Assembly (NCBI RefSeq): GCF_002240355.1
Contig: NZ_CP016353.1
Location: 868,001-932,000, forward strand
DNA: 64,000 nt
Direction: 5' to 3'
DNA from: Prauserella marina
Lineage (GTDB): Bacteria > Actinomycetota > Actinomycetes > Mycobacteriales > Pseudonocardiaceae
The position numbers and the translations under genes were made by a program. This document shows positions 1 through 64,000 of the stretch, piece after piece (position 1 is the first letter of the stretch; every line of letters begins with the position of its first letter). The notes under the pieces are model-generated. The model ran no database searches. It was not told the origin of the DNA and saw nothing but the letters and a program-made list of their open reading frames with translations.

Positions 1-1734
1 GCTCCACGGGTGGAATGCCTTCTCCACCGTGAGGAACACCTTGTCCTGCACAGGGGTGACCGCGACGGGGACCTTGATGGAGACCTCGACGGGGCTGCCG
101 GAGCTGATCGTGCCGGTCACCTCGCCCGAACTCGCGTCCTCCGCGGCGACGAGCCGGAAGGTGAGCACGGCCGAGGCCCCGGGTTGCAGGCCCTCCGCCG
201 TCGAGCAGGTGACGGTGCCGGTGCCGCCGGGACAGCGCACCGTGGTTGACGCCGTCGGTTCGGCGCCCTGCTGGGCTGCCACCACGGCGCTCTGGCCACG
301 CTGGGCACCTTCCGCACGGGGCAAGCCCGCACTGCCGGGCGCTCCGCCGCCACCACTCGCTGGCCCGACCGCGCTGACTCCGGGAGGCAGCGTCAGCGTC
401 ACGCCGACCGGGTCGGAGACGGTGCCGCCGTCGTTGCGGACGGTGATGGGCAGGTCGACGGGGGAGCCGCCGGGCAGCAGTTCGATGCCCTCCGGCGGCG
501 CGATCGCGGTGACCTGCGGCGGCTCGACGGTGGGCGGCGGTGGAACGGCAGGCGGCGGTTGTGGCGCCGGTTCCCTCGGAGGCGGTGGCGGCGCGGGCTG
601 CGCGGGAGGCGGTGGCGCCGGCGGATCCTGCGGCGGCGGTTGCGGTGCCGGGGGCGCGGGAGGCGGCGGAGGGGCCGCTGGTTCGGGGGCTGGGGATTCG
701 ATCGCGGCCGGAGGCGGCGGCTGGGCGGCGGGGATCTCGGAGGAACCACCGGCGGTCAGCGCGATGGCGACGGCGGCGGCCATCGCGACCCCGGATGCGG
801 CTACCCCGACGAACTGCCGGGGACCCGAGGTCAGCGCACCCGCCGCCGCACCGGCGGAGCCCGCCGCGGCCGTACCGGCGGCGGCACCGGCGGCGGCGGC
901 CTTGCCGGTGCCCGCGAGCGCGAGGTAGCCGGTGACCCCTCCGCCGAGCACGAGCGGCGCGATGAACACGCGCAGTCCGCCGTTGACGTCGGCGAGTTCG
1001 GCGGCCAGCGCCGTGCAGTCCGGGCAGTTGTCGAGGTGCTGTTCCACCTGGGCGCGTTCCCGCTTCGACAGCCCGTCGCGGGTCCAGGCGCCGAGCTTGT
1101 CGGCGGTGGCCCTGCACCGTTCTGCCGAGATCTCGGCGAGGTGGACCTGGAGGTATGCCTGGCGAAGCCCCTCGCGAGCCCGGTAGGCCAGCGCCGAAAC
1201 GCCGTTCGGCGTGAGCCCGAGCAGCGGGGCGACCTCGGCCGGGGACTGTTGTTCGATCTCCGTGTGCCACAGCACCGCCTGCCAGCGTTCCGGCAGCCTC
1301 GCGAACGCCCTCGCCGCCAGCGAGCGCTCAAGTCCGGCCATCGCGGTGTCCGCGAACGGGACGGTCAGCGCTTCCGCGCCCCTGCCGCTACCGGCCGTCA
1401 TGACCGCGGTGTCGGTCATGTCCTCGGTGAGGTCGACTCGCTTGTCCTTGCGCGTCTTGTCGTATGCGGTGTGCCGCAGCGCGGTCAGCAGGTAGGCGCG
1501 GAACGCGGTGTCGGGGCCCTTGCCCGCGCGCAGGGTGTCGAGGACCTTCGAGAATGCCTCGGACACGAGGTCGTCGGCGTCGGACCCGGAACGCGCCAAT
1601 TGGCGGGCCAGGTTGTAGGCGGCCGAGACGTGTCTTTCGTAGAGGGTTCCGTATGCGGCGATCGTGCCCGCACGCACCGATGAGATCAGCTCGGCGTCGC
1701 TCATGCCGTTCGGATCGGCGGGTGCGGTGGTCAC
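1..1734 (-). CDS. ECF-type sigma factor fused to zinc-finger, membrane and Pro-rich extracellular region (3' truncated by window)
   Basis: The gene starts at GTG 1734 behind GGAGAGGAG and runs off the left edge (578 residues visible). In order: sigma-70 region 2 (about residues 10-90, with FRAYLLTALRHTAYD), region 4 helix-turn-helix (about 130-190), a ZAS-like zinc finger HLDNCPDC (HxxxCxxC, near 230-240), two hydrophobic segments (about 255-275 and 300-328), a proline-rich linker (about 330-405) and an extracellular beta-rich region. The sigma factor thus carries its own anti-sigma and sensor parts, as known for some actinobacterial ECF groups with C-terminal extensions. It probably directs an envelope response after release of the sigma part; the trigger is unknown. 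An internal ATG at 1704 is an alternative start. Confidence 0.85.
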   Translation of the reverse strand, partial: MTTAPADPNGMSDAELISSVRAGTIAAYGTLYERHVSAAYNLARQLARSGSDADDLVSEAFSKVLDTLRAGKGPDTAFRAYLLTALRHTAYDKTRKDKRVDLTEDMTDTAVMTAGSGRGAEALTVPFADTAMAGLERSLAARAFARLPERWQAVLWHTEIEQQSPAEVAPLLGLTPNGVSALAYRAREGLRQAYLQVHLAEISAERCRATADKLGAWTRDGLSKRERAQVEQHLDNCPDCTALAAELADVNGGLRVFIAPLVLGGGVTGYLALAGTGKAAAAGAAAGTAAAGSAGAAAGALTSGPRQFVGVAASGVAMAAAVAIALTAGGSSEIPAAQPPPPAAIESPAPEPAAPPPPPAPPAPQPPPQDPPAPPPPAQPAPPPPPREPAPQPPPAVPPPPTVEPPQVTAIAPPEGIELLPGGSPVDLPITVRNDGGTVSDPVGVTLTLPPGVSAVGPASGGGGAPGSAGLPRAEGAQRGQSAVVAAQQGAEPTASTTVRCPGGTGTVTCSTAEGLQPGASAVLTFRLVAAEDASSGEVTGTISSGSPVEVSIKVPVAVTPVQDKVFLTVEKAFHPWS

Positions 1735-1949
1735 GGCTCTCCTCTCCGGTGCACATCGGTCGAGATGTGACGCAGCGCTTAGTCTGACGGACCGCATCAG
1801 CTCCGTCACCTGGCGGGTGAGGTCTTGCCCCATAGAGCGCAACGACTTCACTCGATGATTCGTCCTAATTCTCGTCACGGGCGGGGGCCGGACGCGTCCA
1901 GTAACCGGTGAGATTTTCTAACGGCTGTTGCCGGAAAGGGCGGTTTTCT

Positions 1950-2879
1950 GTGGAGGAACCTGCGGCGGGTGCGCTGTCCGATCCGGACGGCCCGTACTCG
2001 GATGCGGGCAAGCGCGCGGCCCGTGATCGCGCGCTGCGTGCGCTGCGCGCCCGCTGGCGGACCGCGAGTCTCGCCTCGGGCTGGCGGTTTCCGAGGGACT
2101 GGGGTCTGCCGGAGGTCGACGCCGTGTGCGCGGCCGTGCTCGGACGAGAAGGGGAAATCGACACCGCGGGCGTTTCCGCCCCTCCGATGGCCGCGCCCTC
2201 ACCTGGGCACGGTGGCCAGCCGGCCGCGCTGACCGCGCTCGCCGGCCTCGGCAGGGCGAGGGCCGCAGCCGGAACGGGACTGGAGGAGACCTTGACTGAT
2301 CTTGCTGCGCTGCATGCCGTGATGGACGAGCCGGGGGCGGCCGACGGCTTCGTCGCGCCCGACGTCGACGCGATGCCGGCCCGGCTGCTGAGGGTGACGG
2401 CCGTGGCGTGGGCCGATGTCGCGCTCGACCAGTTGACGAGGGCCGAGGTCAGCGATCCGCTGACCGGTCTGCCCACGATCGCCTACCTCAGGACCCGGCT
2501 CGCCGAGTTGTACCGCGAAGCCGACCGCGACGGCGGAAAGGTGTCCGACAACAGGGTCATCGTGGTGGTCACGATGGACTTCCTGAACGCGCCGGGATGG
2601 TCGCGGCTGACCGGGATGATCCTTGCCGCCGACGCACTGAGTACCGCGTTCGACGGCGGGGAAAGCCTGGCCGTGCTTGGTCCGTCCACGGTCGCCGCGG
2701 TCGCGCGGCGTGACGACGACGTCGCCGCGCTGGCGCTGGCCCTGCGCAGGGAACTCTCGCAGCGGCTCGCCGTGGACGCCCAGCTCAGGGAAGTGGGGAC
2801 GCCGCGGATCACCATGGTCAGGCTGCCGGGAACGCACGAGGCCGCGTGCGAACTGCTGGACCGGCTCAGCCAGCACTGA
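1950..2879 (+). CDS. Degenerate GGDEF-like domain protein
   Basis: A 309-residue protein starting at GTG 1950, with GGAAAGGG 9 bases upstream; an upstream GTG at 1908 lacks a ribosome site. The N-terminal half has no recognised domain. Around residue 170 it carries DPLTGLPTIAYLRTRL, which matches the opening motif of diguanylate cyclase (GGDEF) domains. The later catalytic loop is not intact: only GGES is visible near residue 235 and the metal-binding aspartate pattern is missing. It is probably a non-catalytic GGDEF-fold protein, perhaps a nucleotide sensor. It is divergent from the fused sigma factor across 215 bases, so the two might share regulation (inference). Confidence 0.7.
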   Translation: MEEPAAGALSDPDGPYSDAGKRAARDRALRALRARWRTASLASGWRFPRDWGLPEVDAVCAAVLGREGEIDTAGVSAPPMAAPSPGHGGQPAALTALAGLGRARAAAGTGLEETLTDLAALHAVMDEPGAADGFVAPDVDAMPARLLRVTAVAWADVALDQLTRAEVSDPLTGLPTIAYLRTRLAELYREADRDGGKVSDNRVIVVVTMDFLNAPGWSRLTGMILAADALSTAFDGGESLAVLGPSTVAAVARRDDDVAALALALRRELSQRLAVDAQLREVGTPRITMVRLPGTHEAACELLDRLSQH

Positions 2880-3098
2880 CCAGCACTGACCAGCGCGGAT
2901 GCGCGTGCGGGGCGTGCTGTCCGGGGCATGCGAACACGCCGATGTCGTTTCGTGATTTCCTTAGTGGGGTGAGGCGGCCAGAGTTCTGCGCGGCGGCACT
3001 CTCTGAGAAGACCACACAGTGCGCACCGGCCGGCCCCGACATCGCGAGTGGCTGGGGTCGTGTGTCCGGAGCGCATCGAGTAGCGGAGATGGTGAACC

Positions 3099-4562
3099 GT
3101 GAGCACCTCGGGTAGCGACGCTGGCCGGACAGCGCGCGCTGTGGCAGCGGTGAAGCAAGCCGTGCCTGGTCAAGCCGATCACGAGCCGCGCGCAGAAGGC
3201 GAAGCCGCGGAAGACAACCCTTACGCCGTCGCGGGGGAGACCGCGGCACCGGCCGGCAATGAGCCGCCGAGGCTGGCATTGCGGGCCTCGCTCGGCAGGC
3301 TTTCCGTGCGGCCGAGGTCGATGGCGCTGCTCATCATGCTGCCGGTGCTGGCCATTGTCGCCGGTGTCATCGGCTGGCAGCTCGACTGGCACCTCGGCGT
3401 CGACAGCGCCGTGTATCGCGCCGGCGCCATCATCTTCTTGCAGGGCGAGCCGCTCTACGACTCCAACACCCTCGGCCCGGAGCCGTTCTGGGCGCTGTTG
3501 CCCTTCACCTATCCGCCGACGGCGGCGCTGTTGTTCGTGCCGCTCGCGATACTGCCGGTGCAGGTCGCGTGGGGTGTTCTCGCCGCGATCTCGTTCCTGG
3601 CCATGGCGCTGGTCATCAGGGTCACCATCGGAGCGCTGCCGCGTTTCTCCGGTGAGTTGCCGAGGTGGGCGTCTCCCGCGAGAACCACATTGATCTTCGC
3701 GGTGGTGTTCTTCGCGCTGGAACCGGTGTGGCGCACCATTTTCCTCGGTCAGATCAACCTGATCCTGATGGCGCTGATCGTGCTCGACATCCTCGTCGTG
3801 TGCCAGCGAGGCAGTAGGTGGGGTGGTGTTCTCGTCGGCATCGCGGCCGCCGTGAAGCTCACCCCGCTCATCTTCATCCCGCATCTGCTGTTCACGGGGC
3901 GCAAGATGGACGCCCTTCGCGCGCTGCTCACGTTCTTCGGGATGCAGGCGCTGATGTTCGTGCTGATTCCCGGCGACTCCTGGCGGTTCTGGACCCACAC
4001 GGTGTCCGATCAGGGCCGGATCGGCCCGATGCACTGGGCGGGTAACCAGTCGCTGAACGGGCTCATGAACAGGGTGAGCGATCTCGCGCCGTGGTCGTCG
4101 ACGGCCGCGCTCGCGATCGGTGCGCTGCTCGCGCCGGGCGCGATCTGGCTGATGCTCCGCTTCCATCGCAGGGGGCAGGCGCTTGAGGCGCTGCTCGTGA
4201 CGGCTTTCTACGCGTTGCTCGTCTCGCCGGTTTCCTGGTCGCATCACTGGGTGTGGGCGGTGCCACTGATCGTGCTGCTCGTGGCGAAGCTTCCCGAGAC
4301 GACACCGGCGACGGCGGGAAGGCGATGGCTCGCAGCGGGCGCCGTCATCGTCGTGTTCGTGAGTTGCGTCCTGCTTGTCCTGCCGAACGGCCGAAATCTC
4401 GAACTGCACTGGGAGTTCTGGCAGTACGTGCTCGGCAGCGCCTACATCATGGTGCCGGTCGTGCTGACCGGCGTGCTCGGGGTGCGCTGGCTCTTGCGGA
4501 AGAAGCGGGAACGAGATCACCGTGCCGAGCCGCCTTCCCAGCCGCTGAGCAGGCAGGGGTGA
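3099..4562 (+). CDS. GT87-family polytopic mannosyltransferase (DUF2029)
   Basis: A 487-residue membrane protein. After a soluble N-terminal tail of about 75 residues there are ten or more hydrophobic segments from about residue 80 to 470 and a basic C-terminus. Long loops such as LGVDSAVYRAGAIIF and the aromatic stretch LLPFTYPPTAALLF resemble GT87 (alpha-1,2-mannosyltransferase, PimE-like) enzymes, which use polyprenyl-phosphate mannose on the outer face of the membrane to build lipomannan or phosphatidylinositol mannosides. The acceptor cannot be read from sequence. GTG 3099 was chosen, with GGAG about 11 bases upstream. It is followed 44 bases later by purK, with no functional link apparent. 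Confidence 0.8.
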   Translation: MSTSGSDAGRTARAVAAVKQAVPGQADHEPRAEGEAAEDNPYAVAGETAAPAGNEPPRLALRASLGRLSVRPRSMALLIMLPVLAIVAGVIGWQLDWHLGVDSAVYRAGAIIFLQGEPLYDSNTLGPEPFWALLPFTYPPTAALLFVPLAILPVQVAWGVLAAISFLAMALVIRVTIGALPRFSGELPRWASPARTTLIFAVVFFALEPVWRTIFLGQINLILMALIVLDILVVCQRGSRWGGVLVGIAAAVKLTPLIFIPHLLFTGRKMDALRALLTFFGMQALMFVLIPGDSWRFWTHTVSDQGRIGPMHWAGNQSLNGLMNRVSDLAPWSSTAALAIGALLAPGAIWLMLRFHRRGQALEALLVTAFYALLVSPVSWSHHWVWAVPLIVLLVAKLPETTPATAGRRWLAAGAVIVVFVSCVLLVLPNGRNLELHWEFWQYVLGSAYIMVPVVLTGVLGVRWLLRKKRERDHRAEPPSQPLSRQG

Positions 4563-4606
4563 GCTGCGCGAACGCGGCGGCGAGCGGCATTTAAGCTGAG
4601 CTTGCT

Positions 4607-5788
4607 ATGGATACTCGTACCGGACTACCCGTTGTCGGCATGGTCGGCGGCGGCCAGCTCGCCAGGATGACCCACCAGGCCGCGATCTCGCTCGGTCAGT
4701 CGCTGCGGGTGCTCGCGGCCGGCGAGCACGAATCGGCCGGCCTCGTCGCGGGTGAGGTGGTTTACGGGCACCACGCCGACCTCGACGCGCTGCGTTCCTT
4801 CGCGAAGGGGGTCGACGTATTGACGTTCGACCACGAGCACGTCCCTGGTGCTCATCTTCACGCGCTCGCCGACGAGGGGGTCGTCGTCAGGCCGGGGCCC
4901 GAAGCGCTGGAGTTCGCGCAGGACAAGCTGGTGATGCGCGAACGGCTTTCCTCACAGGGCTTTCCCTGTCCCGACTTCGCCGCGGTGTCCGAAGTGGACG
5001 ACGTGCTGAGGTTCGGCGGCGCGCGAGGCTGGCCGGTGGTGCTGAAAGCGGCGAGCGGCGGCTACGACGGCAAGGGGGTGTGGATGCTCGGATCGGCGGC
5101 AGAGGCGGGCGCGCTGGTTCCCGAGCTGCTTGCCGCCGGTACGCCACTGCTCGTCGAAGCCAAGGTCGCCATGCGAAGAGAACTGTCGGCTCTTGTCGCG
5201 AGGTCGCCGTTCGGTCAGGGAGCCGCGTGGCCGGTCGTCGAGACGGTGCAGTCGGACGGCATCAACACCGAGGTTCTGGCACCGGCCCCGGGGCTGAGCC
5301 CGCGCGCGACTCACGAGGCACAGGAACTGGCCCTTCAGCTCGCCGCCGAACTCGGTGTCGTCGGAGTGCTCGCCGTCGAACTGTTCGAGACCGAGGCAGG
5401 ACTGCTCGTCAACGAGCTGGCCATGCGCCCGCACAACTCGGGGCACTGGACGATGGACGGCTGCCCGACCTCGCAGTTCGAGCAGCACCTCCGGGCGGTG
5501 CTCGACTATCCGCTCGGGGTCACCGAATTGCTCGCGCCCACGGTCATGGCCAACATTCTCGGCGCTCCTGAACCGCCGGTGATGCGCCCCGACGAGCGGC
5601 TGCACCACCTGTTCGCGCGGTACCCGCAGGCGAGGGTGCACCTTTACGGCAAGGGCGAGCGCAAGGGCAGGAAGCTCGGGCACGTCAACATGCTCGGCAC
5701 GCTGGACGAAGGGTTGCGCGAGAAGGCGAGGCTCGCCGCGCACTGGCTTTCCCACGCCGAGTGGCTCGACGGCCACGACATCCACTGA
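4607..5788 (+). CDS. purK: 5-(carboxyamino)imidazole ribonucleotide synthase PurK
   Basis: A 393-residue ATP-grasp enzyme that makes N5-carboxyaminoimidazole ribonucleotide from AIR, ATP and bicarbonate in purine synthesis. The N-terminal nucleotide-binding motif [12 protein letters not shown] is at residues 10-21; the ATP-grasp core includes [16 protein letters not shown] (about 145-160), and the metal and active-site segment [13 protein letters not shown] lies near 270-282. Length is usual for the family. The next gene is purE 37 bases downstream, whose product consumes the PurK product, so the two form an operon as in Mycobacterium (Rv3276c-Rv3275c). Confidence 0.97.
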
Positions 5789-5825
5789 GCCCTGTTCCAG
5801 CGAGTCCATTGAGGAGAGACGAAGC

Positions 5826-6326
5826 GTGACTACCCCCATTGTCGGCCTGATCATGGGCAGCGACTCGGATTGGCCCGTGCTCGAAGCCGCCGCGAAGGCG
5901 CTCGACGAGTTCGACGTGCCTCACGAGGTGGGTGTCTACTCCGCACACCGCACCCCGCAGCGGATGCTCGACTACGCGAATTCGGCAGCGGAGCGGGGCA
6001 TCAAGGTGATCATCGCGGGCGCGGGCGGGGCGGCGCATCTGCCTGGCATGGTCGCCTCGGCGACCCCGTTGCCGGTGATCGGTGTCCCCGTCCCGCTCAA
6101 GTATCTCGACGGTCTCGACTCGCTGCTGTCGATCGTGCAGATGCCCGCGGGGGTGCCGGTAGCGACCGTGTCCGTCGGCGGCGCCCGCAACGCCGGGCTG
6201 CTCGCGGTGAGGATGCTCGGCGCGGCCGACCCCGCGCTGCGCGAGCGCATGGTGTCGTTCCAGTCCGAATTGGAACAACTCGTACTCGACAAAGACGCCG
6301 CCCTCAAGGCGAAGCTCGGCCACTGA
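5826..6326 (+). CDS. purE: N5-carboxyaminoimidazole ribonucleotide mutase PurE
   Basis: A 166-residue class I PurE that moves the carboxyl group of N5-CAIR to C4 to give CAIR. GSDSDWP (residues 11-17) and SAHRTP (39-44) are the substrate-binding motifs, and [11 protein letters not shown] provides the second phosphate and base contact. GTG 5826 has GAGGAGAG just upstream. It is in an operon with purK. Its last 23 bases overlap the 3' end of the convergent lysR-type gene, so the stop codons of the two genes lie inside each other. Confidence 0.97.
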
Positions 6327-7206
6327 CGGACACCCTCGTCTCCAGCAACTCGACCGTCCTGCGCGCGGCTGGGTGGCTTGCCATCGATTTCTTGACGGCG
6401 ACGACGACGCTGCGCACGGGCGAGGGCGCGATTACGGGAACCGCGACGAGTCCTTTCGCGAGCTCGCCGATTCCGAGTTCGGGGATCACGGTGATCCCGA
6501 TTCCGGTCTCCACGAAGGAAATCGCCGTGCGGTAGTCGTGCGCTTCGACGGAGAAGCACGGCGAGAAACCCGCTTGCGCGCACGCGGAGAGCAGGACCTG
6601 GCGACAGCGGCCCGCCTTCACCTCGTTGTCGATCCACCGTCGTGGAGCCAGTTCGGCCAGCGGTATCTCGGAGAGCGCGGCGAGCGGATCGTCGTCGCGG
6701 AGCACGGCGAGATAGGGATCGTCGATGAGATGCCGAACCTCGACCGAGTCAGCGTGCTGGGCGAGCGGATCCTCGACGAGCAGGTCGATGTCCGGTTCGC
6801 CATGAGCCTCGCCGGTGCCGTCGGTCATGCGCAGGTCGAGGCGCAGTTCGGGGAATTCGGTGCTGAGCGCGCCGACGACATCGGGAAGCCACGCGCCGCC
6901 CGCCGAGGAGAAGTAGCCGATCGAAAGGCTGCCGGTCCTGCCCTCTCTCAGGTCGTCGACGACGCCTTCGACGTGGCTGAGCGCGGCGAACAGCGGCTCG
7001 GTCTCCTCGGCGAGTGTGCGGCCTGCCGAGGTGGGCTCGATGCCTCTTCCTGCCTTCTCCACGAGACGCAGCCCGGTTTCGCGCTGGAGCGAGGCGAGTT
7101 GCTGGCTGACCGCGGAGGGGGTGTAGCCGAGGAGGGTCGCGCTCGCTCGGATGGATCCGGTGGCGACGACGGCCCGCAGCAGTCGCAGGCGAGGCAGGTC
7201 CAACAT
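6304..7206 (-). CDS. LysR-family transcriptional regulator
   Basis: A 300-residue regulator. The N-terminal winged helix-turn-helix (about residues 2-62, recognition part [15 protein letters not shown]) is followed by a LysR substrate-binding domain (about 90-290, ending with [15 protein letters not shown]). It is divergent from an EamA exporter gene, and the 81-base gap holds an inverted repeat that could be its operator. LysR regulators usually control the neighbouring divergent gene, so control of the exporter in response to a small effector is likely; the effector is unknown. It overlaps purE tail to tail. Confidence 0.92.
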
Positions 7207-7238
7207 TCCGGAATTGTATAGCGGTACTTAACGGAAGT

Positions 7239-7258
7239 GCACAACTAATTGCTTGTGC
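7239..7258. promoter_or_regulatory. Candidate LysR operator in the divergent lysR/eamA gap
   Basis: GCACAA at 7239-7244 and TTGTGC at 7253-7258 are a perfect 6-bp inverted repeat separated by 8 bases, centred between the two divergent starts (7206 and 7288). The size and place fit a LysR regulator binding site. Function is inferred. Confidence 0.5.
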
Positions 7259-7287
7259 TGTCCAATCGCGCCGGTGAGGATGGCGTG

Positions 7288-8226
7288 GTGACCGAGCAAC
7301 TCCAGAACCGGCGGCCGACCGATCTTCCCCAGGCCGAGCGCGTCAAGGCCATGATCGCGGTCGGCATCACCGTGGTGCTGTGGGCGTCGGCGTTCGTCGC
7401 GATCAGGGATGTCGGGCACGTCCTCTCGCCCGGCCCGCTCGCGCTCGTGAGGATCGGCGTCGCCGCGGCGGCCCTCACGGTCGTCGGACTGGCGCGGGTC
7501 GCCCGCACCAGGGCCGCCGTGCCGGTTTCCCGGCGTTCGCTGCTGCTCATCGCGCTCTACGGCGTGTTGTGGCTCGCGGGCTACACGGTCGTGCTCAACG
7601 CGGGGGAGCAGCATGTCGACGCGGGAACCGCCGCGCTGCTGGTCAACATCGCCCCGTTGCTCGTCGCCTTCGGAGCGGGCGTGTTCCTCGGTGAGGGCTA
7701 CCCGCGGGCGCTCATCGTGGGTTCGCTCGTCGCCTTCGGCGGCGTGGGGATCATCGCGCTCGATTCCGGTGGGCAGCGCGACTGGACCGGGGTGCTGCTG
7801 TGCGTCGCGGCTGCCCTGCTCTACGCGGCAGGGGTGTTGATCCAGAAGGCCGCGCTGCGTGGTGTCGACGGCTTCACCGCGACCTGGTTCGCGTGCGTGG
7901 CCGGGTTCGTCGTGTTGCTCCCGTGGCTGCCGGAGACCGTCGGTGAACTCGCGAGCGCGCCCCCGGGCGCGATCCTCGGCGCGGTGTACCTCGGCCTTTT
8001 TCCCACCGCCATCGGGTTCAGCACGTGGGCCTACGCGTTGCGGCGCACCGAAGCGGGCAGGCTGACCGCGACGACCTACGCGGTACCGGCCGTGTCGGTG
8101 TTGCTGTCCTCGGTGCTACTCGGCGAGGTTCCTTCCGTACTCGGTCTGCTCGGCGGTGCCGTGTGTCTCGCGGGGGTCGCCATCTCGCGCGGAAGGGCTA
8201 GAGCCGCTCGCGCAACTGCCGCTTGA
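7288..8226 (+). CDS. EamA/DMT-superfamily transporter
   Basis: A 312-residue integral membrane protein with about ten hydrophobic segments arranged as two EamA repeats (about residues 15-145 and 160-300), typical of drug/metabolite exporters such as RhtA or YdcZ-like amino-acid or metabolite efflux proteins. GTG 7288 (or 7285) has GGTGAGGA 7 bases upstream; the in-frame TTG at 7249 overlaps the probable promoter and is less likely. It is divergent from the LysR gene, which probably regulates it. Its 3' end overlaps the convergent acyl-CoA ligase by 29 bases. The substrate cannot be inferred. Confidence 0.88.
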   Translation: MTEQLQNRRPTDLPQAERVKAMIAVGITVVLWASAFVAIRDVGHVLSPGPLALVRIGVAAAALTVVGLARVARTRAAVPVSRRSLLLIALYGVLWLAGYTVVLNAGEQHVDAGTAALLVNIAPLLVAFGAGVFLGEGYPRALIVGSLVAFGGVGIIALDSGGQRDWTGVLLCVAAALLYAAGVLIQKAALRGVDGFTATWFACVAGFVVLLPWLPETVGELASAPPGAILGAVYLGLFPTAIGFSTWAYALRRTEAGRLTATTYAVPAVSVLLSSVLLGEVPSVLGLLGGAVCLAGVAISRGRARAARATAA

Positions 8227-9844
8227 GCACCTTTCCCGCTGCCGAAACCGGGATCGACTCGACAAAGTGCAGTTCCCTGAGTCGCTTGTAGGGAACCACC
8301 TGCGCGTTGACCGTGGTCAGCAATGTGGACTCGGTGAGATCGTCGTGGCCTGGCGCGCGCACGACGAACGCCACCGGCGACTCGCCGATGCCGGGGGAGG
8401 GTCTGCCGACGACCGCTGCCGCCGTCACCTCGGGCAACGTGATCAGCAGCTCCTCCAATTCCCTCGGATAGACGTTGTATCCCTTGTAGATCAGCATGTC
8501 CTTCTTGCGATCCACAATGGACAGAAAACCGTCCTCGTCGAGGACACCGACATCGCCGGTGTGCAGCCAGCCGTCGACGAGAACGGCCGCCGTTTCGGCT
8601 TCCCTTTCGTGGTACCCGGCCATCACCTGGGGGCCGCGCACGCACACTTCGCCTTTCGTGTCGACTGGCAAGGGTTCCTCGCCGCCCTCGGCGGCGACGA
8701 TCTTGACCTCGGTGTCGAACGTGGGTACTCCCACGGAGCCGGTCTTGCGGGTTCCCGACCGCCACGATGGCGACAGTGTCGCCCCCATTGTCGCTTCCGT
8801 GAGCCCATAACCTTCCGCGATGACGGCGTCGGGGAACCGTCCGCGCAAGGCGTTGATCATGTCGTGGGGCATGGGCGCCGCGCCCGAGGTGATCATCGCG
8901 ACCGAGGAGAGGTCCGCGGTGTGGAACGAGGGACAGGCCAATAACGCGGCGAACAACGCGGGTGCCCCGCTCATCGACGTCACCCTCAGCCGCTCCGCTT
9001 CGGCCACATAGGACGGTGGGTCGAACCGGTCGTGCAGCACGACGGTACCGCCGCTGAGTACGGGCACGTTCAGTGAACCGATGGTGCCCATCGCGTGGAA
9101 CCACGGCGTCAGGTTGATGCCGATGCCCGTGCCGAGCCGGACGGGCCATTCCCCCGCGTCGCCGATCTGATCGAGCACCGGGTTGCCGTCGTCGTCGAGG
9201 CCGGGAACGGAGCCGGTTCCCCAGCAGGCGTATTGCAGCGTGTTGACCAGCACGTTGCGGTGAGTCAGCCGGACGCCCTTCGAGCGGCCCGTGGTACCTC
9301 CCGTGTAGGCGAGGTGGGCGAGATCGGTGTGCACGTCGACGGCGGGCTCAGGCGGTTTTGTCTCGCCACCGGCGAGAAAGGCGTCGAAACCGAGCCCGGC
9401 ACCGGAGCCGGGTTCGTCGGTGATGACGAGGCCGATCCCGGCGCCCTCCAGCGCGGCGGCGACGGGCCCGTAGGTGACGACCGCGCGCGCCGCGCAGTCG
9501 GCGAGCTGGGCCGCGAGGTCCTTGGCAGGCAACAGCGGGTTGGCCGGGCTGAACGTGGCACCGGCCAGCAGCGTGCCGTAGTAGGCGACCGGGAAGGAGA
9601 GCCGGTTGGGGAGGTGAAGGGCGACCGTGTCGCCGCGGCCGATGCCGTGTGCGCGCAGCGCGCCGGCGAACCGGCAGGCGTCGGCGTGCAATCCGGCGTG
9701 GGTCAGTTGTGCTTGCCCGTACCGGAAGGCGACGCGATCGCCGAATCGCAGCGCGGAACCCGCGAGCAGCGCGCTCACCGGAGCTTCCGGATAGGTCAGC
9801 GACAGAGGGAGCCCGGGAGGCCGCGACGATGTGATCGGCATCAC
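8198..9844 (-). CDS. AMP-dependent acyl-CoA synthetase (fatty-acyl-CoA ligase family)
   Basis: A 548-residue ANL-superfamily enzyme that activates a carboxylic acid as acyl-AMP and then acyl-CoA. The P-loop-like YTGGTTGRSKG is at about residues 179-189, GYGLTEA in the middle, the hinge and adenylate motif LHTGDVGVLDEDGFL near 425-440, DRKKDMLIYKGYNVYP after it, and the C-terminal catalytic lysine in AAGKVLKRQ is K538. It resembles FadD-type 4-coumarate or long-chain ligases; chain length is unknown. It is divergent from a fadE25-like dehydrogenase with 99 bases between starts, suggesting shared use in fatty-acid breakdown. Confidence 0.93.
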   Translation of the reverse strand: MMPITSSRPPGLPLSLTYPEAPVSALLAGSALRFGDRVAFRYGQAQLTHAGLHADACRFAGALRAHGIGRGDTVALHLPNRLSFPVAYYGTLLAGATFSPANPLLPAKDLAAQLADCAARAVVTYGPVAAALEGAGIGLVITDEPGSGAGLGFDAFLAGGETKPPEPAVDVHTDLAHLAYTGGTTGRSKGVRLTHRNVLVNTLQYACWGTGSVPGLDDDGNPVLDQIGDAGEWPVRLGTGIGINLTPWFHAMGTIGSLNVPVLSGGTVVLHDRFDPPSYVAEAERLRVTSMSGAPALFAALLACPSFHTADLSSVAMITSGAAPMPHDMINALRGRFPDAVIAEGYGLTEATMGATLSPSWRSGTRKTGSVGVPTFDTEVKIVAAEGGEEPLPVDTKGEVCVRGPQVMAGYHEREAETAAVLVDGWLHTGDVGVLDEDGFLSIVDRKKDMLIYKGYNVYPRELEELLITLPEVTAAAVVGRPSPGIGESPVAFVVRAPGHDDLTESTLLTTVNAQVVPYKRLRELHFVESIPVSAAGKVLKRQLRERL

Positions 9845-9943
9845 CTGACACTAGGGATGCTGCGGTATAGAACACAAGGACGTCCGAGTAAACGACCGCT
9901 AACATCGAGAGTGGCAGCAGGCTGTCCGACGAAAGGTGGCACG

Positions 9944-11110
9944 GTGAGCGACGGTCCTGGGCTCTACCAACTCCCGGAAGAGCATGAGGAACTGCGCGCC
10001 GCGGTGCGCGCGCTGGCCGAGAAGGAAATCGCGCCCTACGCCGCTGAGGTGGACGAGCAGGAGCGCTATCCGGCCGAGGCGAGGGACGCGCTCAGCAAGG
10101 CCGGTTTCAACGCGGTGCACATCCCCGAGGAGTACGGCGGCCAGGGTGCGGACGCCATCGCGGCCTGCATCGTCATCGAGGAGGTCGCCCGAGTCGACGC
10201 GTCGGCATCGCTGATCCCCGCCGTCAACAAGCTGGGGACCCAGCCCATCCTGCTTTCGGCGTCCGAGGAGCTGAAGAAGCAGGTGCTGCCTTCGATCGCG
10301 GCCGGTGAGGTGTCCGCTTCCTACGCGCTGTCGGAACGCGAGGCCGGTTCGGACACCGCGTCGATGCGCACCAGGGCGAAGCGCGACGGCGACACCTGGG
10401 TGCTCGACGGTACGAAGTGCTGGATCACCAACGCGGGCGAGTCCAGCTGGTACACGGTCATGGCGGTGACCGACCCCGACGCGGCCAAGAAGTCCAACGG
10501 CATCTCCGCTTTCGTCGTGCACGCCGACGATCCCGGTTTTTCCATTGGCCCCAAGGAGCGCAAGCTCGGCATCAAGGGGTCGCCGACGAGGGAGATCTAC
10601 TTCGAGAACTGCGTGATCCCGGCCGACCGGATCATCGGCGAGCCGGGGACCGGGCTCAAGACCGCGCTGCGCACGCTCGACCACACGAGGCCGACGATCG
10701 GCGCGCAGGCACTCGGTATCGCGCAGGGAGCGCTTGAGGCCGCGATCGGCTACGTCAAGGAGCGCAAGCAGTTCGGCAAGGCGATCGGTGATTTCCAGGG
10801 CGTGCAGTTCATGCTCGCCGACATGGGCACCAAGATCGAGGCCGCGCGCAACCTGGTGTACGCCTCGGCCGCGGCGACGGAGCGCGGCGACGCGCGCGCG
10901 GGCTTCATCGCCAGCGCCGCGAAGACCTACGCCTCCGACATCGCGATGGAGGTGACCACCGACGCGGTGCAGCTCTTCGGTGGCGCGGGCTACACGAGGG
11001 ACTTCCCGGTCGAGCGCATGATGCGCGACGCCAAGATCACGCAGATCTACGAAGGCACGAACCAGATCCAGCGCATGGTGATGGCAAGGGCACTGCTGAA
11101 GGGGAAGTAG
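9944..11110 (+). CDS. fadE25: Acyl-CoA dehydrogenase, FadE25-like
   Basis: A 388-residue flavoprotein that introduces the alpha-beta double bond into acyl-CoA. The sequence closely follows remembered M. tuberculosis FadE25, including IPEEYGGQGAD, ASYALSEREAGSD and GIKGSPTREIYFENC. The C-terminal IYEGTNQIQRMVMARALL holds the catalytic glutamate of the short-chain and medium-chain groups. GTG 9944 with AAAGG upstream gives the family length; a reading frame opening far upstream at 9095 lies antisense to the ligase gene. The purK-purE neighbourhood matches Rv3274c-Rv3276c. Confidence 0.95.
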   Translation: MSDGPGLYQLPEEHEELRAAVRALAEKEIAPYAAEVDEQERYPAEARDALSKAGFNAVHIPEEYGGQGADAIAACIVIEEVARVDASASLIPAVNKLGTQPILLSASEELKKQVLPSIAAGEVSASYALSEREAGSDTASMRTRAKRDGDTWVLDGTKCWITNAGESSWYTVMAVTDPDAAKKSNGISAFVVHADDPGFSIGPKERKLGIKGSPTREIYFENCVIPADRIIGEPGTGLKTALRTLDHTRPTIGAQALGIAQGALEAAIGYVKERKQFGKAIGDFQGVQFMLADMGTKIEAARNLVYASAAATERGDARAGFIASAAKTYASDIAMEVTTDAVQLFGGAGYTRDFPVERMMRDAKITQIYEGTNQIQRMVMARALLKGK

Positions 11111-11127
11111 CCCGCCCCTTGTTCGCG

Positions 11128-11154
11128 GGTGGTCCGGCATGTGGCCGGGCCACC
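11128..11154 (+). terminator. GC-rich hairpin after fadE25
   Basis: An 11-bp stem (one T-G wobble) with a 5-base loop starts 17 bases after the fadE25 stop. No T-run follows, which is common for actinomycete terminators. It lies between convergent genes. Confidence 0.55.
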
Positions 11155-11240
11155 GCCGGGTTCAATGCGGTGGTCATCCGATCTAGGCGCGGTGCGAAGA
11201 ACCGGCCAGGTGAAGGCTACGGCGAGCGCGACGCTTGTCG

Positions 11241-11906
11241 TCAGTGGTAGTCGGTTGTGTCCCAGCACCTGCTGAATTCGGACTGGCCCAGGCGGGTGTT
11301 CCAGATCCGCTTGGTCGATGGCCGAATCTCCGGCGACTTGTATCGTCGAGCGGGATTCCACCAGGAACAAGTTTCGACCTTGGCGGTCCCCAGGGCGAGC
11401 GCTTCGTCCAGAGCTGGTTCAAGGTCAGTATCTTGAGACGCCAAGATCACTACGTCGACCGCCGGATTGAGGGCCTCGCGGAAGAGCGCGAGTGCACACA
11501 GCACGTCGACGCCCTTCTCGGATCTGCTCTTGACGATATAGTCACCATTCGAGCCGACAACCTTCTTTCCGTTCTCATCCCGCTCGTAGTCGTACTTCAG
11601 CGGGCGAAGGTGGACCGCGACTCTGGGGTCTCGCTCCCAATGTGCTTTCTGGGCTTGGTTCCGCGCGTATGCTTTTTGATCATGCTTGGCGGACGGCAAT
11701 CCGCGATACACGAGGACTTTTCGAAGCTCGGCGTGATCCATGCCGTCGCGTTGGCGCTGATTCCGGGTCTGAATCAGTTGATTGGCGAAGTGCAGGGGAT
11801 CGACCAAAGCTTCATGTGCTGGACCGAACCGTGTCGAGTCGAAGAGCCCGTGACCGGTGAGGTGAAGGTTCTGATAGTCGATGATCACCGATGCGCGCAG
11901 GGGCAT
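11241..11906 (-). CDS. NYN-domain (PIN-like) putative ribonuclease
   Basis: A 221-residue protein with a NYN fold, related to PIN and FLAP nucleases. Acidic residues expected for metal binding are present: D10 in IIDYQNL, D134 in EKGVDVLCALAL, and D159/D161 in ASQDTDLEPAL. Such proteins cut RNA or tRNA, but the target is not visible here. GC content is visibly lower and codon use less biased than in neighbouring genes, which suggests later acquisition. ATG 11906 has only a weak ribosome site. The 5' region is unusual: a strong promoter is followed within a few bases by a terminator hairpin ending 19 bases before the start codon. Confidence 0.85.
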   Translation of the reverse strand: MPLRASVIIDYQNLHLTGHGLFDSTRFGPAHEALVDPLHFANQLIQTRNQRQRDGMDHAELRKVLVYRGLPSAKHDQKAYARNQAQKAHWERDPRVAVHLRPLKYDYERDENGKKVVGSNGDYIVKSRSEKGVDVLCALALFREALNPAVDVVILASQDTDLEPALDEALALGTAKVETCSWWNPARRYKSPEIRPSTKRIWNTRLGQSEFSRCWDTTDYH

Positions 11907-11925
11907 GGTAGAAGCCTACGGCATT

Positions 11926-11959
11926 AAAAAAGCCCCACCAGTCCCGGAGGACGGTGGGG
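11926..11959 (-). terminator. UNCG-capped intrinsic terminator in the NYN leader
   Basis: On the minus strand CCCCACC-GUCC pairs with GGAC-U-GGUGGGG (7 + 4 bp, one bulged U) around a UCCG tetraloop closed by C-G, followed by C and six T residues (bases 11931-11926). It lies between promoter and start codon of the NYN gene, so it would act as attenuator or produce a short RNA of about 40 bases. Confidence 0.75.
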
Positions 11960-11971
11960 AGCTATGAGCCC

Positions 11972-12000
11972 ATAGTAGCCGTGTCCTTCGCGTACTTCAA
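11972..12000 (-). promoter_or_regulatory. Housekeeping-type promoter of the NYN gene
   Basis: On the minus strand TTGAAG (12000-11995) and TACTAT (11977-11972) are separated by exactly 17 bases, a close match to the sigma-70 consensus and rare in such GC-rich DNA. The predicted start point near 11965 is only about six bases before the terminator stem. Confidence 0.7.
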
Positions 12001-12040
12001 CCTGGGGATCACAGGTCCGGTGTGCTCGTCGTGAGAACGG

Positions 12041-12916
12041 TCAGTTCTTCCTGCCGACTCCGCACAGTCCGCCGATCGCCGCCGGGTCGGCGGGTACCGG
12101 CTCGCTCGGCCGCCATTCCGGTATCCACACCAGTCCTGGGTCGACGAGGGCGAAGTCGCCGAAAAGGTCCGTGATCTCCTCCCTGGCGCGCAGATGCACC
12201 CTGTGGGTGGAGCGCTTGTAGTTGTCGATCACGGTGCCCGCGCTTTCTCGAAGTTCGTGGTGATCGGGCGCGACGCTTCCGTGCGACAGCACCAGCAGAC
12301 TTCCCCGTGGTAGCCGGTCGCGATAGTCGGCGAGCATGGCTTCCGGTTGCTTCTCCGGCGGCATGAGATGCAGGAGCGCGACGGTCAGCAGGCAGATCGG
12401 CTCGTCAGGATTCAGCGGCGTGGTGTCCATGATGGACTCCCACAGTTCCGCTCCGTCGAAGTAGTCGCCGACGACCGCGAAGTGGCGCGCGGGATCCGCG
12501 GTGTCCTCAAGCAGGATCTGCGAGTGCGCGTGCGCGATCGGCTCGTTGTCGACGTAGGCGACGAGGGCTTCGCCTCGTGCGACTTCGTCGGCGATCTCGT
12601 GCACGTTGCCCTGTGTCGGCAGGCCACTGCCGATGTCGACGAACTGACGCACACCCGTCTCGACTGCGTACCGCACCGCCCTGCCGAGGAACGCGCGATT
12701 CGCTCGCGCGAACTCGCCGAGGCCGGGCGAGGTCGAGATTTGCTGATCGGCGAACTCGCGGTCGATCGCGTAGTTGTTGGTTCTGCCGAGCAGGTAGTCG
12801 TAGATGCGACCGGCGCTTGGTCGTTCCAGGTCCACTGGCCCATCGTCGTCCTTCCCCAGGTGCACGTCGGCCCACGATCCCAGTGTTCCGGCTTTACCGC
12901 ACGAGGCTGACCACAT
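12041..12916 (-). CDS. SAM-dependent methyltransferase, DUF574 family
   Basis: A 291-residue protein of the actinomycete-specific S-adenosyl methyltransferase family PF04672. Early family signature RPSAGRIYDYLLG is followed by NNYAIDREFADQ, the glycine-rich SAM loop FVDIGSGLPTQGN (about residues 92-104), and VAYVDNEPIAHAHSQ, where the acidic residue contacts the ribose. The substrate of this large family is unknown. It stands alone, divergent from the DoxX gene. An internal start (about 15-20 residues later) is possible because the first residues are not family-like. Confidence 0.85.
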   Translation of the reverse strand: MWSASCGKAGTLGSWADVHLGKDDDGPVDLERPSAGRIYDYLLGRTNNYAIDREFADQQISTSPGLGEFARANRAFLGRAVRYAVETGVRQFVDIGSGLPTQGNVHEIADEVARGEALVAYVDNEPIAHAHSQILLEDTADPARHFAVVGDYFDGAELWESIMDTTPLNPDEPICLLTVALLHLMPPEKQPEAMLADYRDRLPRGSLLVLSHGSVAPDHHELRESAGTVIDNYKRSTHRVHLRAREEITDLFGDFALVDPGLVWIPEWRPSEPVPADPAAIGGLCGVGRKN

Positions 12917-13008
12917 CTCGGATCGGTGGGTTTCTTTCTCTCCCTTTTATGCCCGTTCGTTACGATCATCGCCGTAGTTGAAAGTTCATCTATGACGAGG
13001 TGATGCAC

Positions 13009-13452
13009 ATGTACGAGCGGGTGCGGGACGTGACCGCGCTGGCAGGACGGGTCGCCGTCGCCGTGGTGTTCCTGGCTCACGGACTCGACAAGTGGAACGC
13101 GGGGCTCGGCGCGACCACGGACATGGTCGAGGCCATGGGAATCCCGTTGCCGACGCTGAGCGCGATCTTCCTGATAGCCGTCGAGGTGATCGGCTCCATC
13201 GCCTTCATCCTCGGCATCGCGCTGCCACTCGTCGGCATCGGCTATGCCGTCGCGGGACTCGGGGCGCTCTTCTTCGTCCACCTCGACGCGGGGCTCACCG
13301 GGGCAGGCGGCTACGAACTGGTGCTCGTCCTCGCGCTCGCCGGGCTGGCGCTGGGTTTCAACGGCGGCAGGCTCTCGCTCGATCACCTGCTTTTCGGGCG
13401 CCGAAAAGCCGCCGCGCGGGAACAGTCCGTCGCCGAGGCAGTCCGCGCGTAG
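13009..13452 (+). CDS. DoxX-family membrane protein
   Basis: A 147-residue protein with four predicted transmembrane helices. The first, with the motif VVFLAHGLDKW, is typical of DoxX/DoxD-like small membrane proteins linked to quinone or thiol redox. The third region has the usual FFVHLDAGL. The C-terminus is charged. ATG 13009 follows GAGG at a good distance; GTG 13000 and ATG 13003 are in frame but too close to it. No partner gene is adjacent, so a specific role (such as in thiosulfate or organic hydroperoxide defence) is not assigned. Confidence 0.88.
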   Translation: MYERVRDVTALAGRVAVAVVFLAHGLDKWNAGLGATTDMVEAMGIPLPTLSAIFLIAVEVIGSIAFILGIALPLVGIGYAVAGLGALFFVHLDAGLTGAGGYELVLVLALAGLALGFNGGRLSLDHLLFGRRKAAAREQSVAEAVRA

Positions 13453-13474
13453 CAGAACCGGAAACGTCGCGAGG

Positions 13475-14191
13475 TCAGCCGAGGTCGACCGTGGTGCGTT
13501 CCGCCGTCCGGTGCGCAGGCAGCTTGTCCGCGACGGAGCCGGTCACCTGAACCAGGTGGGCGCCGACCGCGAACGGCGCGAGCAGCCCGGTGACGACACC
13601 GTCGGGCAGCGCGGGATCCAGGCCCCAGTCGAGGGTCGAGAGGACGCGGTCGCCGGGCCCGATGCCGTGCTCGGCGGCCCGTGACTTCGCCAGCGCCAGT
13701 ACCTCGTCCACCGTCGCGCCCAGCAGTGCGGGGGTGTCGCCGTCGATCGGCAGCATGGGCGCGAAGTCGTCGCCGCACAGGCGTGACTCGGAAAGGTAGT
13801 CCTGGGTGCCTTCCTCGACCTTGGAGCCGAGGCCCCTGCCGAGCGGGTCGAGAGCGACGACGGCCGTGTTGGCGGCCTCGCTCACGCCGGAGTCCGGCCC
13901 CACGAAAGCGACCTTGGCTCCCTTGCCATTGCCGACGACGTGACCACCGCACCACCAGATGCCCAGCAGCACTCCCGCCGTCTGCCAGTGGGCAGGCAGC
14001 TCGACGGCCACGTCGTCGCCCTGCTCGACGTCGAATTCCTCGACCAGCCAGTTGGCTGTCTTGGCCGCCCAGTTGGCCAATGTCGCGCCCGACAGCTCGA
14101 TGCGGCTGCCGAGCGCGTCGTCGTAGTGCGTGACGAGCGGGCGGGCGGAGGAGGCACCCAAGGGGCGAAGCAGCAGTTCGGTGAGGCTCAC
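13475..14191 (-). CDS. TIGR03089 family protein
   Basis: A 238-residue protein matching the actinobacterial TIGR03089 family (M. tuberculosis Rv3268 is the equivalent in the same neighbourhood). It looks like a shortened, degenerate adenylate-forming enzyme: the N-terminal part (TLANWAAKTANWLVEEF) resembles AMP-ligases, but the ATP-binding and catalytic-lysine motifs are absent. GTG 14191 gives the family N-terminus and lies 22 bases after the stop of the upstream LCP gene, so it is probably transcribed with the two LCP genes. Function is unknown; linkage suggests the cell wall. Confidence 0.85.
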   Translation of the reverse strand: MSLTELLLRPLGASSARPLVTHYDDALGSRIELSGATLANWAAKTANWLVEEFDVEQGDDVAVELPAHWQTAGVLLGIWWCGGHVVGNGKGAKVAFVGPDSGVSEAANTAVVALDPLGRGLGSKVEEGTQDYLSESRLCGDDFAPMLPIDGDTPALLGATVDEVLALAKSRAAEHGIGPGDRVLSTLDWGLDPALPDGVVTGLLAPFAVGAHLVQVTGSVADKLPAHRTAERTTVDLG

Positions 14192-14213
14192 CGCACCGAC
14201 TCTAACCACGTAC

Positions 14214-15605
14214 TCAGTTGACGCACGCCGCCGCCCGTGGCGCGATACCGCCTCCCGGCGCGGAGCCGCCGCCACTGGGCTGTTCCCCTTCGCTTTCGAT
14301 GATGTCCTTCACGAAGGCGCGCACGGCTTCCTTGTCGACGGAGACGATGCTCTGCCCGTCATCGCTGCGCGCGGCGACCTCGACGACGGGAATGGTGACG
14401 AATTCGATGTCGCCGCTCGCGATGCCCTTCGCCTGCTCGGCGAACCCGAGCAGATCGAGGTCCGGGTCGAGGACGAGCGAACGGCGGAGCGTCTCGGTGA
14501 GCTGATCGAGCCTGCCTGGCTCGGTGAGCGTCCCCGCCGAGAGCACGCTGTCGAGCGCGGAAGCCAGAAACGCCTGCTGGCGCACGATGCGGTCGAGATC
14601 CCCTCGCGGCAGGTTCTTGCGCTGGCGCACGAACGACAGCGCCTCCCCGCCGGACACGACCTGCGGGCCCGCCGCGAAGTTCGCGCCGGAGTCCTTGTCG
14701 TAGGTCGCGTTGTTCAGGCAGACCTCGACCCCGCCCAGTGCTTCGGTGAGCAGGTAGAAGCCGAGGAGGTTGACCTCCGCGTAGTGGTCGATGTGAATGC
14801 GGGTGAAGTCCTGCACCGTCTTGACCAGTGCGCGCCTGCCCGCCTGATCGGATTCCTTCTCGACGTCGGCAGCCGCGTGTCCGCCCTCTGCCCACAGTCG
14901 CGCGCTCACCGACTCCTTGGCCGCGCCGTAGGCGGAGTTGATCTTGCCTTCGCCGCCCTGCGGGACGTCGACCCAGGCGTCGCGGGGAATCGAGATCGCT
15001 CTTGGCGACCCGCCGTCCTTGGGGATGCGCATGATGATCAAGGTGTCGGTGCTGATGCCCTGCTTGTCTTCCGTGCGCAGCTGCTTGAGCATGTCGAGCG
15101 GCAGGGCGTTGCCCTCCATGTCGGTCCGCGAGTCGGTGCCGACGAGCAGGATGTCGGTGGCTCCGTCGTCCTGCGGTGGCGGGGGAGTTCCTTCCTCGCC
15201 ACCGCTGTTCTGCTGGAGCGCGTCGGTGGTCTGGACACTGTCCTGGAGCCCGTCGAGCACGGTGTAGGCGTAGCCGGTGGCGACGAGGGCCAGCGCGGAG
15301 AGCAGCACGACGGCCGACCTGGCCGCGATCCGCCATGGGGACCGTTTGCGCCGTGCGGGAGTGGCTTGACGGTGCCGCCCACCGGTGGTCCCGGCCTCGT
15401 CCGGCTCCTCGGGGTCCTCGGGGTCGTCCAGCCCCTCCGTCTCGCCGGTGCTGTCGGTGCTGTCGGTGTTGTTGGCGGTGCCGCCCTCGGTGTCATCCGG
15501 GCCGTCGGTGTCGTTGTGCTCCGCGTCGTTTTCCGCGTCGCCGACGTGACCGGCGTCGGCCTCGCCCGCTTCACCCGCCCCGCCGGGCTTCTCGCCGTCG
15601 TCCAC
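14214..15605 (-). CDS. LCP (LytR-CpsA-Psr) family cell-wall ligase
   Basis: A 463-residue type II membrane protein. The long acidic cytoplasmic N-terminus (about residues 1-75) is rich in D, E, T and N and of low complexity; one membrane helix follows near 95-117 and then the LCP domain (about 150-320). Conserved residues appear in ILLVGTDSRTD, TLIIMRIPKDGG, ISIPRDAWVDVP and ALSFVRQRKNLPRGDLDR. LCP enzymes transfer a polyprenyl-pyrophosphate glycan, such as arabinogalactan in this group, onto peptidoglycan outside the cell. GTG 15605 has GGGAGGGAG upstream. It is tandem with a second LCP gene 43 bases upstream. Confidence 0.92.
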   Translation of the reverse strand: MDDGEKPGGAGEAGEADAGHVGDAENDAEHNDTDGPDDTEGGTANNTDSTDSTGETEGLDDPEDPEEPDEAGTTGGRHRQATPARRKRSPWRIAARSAVVLLSALALVATGYAYTVLDGLQDSVQTTDALQQNSGGEEGTPPPPQDDGATDILLVGTDSRTDMEGNALPLDMLKQLRTEDKQGISTDTLIIMRIPKDGGSPRAISIPRDAWVDVPQGGEGKINSAYGAAKESVSARLWAEGGHAAADVEKESDQAGRRALVKTVQDFTRIHIDHYAEVNLLGFYLLTEALGGVEVCLNNATYDKDSGANFAAGPQVVSGGEALSFVRQRKNLPRGDLDRIVRQQAFLASALDSVLSAGTLTEPGRLDQLTETLRRSLVLDPDLDLLGFAEQAKGIASGDIEFVTIPVVEVAARSDDGQSIVSVDKEAVRAFVKDIIESEGEQPSGGGSAPGGGIAPRAAACVN

Positions 15606-15648
15606 GCTGGCTCCCTCCCAACCCCGCGTGTACCTCCGAGCGACCAGC

Positions 15649-17211
15649 TTAATTGACGCAGGGCACTCCACCGGCGGTTATGGGCTGATCAGCCGGGGTG
15701 CCGGTCTCGTTTTCGGTCGTCGGCGGCTGGCGAGGCGGGGCCTCCGCCGCGAAGCTCGACGGCGGCACGGCGCTCTCGGGGAGTTCGAATCCGGCGCCGA
15801 GGGTCACCGTCAGCGACCCCGGTGTCACCGTGCTGTCCGGCACGGCCTCCACGTCGGTTCCCAATGCTTGCCTGAGTGCTTCGACGCCGTCCTCGTCGCC
15901 GGGAGCGTAGAGCACGACGGTACCGCTCTGACTGTCCACTGTGGCCGAACTGTCGCCGAGGAACCCGATGCCGCTGAGGTGTTGTCTGATGGCGGGGCCG
16001 AGGTTTGCTCCGGAGCCGTCGTAGATGTCCACTGTGTACTGCCCGGCGTTGTCGATCACGGGTGGCGCGCCCGGCTCGGCCGAACTGTCCTTTTCCTCGT
16101 CGTCGAGCGAGCCGTCCGAGGTCAGGTCGTCGACGAAAGCCCGCACCGAAGGTACGTCGACCTCGACAACGGACGCCGCGCCCACCTGTCCGAGCCCGAG
16201 TGTCGGAATCGTGTGGAACTCCACCTGGCCGCCGGAAAGGCCACGCATCTGGGCCGCGAACTCCAGCAGATCCCAGTCCTGGGAAAGTACGACGGATTTC
16301 TGCACGGCCTCGATGACGTCGTTGATCTTGCTGGGGCTGAGCAGGATGTCGGGAGAGAGCATCTTGCGAACCAGGCCGGAAAGAAAGGCCTGCTGCCGTG
16401 CGATGCGGTCGAGGTCGCCGTTTTCGAGACCGTAGCGTTGTCGCACGAAGGCCAGCGCCTGAACGCCTTCCAGCGTCTGCCTTCCCTCGGGGAGGTTGAC
16501 TCCGGACTTGGTTTCCCTCACCGCGGAGTTGAGGCACACCTCGACGCCGCCAAGCGCCTTGGTGACCTCGTAGAAGCTCGCGAGGTTGACCTCGGCGTAG
16601 CGGTCGATCATCCCCGGCTTGCCGATGAACTGCTCGATGGTGGCGATGAGGTTCTTGCGGCCGGCGACCTTCGCCTTCTCGTCGACGGCTTCGAGGTCGG
16701 TCTCTCCCTCGTTCCGCAACGTGGAGAACGTGTCGTTGTAGGCGTAGACGAAGGCGCTGTTGAGTTTGTGATTGCCGTAGCCGCCCGCGATCTCCACCCA
16801 GGAGTCGCGAGGGAACGAGATGGCGACCGCGCGCGTGCCGTCCTGCGGGATGTGCACGAGGATCATCGTGTCGGTCTGCCGCTCGCCGGTCGCCTCGCCC
16901 GCGTGCAGGTGGTCGAGCACTTCTTGCGGCAGCGGGTCACCCTTCGCGTCGGTGCGGCTGTCCTGCCCGACGAGAAGGATGTCGATCGCGCCGTCGAGCG
17001 GGACGGCAGCTGGTGCGCCGTCGAAGACGTCCGTGGTGGTGACGCCGGAGTTGACACCCCTGACGAACTGCCACCCGTACCAGGTCAACGCCAGTACGGT
17101 CACCGAGATGAGTGAGAGAATGACTTTGCCGCTCACCATGGCGAAAACGCCGACCCGGTGCCCCCGGCGCGACGATGGCCGCTCGACCGGTCCGTTCGGC
17201 CAGCCGGTCAC
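15649..17211 (-). CDS. LCP family protein with C-terminal LytR_C domain
   Basis: A 520-residue LCP protein. One membrane helix (about residues 27-50) anchors it; the LCP domain follows (about 75-330) with ILLVGQDSRTD, TMILVHIPQDG, ISFPRDSWVEI and ALAFVRQRYGLENGDLDR. A C-terminal LytR_C domain (about 395-480) and a proline/threonine-rich tail follow. It corresponds to M. tuberculosis Rv3267, an arabinogalactan-peptidoglycan ligase, in matching order with rmlD and TIGR03089. GTG 17211 has GGGAGGAG upstream. It is divergent from rmlB across 146 bases. Confidence 0.93.
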   Translation of the reverse strand: MTGWPNGPVERPSSRRGHRVGVFAMVSGKVILSLISVTVLALTWYGWQFVRGVNSGVTTTDVFDGAPAAVPLDGAIDILLVGQDSRTDAKGDPLPQEVLDHLHAGEATGERQTDTMILVHIPQDGTRAVAISFPRDSWVEIAGGYGNHKLNSAFVYAYNDTFSTLRNEGETDLEAVDEKAKVAGRKNLIATIEQFIGKPGMIDRYAEVNLASFYEVTKALGGVEVCLNSAVRETKSGVNLPEGRQTLEGVQALAFVRQRYGLENGDLDRIARQQAFLSGLVRKMLSPDILLSPSKINDVIEAVQKSVVLSQDWDLLEFAAQMRGLSGGQVEFHTIPTLGLGQVGAASVVEVDVPSVRAFVDDLTSDGSLDDEEKDSSAEPGAPPVIDNAGQYTVDIYDGSGANLGPAIRQHLSGIGFLGDSSATVDSQSGTVVLYAPGDEDGVEALRQALGTDVEAVPDSTVTPGSLTVTLGAGFELPESAVPPSSFAAEAPPRQPPTTENETGTPADQPITAGGVPCVN

Positions 17212-17278
17212 GTGCGCTCCTCCCGCTCAATGCCCCGACCCAGATTACTGATCTACTTGTGAGGCGTGCGTTCGACCG

Positions 17279-17306
17279 GGAAACGTTGCCTGGATGTTGC
17301 GTTTCC
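17279..17306. promoter_or_regulatory. Inverted repeat between the divergent LCP and rmlB genes
   Basis: GGAAACG (17279-17285) and CGTTTCC (17300-17306) form a perfect 7-bp inverted repeat with a 14-base spacer in the intergenic region. It could be a shared operator for the LCP and rml transcripts; no regulator is encoded next to it. Confidence 0.45.
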
Positions 17307-17357
17307 AAACCCGTGATCCGTGGCAGACTGCGCAAGCGAACCCAGGAGGATTACACA

Positions 17358-18350
17358 ATGCGAGTGCTCGTCACCGGGGGTGCCGGTTTCATTGGGTCGC
17401 ATTACGTGCGGCAGGCGATATCTGGCGCCTACCCGGCGTTGGGCGATGCCGAGATCATCGTGCTGGACAAGCTCACCTACGCCGGAAGCGAGACGAACCT
17501 CACTCCGGTCGCCGGTGATCCCCGCTTGCGGTTCGTGCGAGGCGACATCTGTGACGGCGCGCTCGTCGCGGACCTGATGCGGGGAACCGACCTGGTCATG
17601 CACTTTGCCGCAGAGTCTCATGTGGACCGTTCGATCCTGGGGTCGGCCGATTTCGTGCTCACCAACGTGCTGGGAACGCAGACGCTGCTGCAAGCGGCGT
17701 GCGACGCGGAGGTCGGCAAGTTCGTCCACGTCTCCACCGACGAGGTCTACGGCTCGATCGAATCCGGCTCGTGGACCGAAGACCATGTGCTCGAACCGAA
17801 TTCGCCGTACTCCGCCTCGAAGGCATCCTCCGACCTGCTGGCCAGGTCCTTCTCGCGTACCTACGGGCTTCCCGTGTGTGTCACCCGGTGCTCGAACAAC
17901 TACGGGCCGTACCAGTTCCCCGAGAAGGTCATCCCGCTGTTCGTCACCAACCTTCTCGACGGCAAGCCGGTTCCGCTCTACGGCGACGGCCTGAACGTGA
18001 GGGACTGGCTGCACGTCGACGATCACTGTCATGGCTTGCAGCTCGTCGCGGAAGGCGGCAGGCCCGGCGAGATCTACAACATCGGCGGAGGAACGGAACT
18101 CACCAACAGAGAACTGACCGAACGGCTGCTGGCCGCCGTCGGTTGCGGCTGGGAGATGGTCACCCCTGTCGCCGACCGGCTCGGTCACGACCGGCGGTAC
18201 TCGGTCGACATCGGCAAGATCGGTTCCGAACTCGGTTACGAGCCGAGGGTCGACTTCGTGACCGGTCTCGCCGAGACTGTGCGCTGGTATTCGGAAAACA
18301 GGGCGTGGTGGGAACCACTGAAGGAACGTGCCGCGCTCACGGGAAGGTGA
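17358..18350 (+). CDS. rmlB: dTDP-glucose 4,6-dehydratase RmlB
   Basis: A 330-residue extended short-chain dehydrogenase, second step of dTDP-L-rhamnose synthesis: dTDP-glucose to dTDP-4-keto-6-deoxyglucose with bound NAD. TGGAGFIGS is at residues 7-15, the dehydratase pair D128-E129 in STDEVYGS, and the catalytic Y151/K155 in YSASK. ATG 17358 directly follows AGGAGGATTACACA, which sets the start. rmlD follows 6 bases later; rmlA and rmlC are not in the window. Rhamnose is needed in the peptidoglycan-arabinogalactan linker of related organisms. Confidence 0.97.
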   Translation: MRVLVTGGAGFIGSHYVRQAISGAYPALGDAEIIVLDKLTYAGSETNLTPVAGDPRLRFVRGDICDGALVADLMRGTDLVMHFAAESHVDRSILGSADFVLTNVLGTQTLLQAACDAEVGKFVHVSTDEVYGSIESGSWTEDHVLEPNSPYSASKASSDLLARSFSRTYGLPVCVTRCSNNYGPYQFPEKVIPLFVTNLLDGKPVPLYGDGLNVRDWLHVDDHCHGLQLVAEGGRPGEIYNIGGGTELTNRELTERLLAAVGCGWEMVTPVADRLGHDRRYSVDIGKIGSELGYEPRVDFVTGLAETVRWYSENRAWWEPLKERAALTGR

Positions 18351-18356
18351 TCATCG

Positions 18357-19262
18357 GTGTCACGGCTGGCTGTTCTGGTTCCCGGCGGTACGGGTCAACT
18401 GGGGTCCGATCTCGCCGCGTCGAGTACGGATGATGTCGAGGTCACCGCGCCGGGATCGGCCGAGCTCGACGTGAAGCGCGCGGGTGCCGTCGTCGAGGCC
18501 GTCGCCGAACTCGCGGGGCGCGCGAAGAAGGAAGGCCGCTTTCCCGTCGTCGTCAACGCGGCGGCCTACACGGCGGTCGACGCGGCCGAGGACGACGAGG
18601 CCCGTGCGTTCGCCGTCAACGCCGACGGGCCGAGGGTGCTCGCCGCCGCGTGCTCCTCGTGGCGGGTGCCGCTCGTGCACGTCTCCACCGACTACGTGTT
18701 CTCGGGTGAGGCCGAACGCCCTTACCTTCCTGAGGATCCGCTCTCCCCGCGCAGCGCGTACGGCAGGACGAAGGCCGCAGGCGAGGACGCCGTGCTCGGT
18801 TCCGGTGCCAGCGCGTGGGTGGTGCGCACCGCGTGGGTTTACGGCGAGCGGGGCGGCAACTTCGTGAAGACCATGACCAGATTGGAGGGTGAACGCGACG
18901 TTCTGTCCGTTGTGGACGATCAGCGCGGCAGCCCGACCTGGTCGGCCGATCTCGCGGCCGGACTGCTCGAACTGGCGGGAAAGATCGCGGACGGTGAAGG
19001 GCCGTCCTCGCGGATCCTGCACTGTACTGGCGGCGGCGAGACCAGCTGGTTCGAGTTCGCCCGCGCGATTTTCGAAGAGCTCGGTGCCGATCCCGGGCGC
19101 GTGAAACCCTGTACGACGGCGGAGTTTCCCAGGCCCGCGGCAAGGCCCGCGTACTCGGTGCTCTCCGATGAGCCGTGGCGCGCGGCCGGATTGACGCCGC
19201 TGCGGCCGTGGCGCGACGCGCTCGGTGCTTACTTCGCGCGGGTTTCCGCGGCTCGCCGGTAG
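18357..19262 (+). CDS. rmlD: dTDP-4-dehydrorhamnose reductase RmlD
   Basis: A 301-residue reductase for the last step of dTDP-L-rhamnose synthesis, using NADPH. The N-terminal PGGTGQLGSDLA binds the cofactor, VNAAAYTAVDAAEDD is a family signature, VSTDYVFSG contributes to the active site and the catalytic Y135/K139 lie in AYGRTK. It is in an operon with rmlB (6-base gap). It corresponds to Rv3266c. Its 3' end overlaps the convergent glycosyltransferase by 34 bases. Confidence 0.96.
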   Translation: MSRLAVLVPGGTGQLGSDLAASSTDDVEVTAPGSAELDVKRAGAVVEAVAELAGRAKKEGRFPVVVNAAAYTAVDAAEDDEARAFAVNADGPRVLAAACSSWRVPLVHVSTDYVFSGEAERPYLPEDPLSPRSAYGRTKAAGEDAVLGSGASAWVVRTAWVYGERGGNFVKTMTRLEGERDVLSVVDDQRGSPTWSADLAAGLLELAGKIADGEGPSSRILHCTGGGETSWFEFARAIFEELGADPGRVKPCTTAEFPRPAARPAYSVLSDEPWRAAGLTPLRPWRDALGAYFARVSAARR

Positions 19263-20323
19263 GCGGCGACGGTCGCCTGCGCGCACCGCCGCCAGGTGAA
19301 GCCCGCGGCGTGTGCCCTGCGGGTCGCCGAAGCCGACGCGGCGTTGGGTTCCGAAACGGCTGCCGCCAGCGCGGCGGTGAGTGCTTCGACGTCGTTGTAG
19401 GGCACGAGGCTGGCCAGGCCGCCCGAGACCTCCCTCAGCGCGGGAACGTCGGTGCACACCACGGGAACGTCGCAGGCCATGGCCTCCAGTACCGGAAGGC
19501 CGAAGCCCTCGTCCCGCGAAGGCAGAACCAGCGCTGCCGCTCCCGCGACGACGCGCTGGAGGTCCAAATCGGAGAGATACCCGATGTGCCTTGCCCGCTC
19601 CGAGGTCGGGAACCGGCCCGGGCCCGCGAAGACGATGGGCGGAAGGCCCGGGTCGGCCGAGTGTGCCTTGGCGAGCCAGTCGAGTCCCTTGCGTGGCCCG
19701 GCCGCTCCCGCGAACAGCAGGTACCGCCCGGGCAGGCTCAGTCGTTCGCGCACGCTGTCCTTCGGCGGCCGTCCGGTGAACCAGCCCGCGTCGACCCCGA
19801 GCGGGGTGACCTCGATTTTCGACCGCTCGACCGAAAGCCGCTCGGCGACCGCGTCGGCGACGGCGGCCGTCGGCGTGCAGATGATGTCGGCGCGGGCCGC
19901 TCCCTTGCGCACCAGTTCGGGCAGGTCCCTGTCGCTCGGCGCGAGTTCGTCTGGGGCGTCGAGAAACGCGAGGTCGTGGATCGTGAGCACACCGGCCGCG
20001 CGCAGCCTGCCCGGCAGTACGAAGTTGGTGCCGTGGACGACGTCGGTGGCACCGGCGAACAGTTCGACGGGAGGGAAATGCGAGCGCAGCCACTGCCTCC
20101 GCACGAGCCTCGCCGACACCGGCATTCCGCGGGCCCGCACGCCGTGCGGGAGTACCTTGCGCAGCTTTCGCCATCCTCGCAGGGTGAAGGCGACCGCCCT
20201 GGTGTCCACGGTGGACATTGACGCGAGCTCTTCGGAAAGCGAAGCCGTGTACCTGCCGATGCCGGTGCGGCTGCCGAGCAGCGGGGTGCCGTCGAGCAGG
20301 ACCCGCAGTGGTTTCTCAGCCAC
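19229..20323 (-). CDS. Glycosyltransferase family 4
   Basis: A 364-residue GT-B fold enzyme. The N-terminal LLDGTPLLGSRTGIGRYT is typical of mannosyl- or rhamnosyl-transferases of the WbdA/MtfB type; the C-terminal donor site carries the EX7E-type motif PSRDEGFGLPVLEAMACDVPVV (here described by its ends PSRDEGFG and MACDVPVV). The start is uncertain: GTG 20323 overlaps the stop of the upstream gene by 8 bases; GTG 20335 is the alternative. Translational coupling to the bimodular transferase is likely. Donor and acceptor are unknown; the linked rml genes make rhamnose a candidate. Confidence 0.87.
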   Translation of the reverse strand: MAEKPLRVLLDGTPLLGSRTGIGRYTASLSEELASMSTVDTRAVAFTLRGWRKLRKVLPHGVRARGMPVSARLVRRQWLRSHFPPVELFAGATDVVHGTNFVLPGRLRAAGVLTIHDLAFLDAPDELAPSDRDLPELVRKGAARADIICTPTAAVADAVAERLSVERSKIEVTPLGVDAGWFTGRPPKDSVRERLSLPGRYLLFAGAAGPRKGLDWLAKAHSADPGLPPIVFAGPGRFPTSERARHIGYLSDLDLQRVVAGAAALVLPSRDEGFGLPVLEAMACDVPVVCTDVPALREVSGGLASLVPYNDVEALTAALAAAVSEPNAASASATRRAHAAGFTWRRCAQATVAAYRRAAETRAK

Positions 20324-22835
20324 GGCGAAGTCCACGGCGCGCGATCTTGGCGACCCTGCCACCCGCCCTGCGGACCAGCTCGGCGGGTCCTCCCGCTTCG
20401 AGGTATTCCTTCACCAGCGCGATGTCCCTGCGGACGAGTTCCTTGCCCCTCGGCGGTATCGAGGGAGCGAGATCGGCCGAACCGGGAAGCCGGTCGGCTG
20501 CGGGCCGGGGGTCCCGGCAAAACTCGACGAGCGGTTCGAGTACCCGAGGCCACGTGTAGCGCTGGGCGACGACGGCGATGCGCTCTCTGCACGCCGCCGC
20601 GAACTCCGGGTCGTAGAGGCTGCGTTCGAGCGCGTCGGCCAGTGCGGCGTCGTCCTCGGCTGGCACGACGACGCCAAGCCCCTCAGCCCTGACCAGATCG
20701 GCGAAGGCGTCGCCGTCGGTGGTGACGATGGGAAGACCGGCCCACAGGTAGTCGAGCACCCTGGTTCGGAAGGCGAAGGTCGTCTCGACGTGCTCGAAGT
20801 GCGTCGTGACACCACAATCGGCGTCGAGCAGCCAGTTCTGTCGCTCGCCGTAGGGAACCCACTGCTCGTTGAAGAACACGTTCTTGCCGGTGAGATCGAG
20901 CGAATCGGCGAGCCTGACCGTGCGCGCGCCGATGTCCATCTCGGCGACCTCGGGGTTGGGGTGCCGCATGCCGAGGAACACCAGCCGGACGTCGGCCCTG
21001 CGCTTGCTGAGCCGGTCGATCGCGCGCACGAGGGTCAGTGGGTCGAACCAGTTGTAGACGCCACCCGCCCACAGCACCACGTGGTCGGTTTCGGCGATGC
21101 CGGGTAGCGCCGCCCTCAGCCCGGGACCCGTACGCCGGGGTGAGCGGGCGGAGAGCCCGAAGGGCACGACCGAAAGCAGCGACTGCGTGGTGGGATCGGC
21201 GTCGTAGAGCCGGGGGGAGAGCCTGCCGAGCGCGGCGAAATGGCCGAGCCAGAAGTGCCGCTGCCGTTGCGAGGCGCACAGGAAGAAGTCACCGCGTTCG
21301 AGCTGCGCGTCCAGCACCCTCGTCACCCCCGCGAGGTCGGCTGCCCTTCTGTCGTCGGCGCCGTCCTTGCCCTGTTCGAGCAATTCGAGGTGCATGGGGT
21401 CGTAGAGGTCGCACACGACGATCTTGTTCGAGTGCCGTTCTTTCAGCGCGGGGGCCATTTCGAGCACGTGCCCTTGCAGGATCACGATGTCGGCCCACTC
21501 GATGGGTTCGCTGAGATCCCTGCGGCGTGCCCCGCTGACCTGGAACGGCGCGGGCGGCGGGTCGGCGAGCGGGTTGACCGTGACGAGCCTGACGTCGTGC
21601 TCGCCAGCCAGCACCTCGGCGATGTTCCACGCCCTGATGGCCGGTCCCGCCATGCGCTCGGTGATGGCGTCGCCGGTGATGACGAGCACCCTGCGCCGCT
21701 TGCCGAAGGACTTCTCGATGCCGAACGCCTCGACGAGAATGTCGTGTGCCGCGAGGTAGCGCGGCAGCGGGTAGGCGGGTTCAAGTGCGTTGCGCAGCAA
21801 CGGAAGCAGGTCGGCGTCGGTGCGCACGCGGGCGGCCTGCTCTTCGGCCCTGGCGCCCGCGAGTGAGGGCAGCAGCTCGACGAACTGGTCGATCGCGAGG
21901 AATCCCGCGAGCGTGCTCCGTGGCACCGCGACGGGTTCGGTGACCGATGGCCCCACCCCGCGTTGCAGGTCGAGCTGTGTGGCGTCCAGTTCGCCGCGCG
22001 CCGTCGCCCTGCGAACGGCGAGCGCCAGCGCGGCAGGCAGCGCCTTGGCAAGCGTGTCGTCAGCGAGGTTCTTGTAGAGCGCGCAGAGTGCGTTGCGTTC
22101 GAGCAGGAAGGTTTCCCGCCCGCTGTCCGGAGTGTCCACTTCGGACATGGTGCCGTGGTGCCGGTGGTAGCTCAGCGATTCGGGGACATAGCGCACCCGC
22201 CAGCCCCTCAGGTTGAGCCGCCAGCCGAAGTCGACGTCCTCGTAGAACATGAAGAACCGCTCGTCGAATCCGCCCAGCTCTGCGAAGACGCTTGCCCTGA
22301 CGAACATGGCGGAGCCGGTCGCGAAGAGGACGTCCTTCGCGACCTCGTGCTCGGCGGGGGGAACCTCGGCGATGGGACTGCCCGCGTGCCGCTTGTAGCC
22401 CATACCGAACCAGGTGAGGCCCGCGTCGACGAAGTCGGTACCCGTGCCCTCGCTGTCGAGCACCTTGCTCGCGACGGCCGCGACCGTCGGCTCGGCCCGC
22501 AGCACGGACACCGCGGAGGAGGCCCAGCCCTCGGCGGGGACGGCGTCGTTGTTCAGGAACGCGAGTACGGTGCCGCCCGCGTGCCGCGCGCCGAGGTTGC
22601 ACCCGCCGGCGAAGCCGAGGTTCTCGACGGACTCGACGATCGTCACCTCGCCCGGTGCCGAGGCGCGGATACGCGCGACGTCGTCACCCGGCGAGGCGTT
22701 GTCGACGCAGATGACTTCGAGCCGGGGATAGTCGTGTTCGGCGAGCGCCCGCAGACAGGTGATCGTGTCCTCGGCGCCGCGATAGTTCACCACGACGACC
22801 GAGACCAGCGGCTGGGTCGTTTCCCCCTTGACCAA
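20316..22835 (-). CDS. Bimodular glycosyltransferase (GT2 + GT4)
   Basis: An 839-residue fusion of two transferases. The N-terminal GT2 module (about residues 10-260) has VSVVVVNYRG, VDNASPGDD, FLNNDAVP and FYEDVDFGWRL, as in rhamnosyltransferases. A middle helical part follows, then a GT4-like module (about 370-810) beginning RVLVITGDAITERMAGPAIR. TTG 22835 is preferred because GGGGAAGGAG stands 6 bases before it; GTG 22862 has no good site. It probably makes two sequential linkages in an envelope polysaccharide (inference). It lies head of a pair with the GT4 gene that overlaps its stop. Confidence 0.88.
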   Translation of the reverse strand: MVKGETTQPLVSVVVVNYRGAEDTITCLRALAEHDYPRLEVICVDNASPGDDVARIRASAPGEVTIVESVENLGFAGGCNLGARHAGGTVLAFLNNDAVPAEGWASSAVSVLRAEPTVAAVASKVLDSEGTGTDFVDAGLTWFGMGYKRHAGSPIAEVPPAEHEVAKDVLFATGSAMFVRASVFAELGGFDERFFMFYEDVDFGWRLNLRGWRVRYVPESLSYHRHHGTMSEVDTPDSGRETFLLERNALCALYKNLADDTLAKALPAALALAVRRATARGELDATQLDLQRGVGPSVTEPVAVPRSTLAGFLAIDQFVELLPSLAGARAEEQAARVRTDADLLPLLRNALEPAYPLPRYLAAHDILVEAFGIEKSFGKRRRVLVITGDAITERMAGPAIRAWNIAEVLAGEHDVRLVTVNPLADPPPAPFQVSGARRRDLSEPIEWADIVILQGHVLEMAPALKERHSNKIVVCDLYDPMHLELLEQGKDGADDRRAADLAGVTRVLDAQLERGDFFLCASQRQRHFWLGHFAALGRLSPRLYDADPTTQSLLSVVPFGLSARSPRRTGPGLRAALPGIAETDHVVLWAGGVYNWFDPLTLVRAIDRLSKRRADVRLVFLGMRHPNPEVAEMDIGARTVRLADSLDLTGKNVFFNEQWVPYGERQNWLLDADCGVTTHFEHVETTFAFRTRVLDYLWAGLPIVTTDGDAFADLVRAEGLGVVVPAEDDAALADALERSLYDPEFAAACRERIAVVAQRYTWPRVLEPLVEFCRDPRPAADRLPGSADLAPSIPPRGKELVRRDIALVKEYLEAGGPAELVRRAGGRVAKIARRGLRRG

Positions 22836-22875
22836 GGCAGCTCCTTCCCCAGCTACTACCACCTGGCGACGAAGC

Positions 22876-23793
22876 TTAACGGCAGGCCCAGCGCCGCCAG
22901 ACCGCCCCTCGGCAGCCGAGCCGGCCGATGGCGCGCCGCTGCCGCAGCGAGGGCAGAAGCGAACCGGCCACGTCGCGAAGCACGCGGGCTCGCAGCCCGA
23001 TCCGGAAGTTCGCCGAGGAGGGGACGGGCGTGCCGAGCAGCCCGCGTACCGGCAGCAGCGCGGTGATCGCGGCGAACCGGGCGAGTTCGCGGGCAGCCAC
23101 CGTCGCGGGGGCGCAGCGCAGCAGCATCAGCAGCCGGTTGCGTTCGTTCCAGTGGTGGAACGACGTCGAACCGGGCCGGGTGCTCGCCCCGTGCCGGTGC
23201 CTGACCACGGCACCGGGGACGGTCTCGATGTCCCAGCCCGCGAGGCGCAGCCGCCACGCCGTGTCGGTGTCCTCGTAGTAACAGAAGAAGTGGGCCGGTA
23301 CCCCGCCCGCCTCGCGCAGCGCGCTGGTGCGCAGCAGCGCGGCACCCCCGCAGAAGCCGAACGGTGGCCGCCCGTCCGTCAGGTCGGCTCCGTGGCCGTC
23401 CCCGGTGAGCCTCACGCCGGTCGACTGCACCGTTCCGCCGGGAAGTTCGAGCACGGAGGCGAGCGCTCCGGTCGAGGGCCGCATCGCGTCCTCAAGCGTG
23501 CCGAGCCAGCCAGGTCGTGGCGCGGCGTCGTCGTTGAGCCACGCTACGTATGGAGTGTCCACAGTGTCCGGGGCGGACAGGGCGGCGGCGATGCCGCCCG
23601 CGTACCCGGTGTTGCGTGCGAGCCGCAGTACCTCCGGCCGGGAGGGGTGGGCCGCGAGCAGGGCCGCCGTGCCGTCGTCGGAGGCGTTGTCGACCACCAG
23701 GATCCGATGTGGACGATCCTGGGCCGCGAGGGCGTCGAGGCACTCGGTGAGATGCGCCACGCCACGCCAGGTGACGACGACGACGGTGGTCAT
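22876..23793 (-). CDS. Glycosyltransferase family 2 (rhamnosyltransferase-like)
   Basis: A 305-residue GT-A enzyme. It starts at ATG 23793 with MTTVVVVTWRG; nucleotide-binding VVDNASDDGTAALL follows, then the WLNDDAAP metal-binding segment and the acceptor-side YYEDTDTAWRLRLAGW, the latter common in rhamnosyl- and galactofuranosyl-transferases. The C-terminal 60 residues are basic. The gap to the next gene in the same direction is 40 bases. It is divergent from a GT4 gene with just 23 bases between the two start codons, too little for two separate leaders, so at least one message is probably leaderless. Confidence 0.88.
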   Translation of the reverse strand: MTTVVVVTWRGVAHLTECLDALAAQDRPHRILVVDNASDDGTAALLAAHPSRPEVLRLARNTGYAGGIAAALSAPDTVDTPYVAWLNDDAAPRPGWLGTLEDAMRPSTGALASVLELPGGTVQSTGVRLTGDGHGADLTDGRPPFGFCGGAALLRTSALREAGGVPAHFFCYYEDTDTAWRLRLAGWDIETVPGAVVRHRHGASTRPGSTSFHHWNERNRLLMLLRCAPATVAARELARFAAITALLPVRGLLGTPVPSSANFRIGLRARVLRDVAGSLLPSLRQRRAIGRLGCRGAVWRRWACR

Positions 23794-23816
23794 GGGCACG
23801 CGGGCAGAATAGCGCC

Positions 23817-24893
23817 GTGCGGGAACTCGTCGTGATCGCGGAGCAATTGCTCGCGCCGGTGCCGGGAGGCACCGGCCGCTACACCGCTGAGCTGCTGAGC
23901 GCGCTCGCCGAGACCGCGCCGGACGGCTGGCGCCCGCGTGGCGTCGTTGCCTGGCACACCGATGTCGAGGCAGCCCGCGTGGAGGGCGTCTCCGGTCCGC
24001 GCAGGCTGCCGCTGCCGCCGAAGGCCCTGATCGCGGCGTGGCAGGCCGGGCTGCCACTGTGGCCGGGAGGGGCCGCCGTGCACGCGCCGACCCCGCTCGC
24101 GCCGCCGAGGGTGCCTGGCCGCCGCACGCTCTCGGTGACCGTGCACGACACCGTGCCGTGGACCCACCCCGAGACGCTGACCCCGCGCGGTGTGCGCTGG
24201 CACCGGTCCGCGATCGCCACCGCGGCCCGCTCGGCGACGGCTCTGGTCGTTCCGACGGCCGCGGTCGCGGCCGACCTCGCGGGCCTGCTCACGCCCCGCG
24301 CGGGGGTGCACGTCGTCCGGCACGGGGTCACCCGCTTCCCGCCCCCGATACGAACACTTCCGTTCGACCTTCCCGAGCGCTACGTGCTCGCGGTCGGCAC
24401 GATCGAACCGCGCAAGGGCATCGACGTGCTGATCGAGGCCATGGCCGAGGTTCCGGTGCCGTTGCTGCTCGTCGGCCAGCCGGGCTGGGGAGAGCTGGAC
24501 CCCTCGCGGCTGGCCGCGTTGCACGGGCTGCCACCGGGCAGGGTGCGGCAGCTCGGCAGGCTGCCCGACGACCAGCTCGCCGCCGTCCTGCGCGCGGCGA
24601 GCGTGGTCGCGGTGCCGAGCAGGGCCGAGGGGTTCGGGCTGCCCGTGCTCGAAGCCATGGCTGAGGGAGTTCCCGTCGTGCACACCGACGTCGCCTCGCT
24701 CGTCGAGGTGGCGGGGGAGGCGGGATGGATCGTTCCCGTCGGCGATCCGGGAGCGCTGGCCTCGGCGCTGCGCGACGTTCTCGGCTCCTCCGAGCTCGCG
24801 GCGCGACTCGCCGAGGCGGGCCTTCGCAGGGCGGCGCGGTTCTCCTGGGCCGAGGCGGCGAGCGCGGTGTGGCGGCTGCACACCCACCCCTGA
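23817..24893 (+). CDS. Glycosyltransferase family 4
   Basis: A 358-residue GT-B enzyme. The N-terminal PVPGGTGRYTAELLSAL contains the acceptor-domain glycine loop; VHDTVPWTHPE sits in the N-domain; in the C-domain YVLAVGTIEPRKG binds the donor diphosphate and SRAEGFGLPVLEAMAEG holds the two glutamates. No membrane segment is visible. GTG 23817 is 23 bases from the divergent GT2 start and lacks a ribosome site, suggesting leaderless translation. Followed by a second GT4 gene and wbbL in the same direction. Confidence 0.88.
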   Translation: MRELVVIAEQLLAPVPGGTGRYTAELLSALAETAPDGWRPRGVVAWHTDVEAARVEGVSGPRRLPLPPKALIAAWQAGLPLWPGGAAVHAPTPLAPPRVPGRRTLSVTVHDTVPWTHPETLTPRGVRWHRSAIATAARSATALVVPTAAVAADLAGLLTPRAGVHVVRHGVTRFPPPIRTLPFDLPERYVLAVGTIEPRKGIDVLIEAMAEVPVPLLLVGQPGWGELDPSRLAALHGLPPGRVRQLGRLPDDQLAAVLRAASVVAVPSRAEGFGLPVLEAMAEGVPVVHTDVASLVEVAGEAGWIVPVGDPGALASALRDVLGSSELAARLAEAGLRRAARFSWAEAASAVWRLHTHP

Positions 24894-24996
24894 ATCCGCA
24901 GGTCCGGCGAGGCACGACGCGGCGGCGCCTTTTGTCGTCGCTCTCACTTTGTCGGATCCTGTCAAACAGTGAAGCAAGGGGTCGTACGCTGCACGG

Positions 24997-26145
24997 GTGG
25001 CAGAACCACGCGTGCTGATCGACGCCACGGCCGTACCGGCCGACCGAGGCGGCGTCGGCCGCTACGTCGATTCGCTCGTGGCCGCGCTCGACAAGGGCGG
25101 GGCGAGTGTTTCCGTGGTGTGCCAGCCGAGGGACGCCCAGCTCTATGGCGAGCTGGCCCCGGCGTCGAGGATCGTGCCGACGACGGAGTCCACCGCGACG
25201 AGGACCGCGAGGCTGACCTGGGAGCAGACCGCGCTTCCGAGACTCGTCCGCAGGCTCGGCGTGGACGTCGTCCACTCCCCCCACTACACGATGCCGGTCG
25301 CGAGCAGGGCGGCATCGGTCGTGACGTTGCACGACGCCACGTTCTTCACCGACCCCGTTCTGCATTCCTCCGTGAAGGCCAGGTTCTTCCGCGGCTGGAC
25401 GAGGGCAGCGTTGCGCAGGGCCACCGTGTGCGTCGTGCCGAGCGAGGCGACGGCCGACGAGCTGGCGAGGGTCGCGGGAGTCCGGGGCGCGGGCATGGAG
25501 GTCATCCAGCACGGCGTCGACGAACAGCGCTTCCACCCGCCGTCGGCGGCCGAGATCGAGGCTGCCCGCGACGCGACCGGCCTCGGCGGCACGCCCTACG
25601 TCGCGTTCCTCGGCGCATTGGAACCACGCAAGAACGTGCCCGCGCTCATCCGGGGTTTCGCGCTGGCCGTCGGGCAGCGGCCGGACCCGCCCGCGCTCGT
25701 GCTCGCGGGGCAACCCGGCTGGGACAGCCAGGTGGAGAAGGCGCTCGACGCCGTGCCACACCGGCTGAGGGTCATCAGGGCCGGTTACCTGCCTTTCGAC
25801 ACGCTCGCCGGTTTCCTCGGCGGTGCCGATCTGGTCGCCTACCCGAGCCTCGGCGAGGGGTTCGGGCTCCCCGTGCTCGAAGCGATGGCCTCCGGTGCCT
25901 GCGTGCTGACCACGAAACGCCTCGCGTTGCCCGAGGTCGGCGGAGACGCGGTCGCCTACTGCGGTGTCGGGGCCGGTGACGTCGCGGCCGCGCTCGGTGA
26001 GCTGCTCGACGACCCCGCGCGGCGGAGCGCGCTCGCCGCGGCCGCGAAGCGGAGGGCACAGGAATTCTCGTGGACGACCTCGGCGAAGCAACACCAGCAG
26101 GCGTATGAACGGGCCTGGTATCAGCACCGCACGGGCCGCCCGTGA
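24997..26145 (+). CDS. Glycosyltransferase family 4 (mannosyltransferase-like)
   Basis: A 382-residue GT-B enzyme related in sequence to the preceding gene. It begins RVLIDATAVPADRGGVGRYV, has VVTLHDATFFTDP in the N-domain, GALEPRKNVPALIRGF at the inter-domain donor region and YPSLGEGFGLPVLEAMASG with the EX7E glutamates. Starts at GTG 24997, about 103 bases after the previous stop. Together with the preceding gene it may be a duplicate pair, since both have the same motif order. Probably acts on a lipid-linked envelope glycan at the cytoplasmic face. Confidence 0.88.
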   Translation: MAEPRVLIDATAVPADRGGVGRYVDSLVAALDKGGASVSVVCQPRDAQLYGELAPASRIVPTTESTATRTARLTWEQTALPRLVRRLGVDVVHSPHYTMPVASRAASVVTLHDATFFTDPVLHSSVKARFFRGWTRAALRRATVCVVPSEATADELARVAGVRGAGMEVIQHGVDEQRFHPPSAAEIEAARDATGLGGTPYVAFLGALEPRKNVPALIRGFALAVGQRPDPPALVLAGQPGWDSQVEKALDAVPHRLRVIRAGYLPFDTLAGFLGGADLVAYPSLGEGFGLPVLEAMASGACVLTTKRLALPEVGGDAVAYCGVGAGDVAAALGELLDDPARRSALAAAAKRRAQEFSWTTSAKQHQQAYERAWYQHRTGRP

Positions 26146-26190
26146 CGCCGTCGGCGCGGGCGGCGAACGTGACAGGTGCACAATGACCCG

Positions 26191-27057
26191 GTGACCGAGC
26201 CGAAGACATACGGTGACCAGGTCGCCGTGGTGACCGTGACCTACTCGCCAGGCGAGACCCTCGACCGTTTTCTCGACACGCTCGACAAGGCCACCGACCG
26301 GGATGTCGAGGTCGTGCTCGCCGACAACGGTTCCGTCGACGGCGCCCCCGAGCGCGCCGCCGAGCGGGACAACGTGCGGTTGCTGCGCACTGGCGAGAAC
26401 CTCGGGTACGGCGCGGCCGCCAACCGAGGTGTGGCCGAGCTCGGCGACGAGGCCGGCTGGATCGTCGTCGCCAATCCCGACCTCGAATGGGATCCCGGTT
26501 CGATCGACACCTTGCTCGACGCGGCGCGAAGGTGGCCGAGGGGCGGCGCGTTCGGGCCGCTCATCAGGGAACCCGACGACAGCGTCTACCCGTCGGCGAG
26601 GCTGCTGCCCTCGATGGGAAGGGGCATCGGTCACGCGCTGCTCGGCAAGATCTGGCCGGGCAACCCGTGGACTCGCTCCTACCGGCAGGAGCGCGCGACG
26701 CCCTCGGAACGCACGGCGGGCTGGCTTTCCGGCTCGTGCCTGCTGATGCGAAGGGAAGCGTTCGATTCGGTGTCAGGGTTCGATCCGAGGTACTTCATGT
26801 ACTTCGAGGACGTCGACCTCGGTGACCGGATCGGGCGAGCGGGCTGGCTCAACGTCTACGTGCCGTCGGCCGCGGTGATGCACATCGGAGGACAGGCCAC
26901 GTCGCGAGCGTCGGCGAAAATGCTGGCCGCGCACCACGACAGCGCGTACCGCTATCTCTCCGACCGGCACAAGGGGCTGCTGTGGCAGCCGGTGCTCATG
27001 GTGATCCGCGCCGGTCTTGCCGTGCGGCTCAAAGTGGAGACGCGAGGCAGCCGCTGA
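26191..27057 (+). CDS. wbbL: Rhamnosyltransferase WbbL-like (decaprenyl-PP-GlcNAc rhamnosyltransferase)
   Basis: A 288-residue GT2 enzyme that in Mycobacterium adds L-rhamnose from dTDP-rhamnose to decaprenyl-PP-GlcNAc, making the linker between arabinogalactan and peptidoglycan. Motifs: VAVVTVTYSPGETL, LADNGSVDG, VANPDLEWDPGS, and YFMYFEDVDLGDRIGRAGW with the base region; the C-terminal VMHIGGQATSR is as in WbbL. Position between rml genes and the pyrophosphorylase matches Rv3264c-Rv3266c. GTG 26191 was chosen; GTG 26176 is in frame upstream, and the ribosome site is weak for both. Confidence 0.9.
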   Translation: MTEPKTYGDQVAVVTVTYSPGETLDRFLDTLDKATDRDVEVVLADNGSVDGAPERAAERDNVRLLRTGENLGYGAAANRGVAELGDEAGWIVVANPDLEWDPGSIDTLLDAARRWPRGGAFGPLIREPDDSVYPSARLLPSMGRGIGHALLGKIWPGNPWTRSYRQERATPSERTAGWLSGSCLLMRREAFDSVSGFDPRYFMYFEDVDLGDRIGRAGWLNVYVPSAAVMHIGGQATSRASAKMLAAHHDSAYRYLSDRHKGLLWQPVLMVIRAGLAVRLKVETRGSR

Positions 27058-27072
27058 CGGCGCGCGGCGGGT

Positions 27073-27519
27073 TCACAGACCTTCGAGGCGCCGCGCGAAG
27101 TCGGAGTGCCCCTGGAAGGTCCGGGTGGTCGGCACGAGACCGGTCATCTCGGTGTGCTCCGGCTCCATGGCCTGTGACTGCACCTGAAGGGGCTGGGTCC
27201 GGTCGGGCTCGGCGTGCGAGGGCGCCGTTTGCGGGGACTGGGTCCGGAAGGGCTGGGTCCTCGGCTCCATCCGGCTCGTCGGCGCCGAGGCCGCGAGGTG
27301 ACTGTCGTCGAATTGACCGTCGTTGCGCTCGATGAACGCGGCCGACAGTTTGGTCGTGGTGTCGGGGTCGAGTTCGCCGTCGATCCGCCGCACGAGCGAG
27401 CGTGGGATCTGCTGAGTGTTGGCGGCGTCCATCGGCGATGTCATGTTGTCCGGTGTGACCACGCCGTCCCGCGCTTGTGCGCGGAAGAGCACGGCGTCTG
27501 CCCGATCGCGGGGGTCCAT
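27073..27519 (-). CDS. Hypothetical protein, charged, no recognised domain
   Basis: A 148-residue protein that I do not recognise. It begins MDPRDRADAVLFRAQARDG at ATG 27519 with GGGAGGCGAGGG just upstream. The codons have strongly GC-biased third positions, which supports real coding. The first 80 residues contain NTQQIPRSLVRRIDGELD; the rest is rich in Gln, Thr, Pro and Ser and probably disordered. No signal peptide or membrane segment. It is convergent with wbbL (15-base gap) and divergent from the manB-like gene (143 bases). Confidence 0.7.
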   Translation of the reverse strand: MDPRDRADAVLFRAQARDGVVTPDNMTSPMDAANTQQIPRSLVRRIDGELDPDTTTKLSAAFIERNDGQFDDSHLAASAPTSRMEPRTQPFRTQSPQTAPSHAEPDRTQPLQVQSQAMEPEHTEMTGLVPTTRTFQGHSDFARRLEGL

Positions 27520-27662
27520 GCCCTCGCCTCCCGTACCTCACCGAGGCCCACTCTCCCGGGGCCGCCGCCTTCCTGTCCCAGGGTAGGCCCTTCCGGCAAA
27601 TACCGGCAGGGTTTCCCCCCGGTTTGTCGGCGTGCGGGCATGGGATGGGAGGGTGGAGAGCC

Positions 27663-28742
27663 ATGACAACTCATTCCGGTGTCGATGCGGTTGTGCTTGT
27701 CGGTGGAAAGGGCACGAGACTGCGGCCGTTGACCCTCTCCGCTCCCAAGCCGATGTTGCCGACGGCGGGTTCACCCTTCCTCGCCCATCTGCTGTCCAGG
27801 ATCCGCGCGGCCGGCATCACGCACGTCGTGCTCGGCACGTCCTACCGGGCGGAGGTGTTCGAGGAGTACTTCGGCACCGGTGAGGCGTTCGGGCTCGACA
27901 TCGACTACGTCGTGGAGGAGCAGCCGCTCGACACCGGCGGCGCTATCCGCAACGTCGCGGACCGGCTGCGCGCCCCCGACGCGGTGATCTTCAACGGGGA
28001 CGTGCTCTCCGGAACCGATCTCGGTGCCCTGATCGGAACACATCGCTCGTCGGGGGCGGACGTGACGCTGCACCTGCAACGGGTCGCCGACCCGAGCCGG
28101 TTCGGTTCCGTGCCGACCGACGAAAGGGGCAGGGTCACCGCCTTCCTCGAAAAGACGCCGAATCCGCCGACCGATCAGATCAACGCGGGCTGCTACGTGT
28201 TCCGCCGCTCAGTGGTCGAGACCATTCCGGCCGGAAGGCGGGTCTCCGTCGAGAGGGAAACTTTCCCCGGCCTGCTCGCCGAAGGCGCGCACGTGCAGGG
28301 TTTCGTCGACGACTCCTACTGGCTTGACGTCGGTACCCCGGAGACCTTCGTCAAGGGCTCCGCCGACCTCGTGCGCGGGATCGCGCCGACATCGGCACTC
28401 GAAGGGCCTTCGGGTGAAGTGTTGCGTTTGGACGGTGCGCGGACCTCGGCCACCGCCAAGGTCTACGGGGGAACGACACTCGGCGCGCGGGTGCGTGTCG
28501 GTGAGCGCGCGGAGGTCGAGGGTTCCGTGCTGTTCGACGACGCCGAGATCGGCGAGGACGCCGTCGTCGAGCATTCGGTGATCGGCAAGGGAACGAAGGT
28601 CGGCGCGGGCGCGGTACTGCGCGGAGTCGTACTCGGCGACGACGTCGAGGTCGGCGCGGGCTGCGAGTTGCTGAACGGCGCGAGGGTCTGGCCCGGCGCG
28701 CGATTGGCGGCCGGCTCGATCCGGTTTTCCAGCGATGCCTGA
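27663..28742 (+). CDS. manB: Mannose-1-phosphate guanylyltransferase / NDP-sugar pyrophosphorylase
   Basis: A 359-residue nucleotidyltransferase, equivalent to Rv3264c (named manB or mpg1), that makes GDP-mannose. The N-terminal VLVGGKGTRLRPLT (residues 11-24) binds the nucleotide, FNGDVLSG holds the metal aspartate and INAGCYVF the sugar site. From about residue 245 hexapeptide repeats form a left-handed beta helix (VGERAEVEGSVLFDDAEIGE). ATG 27663 follows GGAGAG. Its stop overlaps the next gene by 8 bases. Sugar and base specificity cannot be separated from sequence alone; a glucose-1-P thymidylyltransferase activity is less likely. Confidence 0.88.
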   Translation: MTTHSGVDAVVLVGGKGTRLRPLTLSAPKPMLPTAGSPFLAHLLSRIRAAGITHVVLGTSYRAEVFEEYFGTGEAFGLDIDYVVEEQPLDTGGAIRNVADRLRAPDAVIFNGDVLSGTDLGALIGTHRSSGADVTLHLQRVADPSRFGSVPTDERGRVTAFLEKTPNPPTDQINAGCYVFRRSVVETIPAGRRVSVERETFPGLLAEGAHVQGFVDDSYWLDVGTPETFVKGSADLVRGIAPTSALEGPSGEVLRLDGARTSATAKVYGGTTLGARVRVGERAEVEGSVLFDDAEIGEDAVVEHSVIGKGTKVGAGAVLRGVVLGDDVEVGAGCELLNGARVWPGARLAAGSIRFSSDA

Positions 28743-29646
28743 ATATTTCCGCCGCTGGGTGCCACCGTTCGAACTGGACATCGACCAGGTCGTCGCTCCA
28801 TTACGGAGGGGACGCGGCGACCCGTGTTGCCGTTATGACGAGGGCGGCAGGTTGTGGCTCGCCCGCAACACCGGGGAAGGGCCGGGCACTCTCGTACTGC
28901 GCCGCGCTTCCGACGGGACCGTCGAGGCGAAGGCGTGGGGCGATGGCGGCGAGGTCCTGCTGAACGGGCTGCCCTCGTTGCTTGGCGCCGACGACGACCC
29001 GAGCGGGTTCTCCGCGCACCACGAGGTCGTCGAGTGGGCGCGACGGCGGTCACCCGGCCTGCGGCTCGGCGCCACGCTGTGGGTGTGGGACGTGCTGGTT
29101 CCCAGCGTGCTGGAACAGAAAGTCACCGGCTACGAGGCTCGCAGGTCGTGGAGGGAGCTGTGCCGATGGTTCGGCGAGCGGGCTCCCGGTCCCGCGCCGG
29201 AATGGCTGAGGGTGCCTCCCACTCCGGCCGCCATACGCTCCATTGTGGACTGGAAATGGCACAGGGCGGGTGTCGACCTGAGCAGGAGGACGACGTTGAT
29301 CGCCGCGGCAAGGGTCGCTCCCCGGCTTGAGCGGGCGGTTGTACTCGGCGGAGCCGAGGGAAGAGCGCTGCTGCGGAACGTGCGGGGGATCGGCGTGTGG
29401 ACGGCGGCCGAGATCGCCCAGCGGGCATGGGGAGACGCCGACGCGGTCAGCTTCGGTGACTTCCACATCCCGGCCATCGTCGGTCACGCGCTCGCGGGAA
29501 GGGCCTTCGACGACGAAGGGTTGCGGGAGGAGCTGGAACCGTATGTGCCGCAACGGCAGCGCGCGGTGCGCTACCTCACCGCGGCGGGGTTCTCCCGGCC
29601 ACGGTTCGGCCCGCGCTACGCGCCTCGCGACTACCGCGCCATCTGA
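28735..29646 (+). CDS. DNA-3-methyladenine glycosylase II (AlkA-like HhH-GPD)
   Basis: A 303-residue base-excision repair enzyme. The HhH-GPD core lies in about residues 110-290: LVPSVLEQKVTGYEARRSW is the substrate-pocket helix, LRNVRGIGVWTAAEIAQRAW the helix-hairpin-helix, and D242 in SFGDFH the likely catalytic aspartate. The N-terminal 100 residues form an AlkA_N-like sheet (FRRWVPPFELD). There is no C-terminal iron-sulfur cluster. Translation is coupled to the pyrophosphorylase by an 8-base overlap. It converges with and overlaps the GntR gene by 16 bases. Confidence 0.87.
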   Translation: MPEYFRRWVPPFELDIDQVVAPLRRGRGDPCCRYDEGGRLWLARNTGEGPGTLVLRRASDGTVEAKAWGDGGEVLLNGLPSLLGADDDPSGFSAHHEVVEWARRRSPGLRLGATLWVWDVLVPSVLEQKVTGYEARRSWRELCRWFGERAPGPAPEWLRVPPTPAAIRSIVDWKWHRAGVDLSRRTTLIAAARVAPRLERAVVLGGAEGRALLRNVRGIGVWTAAEIAQRAWGDADAVSFGDFHIPAIVGHALAGRAFDDEGLREELEPYVPQRQRAVRYLTAAGFSRPRFGPRYAPRDYRAI

Positions 29647-30329
29647 GCGTAGGCGTCGAGGAGCTGGTTCTCGGCGATGTCGAAATAGTTGTCGAGCGCT
29701 CGTTCGGCCTGCTTGTACTTGCCGCCCGCGATCAGTTCCGCGATCTCGCGGTTGAGCGCGATGTAGGGCTCGTGAAACTCCCTCGGCCGTGACATCACAT
29801 GGAAACCGAGTCGCAGTTCGGCCGCGATCTGGCTCATGATCTCGTCGACGCGGGGACTGCAACTCAGTGCCGTGATCGCTTGATGGAACCGCATGTTGCC
29901 GGTACCGACGGCGAGCCAGCGGTCTTCTTTCGCGGCGAGTTCGGCACCGGCGACGGCGTCTTCGATCGCCGTGATGAGCGCGCCGTCGGCGGTGGGTGCG
30001 TAGCGGATCGCGCTGGTCTCCAGCATCCTGCGGACGCGGTAGAGGTCGGAGACGTCACCGGCTTCCAGCACCCTGACGAACACGCCCCGATGGAATTCGT
30101 GGACGAGTAAACGTTCGTGGACGAGCAGCCGGAAAGCCTCGCGCAAGGTGTTGCGGGAGACCGAGAGTGCGCGGCCCGCGCTTTCCTCGGAGAGCCGGGT
30201 TCCCGGTGGCAAGGCGCCTTCGATAATGCGTTGCCTGAGTAGATCGGCGACTCGTTCGGCTGTGCTGGTGCGGTCGAGCAACCCACGGTCACCCGCGAGC
30301 ATTTCCACCCACGGGTCGGTGGCGGTCAT
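29631..30329 (-). CDS. GntR-family (FCD) transcriptional regulator
   Basis: A 232-residue regulator. The winged helix-turn-helix spans about residues 20-85 (RIIEGALPPGTRLSEE, SVSRNTLREAFRLL) and an FCD ligand-binding domain follows (about 95-225), with metal-type histidines such as MRFHQAI. ATG 30329 follows GGAGGGG, so the GTG at 30350 is rejected. It is divergent from the pxp operon; a perfect palindrome between them is its likely operator. It probably senses an organic acid such as 5-oxoproline or a related compound (inference). Confidence 0.9.
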   Translation of the reverse strand: MTATDPWVEMLAGDRGLLDRTSTAERVADLLRQRIIEGALPPGTRLSEESAGRALSVSRNTLREAFRLLVHERLLVHEFHRGVFVRVLEAGDVSDLYRVRRMLETSAIRYAPTADGALITAIEDAVAGAELAAKEDRWLAVGTGNMRFHQAITALSCSPRVDEIMSQIAAELRLGFHVMSRPREFHEPYIALNREIAELIAGGKYKQAERALDNYFDIAENQLLDAYAQMAR

Positions 30330-30387
30330 GTCCCCTCCGTTCTTCGTCATCGCAGCGTAACAAAGAAGTACCTACAAGAGCCTTGCA

Positions 30388-30404
30388 GGATTGTTCAACA
30401 ATCC
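30388..30404. promoter_or_regulatory. Palindromic GntR/FCD operator
   Basis: GGATTGTT-C-AACAATCC is a perfect 8-bp inverted repeat around one base, 58 bases from the gntR start and 38 bases from the first pxp-operon start. The TTGT...ACAA core is of the kind bound by FCD-type GntR proteins. Confidence 0.7.
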
Positions 30405-30442
30405 GCTACGTTCGCTCGAACACATCGTGAAGGGAAGGCCGC

Positions 30443-30838
30443 ATGGTCGGGGAGACCGCAGCGCGCCGATCCGGCCCGTTCACCTGGTTGGCGGGGACGG
30501 AAGGCGCTGGTCGTGAGGACGCCCGTGGCGGGGTCGCCGCGCGCGGCCTGCCCACGCCGTGGTTCGCGGCCGGAACCGTCGCCGGAGTGGCCGCTTTCGC
30601 GGGACTCCAGCCGTCGGGCCCGCACCTCGCCTTCGCGATGGCGATTCTTTTCACCGCTATGCCGCTTGCCGCGGCGGAGGCACACAAGCGGAGGAGCGGG
30701 CCGCGCCGGTTGTCGCGGCAAGCACGGGGTAACCGGGTAGCTCACGGAAGCCCTGACGACGTCACCGCGCGAGGCCGGATTCCGGCCGATGGCCCCTGCC
30801 GGATCTCACCAAGCGGCATCGCCGATCTATGGAGCTGA
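30443..30838 (+). CDS. Small putative membrane protein, first gene of the pxp operon
   Basis: A 131-residue open frame with AAGGGAAGG in good position before ATG 30443. Only the middle is distinctive: two short hydrophobic stretches (about residues 43-57 and 62-78, AGTVAGVAAFAGLQ and AFAMAILFTAMPLAA). Codon bias is good in the first two thirds and weakens near the 3' end, which overlaps the pxpB region. In other bacteria this place often holds a NRAMP-like or DUF969/DUF979 transporter, so it may be a small transporter subunit, a remnant, or a spurious frame. I do not recognise it. Confidence 0.5.
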   Translation: MVGETAARRSGPFTWLAGTEGAGREDARGGVAARGLPTPWFAAGTVAGVAAFAGLQPSGPHLAFAMAILFTAMPLAAAEAHKRRSGPRRLSRQARGNRVAHGSPDDVTARGRIPADGPCRISPSGIADLWS

Positions 30839-30840
30839 CC

Positions 30841-31452
30841 ATGCGTGTTCTGCCATGTGCCGACCTAGGGTTGCTCGTCGAACTCGACGATCTCGACGCG
30901 GTCAGAGCGCTGCACGCGGCATTGGCCGCCAACCTGCCACCCGGGGTGACCGACCTCGTTCCCGCGGCACGCACCTTGCTGTTACGGCTGGATCCACGCA
31001 CGGCCAACCCCTCGGAGATCGAGCAGTTCGTGCGGGCGACGCGGCCGGTGGCCGTCGGGGAGCAGAACAGTGAACTGGTGCGTATCCCGGTCGTCTACGA
31101 CGGCGAGGACCTCGACGACGTCGCCAAACTGACCGGGCTCACCAGGCAAGAGGTCATCATCGAACACACCGAGACCGAGTGGAGGGTGGCCTTCGGCGGT
31201 TTCGCGCCGGGGTTCGGCTACCTCACCGGCGACTCGGCAAAGTTGGAAGTACCGCGACGCAAGGAGTCGCGGACCAAAGTTCCGGTGGGGGCGGTGGCGT
31301 TGGCCGGCGCTTTCACCGGGGTCTACCCGCGCGAATCACCAGGCGGCTGGCAGCTCATCGGGCGCACTGACCTCCTGATGTGGCAAGTGGACAGGGATCC
31401 TCCCGCACTGTTGCGCCCCGGTGTTCGTGTTCGTTTCGAGGAGGTGCGGTGA
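30841..31452 (+). CDS. pxpB: 5-oxoprolinase subunit PxpB
   Basis: A 203-residue protein of the KipI/PxpB family (carboxyltransferase domain, subdomain C and D). Family motifs VAFGGFAPGFGYLTG and VPVGAVALAGAFTGVYPRES are present in the second half. With PxpC and PxpA it cleaves 5-oxoproline to glutamate using ATP. ATG 30841 (MRVLPCADLG) is the family start, with GGAG 6 bases upstream; ATG 30829 is in frame upstream. Its stop overlaps the pxpC start (GTGA). Alternative roles in this family include urea carboxylase/allophanate-like chemistry and kinase inhibition. Confidence 0.9.
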   Translation: MRVLPCADLGLLVELDDLDAVRALHAALAANLPPGVTDLVPAARTLLLRLDPRTANPSEIEQFVRATRPVAVGEQNSELVRIPVVYDGEDLDDVAKLTGLTRQEVIIEHTETEWRVAFGGFAPGFGYLTGDSAKLEVPRRKESRTKVPVGAVALAGAFTGVYPRESPGGWQLIGRTDLLMWQVDRDPPALLRPGVRVRFEEVR

Positions 31453-32324
31453 AGAACGGTATGCAGGTGCTCGAAACCGGTCCACTGTCGACAGTGCAGG
31501 ACCTCGGCCGTCCTGGGCACGCCGGCATCGGGGTCGGGCTGTCGGGCGCTGCCGACCGTGGCTCGCTGCGCCTGGCCAACCGGCTCGTCGGCAACGACGA
31601 GGGCGCGGCCTGTGTCGAGGTGACCTTCGGTGGGTTCGCCGCGAGGGCCGTGACCGACCTCGTCGTCGCCGTCACGGGCGCGACCTGTCCGGTCACCGTC
31701 GACGGCAGGTGCGGCGCGATGAACTCGCTGCTGCGCGTGCCCGCCGGGGCGGTGCTTCGACTCGGCCTTCCCGCCACGGGGCTGCGTAGTTACGTCGCGG
31801 TGCGAGGTGGCGTCATCGTGGAGCCGGTGCTCGGCTCCCGTTCGACCGACCTGCTCGCCGGGCTCGGCCCCGAGCCGCTGAGCACGGGCTCCGACCTGCC
31901 CGTGGGCCTGCCGCACGGCGATCTTCCCCCGATCGATTTCGCCCCCGTCGCCTGCCAGCCTGCCGAGGAACTGCGGCTCACCGTCGTTCCAGGCCCCCGG
32001 CAGGACTGGTTCGCCCCCGACGCGCTCACCGCGTTGCTCTCCCAGCCCTACACGGTGCTTTCGGAGAGCAACCGGATCGGCATCAGGCTCGACGGCCCCG
32101 TGCTGACGCGGAGTAAGGAGGAGGAACTGCCCAGCGAGGGCACCGTCGCCGGCGCGTTGCAGGTGCCCCCTTCGAGCAGGCCCACTCTGTTCCTCGCCGA
32201 TCATCCCGTGACGGGTGGGTACCCGGTCATCGCCGTCGTCGTCGCCGAGGACGTCGACAAGGCCGCGCAGGCGCGGCCGGGAATGACGTTGCGCTTCACG
32301 GCGCGTCAGCGCGTCGCGGACTGA
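31449..32324 (+). CDS. pxpC: 5-oxoprolinase subunit PxpC
   Basis: A 291-residue KipA/PxpC-family protein (carboxyltransferase subdomain A and B). It begins [16 protein letters not shown], the usual N-terminal motif, and carries [40 protein letters not shown] and the terminal [17 protein letters not shown] 31449 overlaps the pxpB stop, so the two are translated together, as their products form a complex. pxpA (LamB/YcsF) would normally complete the enzyme but is not in this operon. Confidence 0.92.
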
Positions 32325-32337
32325 GGGAGGAGCGGTC

Positions 32338-33105
32338 ATGCTGGAACCACGCGAGGTGAGGGAGAAGTTCCGCGCCGGACTGAGGGTCCCGACCTCCGGA
32401 TACTGCCCAGGGTTCGCACAGGCGAATCTGCTGAGCGTTCCGAAGGAATACGCCTACGACTTCCTGCTATTCGCGCAGCGCAACCCGAAGTCGTGCCCCA
32501 TCCTCGACGTCACGGAGCCAGGCGAGACCAGCGCCGCGATCTTCACGGGCGACCTGCGCACCGACCTTCCGGCCTACCGGGTCTACCGGGACGGCGAGCT
32601 GGTCGACGAGCGGGCCGAGGTCACCTCGCTGTGGCGCGACGACCTCGTCAGCTTCCTCATCGGATGCAGCTTCACCTTCGAGTCCGCGTTGCTCGAAGCC
32701 GGTGTCCCGGTACGGCACATCGAGGCGGGCACCAACGTGCCGATGTACCGCACCAACAGGGAATGCAGGCAGGCGGGCAGCATGTCCGGCCCGCTGGTCG
32801 TCTCGATGCGGCCGGTGCCTGCCGACCTCGTGGCGGCCGCGGTGCGGATCACCTCCCGCTATCCCGCGGTGCACGGCGCCCCCGTCCACATCGGAGCGCC
32901 CGGCCTGCTCGGCATCGACGATCTCGCCGAGCCCGACTTCGGCGACGCGGTCGAGGTCAAGCAGGGCGAGATCCCCGTGTTCTGGGCCTGCGGCGTCACA
33001 CCGCAGGCAGCCGTGATGCGGTCGAAGCCCTCGTTCGCCATCGCGCACGCCCCCGGCCACATGGCCATCACCGACGCGCGGGATTCGACCTACCAGATTC
33101 CGTGA
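32338..33105 (+). CDS. Putative hydro-lyase, DUF1445 (YcsI family)
   Basis: A 255-residue protein of the UPF0317/DUF1445 family. Motifs: [14 protein letters not shown] near residue 18, [38 protein letters not shown] and the C-terminal [11 protein letters not shown] with [10 protein letters not shown]. Members are described as putative hydro-lyases; a human relative is D-glutamate cyclase, which fits its place beside 5-oxoproline genes. The 13-base gap after pxpC suggests one transcript. A strong terminator hairpin follows directly after its stop. Confidence 0.9.
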
Positions 33106-33115
33106 CCAGGCCCGG

Positions 33116-33150
33116 CTGGTCCGGACCTCTCGCTCCGGGGTCCGGACCAG
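33116..33150. terminator. Perfect 12-bp-stem hairpin between convergent genes
   Basis: CTGGTCCGGACC (33116-33127) and GGTCCGGACCAG (33139-33150) pair perfectly with an 11-base loop, 10 bases after the hydro-lyase stop and 7 bases from the stop of the convergent gntR gene. It can end both transcripts; on the plus strand TCCCCTTT follows. Confidence 0.75.
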
Positions 33151-33157
33151 TCCCCTT

Positions 33158-33526
33158 TCAGGGGTTGTCGCTCGCCTCGACGGCCGCCGCCACGATCGCG
33201 ACCGCTTCTGCCGCCGGAATTCCCAGCCCTCGCACGGTTTCCGCGTACCGCTTCGCCGCCTCGACCGCCTTCGCGCGGTTCTCCTCGCCTGCCGAGGACA
33301 CGAAGCTGCCCGCTCTTCCCCTCGTCTCGATCAGCCCCGCCTCTTCCAGTTCGCGGTAGGCGCGGGCGATCGTGTTGGGGGCGATCCCGAGGTCGGCCGC
33401 GAGCGCCCGCACGGTGGGCAGCTTGGTCCCCGCCGCGAGCCCGCCGTCGTTGATCCGCTCGGCGAAACCCGCCCTGACCTGTTCGTAGGGCGGCACCTTC
33501 GAGGTGGCGTCGACGGTGACGATCAT
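33158..33526 (-). CDS. GntR-family regulator, YtrA subfamily
   Basis: A 122-residue short GntR regulator. The winged helix-turn-helix (about residues 8-75) has PPYEQVRAGFAERI, LPTVRALAADLGIAPNTIAR and YRELEEAGLIETRGRAGSFV; only a short helical tail follows instead of a ligand domain, as in YtrA types that usually control ABC transporters. Its ATG 33526 overlaps the NUDIX stop (ATGA), placing it last in the GNAT-fbiA-fbiB-NUDIX operon. No ABC transporter is nearby, so its target is open. Confidence 0.88.
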   Translation of the reverse strand: MIVTVDATSKVPPYEQVRAGFAERINDGGLAAGTKLPTVRALAADLGIAPNTIARAYRELEEAGLIETRGRAGSFVSSAGEENRAKAVEAAKRYAETVRGLGIPAAEAVAIVAAAVEASDNP

Positions 33527-34071
33527 GCGCGTTCGACGGCGGCGGCGACGAGTTCGGTCAGGTCTTCCGTCTCGGGTGGCATGGCGTCGACCGGCCACCA
33601 GCGCAGATCGTCGGACTCCTCGCTGGCGACGGCTTTCGCGCCCTCCGGCGCGCGAGCGAGGAACCTGACGTCGAAATGCCGGGTCGGCACGCCGAGCGAA
33701 CAGGTGACCGGGTGCACGTCGAGGTGCAGCGGGTCGGGGTCGAGGAAAAGGCCGTCGATCCCGGATTCCTCGCGAGCCTCGCGCAGCGCGGCGTCGGCGA
33801 GCGAGAGATCCTCCTGCTCACAGTGACCGCCGAGCTGCAACCAGCGGCCGACCCTCGGATGCAGGGTCAGCAGCACGTTCTCGGCCGAGGCGTCGAGCAC
33901 GACGGTCGACGCGGTGAGGTGCCCTGCCTCGCACGCCCTCGCGCAGGCGTCCTCCCTCGCGGCGAGAAACCCGAGGAAGCCGTGTCGCAGCGCGTCCTGC
34001 GCCCGCGTGGCAGGCTGCCACTTCGTGAGCGTTTCCCGCGCGCTCGTGTGCAGCGCGTCGGTGTGTGGCAT
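33523..34071 (-). CDS. NUDIX hydrolase
   Basis: A 182-residue NUDIX pyrophosphohydrolase. The Nudix box is near residues 80-105: GGHCEQEDLSLADAALREAREESG gives G-x5-E-x7-REAxEE-x-G with the metal-binding REAREE present (quoted by its parts LADAALREAREESG). The N-terminal 55 residues are helical. ATG 34071 overlaps the fbiB stop by ATGA and its own stop overlaps the gntR start. Substrate is unknown; linkage to F420 genes could point to house-cleaning of a nucleotide intermediate, but that is inference. Confidence 0.9.
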   Translation of the reverse strand: MPHTDALHTSARETLTKWQPATRAQDALRHGFLGFLAAREDACARACEAGHLTASTVVLDASAENVLLTLHPRVGRWLQLGGHCEQEDLSLADAALREAREESGIDGLFLDPDPLHLDVHPVTCSLGVPTRHFDVRFLARAPEGAKAVASEESDDLRWWPVDAMPPETEDLTELVAAAVERA

Positions 34072-35426
34072 CAGAATTCGACCAGCCCTTCGTCCGGGTC
34101 GCGCGGCGGCCTCGGGGCCAATTCGGCCTTCGGATGGCCGATGGCGACGGCGCCAAGTGGCTGCCAGTCCGGTTCGAGACCGAGAGTCTGGCGCACCGTG
34201 TCCGCCGCGAAGATCGTCGATCCGATCCAGCACGAGCCAAGTTTCTCCGCGGCGAGCGCGACGAGCAATGCCTGTACCGCGGCGCCTCCGGCGACCGTGA
34301 ACATCGTGCGCTCATGGGCGTTGCGGCGCTCGTCCGGATAGGTGTGCGCACCGTCGGCCAGCAGGAACGGCACCACGACCTCGGGGGCGGTGAACAGGAT
34401 CTCGCCCCTTCGCAAACGTTTGCCGATCTGCTCCTCGGTGAACCCGTCCGCGACGAGGTCGGCCCGCCACGCGTCCCGCATGGCTTCGAGCAGTTTGATT
34501 CGCTGCGGCCGGTTGCGCAGCCAGGCGAAGCGGATGGGCCGGGTGTGATGTGGCGCGGGTGCGGTGAGCGCGGCACCGACGGCGGCCCTCAGCGCTTCCT
34601 CCGCCACCGGTTCCTCGGCGAACTCCCTGACCGAACGGCGTACCAGCACCGCTTCTCTGCGGCCCTGCGCGATGGACTCGTTGGTGCCGAGCCGGAAAAG
34701 GTCCTCCTCGACGGGCCGGATCAGGTCGCGAGCGGTGGACCGCTCGTCCCCGATCTCAAGGCCGCGCACGATCGCGACCGGGGTCGCGCCGAGTTTGCCC
34801 TTCACGAGGTCGGCAGCCGCCGCGATCTCGTCTGCCACCGCGACCTCGGTGACCGCCAGCTCGTTGCCCTGCCGGTCGACCTGGCCCTGATAGGAGTGCA
34901 GCACGGAAAGCCCCGACGCCCCGATGGCCGCGTCGGTCTGGCCGACCCGCCACGCCCGGCCCATCGTGTCGGTGATGACAACGGCGACCTCGACGCCGAG
35001 CCGTTCCCGCAATCCGTTGCGCAGCGCGAGCGCCGAAGCGTCGGGATCGCTCGGCAACAGCGCGATCTGGTCGGCTGCCACATTGGAGGCGTCGACGCCG
35101 GAGGCGGCCTGCACGATGCCGAGCCGGTTCTGGGTGATCATCGAACGCGCGATGCGGGCGACGACCGTGACGGCCTCCTGCTCCACCGCCGCCCTTCGCG
35201 CCGCGTCCCTGGCCTCCGGATCGGAGGGCACCGTGAGGAGCCTTCCCTCCGCCTTGGAGACCACCTTGCTGGTGACGACCACGACGTCACCCGAGCGCAA
35301 CCACGGCGCGGCCTTCACGATGGCGCCGGTCAGATCGTCGCCAGGCCGGAACTCCGGTAGCCCCGGCACCGGCAGGATCTCCAGCTTCGCCGCCGCGTGA
35401 TCGGCTGGTTCGGCGTGTTCAGTCAA
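34071..35426 (-). CDS. fbiB: Coenzyme F420:L-glutamate ligase FbiB (two-domain)
   Basis: A 451-residue fusion. The N-terminal CofE-like domain (about residues 15-245; [53 protein letters not shown]) adds glutamate to F420-0, and the C-terminal nitroreductase-like FMN domain (about 255-450; [15 protein letters not shown]) reduces dehydro-F420-0. The layout and length match mycobacterial FbiB. TTG 35426 is preferred, since GGAG stands 6 bases before it; GTG 35438 is an alternative. It overlaps the fbiA stop, indicating coupling. Confidence 0.95.
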
Positions 35427-36432
35427 CGTCCACTCCACAAAGGTCGAGCGCGGCGAGCGCCATCTTCGCCGTCGCCTCCACATCGGACATCAGCAACGGC
35501 ACGGCGCGCACGGCGACCCCCGGTACGTCCACCGACTCACCCTCCTGCACAAGCCAGCCGTCCAGCAGACCGTCCTGCGAGGTCTGCCTCGACCCGTAGT
35601 GCCTGCCGACGGCCTCGGCGGAAGTCTCGACGCCGATCGCGGTCAGGCAAGCGTCCGCCATGCCCCGCAACGGCTTTCCGCCGATGATGGGGGAGATGCC
35701 GACGACGCCGGCCTTCGTCGTGCGCAGCGCTTCCCGCACCCCCGGAACGGACAGCACGGTGCCGATCGAGACGACCGGATTCGACGGTGCGAACAACACG
35801 GCGTCGGCCTCGGCGATCGCCTCGGCGACCCCCGGGCCTGGCGATGCCTCCTCCGCGCCGACCGGGACGATCGAATGCGCGGGAAGTTCGGCCCGGTATC
35901 GCACCCACCACTCCTGGAAGTGCAGTGCCTTGCGCTTGCCCTGCTCGTCTGGATCATCGGGATCATCGACGACGACGTGGGTCTCCACCCTGTCGTCGGT
36001 CATCGGCAGCAGTCGTACCCCTGGCCGCCAGCGATCGCACAATGCCTCGGTGACCGAGGACAGCGGGTAACCGGCACGCAGCATCCGCGAGCGGATCAGG
36101 TGGGTCGCGATGTCCTTGTCACCGAGCCCGAACCAGCTCGGCTCGGCACCGTAGGCCGCCAGTTCGGCCTTGACCGTCCACGTCTCGCCCGCGTGCCCCC
36201 AGCCCCGGGCCGTGTCGATGCCCCCGCCGAGCGTGTACATGCACGTGTCCAGGTCGGGGCAGATCCGCAGGCCGTGCAGCCACACGTCGTCGCCCGTGTT
36301 GACGAGCGCGGTGACCTCGTGGCCCTGACCGCCGGAATCGGCTTCCCCGACAGCGGGAAGCCCGAGCGCTGCTTTCACACCGAGCAGGAACCGGGCACCA
36401 CCGACTCCGCCGACGACTACGACAACCTTCAC
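35419..36432 (-). CDS. fbiA: 2-phospho-L-lactate (PEP) transferase FbiA/CofD
   Basis: A 337-residue enzyme that transfers the activated lactyl or PEP group to 7,8-didemethyl-8-hydroxy-5-deazariboflavin (Fo), giving F420-0 or its dehydro form. Motifs: [14 protein letters not shown] at the N-terminus, [32 protein letters not shown] and [16 protein letters not shown] 36432 overlaps the GNAT stop (GTGA). It is followed by fbiB, the order found in Mycobacterium (Rv3261-Rv3262). fbiC and fbiD are not in the window. Confidence 0.96.
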
Positions 36433-37196
36433 GGTTCCCGATCCTTCCACTTCTCCCCGGGAACCCAATACCGGTAGCGATGGTGTTCGGTGAACCCTCG
36501 CCGCGCGTACAGGGCCAGCGCGGCGGTGTTGGTCACCGAGACCTGCAGGACGCGGTGAGTCGCGCCACGGTGTGCGGCCCACCAGGTGATGCCCTCCAGC
36601 AACGCGGTGCCGAGTCCCTTGCGCCGGTGGTCGTCGCCGACCGCGAGGTTCGAAACGAGCACCAGCTCGCGCTCTGTGCCCGGGGTGCTGGTGACGGCGC
36701 CGCGCACCGCGCCGGCGACGGTGCCGCCCACCTCGGCGATGCCGAAACCGACCGTGGTGCCGGTGGTCACCACGTGCCGTTGCGCCGAGGACGGTTCGGT
36801 GGTGCCGACCGCGAGTTCCCACCACGCCGACGTCGGCGTGGTGAGTACGGAGACCTCGCCCCGCTCGGGTGCGCCGATGTCGCCGACGAGTACGGCGACC
36901 TCGTCGCCCCTCGCGTACTCGGTGTAGGGCCGCCAGCCGTTCCGGGTTAGTTCACGCTCGGTGTCAGGCTGCTCGATCGCCTGGACGACGGGGTCGATGT
37001 CATTCGCGTGGGCGAACTCACAGACCTCGTTCAGCGCGTGCTCGAAGCCAACCCCTGGATCGCCGGTCACGAGCGCACTGTTGGCCCTGGCCGTGAACCC
37101 GCCGGCGGCGCGAAGCAGCCATTCGCCGCGCCGCCGCCGCACCGGGGCAGGCCAGGCCGCCGCGCACGCTTGCTCGATCTCCTCCGCGTCGTTCAC
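36429..37196 (-). CDS. GNAT-family N-acetyltransferase
   Basis: A 255-residue protein. The N-terminal half (about 1-120) is an extra domain with WLLRAAGGFTARANSAL, common in actinobacterial two-part GNAT proteins. The C-terminal GNAT fold (about 150-255) has the acetyl-CoA loop VGDDHRRKGLGTALLEG (Q/RxxGxG/A) and VSVTNTAALALYARRGFTEH. Translation couples to fbiA by a GTGA overlap, and it probably opens the F420 operon. Substrate is unknown. Confidence 0.88.
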   Translation of the reverse strand: MNDAEEIEQACAAAWPAPVRRRRGEWLLRAAGGFTARANSALVTGDPGVGFEHALNEVCEFAHANDIDPVVQAIEQPDTERELTRNGWRPYTEYARGDEVAVLVGDIGAPERGEVSVLTTPTSAWWELAVGTTEPSSAQRHVVTTGTTVGFGIAEVGGTVAGAVRGAVTSTPGTERELVLVSNLAVGDDHRRKGLGTALLEGITWWAAHRGATHRVLQVSVTNTAALALYARRGFTEHHRYRYWVPGEKWKDREP

Positions 37197-37237
37197 GCTT
37201 AGATTGGTATCAAAGGTGCTGGAGAGGAGATCCGCCG

Positions 37238-37447
37238 ATGAGCATTTTGCGCAAGGACGACCGGCACAACGAGGACCTGGTCGGCCAGATCGCCGACACC
37301 TTCACGAGGGCGGTCAACGCGAGCGCCGCCGCCAAGCAGGAGACCGATGAGGGCTCCGGAACAGGTGAGCCCGCGCCGGAGCCGTCGGAGCAGCCCGCTT
37401 TCGTCGTCACCGGCGACCGCAGGGCGCAGTCCAAGAAGCGCCGCTGA
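37238..37447 (+). CDS. Small hypothetical protein (69 aa)
   Basis: A 69-residue protein at ATG 37238 with GGAGAGGAG upstream. It has a helical N-terminal half (RKDDRHNEDLVGQIADTFTR), a Glu/Pro/Gly-rich middle and a basic tail (RRAQSKKRR). No signal peptide, membrane segment or known motif. Codons fit the genome. It lies between the divergent GNAT gene and fdxA, 118 bases before the latter. Probably a conserved actinomycete protein of unknown role. Confidence 0.75.
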   Translation: MSILRKDDRHNEDLVGQIADTFTRAVNASAAAKQETDEGSGTGEPAPEPSEQPAFVVTGDRRAQSKKRR

Positions 37448-37565
37448 GCTGGTTTCCCACCCGCCGTCTGCTCGCCCGGTAAGGGGGGCCTCAGCATAAG
37501 ATGCGTTGCGAGGTTCGCGTAATGTCCGTCAGCGGGCCAGACCAGAGAAACAGCAGGAGAACGCA

Positions 37566-37886
37566 GTGACCTATGTGATCGCCGAGCCCTGCGTCGACGT
37601 GCTCGACAAAGCATGCATCGACGAGTGCCCCGTCGACTGCATTTACGAGGGCGACCGGATGCTTTACATCCACCCCGACGAGTGTGTGGACTGCGGAGCC
37701 TGCGAACCGGTCTGTCCGGTGGAGGCCATCTACTACGAGGACGACGTGCCCGACGAGTGGAGCGCCTACACCAAGGCCAACGTCGACTTCTTCGACGAAC
37801 TCGGTTCGCCTGGCGGCGCCTCCAAGGTCGGCAAGACGGCCCACGACCCGCAGTGGATCAAGGACCTTCCCCCTCAGGGCGAATGA
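37566..37886 (+). CDS. fdxA: Seven-iron ferredoxin FdxA
   Basis: A 106-residue 3Fe-4S/4Fe-4S ferredoxin, an electron carrier in the cytoplasm. Cluster cysteines are C9, C17, C21 and C25 in the first motif region and C40, C43, C46 and C50 in [14 protein letters not shown] 37566 follows CAGGAGA; an upstream in-frame start at 37506 does not fit the family. Its stop overlaps the dapC start (ATGA). The pair fdxC-Rv1178 in M. tuberculosis has the same arrangement, though no electron need of the aminotransferase is known. Confidence 0.95.
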
Positions 37887-38977
37887 GTCCCCTCAGGCTT
37901 CCCGACTTTCCATGGGATTCCCTCGCGGGCCACACCGCCCGCGCCGCTGAGCACGGCGGGGGGATCGTCGACCTTTCCGTCGGCACCCCGGTCGACCCCG
38001 TGCCGGACAGCGTCAGGGAGGCGCTGTCCTCGGTGTCGGAGATCCCCGGCTACCCGACGACGCACGGCACCCCAGCGCTGCGCGCCGCGGCCGTGGAGGC
38101 GTTGCGGCGGCGGCACGGTATCGAAGGGCTCGACCCCGAGGCGGTACTGCCCACGATCGGTTCGAAAGAACTCGTCGCGTGGTTGCCGACGCTGCTCGGG
38201 GCGGGTTCCGGCGAACTGGTGGTCATCCCCGAACTGGCCTACCCCACCTACGAGGTCGGCGCGCTGCTGGCCGGTGCCGATGTGCTGCGCTCGGACGGGC
38301 TGACCGCCCTCGGGCCGGGGCGGGCCGCGATGATCTGGCTCAACTCGCCTTCGAACCCCACCGGCAAGGTGCTCGGCGTCGAGCACCTGCGCAAGGTCGT
38401 GGAGTGGGCTCGCGAGCGGGGCACGATCGTGGTCTCCGACGAGTGCTACCTGGACCTCGCGTGGACCTCGGAACCGGTTTCCGTGCTGCACCCCTCCGTC
38501 AACGGTGGTTCGTTGGAGGGTCTGCTCGCGGTCCATTCGCTGTCGAAGTCGGCGAACATGGCCAGCTACCGCGCCGGTCTCGTCGCGGGAGACCCCGCGC
38601 TGGTGTCCCGGCTGCTGGCGGTGCGCAAACACGCGGGCATGATCGTGCCGAGGCCGGTGCAGGAGGCGATGAAGGCGGCCTTCGGTGACGACAAGGCGTT
38701 GCTGGCCCAGCGCGAGCGTTACGCGGCGCGCAGGACGGTGTTGCGGACGGCGTTGACCGACAGCGGCTTCCGGATCGACGACTCGGAAGCGGGCCTCTAC
38801 CTGTGGGCGAGCAGGGACGAGCCCGCCGACGACACGGTGGGCTGGTTCGCCGAGCGGGGCATCCTCGTCGCGCCGGGCACCTTCTACGGACCGCGTGGTG
38901 GCAAGCACGTGCGGGTCGCCTTGACGGCGACGGATGAGCGCGTCGCCGCGGCGGTGGACCGCCTGACCGCTGCCTGA
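37883..38977 (+). CDS. dapC: Succinyldiaminopimelate transaminase DapC
   Basis: A 364-residue class I/II PLP aminotransferase making N-succinyl-LL-diaminopimelate in lysine and peptidoglycan synthesis. Motifs: [40 protein letters not shown] and the PLP lysine K222 in [13 protein letters not shown]. The start overlaps the fdxA stop. dapD and dapE lie within the next 3 kb, which supports the substrate. Its 3' end faces dapD across the first 21-bp repeat array. Confidence 0.93.
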
Positions 38978-38985
38978 GGCCGTCC

Positions 38986-39345
38986 GCGAGTTCCCCGTCC
39001 CGGTCGCGAGTCCCCCGTCCCGGTCGCCGAGATCCGCGTTCGTGGCGCCGAGTTCCGCGTTCGTGGCGCCGAGATCCGCACTCGGGTCGCCGAGTTCCGC
39101 GTTCGTGCCATCGAGTTCCGCGTTCGGCTTACTGATCGGTCCATTCGCGTGGACCGCGCCACCGACCGCCGCGAAAACGAACGATCCAACACGACCGCGA
39201 GCACGACCGCGGATCAGGTGAGTGCGAACGCGCATCTCGCGCCGACGCGGAACTCGATGCCCTGGACGCGGATCTCGGCGACCCGAGTGCGGAACTCGGC
39301 GACCCGAGTGCGGATCTCGGCGCTCTGGACGGGGGACTCGCGCGG
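38986..39345. repeat. Array A of 21-bp units in direct and inverted arms between dapC and dapD
   Basis: The 404 bases between the convergent dapC and dapD genes hold no credible gene. Seven units with the core GAGTTCCGC or GAGATCCGC start at 38986, 39006, 39027, 39048, 39069, 39090 and 39111 (20 then 21-base steps). After about 97 bases, about six units in the opposite orientation (core GCGGAACTC/GCGGATCTC) occupy 39226-39345, mostly at 21-base steps. The two arms are complementary unit by unit, so DNA or RNA could fold into a long broken stem. Confidence 0.85.
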
Positions 39346-39381
39346 CGCGGCACTCGCCCCGCCGCGCGCGAGTCTCCCGGG

Positions 39382-40368
39382 TCAGTCGTTGGCGTGCAGG
39401 GCGGCGTTGAGCTCGACGCCGGTACCCGACCTCGGCACGACCTCCACCGTCCCGGTCGCCGAGTTGCGCCGGAACAGCGCGTTCGCGATGCCGGACAGCT
39501 CACGCGCCTTCACCGACTTGCCGTCGACGACGACCTTCGTGCCCGCTGTGATGTACAGCCCCGCCTCGACGACCGTGTCGTCGCCGAGCGAGATCCCCGC
39601 CCCACCGTTGGCGCCGATCAGGCAGCGCTCACCGACGGAGATGACCTCCTTGCCGCCACCGGACAGCGTGCCCATGATCGAAGCCCCGCCGCCGATGTCG
39701 GAGCCGTCGCCGACGACGACACCGGCCGAGATACGGCCCTCGACCATCGAGGCGCCGAGGGTGCCCGCGTTGAAGTTCACGAAGCCCTCGTGCATCACGG
39801 TCGTCCCGCTGGAAAGGTGGGCGCCGAGCCTGACCCGGTCGGCGTCACCGATGCGCACCCCGCTCGGCAGCACGTAGTCGACCATGCGCGGGAACTTGTC
39901 GACGCTGTAGACGGTGACGCCGCCCCTGGCGCGCAGCCGCAGCCTCGTCGACTCGAATCCCTCCACCGGGCAAGGGCCGTGGTTCGTCCAGACCACATTG
40001 GACAGAAAGCCGAACATGCCGTCGAGGTTCTGTCCGTGCGGGCGCACGAGCCGGTGCGAGAGCAGGTGCAGCCTGAGGTAAATGTCGTGCGCGTCGGCCG
40101 GTGCCGAGGCGAGCGCGTCGATCGAGGTACGCACGGCGACGACCTCGACACCCCTGTCGTCGTCGGTGCCGAGCAGGCTCGCCGCGGTCTCGCCGAGCGC
40201 GTCGACGACCTCGGAGCGGGAAAGCCGCGCCGTCGAGGAGCCCTCGCCTGCCTGAGTCAGCTTCGGGTTGGGGAACCAGGTGTCCAGCACGGTGCCGTCA
40301 CTGGACACAGTGGCCAGTCCGACACCGGTAGCGCCTGTGGTTTCGGGATTCGGGGTCTGCTCGCTCAC
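39382..40368 (-). CDS. dapD: 2,3,4,5-tetrahydropyridine-2,6-dicarboxylate N-succinyltransferase DapD
   Basis: A 328-residue actinobacterial-type DapD that succinylates tetrahydrodipicolinate with succinyl-CoA. The N-terminal domain ([18 protein letters not shown]) is followed by a left-handed beta-helix of hexapeptide repeats (about residues 170-270; [34 protein letters not shown]). It is divergent or adjacent to other DAP genes and corresponds to Rv1201c. The start at 40368 (MSEQTPNPE) lies 21 bases downstream of the lipoprotein gene end at 40390 in the same direction. Confidence 0.95.
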
Positions 40369-40389
40369 GCCGACAACGGTAACCGGTGG

Positions 40390-40857
40390 TCAGCTCGCCG
40401 GTGCCGACGCCTCTGCCAGCTCGGCCACGCCCGACTTGACCTTGTCGAGCGCCGACGAGATGTCGCCGAGCGCGCCGGAGCACGCCTTCTCGTCCCCGCC
40501 GCTGTCACAGCCGCCTTCGCGGTAGGACTGAACGCCCTTGCCGAGTTCGGTCGCCGCCTCGGCGAGCCCGGGGTGTTCGGTACCGGCGAATTTCTTCGCC
40601 GTGCCCGGCACGCTGGCCAGCTGAGTGACGTACTTCTGGCAGTCGGGTGAGGGGATCTCCTCCGGAGTGCGGAAGCACACATCGACCGTCAGTGCGTCCA
40701 GTTTGACCATGAGCGCGCCGGGGCCTGGATCGCCGGATGGTCCCTTCGCGGTGGGGCCGGCCTCAGTCGAGCAGCCGGAAAGCAGGATCAGCGCGGCCAG
40801 CGCGCCGAACACGGTCGAGAACGCGCCGCGGGTCGCGCGGGAAGCTCGGGTACGCAC
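40390..40857 (-). CDS. Putative lipoprotein
   Basis: A 155-residue secreted lipoprotein starting at GTG 40857. The signal peptide has arginines, a hydrophobic stretch ([12 protein letters not shown]) and a lipobox LLSGC, so cysteine about residue 25 would be lipidated. The mature part is helical with four cysteines (CF, DC, GGCDSGG, AC) that may form disulfides. No known domain is recognised. It precedes dapD in the same direction by 21 bases and is divergent from dapE (36-base gap). Confidence 0.82.
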
Positions 40858-40893
40858 GCTCTTACGGTACGCACCGGGCGATACGGTGCGAGT

Positions 40894-41970
40894 ATGCCCT
40901 CGCTCGACTTGCAAGCCGATCCCGTCGACCTCACCGCGCAACTGGTGGACATTCCCAGCGTCTCCGGGGAGGAAGCAGGGCTCGCCGACGCCGTCGAGTC
41001 CGCCCTCCGCGCGTGGGCGCCGCACCTTGAGGTCGTCCGCAACGGCGAGGCCGTGCTGGCAAGGACGTCGCTCGGCAGGCCGTCGAGGGTCGTGCTGGCC
41101 GGTCATCTCGACACCGTTCCACTCAATGACAACCTGCCCGTGAAACGGACCGGGTCCGGCGCGGACGAGACGCTGCACGGCCTGGGTACCGTCGACATGA
41201 AGGGTGGCGACGCGGTGTTCCTGCATCTCGCCGCGACCCTGCGCGAACCACGGCACGACGTGACGTTCGTCTTCTACGACTGCGAGGAGGTCGAGGCGGT
41301 CCGCAACGGCCTCGGCAGAATCGAGCGTGAGCTGCCCGAGTGGCTGCGCGGCGATCTCGCGATCGTCGGCGAGCCGTCCAACGCGGTCATCGAGGCGGGC
41401 TGCCAGGGCACGATGCGGGTGGAACTCGCCACGGCGGGCGCGAGGGCGCACACCGCGAGGGCCTGGATGGGCGACAACGCCATTCACGCGCTCGCCGAGC
41501 CGCTGCGTCGGCTGACCGGTTACGAGCCGAGGGTCGTCGACATCGACGGCCTCGTCTATCGCGAAGGTTTGCAGGCGGTGCGCGTCGGCGGGGGGGTAGC
41601 TGGCAACGTGGTGCCCGACGCCGCCGTGCTCGCCGTCAACCACCGGTTCGCCCCCGACCGGAGTCCCGAGCAGGCTGAACGGCATCTGCGCGAGGTCTTC
41701 GAAGGCTTCGAGCTGACCGTGGTGGACAGCTCGCCCGGCGCGCTTCCCGGACTGACCGCGCCGGCGACGGCGGAGCTGGTCGCGGCAGCGGGCGGTACGG
41801 CGAAGGCGAAACTCGGCTGGACCGACGTGGCGAGGTTCGCCGCCGCGGGGATGCCCGCCGTGAACTTCGGGCCAGGCGATCCGACGCTGGCCCATACCCA
41901 GGGGGAATGGGTCGCCGCCGAGGAGATCAGGCGGGTGGCCGAGGTGCTGGGCTCGTTCCTGACCGCGTGA
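40894..41970 (+). CDS. dapE: Succinyl-diaminopimelate desuccinylase DapE
   Basis: A 358-residue M20-family di-zinc hydrolase that removes succinate from N-succinyl-LL-DAP. Metal ligands by position: H71 and D73 in [10 protein letters not shown]101 in [10 protein letters not shown] and E131/E132 in YDCEEVE, with E132 or E131 as base and ligand. The dimerisation domain lies at about residues 170-280. It corresponds to Rv1202. Sixteen bases separate it from the first LOG gene. Confidence 0.95.
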
Positions 41971-41986
41971 CTCTACGCTGGAGCCC

Positions 41987-42772
41987 GTGACTGACCAGGT
42001 GACCGACAACGGCCAAGGCGAAGTGCCGCGCCCACAGGAACGCCATCGCGGTCCGGTCGTGGTGCGTCGCGGCCAGCAGGACGAGGACTCGACGACCGAC
42101 CAGCGACTGCTCGATTCGCGAGGTCCGAGCGACTGGGTGCACACCGACCCGTGGCGGGTGTTGCGCATCCAGGCCGAGTTCGTCGAAGGCTTCGGCGCGC
42201 TGGCCGAGGTGCCGCGTGCCGTCACCGTGTTCGGTTCGGCACGCACTCCGCGTGATCATCCCGAGTACCAGCTCGGCAGGGACATCGGCACCGCGCTGGC
42301 CAACGCGGGGTTCGCCGCGATCACCGGCGGCGGCCCCGGCGCGATGGAGGCGGTCAACCGTGGTGCCTCGGAGGCGGGAGGGCTCTCGATCGGGCTCGGT
42401 ATCGAGTTGCCGTTCGAACAGGGTCTCAACCCGTGGGTCGACCTCGGCGTCAACTTCCGCTATTTCTTCGCCCGCAAGACGATGTTCATCAAGTACGCGC
42501 AGGCTTTCATCTGCCTGCCAGGAGGTTTCGGCACGCTCGACGAGCTGTTCGAGGCGCTGACATTGGTGCAGACCAAGAAGGTCACCAAGTTCCCCGTCGT
42601 GCTCTTCGGCAGCGACTACTGGGGCGGCCTCCACAAATGGGTTCGCGACACCGTGCTCTCGGAAGGCAAGATCGGGGAACGCGATGCCGCGCTGTTGCAC
42701 GTCACCGACGACATCGACGACGCGATCGGCATCGTGCTCGAAGCCTACAAAGCCTGGGAGGACACACATTGA
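41987..42772 (+). CDS. LOG-family (TIGR00730) Rossmann protein, long form
   Basis: A 261-residue protein with a lysine-decarboxylase-like/LOG fold. The nucleotide-phosphate motif [15 protein letters not shown] and the catalytic [15 protein letters not shown] are present. LOG proteins are phosphoribohydrolases acting on cytokinin riboside 5'-monophosphate or on AMP-like nucleotides. The N-terminal 70 residues are an extension seen in the actinobacterial DUF-type pair. The stop overlaps the start of the second LOG gene (TTGA). Cytoplasmic role in nucleotide salvage is likely. Confidence 0.9.
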
Positions 42773-43359
42773 GCACGCGAGAGAACCCGCCACGCAGAAT
42801 CTGCGTGTTCTGCGGTTCGTCGTCGGGTAACCGGCCGCGCTACTCCGAGGACGCCGCCGCGCTGGGCACTCTGCTCGCCGAGCGGGGCATCGGGCTGGTG
42901 TTCGGCGGTGGCCAGGTCGGGCTCATGGGTGTCGTCGCCGACGCGGCGCTCGCCGCGGGCGGTGAGGTCATCGGCGTGATCCCGAAGCACCTGATGCGGG
43001 CGGAGATCGCGCACCACGGGCTCACCGAACTGCACGTCGTCAAGGACATGCACGAACGCAAGGCCACCATGGCCGAACTCTCCGACGGTTTCCTCGCGCT
43101 GCCGGGCGGCGCGGGCACGCTGGAGGAACTGTTCGAGGTGTGGACGTGGGCGCAGCTCGGCCTGCACGCCAAGCCGCTCGGTCTCGTCGACGTCGGCGGC
43201 TACTACACGAAGCTCGCCGCGTTCATCGAGCACATGGTGGACGAGGGTTTCCTCAACCAGCCGAGCCGTGAGCTGATCAGCATCGACTCCGACGCGGCCG
43301 TTCTGCTTGACTCCTTCGCGGCCCACCAGGCCGTTCCCGTCGACAAGTGGGCCGGCTGA
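42769..43359 (+). CDS. LOG-family cytokinin riboside 5'-monophosphate phosphoribohydrolase
   Basis: A 196-residue LOG protein, corresponding to Rv1205. Motifs: [11 protein letters not shown] at the N-terminus, [20 protein letters not shown], and [20 protein letters not shown], with the catalytic arginine-glutamate pair in MHERKATM and LEE. TTG 42769 overlaps the previous stop (TTGA) and is the only start matching the family N-terminus. Tandem paralogy with the upstream gene suggests they work together or as a hetero-oligomer (inference). Confidence 0.92.
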
Positions 43360-43366
43360 GTACCGG

Positions 43367-44041
43367 TCAGGCCGCGTCCTGCTCCGGCCGTTTGTGGTAG
43401 GCGTCGACGTACTCCTGCCTCGACAGCTCCATGATCGCGTACATGACCTCGTCGGTCACCGCGCGCCGGATGGCGGGGGAGTCCTTGAGCCCGTCGTAGC
43501 GTGAGAAGTCGAGTGGTTCGCCGAAGCGCACGGTGATTTTGACCAGCCGTGGCACGAGTTTGCCGTGCGGCAGCAGCCGTTCCGTTCCCTCAAGCGCGAC
43601 GGGCACCACCTTCGCCCCGGTCGTCAGCGCCAGCGCGGCGACCCCGGTGTGCCCCCTGTGCAGCTTGCCGTCGAGCGACCTCGTGCCCTCGGGGTAAATG
43701 CCGAAGGCGCCGTCGTCGTCGAGCACCGTGCGGGCCGCGCCGAGCGCCGCGAGTCCCGCCGCGGCGTTGCCGCGTTCCACCGGCACGTAGCCGAGCGCGG
43801 ACACGAACGCGGCGAGGAACCGGCCACGCAGGCCCTTGCCGGTGAAGTACTCGGCCTTGCCGAGCAGCCGGACGTAGCGCGGGGTGACCAGCGAAAGCAC
43901 GGCCGTGTCCACCGCGGAGCGGTGATTGGCCGCCAGCAGGACCGCCCCCTCCTCGGGCACGTTTTCCGCGCCGATCACTCGTGGCCGGTACAGCAGTCTG
44001 GCCAGCGGCGCGAGCACTCGACGGATGAGCAGGCGTAACAC
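43367..44041 (-). CDS. 1-acylglycerol-3-phosphate O-acyltransferase (PlsC-like)
   Basis: A 224-residue membrane-associated acyltransferase. The HX4D motif is NHRSAVD with H40 and D45, the substrate-binding YPEGTRSLDGKLH follows (about residue 115-127), and a short hydrophobic N-terminus anchors it. GTG 44041 directly follows GGAGGATCC. It probably makes phosphatidic acid or acylates an envelope lipid. It is convergent with the LOG pair (7-base gap) and divergent from gpgS (39 bases). Confidence 0.9.
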   Translation of the reverse strand: MLRLLIRRVLAPLARLLYRPRVIGAENVPEEGAVLLAANHRSAVDTAVLSLVTPRYVRLLGKAEYFTGKGLRGRFLAAFVSALGYVPVERGNAAAGLAALGAARTVLDDDGAFGIYPEGTRSLDGKLHRGHTGVAALALTTGAKVVPVALEGTERLLPHGKLVPRLVKITVRFGEPLDFSRYDGLKDSPAIRRAVTDEVMYAIMELSRQEYVDAYHKRPEQDAA

Positions 44042-44080
44042 GGATCCTCCATAGACGGTCCTCACCAGGATGGCACGATC

Positions 44081-45007
44081 GTGGACATGGACGAGCAGTG
44101 GTTCGCACGACGTACTTGGCAAGATCCACAGTGGACCACCGAGGAACTGCTGCTCGGCAAGGCCGGACGCCGGGTGTCCGTGGTGCTGCCCGCACTCGAC
44201 GAGGCCGACACCGTCGCCGGTGTCGTCGGTTCCGTCCTCCCGCTGCTCGGCTCGCTCGTCGACGAGCTCGTCGTCGTCGACTCCGGTTCCTCCGACGACA
44301 CTCCCGCCATCGCCGCCGCCGCGGGAGCCAAGGTCGTGCACAGGGAGGAGGTGCTGCCGGAACTGCCGCCGTTGCCGGGCAAGGGTGAGGTGCTGTGGCG
44401 CTCGCTCGCCGCGACCGAGGGCGACATCGTGGTCTTCCTCGACTCCGATCTCGTCGACCCCGACCCCCAGTTCGTTCCCGCGCTGCTCGGCCCGCTGCTG
44501 TGCGCCGAGGACGTGCACCTGGTCAAGGGCTTCTACCGGCGTCCGCTGCGGCTGGAGACCGCCGAACAGGGCACCGGAGGCGGCAGGGTGACCGAACTGC
44601 TCGCGAGGCCGTTGCTGTCGGCGTTGCGGCCCGCGCTCGGCTCACTCGTGCAACCACTGGGTGGTGAGTACGCGGCGACGAGGTCGCTGCTGGAGTCGGT
44701 GCCGTTCGCCACGGGCTACGGTGTCGAGATCGGATTGCTCCTCGACGCCGAGTCGCGGTACGGGATGTCCGCGCTGGCGCAGGTCAACCTCGGCGTCCGC
44801 AAGCATCGCAACCGTTCGTTGCTACAGCTGGGAGTCATGGCGAGGCAGATACTCGGCACCGCGCTGTCGCGCTGTGGGATCGAGCAGGAGGAAACGGCCG
44901 AGCTGGCCCAGTTCGTTCAGGTCGCGGGAGAGTGGCTGCCGGACGTCAGCGAACAGCAGGTCACCGACCGGCCACCCATGCGTGAGGTGCTGGCGACACG
45001 GACGTGA
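44081..45007 (+). CDS. gpgS: Glucosyl-3-phosphoglycerate synthase GpgS
   Basis: A 308-residue GT-A (GT81) enzyme making glucosyl-3-phosphoglycerate, the first step towards methylglucose lipopolysaccharide in mycobacteria. Motifs: RRVSVVLPALDEADTVAG, the DxD-type metal site D121-S-D123 in FLDSDLVDPDP, GKGEVLWRSL for phosphoglycerate, and PLGGEYAATRSLL. It matches Rv1208 in position near tag and DUF3117. GTG 44081 and ATG 44087 are both possible starts. Confidence 0.93.
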   Translation: MDMDEQWFARRTWQDPQWTTEELLLGKAGRRVSVVLPALDEADTVAGVVGSVLPLLGSLVDELVVVDSGSSDDTPAIAAAAGAKVVHREEVLPELPPLPGKGEVLWRSLAATEGDIVVFLDSDLVDPDPQFVPALLGPLLCAEDVHLVKGFYRRPLRLETAEQGTGGGRVTELLARPLLSALRPALGSLVQPLGGEYAATRSLLESVPFATGYGVEIGLLLDAESRYGMSALAQVNLGVRKHRNRSLLQLGVMARQILGTALSRCGIEQEETAELAQFVQVAGEWLPDVSEQQVTDRPPMREVLATRT

Positions 45008-45035
45008 GCGAAGCCGGTGTGTCACGATCGTGGGC

Positions 45036-45389
45036 GTGACCACAGCGTTGATCTATCTCGTCGTGATGCTGCTCGTGGCGGCCGTGGTTTTCCTGCTCGC
45101 CGCCGTCGTGTTCGGCAGAGGCGAGCAGCTCGCTCCGCTGGCGCCAGGCAGCTCGCCGACGCGGCTGCCTGCCGAGGAGATCACCGGCGAGGACGTGTCC
45201 GGCGTCAAGTACCAGCTCGTCCTCCGTGGCTACAAGATGTCCGAGGTGGACTGGGTGATGAGCAGGCTCGGTGCCGAGATCGACACGCTGAGGGCCACCG
45301 TGGCCGACCTGAGGGAGCAGGTGAACCGTCAGGCCGAGCACGAGGCGAAACACAGGGCCGGTACGCGTGGCGAGGTGAACGGGTCGTGA
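45036..45389 (+). CDS. DivIVA-domain membrane protein
   Basis: A 117-residue protein (Rv1209-like). A single hydrophobic helix (residues 5-27, LIYLVVMLLVAAVVFLLAA) is followed by a linker and a short DivIVA-domain motif, VLRGYKMSEVDWVMSRLGAE, which leads into a coiled coil (AEIDTLRATVADLREQVNRQ). It may tether to the membrane at poles or septum. GTG 45036 gives the helix at the N-terminus. It is 28 bases after gpgS. Confidence 0.88.
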   Translation: MTTALIYLVVMLLVAAVVFLLAAVVFGRGEQLAPLAPGSSPTRLPAEEITGEDVSGVKYQLVLRGYKMSEVDWVMSRLGAEIDTLRATVADLREQVNRQAEHEAKHRAGTRGEVNGS

Positions 45390-45416
45390 CCGGTCTTGCC
45401 AGTACGGGGCAGCGGC

Positions 45417-45869
45417 GTGGCTGACGTCGTCGTGTCGGTGGAGGTCAACGCCTCGGCAGGCACGACGTGGCTGGCACTGACCGACTGGAACCGGCAGCGG
45501 GAATGGATGCTCGGCACCACCGTCGGCGTGGTGTCCGGCAACGGGCGCAGCGTCGGATCGCGGATCGAGGCGTTCACCGGAATCGCGGGTATCGGCGTGA
45601 CCGACACGATGGAGATCATCGCGTGGGAACCACCGGTACGCTGCGTCGTGCGTCACCACGGCCTGATCGTGCGCGGCACCGGATCCTTTCACGTGCAGGA
45701 CAGGGGGCCGCAGCGGTCGGTTTTCATCTGGTCGGAACAGCTCGAACCGCCGTTCGGGCCGGTGGGCAGGCTCGGCTGGCCGCTCGTGAAACCCGTGTTC
45801 TCGCTGGGATTGCGCAGATCGTTGACCAACTTCGCGACGTTCGCTGAGGCATACATGGTGGGTGGATGA
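45417..45869 (+). CDS. SRPBCC-family (polyketide cyclase-like) protein
   Basis: A 150-residue START/SRPBCC-fold protein. The beginning VVSVEVNASAGTTWLALTDW and the middle WEPPVRCVVRHHGLIVRG follow the family pattern, with a hydrophobic pocket expected. No catalytic residues can be named. GTG 45417 is used. Its stop overlaps the tag start (ATGA), and it is 27 bases after the DivIVA-domain gene, so it is in the same transcript. Ligand unknown. Confidence 0.85.
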   Translation: MADVVVSVEVNASAGTTWLALTDWNRQREWMLGTTVGVVSGNGRSVGSRIEAFTGIAGIGVTDTMEIIAWEPPVRCVVRHHGLIVRGTGSFHVQDRGPQRSVFIWSEQLEPPFGPVGRLGWPLVKPVFSLGLRRSLTNFATFAEAYMVGG

Positions 45870-46435
45870 GCGAGAAGCTTCTCGGTGCCGACGGCATCGC
45901 GCGGTGCTCGTGGGGCAACTCGGCCCCCGACTACGCCGAATATCACGACACGGAATGGGGCGTACCGCTGCGCGGCGAGACCGCGCTGTTCGAGCGACTG
46001 TCGCTGGAGGCGTTCCAATCGGGACTGTCCTGGCTGGTGATCCTGCGCAAGCGAGAAGGATTCCGCGCGGCGTTCGCCGGTTTCGTGCCGGGTGAGGTCG
46101 CCGGATTCACCGACCGTGACGTGCTGCGCCTGCTCGCCGACACCGGCATCGTGCGCAACAGGGCGAAGATCGCGGCCACCATCGGCAACGCCAGGGTCGT
46201 GACCGAACTCGACCGCCCGCTCGACGACCTGCTCTGGTCGTTCGCGCCGGAGCGGCGTGGCCGCAGGCCGCGCACGATGGCCGACGTGCCAGCGACGACT
46301 CCGGAATCCACGGCCATGGCCAAGGACCTGAAGAAACGCGGCTTCAGCTTCGTCGGTCCCACCACCTGCTACGCGATGATGCAGGCCACCGGCATGGTCG
46401 ACGACCACGTCGGTGGCTGCTTCCGCGCAACGTAG
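45866..46435 (+). CDS. tag: DNA-3-methyladenine glycosylase I (Tag)
   Basis: A 189-residue repair glycosylase that removes 3-methyladenine. The zinc site seen in E. coli Tag is conserved by position: C14 and H27 at the N-terminus, H181 and C185 at the C-terminus. The catalytic-region motifs EAFQSGLSWLVILRKREGFR and GFSFVGPTTCYAMMQATG are present. ATG 45866 overlaps the previous stop. It corresponds to Rv1210 and is convergent with the enoyl-CoA hydratase gene. Confidence 0.96.
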   Translation: MSEKLLGADGIARCSWGNSAPDYAEYHDTEWGVPLRGETALFERLSLEAFQSGLSWLVILRKREGFRAAFAGFVPGEVAGFTDRDVLRLLADTGIVRNRAKIAATIGNARVVTELDRPLDDLLWSFAPERRGRRPRTMADVPATTPESTAMAKDLKKRGFSFVGPTTCYAMMQATGMVDDHVGGCFRAT

Positions 46436-46471
46436 GGACGGTTGGGGTCGGCTTGGCGACTACGCCGCTGA

Positions 46472-47266
46472 TCAGCTGCCGGTGAAGCGGGGCTTGCGTT
46501 TGGCGACGAAGGCTTCGACGGCCTCGGCGTGATCGGCGGTCGCTCCCAGCGCGCCCTGCGCTTCGTCCTCGACCGCGAGCGCCTCGGCCAACGTGCCTTC
46601 GGCGGCGGCGCGCAGGGTGCTCTTGATCTTCGCGTAGGCGACGGTCGGCCCAGCGGCCAGCTTCGCGGCCACCGCCTGCGCCCGCCCAGCGAGGTCCTCG
46701 TCCGCGACGACCTCGCCGACCAGACCGATCCGCAGCGCCTCCTCGGCCTCGACCGGCCTGGCCAGCAGCATCAGTTCCGCCGCCCGCCCGTAGCCGATGA
46801 GCCGCTGCAAGGTCCACGACGCGCCGGTGTCCGGTCCCAGCCCGACGTTGGCGAAGGCCATCAGGAAGTTGGCCGACGTCGCCGCGATGCGCAGATCGGA
46901 GGCATAGGCCAGCGCGGCACCCGCGCCGGCCGCCGGACCGTTGACCGCGGCGATGACCGGTTTGGGTAGTTCGGCGATCGCGAGCACGATCGGGTTGTAG
47001 TGCTCGGCGACGGTGCGCAGCGGTGCCTCGTCACCAGCCTGAAGGAGGCCCACGTGCTCTTTCAGATCCTGCCCTGCGCAGAACGCCTTCCCAGCCCCGG
47101 TGAGCACGATCGCCTTCACATCCGGGTTGTCGCCCGCGTCCCTCAGCGCGGCGAGCAGCCGCTCCTTGAGTTCGACGGTCAACGAGTTGTATGCGTTGGG
47201 GCGATTGAGGATCAGGGTGCGGACGCCATCGGCGTCGGACTGCCGTAACACGTCGTCGTTCGTCAC
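46472..47266 (-). CDS. Enoyl-CoA hydratase/isomerase family protein
   Basis: A 264-residue crotonase-fold enzyme. Oxyanion-hole segments are GAGKAFCAGQDLKEHV (about residues 57-72) and KPVIAAVNGPAAGAGAALAYASDL (about 105-130, described by its ends KPVIAAVNGP and ALAYASDL). The catalytic glutamates are not in the standard places: one site shows GPDTGASWTLQRLIG, with aspartate where PaaG-type isomerases also carry aspartate. So it may be a PaaG-like 1,2-epoxyphenylacetyl-CoA isomerase rather than a hydratase. It is divergent from the DUF3117 gene. Confidence 0.88.
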   Translation of the reverse strand: MTNDDVLRQSDADGVRTLILNRPNAYNSLTVELKERLLAALRDAGDNPDVKAIVLTGAGKAFCAGQDLKEHVGLLQAGDEAPLRTVAEHYNPIVLAIAELPKPVIAAVNGPAAGAGAALAYASDLRIAATSANFLMAFANVGLGPDTGASWTLQRLIGYGRAAELMLLARPVEAEEALRIGLVGEVVADEDLAGRAQAVAAKLAAGPTVAYAKIKSTLRAAAEGTLAEALAVEDEAQGALGATADHAEAVEAFVAKRKPRFTGS

Positions 47267-47296
47267 GTGAAAAACCCTCCGTCGTTGATCTCGCTA

Positions 47297-47317
47297 CGCG
47301 AGTCTGACAGTCTCGCG
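47297..47317. promoter_or_regulatory. Inverted repeat upstream of the enoyl-CoA hydratase gene
   Basis: CGCGAG (47297-47302) and CTCGCG (47312-47317) are 9 bases apart, overlapping a second short inverted repeat CTCGC-TAC-GCGAG (47290-47302). They lie between the divergent hydratase and DUF3117 genes. A regulator site is possible; no dedicated regulator is adjacent. Confidence 0.35.
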
Positions 47318-47457
47318 AGCCGCATACCAGCACCTATGCGCTGGGGCTAAGATCGGTCCGCGTTCGCCTCGCGCTGCTGATGGGGGACAATGGTCATGAC
47401 CCGGTTGCTTCGGCGAGCGCGAGCCGGGCGCGCTGGTTCATACGGAGGGAGCACGCT

Positions 47458-47625
47458 ATGGCGGCCATGAAGCCCCGGACCGGAGATGGTCCCCTCGAAG
47501 TAACTAAGGAGGGGCGGGGCCTCGTGATGCGCGTACCGCTGGAGGGCGGTGGGCGACTCGTCGTCGAGCTTTCGGCTGAGGAGGCCAAGGACCTCGGTGC
47601 GGCCCTTCAGGAGGCCACCAGCTAA
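47458..47625 (+). CDS. DUF3117 small protein
   Basis: A 55-residue conserved actinobacterial protein (Rv1211-like): MAAMKPRTGDGPLEVTKEG then GRGLVMRVPLEGGGRLV and ELSAEEAKDLGAAL. ATG 47458 follows ACGGAGGGAGC. Small, beta-strand-rich and soluble; function is unknown. TAAGAT about 90 bases upstream may be its -10 element. A hairpin follows after 22 bases. Confidence 0.93.
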   Translation: MAAMKPRTGDGPLEVTKEGRGLVMRVPLEGGGRLVVELSAEEAKDLGAALQEATS

Positions 47626-47647
47626 TCACCGCGTTCCCCACCGACCC

Positions 47648-47683
47648 GGCCAGCGCTGACGGCACTCCCCGGCTGGCCTTCTT
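47648..47683 (+). terminator. Hairpin after DUF3117
   Basis: GGCCAGC (47648-47654) and GCTGGCC (47672-47678) pair across 17 bases and are followed by TTCTT, between the DUF3117 stop and the pepA start. A weak terminator is likely. Confidence 0.5.
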
Positions 47684-47704
47684 CACCGTGCCTGGAGGTC
47701 CTCG

Positions 47705-49177
47705 ATGGCGCGCTCGCCGCTGCCGCCCGTTCCCAGCTCGCTGATCGCGGTGGAGGTGGGTGACTCGCTCCGCCGCGGCGACCCGCTCGCGGTCGTGCTC
47801 ACCTCCGACGTCGATTCCTCGCCCTATGCCGATCGGGCAGCCGAGGCGCGGGCGACCGGCAAAGCCGGTGAAGTCCAGTCTGGACCGGACGGCGCGGGCC
47901 CCCGCTGGTTCGTCGGGGTCGGTGACGGTTCGGAACGTGACTACCGGGCTGCCGGTGCGGCGTTCGCCCGTGCGGCGAACAACGTCGCGGAGGCGGAGGC
48001 CACGACCGGCGGCAAGCCGCCGAAGACCGTGCAGGTGCTCCTTCCCGCGCGAGCCGACGCGGCCGCGTTCGCGGCATTCGCGACCGGCGCGCTGCTCGGC
48101 GGTTACCGGTACGTCGTCAGCAACGAAGAACCGAAGCGCACGATCAAGACGCTGCGCCTGCTCGCCGAAGGCGACGTGGAAGCGGGAACGGCCGACGCGG
48201 TGGCGAGAGCACGCGAACTCGCCGCTGCCTCCGCGCTGGCGAGAGACCTCGCCAACACGCCGTCCAACGTCAAGACCCCGGCCTGGCTCGCCGGAGTCGC
48301 CGAGCGGCTCGCCGGAGACGTACCCGGTCTCAACGCCACGATCCGCGACGAACAGTGGCTCGCCGCGCAGAACTTCGGCGGGGTGCTCGCGGTCGGCGGA
48401 GGATCGGCGCGGCCACCGAGGCTGATCGAGCTCACCTACCGTCCTCGTGGCGCCACCAAGCATCTGCTGCTCGTCGGCAAGGGCGTCACGTTCGACACCG
48501 GTGGCATCTCCATCAAACCGGCAGCGGGCATGCACCTGATGCGTACCGACATGGCCGGTGGTGGCGCTGTCATCGCCGCGGCCAGGGCGATCGCCTCGCT
48601 CAAGCTCAAGATCCGTCTCACCGCGATCGTTCCCGCCGCCGAGAATCACGTGTCCGGCTCCTCGTACCGGCCAGGCGACATCGTGCGGCATCACGGCGGC
48701 CGTACCGCCGAGGTCGCCAACACCGACGCCGAGGGCAGGATGGTGCTCGCCGACGCGCTCGCCTACGGCGTGCGCAGGTACTCGCCCGACGCGGTCGTCG
48801 ACGTCGCGACGCTGACCGGTGCGATGAAGGTCGCGCTGGGGCTGCGCACCGGAGGGCTGTTCGCGACGGACGACGACCTCGCGGAGCGAGTGAGTGCCGC
48901 TGGTGAAAGGGCTGGCGAACAGTGGTGGCGGATGCCGCTGCTCGACGACCTCGCCGACGAGGTGCGCAGTGACATCGCCGACGTGCGGCAGGCGCCGCCA
49001 GGGCCGGGTGGCATCACGGCCGCGTTGTTCCTGCGTGAGTTCAACGGTGGCCTTCCGTGGGCGCACCTCGACATCGCCGGTCCGGCGAGGTCGGAGAAGA
49101 ACTACGACGACGTGGTGCCTGGCGGTACCGGGTTCGCGGCTCGCACGCTCGTGGAACTGGCCGCCTCCTACGGCTGA
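47705..49177 (+). CDS. pepA: Leucyl aminopeptidase PepA (M17)
   Basis: A 490-residue M17 metallopeptidase. The N-terminal domain (residues 1-160) is regulatory; the catalytic domain shows the lysine-aspartate zinc site LVGKGVTFDTGGISIKP, the bicarbonate/arginine region SYRPGDIV and the signature NTDAEGRMVLADAL. It removes N-terminal residues from peptides in the cytoplasm. ATG 47705 follows CTGGAGGTCC. It overlaps the convergent lysR gene by 10 bases. Confidence 0.95.
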   Translation: MARSPLPPVPSSLIAVEVGDSLRRGDPLAVVLTSDVDSSPYADRAAEARATGKAGEVQSGPDGAGPRWFVGVGDGSERDYRAAGAAFARAANNVAEAEATTGGKPPKTVQVLLPARADAAAFAAFATGALLGGYRYVVSNEEPKRTIKTLRLLAEGDVEAGTADAVARARELAAASALARDLANTPSNVKTPAWLAGVAERLAGDVPGLNATIRDEQWLAAQNFGGVLAVGGGSARPPRLIELTYRPRGATKHLLLVGKGVTFDTGGISIKPAAGMHLMRTDMAGGGAVIAAARAIASLKLKIRLTAIVPAAENHVSGSSYRPGDIVRHHGGRTAEVANTDAEGRMVLADALAYGVRRYSPDAVVDVATLTGAMKVALGLRTGGLFATDDDLAERVSAAGERAGEQWWRMPLLDDLADEVRSDIADVRQAPPGPGGITAALFLREFNGGLPWAHLDIAGPARSEKNYDDVVPGGTGFAARTLVELAASYG

Positions 49178-50094
49178 GGAGCCCGAGCCGGAGTGGCCGC
49201 GAGCACGAAGTCGCGGAACGCGGTGACGGCGGGGGTCAGCCGCCCTCCCGATGGCCAGACGAGGCCGACGGAGCGAGTCATGCGCGGGTGTAGCGGCACC
49301 TCCACCACACCGGCGGGAGGGTGAGGTTGGAACGAGGGCAGTATCGCCACGCCGAGCCCCGCCGCGACGAGGCCGCGCACCGTGTCGGATTCCTGCCCCT
49401 CGAACGCGACGACCGGCTGGAAACCGGCTTTCGCGCATGCCTCGTCGGTGATCTGCCGGAGTCCGTAGCCGTGTTCGAGCATGACGAACACCTCGTTGGC
49501 CAATTCGGTCATCGTGACCTCGGCTCGGCCCGCGATCCAGTGCCCTGACGGCGCGGAGACGAACAGTTCCTGCTCCGAAAGGATCGCGGCGTCCAGCCCG
49601 GGGTCGTCGGGCGGTGGCGCGACGAGCGCGAGGTCGAGCTCGCCGTCGGTGAGCTGGTCGACGATGGTTTGCCGCGAGCCCTGAACGAGGCTGAACCTGG
49701 CGTGCGGGCGCTCGGCGAGGAAGTCGCGCAACAGCGAGGGGACCAGCGAGCGGCCGAGCAGGTGCAGGAAGCCGATCGCGACGTGTCCTCTTTCCGGCTC
49801 GATCTCCTCCCTTGCCTGGCGAACGCCCTGCCGCAACGCCGTGACCGCGCGTTCGGCTGCCTCGGCGAGTAGCGTGCCCGCTCTGGTCAGCCGGACGCCC
49901 CTGCCCGCGGGTTCGATGACGGGGGCGCCGAGTCGTTCGCCGAGCGCGGCGAGTCGTCTGCTTGCCGTCGGCTGGGGGATCCCGAGCTCTCGCGCGGCGC
50001 TGGTGACGTTGCCGGTGAGGTTGAGCACCGTCAGCAGGGCGGCGTGGGGGACGAGCTCGGCCACGAGCCGGTCGTCGTCCGATTCATTCACCAT
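49168..50094 (-). CDS. LysR-family transcriptional regulator
   Basis: A 308-residue LysR protein. The helix-turn-helix spans about residues 20-75 (GNVTSAARELGIPQPTASRR) and the effector domain about 105-300, with GLGVAILPSFQ. It is divergent from an MFS exporter across 57 bases, which contain a direct repeat CGTATT...CGTATT (near 50115-50130) that may be part of an operator. It probably controls that transporter. Confidence 0.92.
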   Translation of the reverse strand: MVNESDDDRLVAELVPHAALLTVLNLTGNVTSAARELGIPQPTASRRLAALGERLGAPVIEPAGRGVRLTRAGTLLAEAAERAVTALRQGVRQAREEIEPERGHVAIGFLHLLGRSLVPSLLRDFLAERPHARFSLVQGSRQTIVDQLTDGELDLALVAPPPDDPGLDAAILSEQELFVSAPSGHWIAGRAEVTMTELANEVFVMLEHGYGLRQITDEACAKAGFQPVVAFEGQESDTVRGLVAAGLGVAILPSFQPHPPAGVVEVPLHPRMTRSVGLVWPSGGRLTPAVTAFRDFVLAATPARAPQP

Positions 50095-50151
50095 GGCATC
50101 GATTATGTCTCGTGAGCGTATTAGACGTATTGGTTAGCGCGGCTTAGCGTC

Positions 50152-51453
50152 ATGGGCGTGGCGGAGGAACCGGGTAGCGATGAGGTCGGTGCCGAGGGCA
50201 GGAGCACGGTCCGCCGTACCACCGTGGCCATGACGGCGGCGGGAATCTGTTCGTTCGCGCTGCTCTACGCGCCGCAGCCGGTGCTGCCGCAACTCGCGGA
50301 CCAGTTCGCGCTCGGCCCCGGCAAGGCGTCGCTGGCCATCAGCGTCGCCACGGGCGCGCTGGCGCTGGCCGTACTTCCCATCGCGGTGCTCTCGGAAGTC
50401 GTCGGAAGGCGGCCGATCATCGTGGCCTCCGTACTCGCGTCGGCGCTGCTGGGGTTGCTGCTGCCGTTCGCGCCGTCGTTCGAGGTGCTGCTCGTGCTGC
50501 GCGTGTTGCAGGGCGTCGCCATCGCGGGATTCCCAGGGGTCGCCGCCGCCTACCTCGTCGAGCAACTCGGCAAGGCGGGGGTCGCCGCCGCGGTCGGTGC
50601 CATGATCGCGGGCAACACCGTCGGCGGAATGTCGGGGCGCCTGGTCAGCGGGTTCACCACCGACTGGCTCGGCTGGCACGGAGCACTGGCCGCGGTAGCC
50701 GCCGTCTCCCTCGCCTGCGCACTACTGACCGTAGTCACCCTGCCCCATCCACCCGCCCACATCCGTAAGCGAGGGAGCTTTGCTATCGCCAAACGGCAGC
50801 AAAGCTCCCTCGCTCACGAACGACGGCGCGGAGGCCGGTTACGAAGTGTGCTCGGTGGTCTGGGTGAGGCGGTGCGGAAGCCGGTCCTGCTTGCCCAGTA
50901 CGCCGTCGGCCTGCTCGGCATGGGTGCCTTCGTCGGCCTCTACAACGCGGCCGGCTTCCGGCTGACCGGCGAACCGCTCGACCTCAGCCCCGCGATCGCC
51001 TCGCTCGTGTTCCTCGCCTACGCCATGGGCGCGGTCTCCTCGGTCACCTCGGCGAGGCTCGTCGCCCGCTTCGGCAGGCGCCGTTCCCAGCTGGCCGCCC
51101 TCGCCGTCACGGCAGCGGGGGCCGCCATGACCCTTCCCGACTCGCTGCCCTTCGTCATTGCCGGTTTCCTCGTGCTGACCGCGGGCTTCTTCGCCGTCCA
51201 CTCCATCGCCAACGGCTGGACCGCCGTCGAAGCCCCCGAGCACGCTCGCGGCCAGGCATCAGGGCTCTACACGCTCGCCTACTACCTCGGCAGCAGCATC
51301 GGCGGCACGCTCGGCAGCGTCGTCTACGGCAGCCTCGGCTGGCCGGTACTCATCGCGACCGTCGGTGGCTGGCTCGCCGCCGCAGCCGTCGCGAGCACGC
51401 TCGCCACGAGAACGAGCAGCCCCGCGATGGTCACCGCGAACGCCGGTAGCTGA
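50152..51453 (+). CDS. MFS transporter carrying an in-frame palindrome insertion
   Basis: A 433-residue major facilitator protein with twelve predicted helices in two six-helix halves. LPIAVLSEVVGRRPII is the loop 2-3 motif and LRVLQGVAIAGFPGVAAAYLVE is helix 4 (quoted by parts). It resembles YbcL/YgaY or AraJ-like exporters. The long central cytoplasmic loop (residues about 200-225: HIRKRGSFAIAKRQQSSL) is encoded by a near-perfect palindromic element, so it looks like an insertion tolerated because it keeps the frame. ATG 50152; the regulator is divergent. Confidence 0.88.
   Translation: MGVAEEPGSDEVGAEGRSTVRRTTVAMTAAGICSFALLYAPQPVLPQLADQFALGPGKASLAISVATGALALAVLPIAVLSEVVGRRPIIVASVLASALLGLLLPFAPSFEVLLVLRVLQGVAIAGFPGVAAAYLVEQLGKAGVAAAVGAMIAGNTVGGMSGRLVSGFTTDWLGWHGALAAVAAVSLACALLTVVTLPHPPAHIRKRGSFAIAKRQQSSLAHERRRGGRLRSVLGGLGEAVRKPVLLAQYAVGLLGMGAFVGLYNAAGFRLTGEPLDLSPAIASLVFLAYAMGAVSSVTSARLVARFGRRRSQLAALAVTAAGAAMTLPDSLPFVIAGFLVLTAGFFAVHSIANGWTAVEAPEHARGQASGLYTLAYYLGSSIGGTLGSVVYGSLGWPVLIATVGGWLAAAAVASTLATRTSSPAMVTANAGS
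50762..50819. repeat. Palindromic repeat element inside the MFS coding region
   Basis: AGCGAGGGAGCTTTGCT (50768-50784) and its perfect complement AGCAAAGCTCCCTCGCT (50798-50814) flank 13 bases that themselves contain GCC-AAAC-GGC. The pairing extends outwards for about five more bases with two mismatches (TCCGT/ACGAA). It has the look of a dispersed palindromic repeat and encodes the central loop of the transporter without a stop or frameshift. Confidence 0.85.
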
Positions 51454-51463
51454 CCAGCGCGAC

Positions 51464-52117
51464 CTACGCCCGCCTGACCGCCGCCGCGAGCAGCCCGCTG
51501 CCGATCGGCAGGATCGCGGGCGTCAGCAGCTCGTCGTCCCGCATCGCCCTCGCCACCTCACGCAAAGCGAGCACCTCGGGGTCCCTGAGCGCCGGATCTC
51601 CGACCCTGCCACCAGCGAGAACGTCGTGGAACACGATGACCCCGCCCGGCCTCAGAAGCTGAACGCCCTGGTCGAAGTAGCTGGGGTACTCCAGCTTGGC
51701 CGCGTCGGCGAACACCATGTCGTAGCCGCCCGACGTGAGTCTCGGCAGCACGTCCAGCGCCCTGCCCATGATCAACCGCATCCTGCTCGGCGCGAACCCC
51801 GCCGCCAGCAACGTCCTGCGGGCACCCCTGTGGAACTCCGGTTCGAGGTCGATCGACGTCAGCACGCCGTCGGCTGCCATCCCGCGCAACAGACACAGCG
51901 CGCTCACCCCGGCACCGGTCCCGATCTCGACGACCGCTCTGGCCTGCAACGTCGCCGCGAGCAGGCTCAGCGCGGCACCGGCCGCGCCCGACACCGCCGC
52001 GCACCCGAGCTCCTCGGCCCGCCTGCGCGCGAGGAGAAGAGGCTCGTCGTCGGGGAGGAAGCCCTCGATGAATTCACCGAGATCCACCGGACCCGTGATG
52101 TGTGTCTCGGAGTTCAC
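51464..52117 (-). CDS. O-methyltransferase (class I SAM, CCoAOMT-like)
   Basis: A 217-residue methyltransferase, equivalent to Rv1220c beside sigE. SAM motif I is VVEIGTGAGVSALCLLRG (about residues 67-84), SIDLEPEF gives the ribose-binding acid, MVFADAAKLEYPSYFDQG the post-I region and LLRPGGVIVFHDVLAGG the motif III area. The substrate is unknown. It is convergent with the MFS gene by 10 bases and divergent from sigE (180 bases). Confidence 0.93.
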   Translation of the reverse strand: MNSETHITGPVDLGEFIEGFLPDDEPLLLARRRAEELGCAAVSGAAGAALSLLAATLQARAVVEIGTGAGVSALCLLRGMAADGVLTSIDLEPEFHRGARRTLLAAGFAPSRMRLIMGRALDVLPRLTSGGYDMVFADAAKLEYPSYFDQGVQLLRPGGVIVFHDVLAGGRVGDPALRDPEVLALREVARAMRDDELLTPAILPIGSGLLAAAVRRA

Positions 52118-52243
52118 GCGCAGAGGTTAGCCGACCAGGCCGGGCGGCCAGGGACAACCACGCTGAACAGCTCTTCTCAGGTAGCTCTCAGCCCGGTCTC
52201 ACTAAAACCGTAAGGAAGCACGCCACACTGAGTCCCAAGAACG

Positions 52244-52269
52244 GGAACACCCCTGGCAACCAGTGCGTT
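52244..52269 (+). promoter_or_regulatory. Putative SigE-type autoregulated promoter
   Basis: GGAAC (52244-52248) and CGTT (52266-52269) are 17 bases apart, matching the -35/-10 consensus of SigE/SigH-type ECF promoters in actinobacteria. It lies 29 bases before the sigE start codon, which suggests autoregulation. Confidence 0.6.
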
Positions 52270-52297
52270 GGGGTGGGTAAGTAAGGGGGAAAGGCCG

Positions 52298-52930
52298 ATG
52301 GAGGTGCCTTCGCTGGCTCACAACAGCTTGCAGACCGCGCCGATGCCGACCGACACCGAGGTGGCCAAGCCCACAGTGGTGAGCGCAGGCGATGGTGAAG
52401 TGGCCTGGACGCCACCGTCATGGGACGAGGTCGTGCGCGAGCACGCCGACCGCGTCTACCGGCTCGCCTACCGGCTCACGGGCAACACGCACGACGCCGA
52501 AGACCTCACCCAGGAAACGTTCATCAGGGTCTTCCGGTCGCTTGCCTCCTACAAGCCGGGCACCTTCGAAGGCTGGCTGCACCGCATCACCACCAACCTC
52601 TTCCTCGACATGGCCCGCAGGAGGGCCCGCGTGCGCATGGAAGGGCTGCCGGAGGACACCGACCGCATCGTCGGTGACGACCCCAGCCCGGAACAGGTCT
52701 ACTCGGACACCCACCTCGACCCCGACCTCCAGGACGCGCTCGACGATCTGCCGCCCGAGTTCCGTGCCGCCGTCGTGCTGTGCGACGTGGAAGGTCTTTC
52801 GTACGAGGAGATCGGCGCCACGCTCGGCGTCAAACTCGGAACCGTGCGCAGCAGGATTCACCGTGGCAGGCAGGCACTCAAGGCTTCACTGGAGCGTCGC
52901 CGGTCGCTCAAGCTGGAGGCCACGGTATGA
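52298..52930 (+). CDS. sigE: ECF sigma factor SigE
   Basis: A 210-residue ECF sigma factor. Region 2 (about 45-115) has [20 protein letters not shown] and [19 protein letters not shown]; region 4 (about 140-195) has [19 protein letters not shown] and [15 protein letters not shown]. It directs envelope and surface stress responses. ATG 52298 follows GGGGGAAAGGCCG; GTG 52268 is an upstream in-frame start that falls inside the promoter. Its stop overlaps rseA (ATGA). Order sigE-rseA-htrA-tatB matches M. tuberculosis Rv1221-Rv1224. Confidence 0.96.
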
Positions 52931-53679
52931 CCGATAACCGGGGCTGGGGGCTCCCCGAATCGCACTTGTTGCCGGACGCGGTGGTCGCGTTCGTCGACAA
53001 CGAGTTGTCGCTCGGCGCCCACGAGAGGGCCGCCGTGCACGTCGCGAGGTGCCCCGGTTGCGCTGCGGACGTCACCGCGCAGCGCCAGGCTCGCGCCGCC
53101 GTGCAGCGCGCGCAGTGTCCTTCCATGTCGGCCGGCTTCCTCGCGAGCCTCCGCTCGATTCCCGAGCACACCGACGTCTCGACAACCCCGGACAACCTGG
53201 CGATCACCCAGGACGGTCAGCTCGTCGCCATCCAGCGGCCCGAACGGGTCGCCGGTCTGAGGGCCGACATGGACAGCGCCAGTCCCCTCGGCAGCTCGGC
53301 CCCGCTCGGCAATTCGCCGAACGTACTGGGCAACGGCGCCAGGCTTGGCGGAGGTGCCCGCAGGCGGGCCGCGCAGGGCGCGGGAGTCGTCGTGTCGGGC
53401 CTCGTGCTCAGCGCGCTCGCTCTCGTGGCCACGTCCAGTGGCGGTGCCGTCGGTGGCGCGGGCAACGCCGAAGTGGGCGGTGGGTATCGCTCGACCCCGC
53501 CTGCCGACGTGCTCAAGGCCCAGATGGGCACCGAACGTTCGGTGCCGTCGACGTCGTCGGTGCCTTCCACGCCTTCCACCACGGCGGTCAGTACGACGCC
53601 CGCGGTGCCCGAGCAGCGGCCCGCAGTCACCACCACCCCGGCCGAGGCGGCGGAAGCCCCGGTCGGAGGCCCACGCTGA
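52927..53679 (+). CDS. rseA: Anti-sigma factor RseA (zinc-finger, membrane-bound)
   Basis: A 250-residue anti-sigma factor for SigE. The ZAS domain has HVARCPGC (residues about 38-45; HxxxCxxC). A long linker follows, with one hydrophobic segment near residues 153-178 ([18 protein letters not shown]) and a threonine/proline/serine-rich C-terminus. Mycobacterial RseA is shorter and soluble; this one is larger and probably membrane-anchored, so release may involve proteolysis. It is translationally coupled to sigE. Confidence 0.88.
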
Positions 53680-53741
53680 CTTCACCGGCACGGCGGCAGA
53701 ATCCAGTCGAAGACTCGGCGCGTATCGTCGCAGCCTGAACA

Positions 53742-55292
53742 ATGTCGACGCCGTCATCCCGGGGAATGATGAATCAGCCACCGAACGCGCACCAGGAGGA
53801 GCCCGGCGACGACGAGCACCGGCTCGGTCCCCGTCCCCTCGACCGCCCCTCCGTCGACCCCGCCTACGCGGCGACCTTCGGAAGGCCGCGCGGCGTCGAC
53901 GGCCCGTTCGACAAGCTCTACACCCCCAACCCGGGGCAGAACGGGTCCGGACCGAAACCGCCGGAGCCCGAATCACTCGCCGAGGCGTTCGGCCGCCCGC
54001 GAGGTGCCGAGAACATCGTGTTGCAGCGCCCGCTCGAAGCGAGTGGTGTCGCGGGTTCCGCTGAGCAAGACTCACCAATGTGGACCAGCGGTGCCGACCC
54101 GTGGCGCGATCCCTCCGCCGGCGCGGTACTCGGGGGACCGGCGGTCGTCACCGAGGAGAAGGCGACCGACAGCGAATCCCGGCCTCGCGGGGCGCTGCTC
54201 AGCCTGCCCGAACTGCTTTTCGGCCGCAGGGTCAAACCCATCGCGCTCGCCCTGCTCGCCGCCGTCGCCCTGCTCATCGGTGCGGTCGGTGGTTTCATCG
54301 GCTGGGCCGTGGCGAGCGCCGGTGATTCGCTCACCGGTGAACTCAACGTCGCGGAAGCTCAGGCAGGCAAGGAAAGGCCGGCCGGTTCCATCGCCGACAT
54401 CGCCAAGCGGGTCGCCCCCGCCGTCGTGTCCATCGAGGTCAAAGCGGGTCAGTCGGGCGGTCTCGGGTCGGGAGTCGTGATCGACAAGGAGGGCTACGTG
54501 GTCACCAACAACCACGTCGTCTCCCAGGCCGCGCGCGACGACAACGCCGAGATCACCGCCGTGTTCATCGACGGAACGAGGGCCGACGGCGAGGTCGTCG
54601 GCACCGACCCGAAAACCGACCTCGCCGTCATCAAGGTCAACGTGTCCAACCCGGTCGTGATCGAGGTCGGCAAGTCGTCGGACCTCGCGGCGGGCGACAC
54701 GGTCATCGCCGTCGGCTCGCCGTTCGGGCTGGAGAACACCGTTACCGAGGGCATCGTCAGCGCGCTGAACCGGCCGGTCACGGCGCCGGGCGAAAACGGT
54801 GACCCCGCCGTCACCTACGACGCGATCCAGACCGACGCGGCCATCAACCCCGGCAACTCGGGTGGTGCGCTCGTCGATTCGCGGGGAGCGCTCGTGGGGA
54901 TCAACTCGCTGATCCGCACCGTGGGCAGCGACGGCGAAGGTGGCAGCATTGGACTCGGGTTCGCGATCCCGGTCGACCAAGCCGTCAAGATCAGCGAATC
55001 CCTTATCAGCGAAGGAAAAGTGCAGCACGCCGACCTTGGTGTCAACGCGTCCTCGGTCGCGGCCAACACGTCGGAAGGCGCGCAGATCCAGAATGTCAAC
55101 GACGACGGACCCGCCGCCAAGGCCGGGATCGCCGAAGGGGACGTGATCACCAAGGTCGGTGACCGTCAGGTGCGCAACGCCGCCGAACTGACCGTGGCCG
55201 TCCGGCAACACGACATCGGCGAGGTCGTGCCTGTTCGTCTGGTCCGAGGCGGTCGTCCGCTCACCGTCGACGTCACCTTGGGTTCAGACTAA
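53742..55292 (+). CDS. htrA: HtrA/DegP-like serine protease with PDZ domain
   Basis: A 516-residue membrane-anchored protease. A Pro/Asp-rich cytoplasmic part (about residues 1-165) precedes one membrane helix (about 167-190, LALLAAVALLIGAVGG), then a trypsin-like domain with the triad H258 (NNHVVS), D293 (KTDLAVI) and S373 (NPGNSGGAL), and a C-terminal PDZ domain (about 430-510; VNDDGPAAKAGIAEGD). It degrades damaged proteins outside the membrane. ATG 53742 was kept; ATG 53766 and 53769 are also possible starts, the latter with GGGGA upstream. Confidence 0.92.
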   Translation: MSTPSSRGMMNQPPNAHQEEPGDDEHRLGPRPLDRPSVDPAYAATFGRPRGVDGPFDKLYTPNPGQNGSGPKPPEPESLAEAFGRPRGAENIVLQRPLEASGVAGSAEQDSPMWTSGADPWRDPSAGAVLGGPAVVTEEKATDSESRPRGALLSLPELLFGRRVKPIALALLAAVALLIGAVGGFIGWAVASAGDSLTGELNVAEAQAGKERPAGSIADIAKRVAPAVVSIEVKAGQSGGLGSGVVIDKEGYVVTNNHVVSQAARDDNAEITAVFIDGTRADGEVVGTDPKTDLAVIKVNVSNPVVIEVGKSSDLAAGDTVIAVGSPFGLENTVTEGIVSALNRPVTAPGENGDPAVTYDAIQTDAAINPGNSGGALVDSRGALVGINSLIRTVGSDGEGGSIGLGFAIPVDQAVKISESLISEGKVQHADLGVNASSVAANTSEGAQIQNVNDDGPAAKAGIAEGDVITKVGDRQVRNAAELTVAVRQHDIGEVVPVRLVRGGRPLTVDVTLGSD

Positions 55293-55337
55293 CGGGGTAC
55301 GCTGTCTCGCAGCAGGTTCGAGGCGGAGGTATGGCAG

Positions 55338-55790
55338 GTGTTCGAAAACATTGGCTGGGGTGAAATTCTCATCCTCCTTGTCGCCGCCCTGTTCATCCTC
55401 GGCCCGGAAAGGTTGCCGGAAGCCGCCGCGTGGATGGGAAAGTCGCTGCGCAAAGTGCGCGATTTCGCCACCGGCGCCAGGCAGCAACTCAAGGACGAGA
55501 TGGGTCCCGAGTACGAGCAGTTCCGGAAACCCCTCGAAGATCTGCGGCAGTTTCGTAGCTTCGATCCGAAGCGGGCCGCGATCCAGCACCTGTTCGACGG
55601 CGACCAGGATCCGCTCGGGCTGGACAACATCAACGGCACCGCTACGAACGGCAACGGTGCGGGTGGTGTCGGCGGGACCGGTGGCCATGCCAATGGCTCC
55701 ACGAAACCGAATGGTTACCCCGCGGGAACGCCGCAGCCGGAGCCGTTGAAGCCCGGCGAGAAGCCCCCGGTCGACCCGGACGCCACCTGA
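55338..55790 (+). CDS. tatB: Sec-independent translocase TatB
   Basis: A 150-residue TatB. One N-terminal membrane helix ([20 protein letters not shown]) ends at [19 protein letters not shown], the hinge and amphipathic helix that classifies Tat A/B proteins; a Gly/Asn/Pro-rich tail follows. It is the substrate docking part of twin-arginine export together with TatC. GTG 55338 gives the standard N-terminus. It lies 45 bases after htrA. Confidence 0.93.
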
Positions 55791-55824
55791 GGTCTGGCGC
55801 CACGCCGAACCGCGCCGGGCGTGC

Positions 55825-56232
55825 GCGAGTCCCGCCTTCGTGCGCGAGTCCCGCGTTGACGTCGGCGAGATCCGCGCTCACGCGCGCGAGTTCCGCGATG
55901 GCGCTGGCGAGATCCGCGTTCAGGCGCGCGAGTTCCGCAGTGGCGTCGGCGAGTGTCGCGTTCAGGTCCGCGAGTTCCGCATTCGGGTCGGCGAGTTCCG
56001 CATTCACGTGTCTGGCACGGCGCCTGCCGCGTTTGGGCTGGTGAGCGTTGCCGTCGTGCGCGCCGCGGGAGTCGGGCGGCGCGTCCGGTCGTCATCGGTA
56101 TGGACCTGGCGAATCGGCGCCAAGTCCGCGTTCAATGCGGATCTCGCCTTCCTGAGTGCGGACCTCGCAGGTCTGAGCGCGGAACTCGACAGCCTGAGCG
56201 CGGAACTCGACAACGTGAGTGCGGATCTCGCG
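55825..56232. repeat. Array B of 21-bp units in direct and inverted arms between tatB and mrp
   Basis: The 600 bases between convergent tatB and mrp have no credible gene. Nine units with the core GCGAGTTCCGC or a close variant start at 55825, 55844, 55865, 55886, 55907, 55928, 55949, 55970 and 55991 (steps of 19 then exactly 21). After 125 bases, five inverted units (CTCG at 56143, 56164, 56185, 56206 and 56227) follow at exactly 21-base steps. The unit is the same family as array A. Confidence 0.88.
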
Positions 56233-56280
56233 CGCCCGCCGGGGACTCGCGCGCACGGGCGCCATGACGCACAGCCATGC

Positions 56281-56363
56281 GGAGCCGCGGTCCCCCACGG
56301 GGCCGCCGCCCCCACGGAGCCGCGGTCCCCCACGGGGCGCGCCTCACGCGGGGCCGCGCCTAC
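56281..56363. repeat. GC-rich direct repeats and hairpins next to array B
   Basis: A 23-bp block occurs at 56281-56303 and again at 56316-56338 (35-base period), each able to fold as GCGG.CCCC-CAC-GGGG.CCGC-type stems. A further stem GGGGCC/GGCCCC is near 56351-56372. The stretch precedes the mrp stop and could act as terminator or be another repeat family. Confidence 0.65.
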
Positions 56364-56390
56364 GTGGCCCCACACGCGGACGCGCGCGGT

Positions 56391-57536
56391 TCAGCGGCCA
56401 GCTGGGCTCACGTTCAGCATCATGCCCGCCAGCCCGCGCGCCCTGACGGACAGCTTCTCGGCGGCGTCGGTGAGGACCTTCGCCGCTGTCGCGTCGGGCG
56501 CGGCCAGCACCAGCGGTGTCCCCTCGTCACCCTGTTCGCGCAGCTTCGGGTCGAGCGGAACCTGACCGAGCAGCGGAACTTCGGCACCGACGGACGTCGA
56601 AAGCGATTCGGCCACCTGCTTGCCGCCGCCCGCGCCGAAGATCTCCATCCTCGTGCCGTCGGGCGCCTCGAACCACGACATGTTCTCGATGACCCCCGCG
56701 ACGCGCTGCCGCGTCTGCAACGCGATGGCTCCCGCGCGCTCGGCCACCTCGGCGGCGGCCTGCTGCGGCGTGGTCACCACCAAGATCTCCGCGTTGGGAA
56801 TGAGCTGCGCCACCGAGATCGCGATGTCACCCGTTCCCGGCGGCAGGTCGAGCAGCAGGATGTCGAGATCACCCCAGAACACGTCGGCGAGGAACTGCTG
56901 CAACGCGCGGTGCAGCATCGGGCCCCGCCACACGACCGGCGTGTTGCCCGGCGTGAACATGCCGATGGAGATCACCTTCACGCCGTGTGCTTGCGGCGGC
57001 ATGATCATCTTCTCGACCTTGGTGGGCTTCTCGCCCGCACCGAGCATGCGTGGCACGGAATGCCCGTAGATGTCGGCGTCGACGACGCCGACGGAGAGCC
57101 CGCGCTTGGCCATCGCGGCGGCGAGGTTCACCGTCACGCTCGACTTGCCGACCCCGCCCTTGCCGGAGGCCACGCAGTAGACCCGCGTCATCGAGCCGGG
57201 CTGGGCGAACGGGATCACCGGTTCCTCGGCGTCGCCGCGCAAGCTTTTGCGCAGCTCGGTGCGCTGCTCGTCGCTCATCACGTCCAGTTCGACGTGCACC
57301 TCGCGAACACCGGCCAGCTTGCTGACGGCGGCCGTGGTCTCGCGGGTGATGGTCTCTTTGAGCGGGCAACCGGCGATGGTGAGGTACACGGCGACGGTCA
57401 CGTCGCCGTTCTCGCCGACCGTGATGTCCTTGACCATGCCGAGCTCGGTGATCGGTTTCTTGATCTCCGGGTCGTGCACGTCGTTCAGTGCGGTACGCAC
57501 GTCCTCGACACTGGGGGTCTCTTGCGTGGTGGTCAC
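56391..57536 (-). CDS. mrp: Mrp/NBP35-type iron-sulfur cluster carrier ATPase
   Basis: A 381-residue P-loop protein. An N-terminal DUF59/MIP18 domain (about residues 5-80) precedes the deviant Walker A SGKGGVGKSS with K131. The switch motif VVDADIYGHSVPRML and ILLLDLPPGTGD follow. It carries and transfers iron-sulfur clusters. The usual CxxC near the C-terminus of Mrp is not visible here, as in some mycobacterial relatives (Rv1229c). GTG 57536 overlaps the DUF1003 stop (GTGA). Confidence 0.92.
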   Translation of the reverse strand: MTTTQETPSVEDVRTALNDVHDPEIKKPITELGMVKDITVGENGDVTVAVYLTIAGCPLKETITRETTAAVSKLAGVREVHVELDVMSDEQRTELRKSLRGDAEEPVIPFAQPGSMTRVYCVASGKGGVGKSSVTVNLAAAMAKRGLSVGVVDADIYGHSVPRMLGAGEKPTKVEKMIMPPQAHGVKVISIGMFTPGNTPVVWRGPMLHRALQQFLADVFWGDLDILLLDLPPGTGDIAISVAQLIPNAEILVVTTPQQAAAEVAERAGAIALQTRQRVAGVIENMSWFEAPDGTRMEIFGAGGGKQVAESLSTSVGAEVPLLGQVPLDPKLREQGDEGTPLVLAAPDATAAKVLTDAAEKLSVRARGLAGMMLNVSPAGR

Positions 57537-58063
57537 TGCTCGGGCACCGACCTTCTGTCGCTGGCGGTTGCGGTTGCTCCCCTCATGCTACGTGCCCCCA
57601 CTTCGAGGTCTTCGCGTAACTTGTCCAGCTCGCCGCGCAGATAGTCGCGGGTGGCGACCTCGCCGATCGCCAGCCGCAACGCCGCGAGTTCCCTCGCCAG
57701 GTACTCGGTGTCGGCCTTGGTCTGAGTGGCCCGCAGCCGGTCCTCCTCCAGCGACACCCTGTCCCTGTCGTCCTGGCGGTTCTGGGCGAGCAGGATCAGC
57801 GGGGCCGCGTAGGCGGCCTGCGTCGAGAACGCGAGGTTGAGCAGGATGAACGGGTAGGGGTCCCAGCGCAGCGATACCGCGGTCAGGTTGAGCGCGATCC
57901 AGACGACCACGATGAGCGTCTGCCAGAACAGGTACTTGCCGGTACCGAGGAAACGCGCCAGCCGTTCCGACACCCTCCCGAACGCCTCGGGGTCGAAGGG
58001 AAGCGTGAGGCGTCTCGGTTGTCTCGGCTGGTCGAGCCGGCGCCGGGGCAGCAGCTCAGGCAT
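57533..58063 (-). CDS. DUF1003 membrane protein
   Basis: A 176-residue protein with a DUF1003 region: two hydrophobic helices (about residues 45-65, TLIVVVWIALNLTAV, and 75-95) around the motif DPYPFILLNLAFSTQAAYAA, then a soluble coiled-coil tail (about 105-165). ATG 58063 overlaps the upstream CBS gene by 8 bases; its stop overlaps the mrp start. The operon with an MgtE-N/CBS protein suggests a link to magnesium or metal transport, as in Rv1231c-Rv1232c. Confidence 0.9.
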   Translation of the reverse strand: MPELLPRRRLDQPRQPRRLTLPFDPEAFGRVSERLARFLGTGKYLFWQTLIVVVWIALNLTAVSLRWDPYPFILLNLAFSTQAAYAAPLILLAQNRQDDRDRVSLEEDRLRATQTKADTEYLARELAALRLAIGEVATRDYLRGELDKLREDLEVGARSMRGATATASDRRSVPEQ

Positions 58064-59348
58064 GTTCGGTCTCCTCGCCAACGGGGTCGGCACCGTCGCG
58101 AAGGCCGGTTTCCCGCCAGCCTTCGGGAAGCAGATGGTCGAGTACGTCGTCGACGGTGACGGCCCCGAGCAGGTGGTCGCTGCTGTCGACGACGGGCGCG
58201 CAGGTCAGGTTGTAGGCGGCGAAGTAGCGGGTGACCTCGGCGAGCGAGTCCGAAGGTCTGAGCACGGGAAGCCCGGTGTCGGTGATCGCGGCGACGAGGT
58301 CGGCCGGTGGCTCGCGCAGCAGTTGCTGGAAGTGCGCGCAGCCGAGATACCGCCCGGTTGGCGTGGCGCTCGGCGGCCTGCACACGAAAACCATGCTCGC
58401 CAGCGCCGGGGTGAGGTCGGCGTTGCGGATGTGGGCCAGCGCCTCGGCGACTGTCGCGTCGGGGGTGAGCACGACCGGCTCGGGGGTCATCAGCCCTCCC
58501 GCCGTGTCGGCCGAGTAGGCGAGCAGCCGTCTGACCGGCTCCGATTCGTCGGGATGCATGAGTTCGAGCAGGCGGTTCTTGTCGGCCGACGGCATTTCGG
58601 CGAGCAGGTCGGCCGCGTCGTCGGGGTTCATCGCCTCAAGGATGTCGGCCGCTCGTTCCTCGGCGAGGTAGGCGACGAGTTCCTTCTGGTCGTCCTCCGG
58701 CAGTTCTTCGAGTACGTCGGCGAGCCGCTCGTCGTCCATGGCGTCGGCGACCTCGTGCCGCCGTTTCAGTGGCAGGTCGCGCATGGTGGCCGCGATGTCG
58801 ACGGCCCGCATGGTGTCGAACTGCACGAGCAGCTGTCCCGCTCCCTGCGGCTGCCCGGTCAGCTCGGCGAGGTTGAGCCCGGACACCTCGCTCCACGGCA
58901 CGACGCGAAGACCGGCTCGCCTTCGCCCGATGCCGAGTCCGGTGCGTTCCCTGATGGCCAGCTTGGTGAGCAGCCAGTCGCGGGTGCGGCTGGGTTCCAT
59001 GGCCGCGTCGATGACGGTGATCCTGGCGCCGCCGGAGGAGGCGCGGGCATCGAAGAGCTGGCCGAGTACGAGCACTTCGTTGGGCCGCTGGTGGAACCGG
59101 CGCATGTTGACGGAGCCGGTGGCGAGCGTGACGGCGTTGGGTTCGATGGCGGTGACCCGCAGCATGGGGACGAAGACGCGGTGCCGGGTGTTCAGTTCGA
59201 CGACGAGCCCGAGTACCTGCGGCGGGTTCTGGTCGAGCCGCAGTCCAGCGACGAGGTCGCGGACCTTGCCGATCGACTCGCCGTCCGGTCCGAACACCGG
59301 CAACCGCGCGAGCTGAGCTGCGAAAACCCTTTTCACGGCTGCGGCCAT
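58056..59348 (-). CDS. MgtE N-domain and CBS-domain protein
   Basis: A 430-residue soluble protein. It begins with a PRC-barrel-like domain (about 1-100; GPDGESIGKVRDLVAGL), then an MgtE intracellular N-domain (about 190-290; LEELPEDDQKELVAYLAEE, ADILEAMNPDDAADLLAEMP) and two CBS domains (about 300-420). Membrane helices of a full MgtE transporter are absent, so it is a regulatory relative, perhaps sensing magnesium or nucleotides for the co-encoded DUF1003 protein. ATG 59348. Confidence 0.9.
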   Translation of the reverse strand: MAAAVKRVFAAQLARLPVFGPDGESIGKVRDLVAGLRLDQNPPQVLGLVVELNTRHRVFVPMLRVTAIEPNAVTLATGSVNMRRFHQRPNEVLVLGQLFDARASSGGARITVIDAAMEPSRTRDWLLTKLAIRERTGLGIGRRRAGLRVVPWSEVSGLNLAELTGQPQGAGQLLVQFDTMRAVDIAATMRDLPLKRRHEVADAMDDERLADVLEELPEDDQKELVAYLAEERAADILEAMNPDDAADLLAEMPSADKNRLLELMHPDESEPVRRLLAYSADTAGGLMTPEPVVLTPDATVAEALAHIRNADLTPALASMVFVCRPPSATPTGRYLGCAHFQQLLREPPADLVAAITDTGLPVLRPSDSLAEVTRYFAAYNLTCAPVVDSSDHLLGAVTVDDVLDHLLPEGWRETGLRDGADPVGEETEHA

Positions 59349-59358
59349 GGGGGCAAGC

Positions 59359-60279
59359 CTAGGTAACCTGTGGCCCTTCCGCCGCGCGGTGGGCCCACAG
59401 CGCGATCTCGCGGACGGCGTCGCCGAGCCAGTCCGAACCGCCTTGCCGCTTTGCTTCTTCTTCGACGGCCCACAGCCAGTTGAGGACGGCGCGCACGAGG
59501 GTCCATTCGCGGGCGAGAGCGGCGTCGAGTCCCGCACCGGCGACGACGGCGGCGAAGCGCTCGCCCACGTTCGATTCGCCGATTCTGTTCCACAGCAGCG
59601 GGATCACCGCGAATTCGGGGTCGCCCGTCAGGGGTTTCGGGTCGATGACGAGCCACGGTTCGCGGGCTCCGGCGAGCACGTTTTCGTAGTGCAGGTCCTC
59701 GTTGACGAGCAGGCGGGCGGCGTGCGGGCCTCTCCGTTCGCAGATGTCGACGGCTTCGGTCAGCAGCGCGCCGGGCAGTGGCCTTCCGAGGCGTTCCGAT
59801 TCGCGGGGCAGTTCGGCGGCCCAGCGCCGTGCCTCGGCGCGCAGGTCCCTGGTCAGCGGTGGCGCGGGAATGGTGAGCGAGCGCAGCAGACCGGCCGCGA
59901 CGGCGACGGCCGTGCCGATCGGCTCCGCGCTGAGCATCCGGTTCTCGTCGAGGCGTTCCAGCAGCATCACGCCGTGCTCCGGCTCGCTTTCCCTCAGCAG
60001 GACGGCTCCCGCTCCGGCCCACGCCGCGAGCGCGACCGGTTCGTCCCTGCTCTCGGTGTCCAGCCTGCTCAGTTTGAGCATCGCGGGACCGGATTCCGAG
60101 CACACGGGAATGACGAGACCCGCCTGACCGTGCAGCGGCCTGCCGTCGACGGTCAGCCCCCAGCGAAGGCAATACGCGCGAACCAGTTCGGGCAGCGCGG
60201 CGATCCACGTCGCCCCTTCGGCGCCTTCTCGCCCGATGATCAGCCGGGCGAAGGCGGGCGGGACGTCGAGTTCGCTCAC
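59359..60279 (-). CDS. APH(6)-like aminoglycoside/hydroxyurea kinase family protein
   Basis: A 306-residue kinase-fold protein of PF04655 (APH(6), streptomycin-6-phosphotransferase-like). The catalytic loop is NEDLHYENVL and the metal segment IDPKPLTGDPEF. In typical members the loop begins HGDLHxxN; here the histidine position is Asn, while the catalytic aspartate is kept. Upstream motif LKLSRLDTES carries the ATP lysine. It may not confer antibiotic resistance. It lies 10 bases upstream of the CBS gene and is divergent from the slipin gene. Confidence 0.85.
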   Translation of the reverse strand: MSELDVPPAFARLIIGREGAEGATWIAALPELVRAYCLRWGLTVDGRPLHGQAGLVIPVCSESGPAMLKLSRLDTESRDEPVALAAWAGAGAVLLRESEPEHGVMLLERLDENRMLSAEPIGTAVAVAAGLLRSLTIPAPPLTRDLRAEARRWAAELPRESERLGRPLPGALLTEAVDICERRGPHAARLLVNEDLHYENVLAGAREPWLVIDPKPLTGDPEFAVIPLLWNRIGESNVGERFAAVVAGAGLDAALAREWTLVRAVLNWLWAVEEEAKRQGGSDWLGDAVREIALWAHRAAEGPQVT

Positions 60280-60360
60280 AACAACAGCATTTCAGCGGGG
60301 TACAACCGCTTTTCCCGGGAGTAACATCGATTGATCAGGCATTCCTATCAGGGAGCTGCC

Positions 60361-61269
60361 ATGGTGGTGGAAATCCTGAGTGCGGTGCTTGCCGTCGGCG
60401 CTGTCGGCATGGCGGCCAGTGTGCGCATCGTCAAGCAGTTCGAACGCGGTCTCGTACTCCGCTTCGGCAGGGTGCACCGGACGCCGAGAGAACCTGGGAT
60501 CGCGCTGATCGTGCCCGCGGTCGATCGGATGATCAAGGTCAACATGCAGATCGTGACCTTGCCCGTTCCCGCGCAGGACGGCATCACCCGCGACAACGTC
60601 ACGGTGCGGGTCGACGCGGTGGTGTACTTCAAGGTCATCGATCCCGTGCAGGCCATTGTCGGCGTCGAGAACTACCGCTTCGCGATGTTGCAGGTGGCGC
60701 AGACGTCGCTGCGCTCGATCATCGGCAAGAGCGATCTCGACGACCTGCTTTCCAACAGGGAACGGCTCAACGAGGGCCTTGAGGTGATGATCGACAACCC
60801 GGCGCTCGGCTGGGGAATCCACATTGACAGGGTCGAGATCAAGGACGTCGCCCTTCCGGAGACGATGAAGCGCGCCATGTCGCGGCAGGCCGAGGCCGAG
60901 CGCGAACGGCGGGGAAGGGTGATCGCGGCCGACGGCGAGTTGCAGGCTTCGGAGAAGCTCGCGATGGCCGCGCAACGCATGGCGCACACCCCTGCGGCGT
61001 TGCAGTTGCGGCTGCTGGAGACCGTCGTGGAGGTCGCGGCCGAGAAGAACTCGACGCTGGTGCTGCCGTTCCCCGTCGAGTTGCTGCGGTTCCTCGACAA
61101 GGCGACCGTCAACGACGCGACCGCTGCCCAGGTGGTGAAGGCCGTCGGTGATGCCGCCAAGGAGGTGGCACCGCCGGGGCACAACGGCAGCGAGCCGTCC
61201 GAATCCGGGCGTGGCGCTGCACACCCGGAGCCGGTGGAAGAGCCTTCGAAGGGTCATACTCTGCCGTGA
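60361..61269 (+). CDS. Slipin / SPFH-domain (stomatin-like) membrane protein
   Basis: A 302-residue SPFH protein. A short N-terminal membrane segment (VEILSAVLAVGAVGMAA) is followed by the SPFH domain (about 25-200; VKQFERGLVLRFGRVH, ALIVPAVDRMIKVNMQ), a coiled-coil (AEAERERRGRVIAADGEL) and a Gly/Pro/Glu-rich tail. Slipins organise membrane microdomains. ATG 60361 follows CAGGGAGCTGCC. No NfeD partner gene is adjacent. It leads the acyl-CoA dehydrogenase gene by 51 bases. Confidence 0.92.
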   Translation: MVVEILSAVLAVGAVGMAASVRIVKQFERGLVLRFGRVHRTPREPGIALIVPAVDRMIKVNMQIVTLPVPAQDGITRDNVTVRVDAVVYFKVIDPVQAIVGVENYRFAMLQVAQTSLRSIIGKSDLDDLLSNRERLNEGLEVMIDNPALGWGIHIDRVEIKDVALPETMKRAMSRQAEAERERRGRVIAADGELQASEKLAMAAQRMAHTPAALQLRLLETVVEVAAEKNSTLVLPFPVELLRFLDKATVNDATAAQVVKAVGDAAKEVAPPGHNGSEPSESGRGAAHPEPVEEPSKGHTLP

Positions 61270-61320
61270 CCAGCGCCGGGTGTCTCGCGTGGCCGGCGTC
61301 GAACCACGAAGGGAAGATGC

Positions 61321-62517
61321 ATGGCTCGCCTCGCCCAGACCGCCGGTCTCACCGACGTGCAGTCCGAGATCCTGTCCACCGTGCGCGCCTTCGTGGACAA
61401 GGAGGTCATCCCGCACGCGCAGGCGCTCGAACACGCCGACGAGTACCCGGCCGACATCGTCGACGGGATGAGGGAGATGGGGCTGTTCGGGCTCACCGTG
61501 CCAGAGGAGTACGGGGGGCTCGGCGAGTCGCTGCTGACGTACGCGCTGGTGGTGGAGGAGATCGCCCGCGGCTGGATGAGCGTTTCCGGGGTGATCAACA
61601 CGCATTTCATCGTGGCGCACATGATCTCCCGGCACGGTACCGATGAGCAGAAGCGGCACTTCCTCCCGAGGATGGCCGACGGCAGCGTCCGGGGTGCTTT
61701 TTCCATGTCGGAGCCCGATCTCGGGTCCGACGTCGCGGCCATCAAGACGAAGGCGACGCGCGCTGGCGACGACTACGTGATCGACGGCTCCAAGATGTGG
61801 CTGACCAACGGCGCGACGTCGAACCTCATCGCGCTGCTCGTGCGCACCGACGAGGGCGCCGAGAAACCGCACCAGAACCTGACGACGTTCCTTGTCGAGA
61901 AGCCAGAGGGCTACGGAGAGGTCGCCAAGGGACTCACCATCCCCGGCAAGATCGACAAGATGGGTTACAAGGGCGTCGACACCACGGAAGCGGTGTTCGA
62001 CGGCTACCGGGTCGGTGCGGGCATGGTGCTCGGCGGGCAGCCCGGCAAGGGTTTCTCGCACATGATGGACGGCATCGAGGTCGGCAGGGTCAACGTGGCC
62101 GCGCGGGCCTGCGGCATCGCGATCAGGGCGTTCGAACTCGCCGTCGACTACGCGCAGCAGCGCACGACGTTCGGCAAGCCGATCGCCCAGCACCAGGCGA
62201 TCGCGTTCAAGCTCGCCGAGATGGCAACCAAGGTGGAGGCGGCGCACCTGATGATGGTGAACGCGGCCAGGCTGAAGGATTCCGGCGCTCGCAACGACGT
62301 CGAGGCGGGCATGGCGAAGCTCATCGCCAGCGAGTACTGCGCCGAGGTCACCCAGGAGGCGTTCCGCATCCACGGTGGCTACGGCTACTCCAAGGAGTAC
62401 GAGATCGAACGCTTGATGAGGGAGGCGCCGTTTCTGCTCATCGGTGAGGGAACCAGCGAGATCCAGAAGACCATCATTTCCCGTGGCCTGCTTCGCGAGT
62501 ACAAGTCGCGCGGCTGA
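61321..62517 (+). CDS. Acyl-CoA dehydrogenase
   Basis: A 398-residue FAD enzyme distinct from the fadE25-like gene at 9944. Motifs: VPEEYGGLGESLLTYALVVEE (quoted by its start VPEEYGGLGE), FSMSEPDLGSDVAAIKT for FAD and substrate, GYKGVDTTEAVFDG and, at the end, LIGEGTSEIQKTIISRGLL with the putative catalytic glutamate in EGT. Substrate chain length is unknown. ATG 61321 follows GAAGGGAAG. It is the last gene before the stress-protein gene. Confidence 0.93.
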   Translation: MARLAQTAGLTDVQSEILSTVRAFVDKEVIPHAQALEHADEYPADIVDGMREMGLFGLTVPEEYGGLGESLLTYALVVEEIARGWMSVSGVINTHFIVAHMISRHGTDEQKRHFLPRMADGSVRGAFSMSEPDLGSDVAAIKTKATRAGDDYVIDGSKMWLTNGATSNLIALLVRTDEGAEKPHQNLTTFLVEKPEGYGEVAKGLTIPGKIDKMGYKGVDTTEAVFDGYRVGAGMVLGGQPGKGFSHMMDGIEVGRVNVAARACGIAIRAFELAVDYAQQRTTFGKPIAQHQAIAFKLAEMATKVEAAHLMMVNAARLKDSGARNDVEAGMAKLIASEYCAEVTQEAFRIHGGYGYSKEYEIERLMREAPFLLIGEGTSEIQKTIISRGLLREYKSRG

Positions 62518-62631
62518 GTGACCCGGCGGGTGCCCGCCGTGTTCGCGTGGTTACATCCGTCTTGGCAGGATGGGATGATGGGTAGCCGCGCTGGATAGGC
62601 AGCGCAAGAGCGCAAGGCACAGGTGATGATC

Positions 62632-63147
62632 GTGAGCGCACCATTCTCGTCGGGTCGGCAGACGCCGGGGCTGCCGCGCTTGCCGACGCCGCCGACCGGG
62701 TGGCCGATCGGCTCCTACGGCACCTACGAGGAAGCCCAGCGTGCCGTCGATTTTCTGGCCGACAAGGACTTCACGGTGCAGGACGTGACCATCGTCGGCG
62801 TCGACCTGATGCTCGTCGAGCGGGTCATCGGACGGCTTTCCTGGGGCAGGGTGCTCGGTACCGGCGCGCTTTCGGGTGCCTGGTTCGGGTTGTTCGTCGG
62901 ACTGCTGCTCGGACTTTTCAGCAGCTCACAGGGCATGTCCTACGCCCCGATCCTGGTCGGCCTCGCTGCGGGTGTGCTGTTCGGTGTCGTCTTCGCCGCG
63001 ATGAGCTATGCCTCCACGCGCGGCAGGCGTGACTTCTCGTCGGCGAGCCAGATGGTCGCGGGCCGCTACGACGTGCTCTGCCAGCCCCGCTCCGCCGAGA
63101 AGGGCCGCGACCTGCTCGCCAAGCTCAACATGGGCACCTCTGGCTGA
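62632..63147 (+). CDS. General stress protein 17M-like membrane protein
   Basis: A 171-residue protein. A GSP-17M-type beta-alpha domain (about residues 20-70; IGSYGTYEEAQRAVDFLADKD and VTIVGVDL) precedes two hydrophobic helices (about 75-135, GAWFGLFVGLLLGLF and ILVGLAAGVLFGVVFAAMSY) and a tail with YDVLCQPRSAEKGRDLL. It corresponds to Rv1234, just before lpqY. GTG 62632 was chosen; GTG 62623 and ATG 62626 are in frame. Confidence 0.85.
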   Translation: MSAPFSSGRQTPGLPRLPTPPTGWPIGSYGTYEEAQRAVDFLADKDFTVQDVTIVGVDLMLVERVIGRLSWGRVLGTGALSGAWFGLFVGLLLGLFSSSQGMSYAPILVGLAAGVLFGVVFAAMSYASTRGRRDFSSASQMVAGRYDVLCQPRSAEKGRDLLAKLNMGTSG

Positions 63148-63183
63148 CAGCCACTGAATCGTTACTGTCGGTGCTTGCGGAAG

Positions 63184-63218
63184 GTGACCGGCGGGAATAG
63201 GTTCTCTCCACCGGTCAC
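63184..63218. promoter_or_regulatory. Inverted repeat before lpqY
   Basis: GTGACCGG (63184-63191) and CCGGTCAC (63211-63218) are perfect inverted repeats with a 19-base spacer in the 172-base gap between the stress gene and lpqY. It may be a terminator for the first or an operator of the second. An AT-richer patch (TTTGCTTTTGTTTTC) follows. Confidence 0.45.
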
Positions 63219-63319
63219 GAGCACGGGCCAGATCGTTTGCTTTTGTTTTCGTGCACGACGGGGTGCGGGTGGTCCTTCCCGGACCCGCGCTGCGGCGTGC
63301 GTTGGTGGAGGGAGACCTG

Positions 63320-64000
63320 ATGCGGAAGGTCGCCGCTGTACTCGGCGCGACGATCGTGGGCGCGACGACGCTCACGGCGTGCGGAACCGAGGGCGGCATG
63401 AAGATCAACGTCTATTACGCGCCTGAGGACAATTTCCAGACGGTCGTCGACAACTGCAACACGCAGGCCAACGGCCGGTACGAGATCGTCTACAACAAGC
63501 TTCCCCGCGACGCCGACGGTCAGCGCGAGCAGATGGTGCGCAGGCTGGCGGCGGGGGACGAATCGCTCGACGTACTGGGGCTGGACGTCACCTGGGTTCC
63601 CGAGTTCGCCGAGGCGGGCTGGGTCGACGAGTGGGAAGGCGAGCACAAGGCGCAGGCCATGGCCGACGTGCTGCCGGGACCGCTGGAAACCGCGCAGTGG
63701 AAGGGCAAGCTGTACGCGGCGCCCAAGAACACCAACGTGCAGTTGCTCTGGTACGACGAGCGCATCACGCCCGAGCCACCGGAGACCTGGGATCAGATGA
63801 TCCAGATGTCACGGCAGCTCAAGGACCAGGGCAAGCCGTACCAGATCCTGTTCACCGGCGCCCAGTACGAGGGCCTTGTCGTCGTCTACAACTCGATCGT
63901 CGAATCGGCGGGAGGGCGCATCCTCTCCGAGGACGGCGAGCAGGTCGTGATGGATCAGGGGGCCATCAGGGCACTGGACCTGCTCAAGGAGGTCAGCTCG
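63320..64000 (+). CDS. lpqY: Trehalose/sugar ABC transporter lipoprotein LpqY (3' truncated by window)
   Basis: The first 227 residues of a solute-binding lipoprotein. The signal peptide (MRKVAAVLGATIVGATTLTAC) has a lipobox LTAC with the cysteine at residue 21. The mature protein begins INVYYAPEDNFQTV and contains GDESLDVLGLDVTWVPEFAEAGW, as in family 1 sugar-binding proteins. In mycobacteria LpqY-SugABC recycles trehalose, and the upstream Rv1234-like gene supports this identity. ATG 63320 follows GGAGGGAGACC. sugA should follow outside the window. Confidence 0.9.
   Translation, partial: MRKVAAVLGATIVGATTLTACGTEGGMKINVYYAPEDNFQTVVDNCNTQANGRYEIVYNKLPRDADGQREQMVRRLAAGDESLDVLGLDVTWVPEFAEAGWVDEWEGEHKAQAMADVLPGPLETAQWKGKLYAAPKNTNVQLLWYDERITPEPPETWDQMIQMSRQLKDQGKPYQILFTGAQYEGLVVVYNSIVESAGGRILSEDGEQVVMDQGAIRALDLLKEVSS

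What the first reader, a model, noticed from the sequence alone, without database searches (positions are those of the whole stretch)
11904..12000. Promoter, UNCG terminator and NYN start packed into under 100 bases
Seen: TTGAAG-17-TACTAT, then a perfect 7+4-bp stem with a C(UCCG)G tetraloop and six T residues, ending 19 bases before the NYN start. The transcript would begin within a few bases of the stem. Known: UNCG loops and U-tracts make strong intrinsic terminators. Inference: the gene is controlled by attenuation, or the locus makes a ~40-base RNA that may be the target or regulator of the nuclease. The gene also has lower GC than its neighbours.
Basis: partly seen in the sequence, partly recalled or inferred. 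Interest (0 to 1): 0.78.

Follow-up and report, generated by a model that had tools for sequence, protein, structure and literature searches.

The report
Bulged-hairpin RNA paired with NYN ribonuclease
A short RNA hairpin sits directly in front of the genes for one family of bacterial RNA-cutting proteins, and the same hairpin turns up alone in many phages, which suggests a bacterial RNA-controlled nuclease that phages may block with a copy of its RNA.

Summary
In the window the minus strand carries a promoter, a ~40-nt RNA (hairpin with a bulged U, then a U-tract) and, 19 nt on, the NYN gene. Alone this is near chance. Comparison changes that: 25 of 27 NYN loci found by protein similarity carry the hairpin just upstream, while 22 relatives compared are only 35-67% identical in protein. 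Outer-stem pairs covary.

In chromosomes 32 of 38 hits of 45 bits or more lie before an NYN gene or NYN fragment. In phage contigs 38 of 41 stand alone. Control patterns gave 1 of 8 and 2 of 48 full hairpins against 41 of 52.

[quoted passage not shown] The RNA holds or controls the nuclease and phages carry mimics. Function is inferred; nothing was tested at the bench. It is not a member of ToxIN/CptIN/TenpIN, has no Rfam match up to E = 1, and was not seen described in the paper listings returned.

The parts
11995..12000 (-). -35 element TTGAAG
   Evidence: In 30 NYN leaders (29 loci) a TTGACA-like hexamer (at least 4 of 6) starts exactly 41 nt before the stem in 11 of 30; 5, 2 and 1 more counts at 42, 43 and 44 nt.
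11972..11977 (-). -10 element TACTAT
   Evidence: [TC]ANNNT ending 11-13 nt before the stem in 20 of 30 NYN leaders, shuffled mean 2.6, max 9.
11926..11965 (-). predicted ~40-nt small RNA / leader (start site inferred 7 nt after the -10)
   Evidence: Promoter spacing; fold z -3.9; model R1 68.1 bits, the window being a member of the model.
11960..11964 (-). conserved single-stranded 5' element UAGCU
   Evidence: T[A/T][A/G/T][C/T]T in 23 of 24 NYN-linked and 18 of 28 standalone hairpins.
11933..11959 (-). bulged hairpin: 7-bp outer stem, bulged U at 11940, 4-bp inner stem, UCCG tetraloop
   Evidence: covariation; U bulge in 23 of 24 NYN-linked and 28 of 28 standalone copies, but for 24 of these 28 the U was part of the search pattern. 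With the bulge base left free, 12 of the 13 full hairpins in 120 viral stretches had U (row-capped scan).
11926..11931 (-). U-tract (intrinsic terminator tail)
   Evidence: At least 4 T in the 8 nt after the stem in 24 of 24 NYN-linked and 19 of 28 standalone hairpins.
11241..11906 (-). NYN-domain (PIN-like) ribonuclease gene, 221 aa
   Evidence: Pfam NYN 24.4 bits, cut-off 24.2; D10, N13, D134, D159, D161 invariant in 23 proteins; model pLDDT 93.6; best solved match 2qip, E 1.6e-6, then Marf1 NYN, E 5e-3.

Best explanation
The locus is a two-part module. A short promoter makes a ~40-nt RNA: 5' U[A/U]GCU, then a hairpin with a single bulged U, ending at a U-tract. Occasional read-through of that terminator makes the mRNA of the NYN ribonuclease that follows. 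The RNA is a specific ligand of the NYN protein: made in excess, it holds the nuclease inactive or limits its synthesis, as ToxI does for ToxN. The nuclease is probably a defence or addiction effector, and actinophages carry the RNA without the nuclease as a mimic that blocks it. SHOWN by sequence: the linkage, the structure and covariation, the shared promoter spacing, the standalone phage copies, the conserved active-site residues. INFERRED: transcription, that NYN binds the RNA, that binding inhibits it, that it acts against phages, and that phage copies are antagonists. More tentatively, the target may be tRNA.
For: 1) 25 of 27 NYN loci found by protein alone carry the hairpin directly before the start, as do 4 of 4 viral-contig NYN genes found by protein. 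2) A search with the whole 134-bp intergenic region in 249 family genomes gave six hits beside the window itself at E<1e-5, all in the hairpin part; five belong to NYN loci found independently. 3) Covariation: A3, 5 pairs and 16 cells changed on both sides, 99.6% paired, slid controls 28-63%; A5 (rows not chosen by an exact core), 7 pairs, 27 cells, 97.7% paired. Loop and inner-stem length vary (L004, L173, L176) while bulge and outer stem stay. 4) Chromosomal hits of 45 bits or more: 32 of 38 before NYN or an NYN fragment; viral contigs: 38 of 41 standalone. 5) Pattern controls: full hairpin 41 of 52 for the real core, 1 of 8 with an inner pair swapped, 2 of 48 with another bulge base. 6) Promoter at constant spacing. 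7) Active-site type residues invariant. 8) PADLOC candidate-defence profile HEC-09 matches 20 of 23 members, best 2e-8, the window at 7e-5. 9) Some hairpin phages carry it beside or inside tRNA arrays, and CN1A and Hortus1 also encode RNA ligase plus polynucleotide kinase. 10) Precedent: phage pseudo-ToxI against ToxIN (PMC3475682).
Against: No expression, binding, toxicity or phage data. Two NYN relatives (L174, L175; Mycolicibacterium plasmids) lack the hairpin. 6 of 38 chromosomal hits lack a detectable NYN (3 keep what looks by eye like its start). The second inner pair (U-A) is broken in 5 of 31 rows without any compensatory change. PADLOC and Pfam scores are weak. The window neighbours seen by Pfam (AMP-binding enzyme, Methyltransf_19, DoxX) are not defence genes, and no defence scan of neighbours was run. 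Phage copies could serve the phage in another way; only 6 of 29 have the TANNNT box at the shared position. Plain hairpins without the bulge are common in viral contigs. The tRNA link is not general: 5 of 29 within 300 bp, against 1.8 expected from random placement in the same short stretches.
Confidence: 0.5

Rival explanations
1. Autoregulation only: the hairpin is an attenuator or NYN-binding site in its own mRNA leader. NYN binds or cuts it to set its own level, and the RNA has no separate job. Phage copies would be unrelated uses of the same strong hairpin.
For: U-tract in 24 of 24 NYN-linked copies against 19 of 28 standalone; start codon close after the U-tract. Recalled, from no call: Regnase-1, another NYN-type RNase, acts on stem-loops including its own mRNA.
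Against: Standalone copies keep the bulge and core and have varied but paired outer stems; control patterns show they are not ordinary hairpins; 9 of 28 lack a U-tract.
Confidence: 0.2
2. Trigger model: the hairpin is an RNA that many actinophages make for their own reasons, and NYN recognises it as a sign of infection. The leader copy is a built-in sensor or titration switch that couples NYN level to the presence of phage RNA.
For: Hairpin alone in diverse tailed phages at unrelated positions, including inside tRNA arrays.
Against: No shared phage gene or position was seen that would suggest a core phage function (few neighbours examined). The outer stem is free to change while the recognised part stays. 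A trigger would be expected to be lost under selection.
Confidence: 0.15
3. The hairpin binds a host factor (RNase, ribosomal protein, antitermination factor) used by both phages and the NYN gene for stability or processing of a short RNA.
For: Some phage copies in stable-RNA clusters; conserved 5' single-stranded element.
Against: Outside phages it occurs mostly with NYN: 32 of 38 hits of 45 bits or more. A general host factor should have other sites.
Confidence: 0.1
4. An ordinary intrinsic terminator of the upstream Methyltransf_19 gene, or a chance hairpin.
For: Correct shape and place; the region has about as many terminator-like sites as chance.
Against: Conserved with NYN across chromosomes and plasmids; bulged U and core kept where the U-tract is missing.
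Confidence: 0.03

Closest known systems
Type III toxin-antitoxin systems (ToxIN, CptIN, TenpIN)
   Same: Order promoter, short RNA, Rho-independent terminator, ribonuclease gene (passages of PMC5086642); on plasmids and chromosomes; antitoxin-like RNA also found in phages.
   Different: One bulged hairpin, not tandem pseudoknot repeats; the RNA carries its own terminator; NYN/PIN-like nuclease (toxin fold of ToxN is recalled as different). No toxicity or neutralisation known.
Phage pseudo-ToxI of phiTE
   Same: A phage carries a short non-coding copy of a host RNA that inhibits a ribonuclease (abstract and one Results section of PMC3475682).
   Different: There one phage with experimental proof; here 41 viral hairpins with 29 distinct upstream sequences and no experiment.
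RNA anti-CRISPRs (Racr)
   Same: Solitary phage copies of a structured RNA that a host immune nuclease system uses (abstract of PMC10651486).
   Different: The mimicked RNA belongs to an NYN locus, not to a CRISPR array.
CRISPR-associated NYN ribonuclease of Bacteroides fragilis; MARF1; VPA0982
   Same: NYN fold and acidic active site; 2qip and Marf1 are the best solved matches (passages of PMC11346440).
   Different: No hairpin leader described in the passages seen; the sequence family is separate (profile E 0.038 to 2qip).
HEC-09 (PADLOC candidate defence model)
   Same: 20 of 23 family members match, best 2e-8.
   Different: The model has no description in the tool; no RNA part is known to me.

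Membership tests
Type III toxin-antitoxin | RNA unit followed by a Rho-independent terminator and then a ribonuclease gene under one promoter | tested here: met
   (by sequence only).
Type III toxin-antitoxin | Antitoxin made of tandem repeats | tested here: not met
   Single hairpin in the window; among the NYN loci read, two copies about 130 bp apart were seen in L006 only.
Type III toxin-antitoxin | Pseudoknotted antitoxin RNA | tested here: inconclusive
   Covariation supports a plain bulged hairpin; no pseudoknot was searched for, though the 5' UAGCU could pair elsewhere.
Type III toxin-antitoxin | Toxin of the ToxN/CptN/TenpN families | tested here: not met
   The only Pfam match is NYN, predicted NYN fold.
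Type III toxin-antitoxin | RNA neutralises a toxic protein | not testable with these tools
   Needs expression tests.
NYN ribonuclease family (Pfam PF01936) | Sequence above the curated cut-off and conserved acidic residues | tested here: met
   24.4 bits against 24.2; invariant D10, N13, D134, D159, D161; fold match.
Known Rfam RNA families | Match to a family model | tested here: not met
   No match over the hairpin up to E = 1 among 4227 models in window 11000-13200.
HEC-09 candidate defence | Match to the PADLOC profile | tested here: inconclusive
   20 of 23 match at E up to 1e-3, best 2e-8; window 7e-5 over 52 residues only.

The most novel reading that the evidence does not exclude
A previously undescribed actinobacterial immune module, in which an NYN ribonuclease is held by a ~40-nt bulged-hairpin RNA made from its own leader, and against which many unrelated actinophages have evolved RNA mimics, some expressed within tRNA arrays because the nuclease attacks tRNA.
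Probability: 0.4. Interest if true: 0.92.

Novelty: new variant of a known kind. Interest (0 to 1): 0.82.

Why it matters
It would add a new nuclease fold and a minimal, single-hairpin RNA to the small set of RNA-controlled nucleases, in a phylum whose defences are poorly mapped. It would also explain a recurrent hairpin in actinophages, annotated as a terminator in CN1A and overlapping a hypothetical gene in Hortus1, as a counter-defence RNA. The parts are small (a 40-nt RNA, a 221-aa protein) and the predictions are directly testable.

Tried and rejected
Terminator of the upstream gene: rejected, because the hairpin follows NYN, not Methyltransf_19. Chance: rejected by conservation and the pattern controls. 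Known RNA family: no Rfam match. Empty site in congeners: the gene at 9971-11110 (acyl-CoA dehydrogenase by eye, not scanned) is shared but similarity stops right after it in 3 of 3 congeners, so element ends could not be set. tRNA link as a general rule: not established (local control only). In four named phage groups (Hortus1, Footloose, CN1A, Myrna/Phabba) the hairpin is within about 300 bp of a tRNA, and in four (prophiGD102-1, Krypton555, Holliday, GAL1) no tRNA is annotated in the 2.6-3 kb seen. Solved-structure search by sequence: only weak 2qip (E 0.038). PHROGs: two families with 2 and 1 weak matches among 23 NYN members, none to the window. R1 hits under 45 bits were left out of the chromosome count: 17 of 48 rows and 5 of 13; ten of these loci were looked at (L242-L246, L254-L258): three have an NYN match right downstream of the R1 hit (L242, L243, L246), seven have none, several of them looking like chance. 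Weak phage BLAST rows (Stenotrophomonas, Enterococcus, Escherichia, haloviruses and others) were not followed.

Literature: 'type III toxin-antitoxin' plus 'NYN' gave 0 papers. The listed rows (20 of 940 papers; 15 of 94; 25 of 34; 2 of 2) showed no description of this element, judged from titles and starts of abstracts. PMC10482375 has no 'NYN' in its main text. Only open-licence PMC papers are held, so subscription papers and most preprints were not searched.

Biases to note: 24 of the 28 standalone rows of A2, and 3 NYN-linked ones (L069, L143, L194), came from exact-core scans, so inner pairs and bulge cannot vary there; outer-stem pairs could. Model R1 includes phage rows. Viral contigs are redundant: the 41 full hairpins have 29 distinct upstream sequences; two standalone contigs (L180, L198) end within 100 nt of the hairpin. 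My notes say 42 of 52 full hairpins; the script count is 41. My notes also say 27 of 29 NYN loci carry the hairpin; one search lists 30 loci, 28 with it (counting L002, L004, L018, L019, L173, L176), of which 27 (25 with it) were found by protein with upstream sequence on the same contig.

Full report
WHAT IS THERE. On the minus strand the window holds TTGAAG-17-TACTAT, a hairpin and a U-tract, then the ATG of an NYN gene at 11906. The hairpin has a 7-bp outer stem, one unpaired U (11940), a 4-bp inner stem and a UCCG loop.

THE LEADER IS CONSERVED WITH THE GENE. NYN relatives are rare and scattered: 1 of 4 genomes of the genus, namely its own, 6 of 249 in the family and 8 of 394 in the class at E up to 1e-20, its own included, 7 contigs in genome contigs, 11 plasmid records, none in named phages at E up to 1e-5, 4 in viral contigs. 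Of 27 loci found by protein and read with their upstream sequence, 25 carry the hairpin right before the gene. L174 and L175 do not. 8 of the 11 plasmid records were fetched; the other three (second Clavibacter, two R. pyridinivorans) have hairpin hits next to the NYN coordinates. One family genome (G094) has its NYN gene and hairpin on two contig ends (L011, L030) and is not in the 27. The 32 positions from the 5' element to the end of the stem match the window at 25 to 32 of 32 in the other 23 NYN-linked rows of A2, although the 22 other proteins of A1 are only 35-67% identical to the window's. In the independent DNA search the six matches at E<1e-5 outside the window lie in the hairpin part of the intergenic region.

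STRUCTURE. On 24 NYN-linked hairpins (23 loci) 99.6% of cells pair, five pairs change on both sides (16 cells), and partners slid by 1-3 columns pair in only 28-63% of cells. On 31 rows not chosen by an exact core: 97.7%, seven pairs, 27 cells; the second inner pair is broken in 5 rows. Relatives with other loops and inner stems (L002, L004, L018, L173, L176) keep the outer stem and the bulged U (L173 and L176 folded). In L017 the bulge is A; L019 is rearranged. So sequence and shape near the bulge are held, while the outer stem is freer to change as long as it pairs. I read this as the mark of an RNA that a protein recognises, not of a bare terminator.

PROMOTER. In 30 leaders of 29 loci, [TC]ANNNT ends 11-13 nt before the stem in 20 (shuffled mean 2.6), and a TTGACA-like box starts 41 nt before it in 11. 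The RNA would start at or next to the conserved U[A/U]GCU element and be about 40 nt long. This is inferred; no transcript data were available.

PHAGES CARRY IT ALONE. BLAST against named phages found copies in Microbacterium phages Hortus1, OlinDD, Tandem, Alleb and Footloose, Clavibacter phage CN1A, Mycobacterium Krypton555, Finnry and prophiGD102-1, Gordonia Holliday, Birdsong and GAL1, and weaker ones in Mycobacterium Myrna and Phabba. Nine of these were fetched; model R1 gives 51.8-59.6 bits for Hortus1, Footloose, prophiGD102-1, Krypton555 and CN1A (all five are rows of the model or identical to one) and 35.6-40 bits for Holliday, GAL1, Myrna and Phabba, which are not in the model. IMG/VR held 52 contigs with the 17-mer core. 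41 of these have the full outer stem and 11 have 2-3 chance pairs, with nothing in between. Three of the 41 lie before NYN; 38 do not, within the sequence held. Of 10 neighbouring proteins tried, 7 match PHROGs: two portal, two terminase large subunit, one major head, one exonuclease, one best matched by families of unknown function with an FtsK-like match below. In chromosomes the picture is reversed: 38 R1 hits of 45 bits or more (31, 7 more), all examined, 32 with NYN or an NYN fragment downstream. Control patterns exclude a general liking for such bulged hairpins: 1 of 8 and 2 of 48. With the bulge base left free, 12 of 13 full hairpins in 120 viral stretches had U.

SELECTION WITHOUT THE NUCLEASE. 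Some standalone copies have outer stems unlike the window's (CCCGACC/GGTCGGG, GAGCGCC/GGCGCTC, CTATCC/GGATAG, CCAGGUC/GGCCUGG), all paired. I take it that they are maintained as structures in phages. 9 of 28 lack a U-tract. In Myrna and Phabba the hairpin lies inside a tRNA array and runs up to the 5' end of a tRNA-Thr, where a terminator would make little sense.

THE PROTEIN. NYN by Pfam, just above the cut-off, D10, N13, D134, D159 and D161 invariant in 23 members, predicted with pLDDT 93.6, closest solved folds VPA0982 (E 1.6e-6) and Marf1 NYN (E 5e-3). A CRISPR-associated NYN is a Mn-dependent endoribonuclease with the same kind of aspartates (PMC11346440, passages). PADLOC's HEC-09 matches 20 of 23 members weakly.

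HOW IT PROBABLY WORKS. Order of parts and logic are those of type III toxin-antitoxin systems (PMC5086642, passages), and the phage copies recall pseudo-ToxI of phiTE (PMC3475682, abstract and one section) and Racrs (PMC10651486 abstract). I therefore propose that the RNA is a specific inhibitor or controller of the nuclease and the phage copies are mimics. It is not a member of the type III families: wrong nuclease family, no repeats. The chain binding, inhibition, defence is inference; I put 0.5 on it, and well above 0.9 on a real conserved RNA element tied to NYN.

tRNA AS TARGET. Five of 29 standalone copies lie within 300 bp of a tRNA gene (1.8 expected in the same short stretches). CN1A and Hortus1, which carry the hairpin near tRNA genes, also encode RNA ligase and polynucleotide kinase, a pair recalled from T4 as tRNA repair; Footloose has neither annotated. 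Phage tRNAs have been proposed to counter tRNA-cutting defences (PMC10264068 abstract). This is suggestive only.

Noticed in passing
L413:1494-1538 and L414:1485-1529: In Mycobacterium phages Myrna and Phabba the hairpin lies within a tRNA array, abutting a tRNA-Thr; in Myrna what looks by eye like the beginning of a broken tRNA precedes it.
   Followed up: partly
L416:15180-17124 and L417:37419-39900: Hairpin phages CN1A and Hortus1 both encode polynucleotide kinase and RNA ligase.
   Followed up: no
L223, L224, L225, L227, L229-L233, L238-L240, L420, L423: Genomes of one family (f20) hold many hairpins before shortened or missing NYN genes, the hairpin being intact or nearly so: the RNA seems to outlive the nuclease.
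   Followed up: partly
L006:2725-2769 and 2857-2901: Two tandem hairpins before one NYN gene, with the same core.
   Followed up: no
L169:3998-4042 and L167:1491-1535: The Clavibacter plasmid NYN leader and Clavibacter phage CN1A share an unusual U.C mismatch at the second inner pair, also seen in Footloose; perhaps matched mimicry.
   Followed up: no
L174, L175: Mycolicibacterium plasmid NYN relatives (about 40% identical) have no hairpin.
   Followed up: partly
L173:5296-8651: The Dietzia plasmid NYN gene lies near genes annotated as an EcoRI-type methyltransferase, a DUF262 protein and a Shedu nuclease.
   Followed up: no
12041-12916: The upstream Methyltransf_19 gene is one of 8 matches to it in this genome at E up to 1e-40, itself included.
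   Followed up: no
14214-17211: Two adjacent minus-strand genes that look by eye like LytR-CpsA-Psr-type proteins (recalled motif).
   Followed up: no
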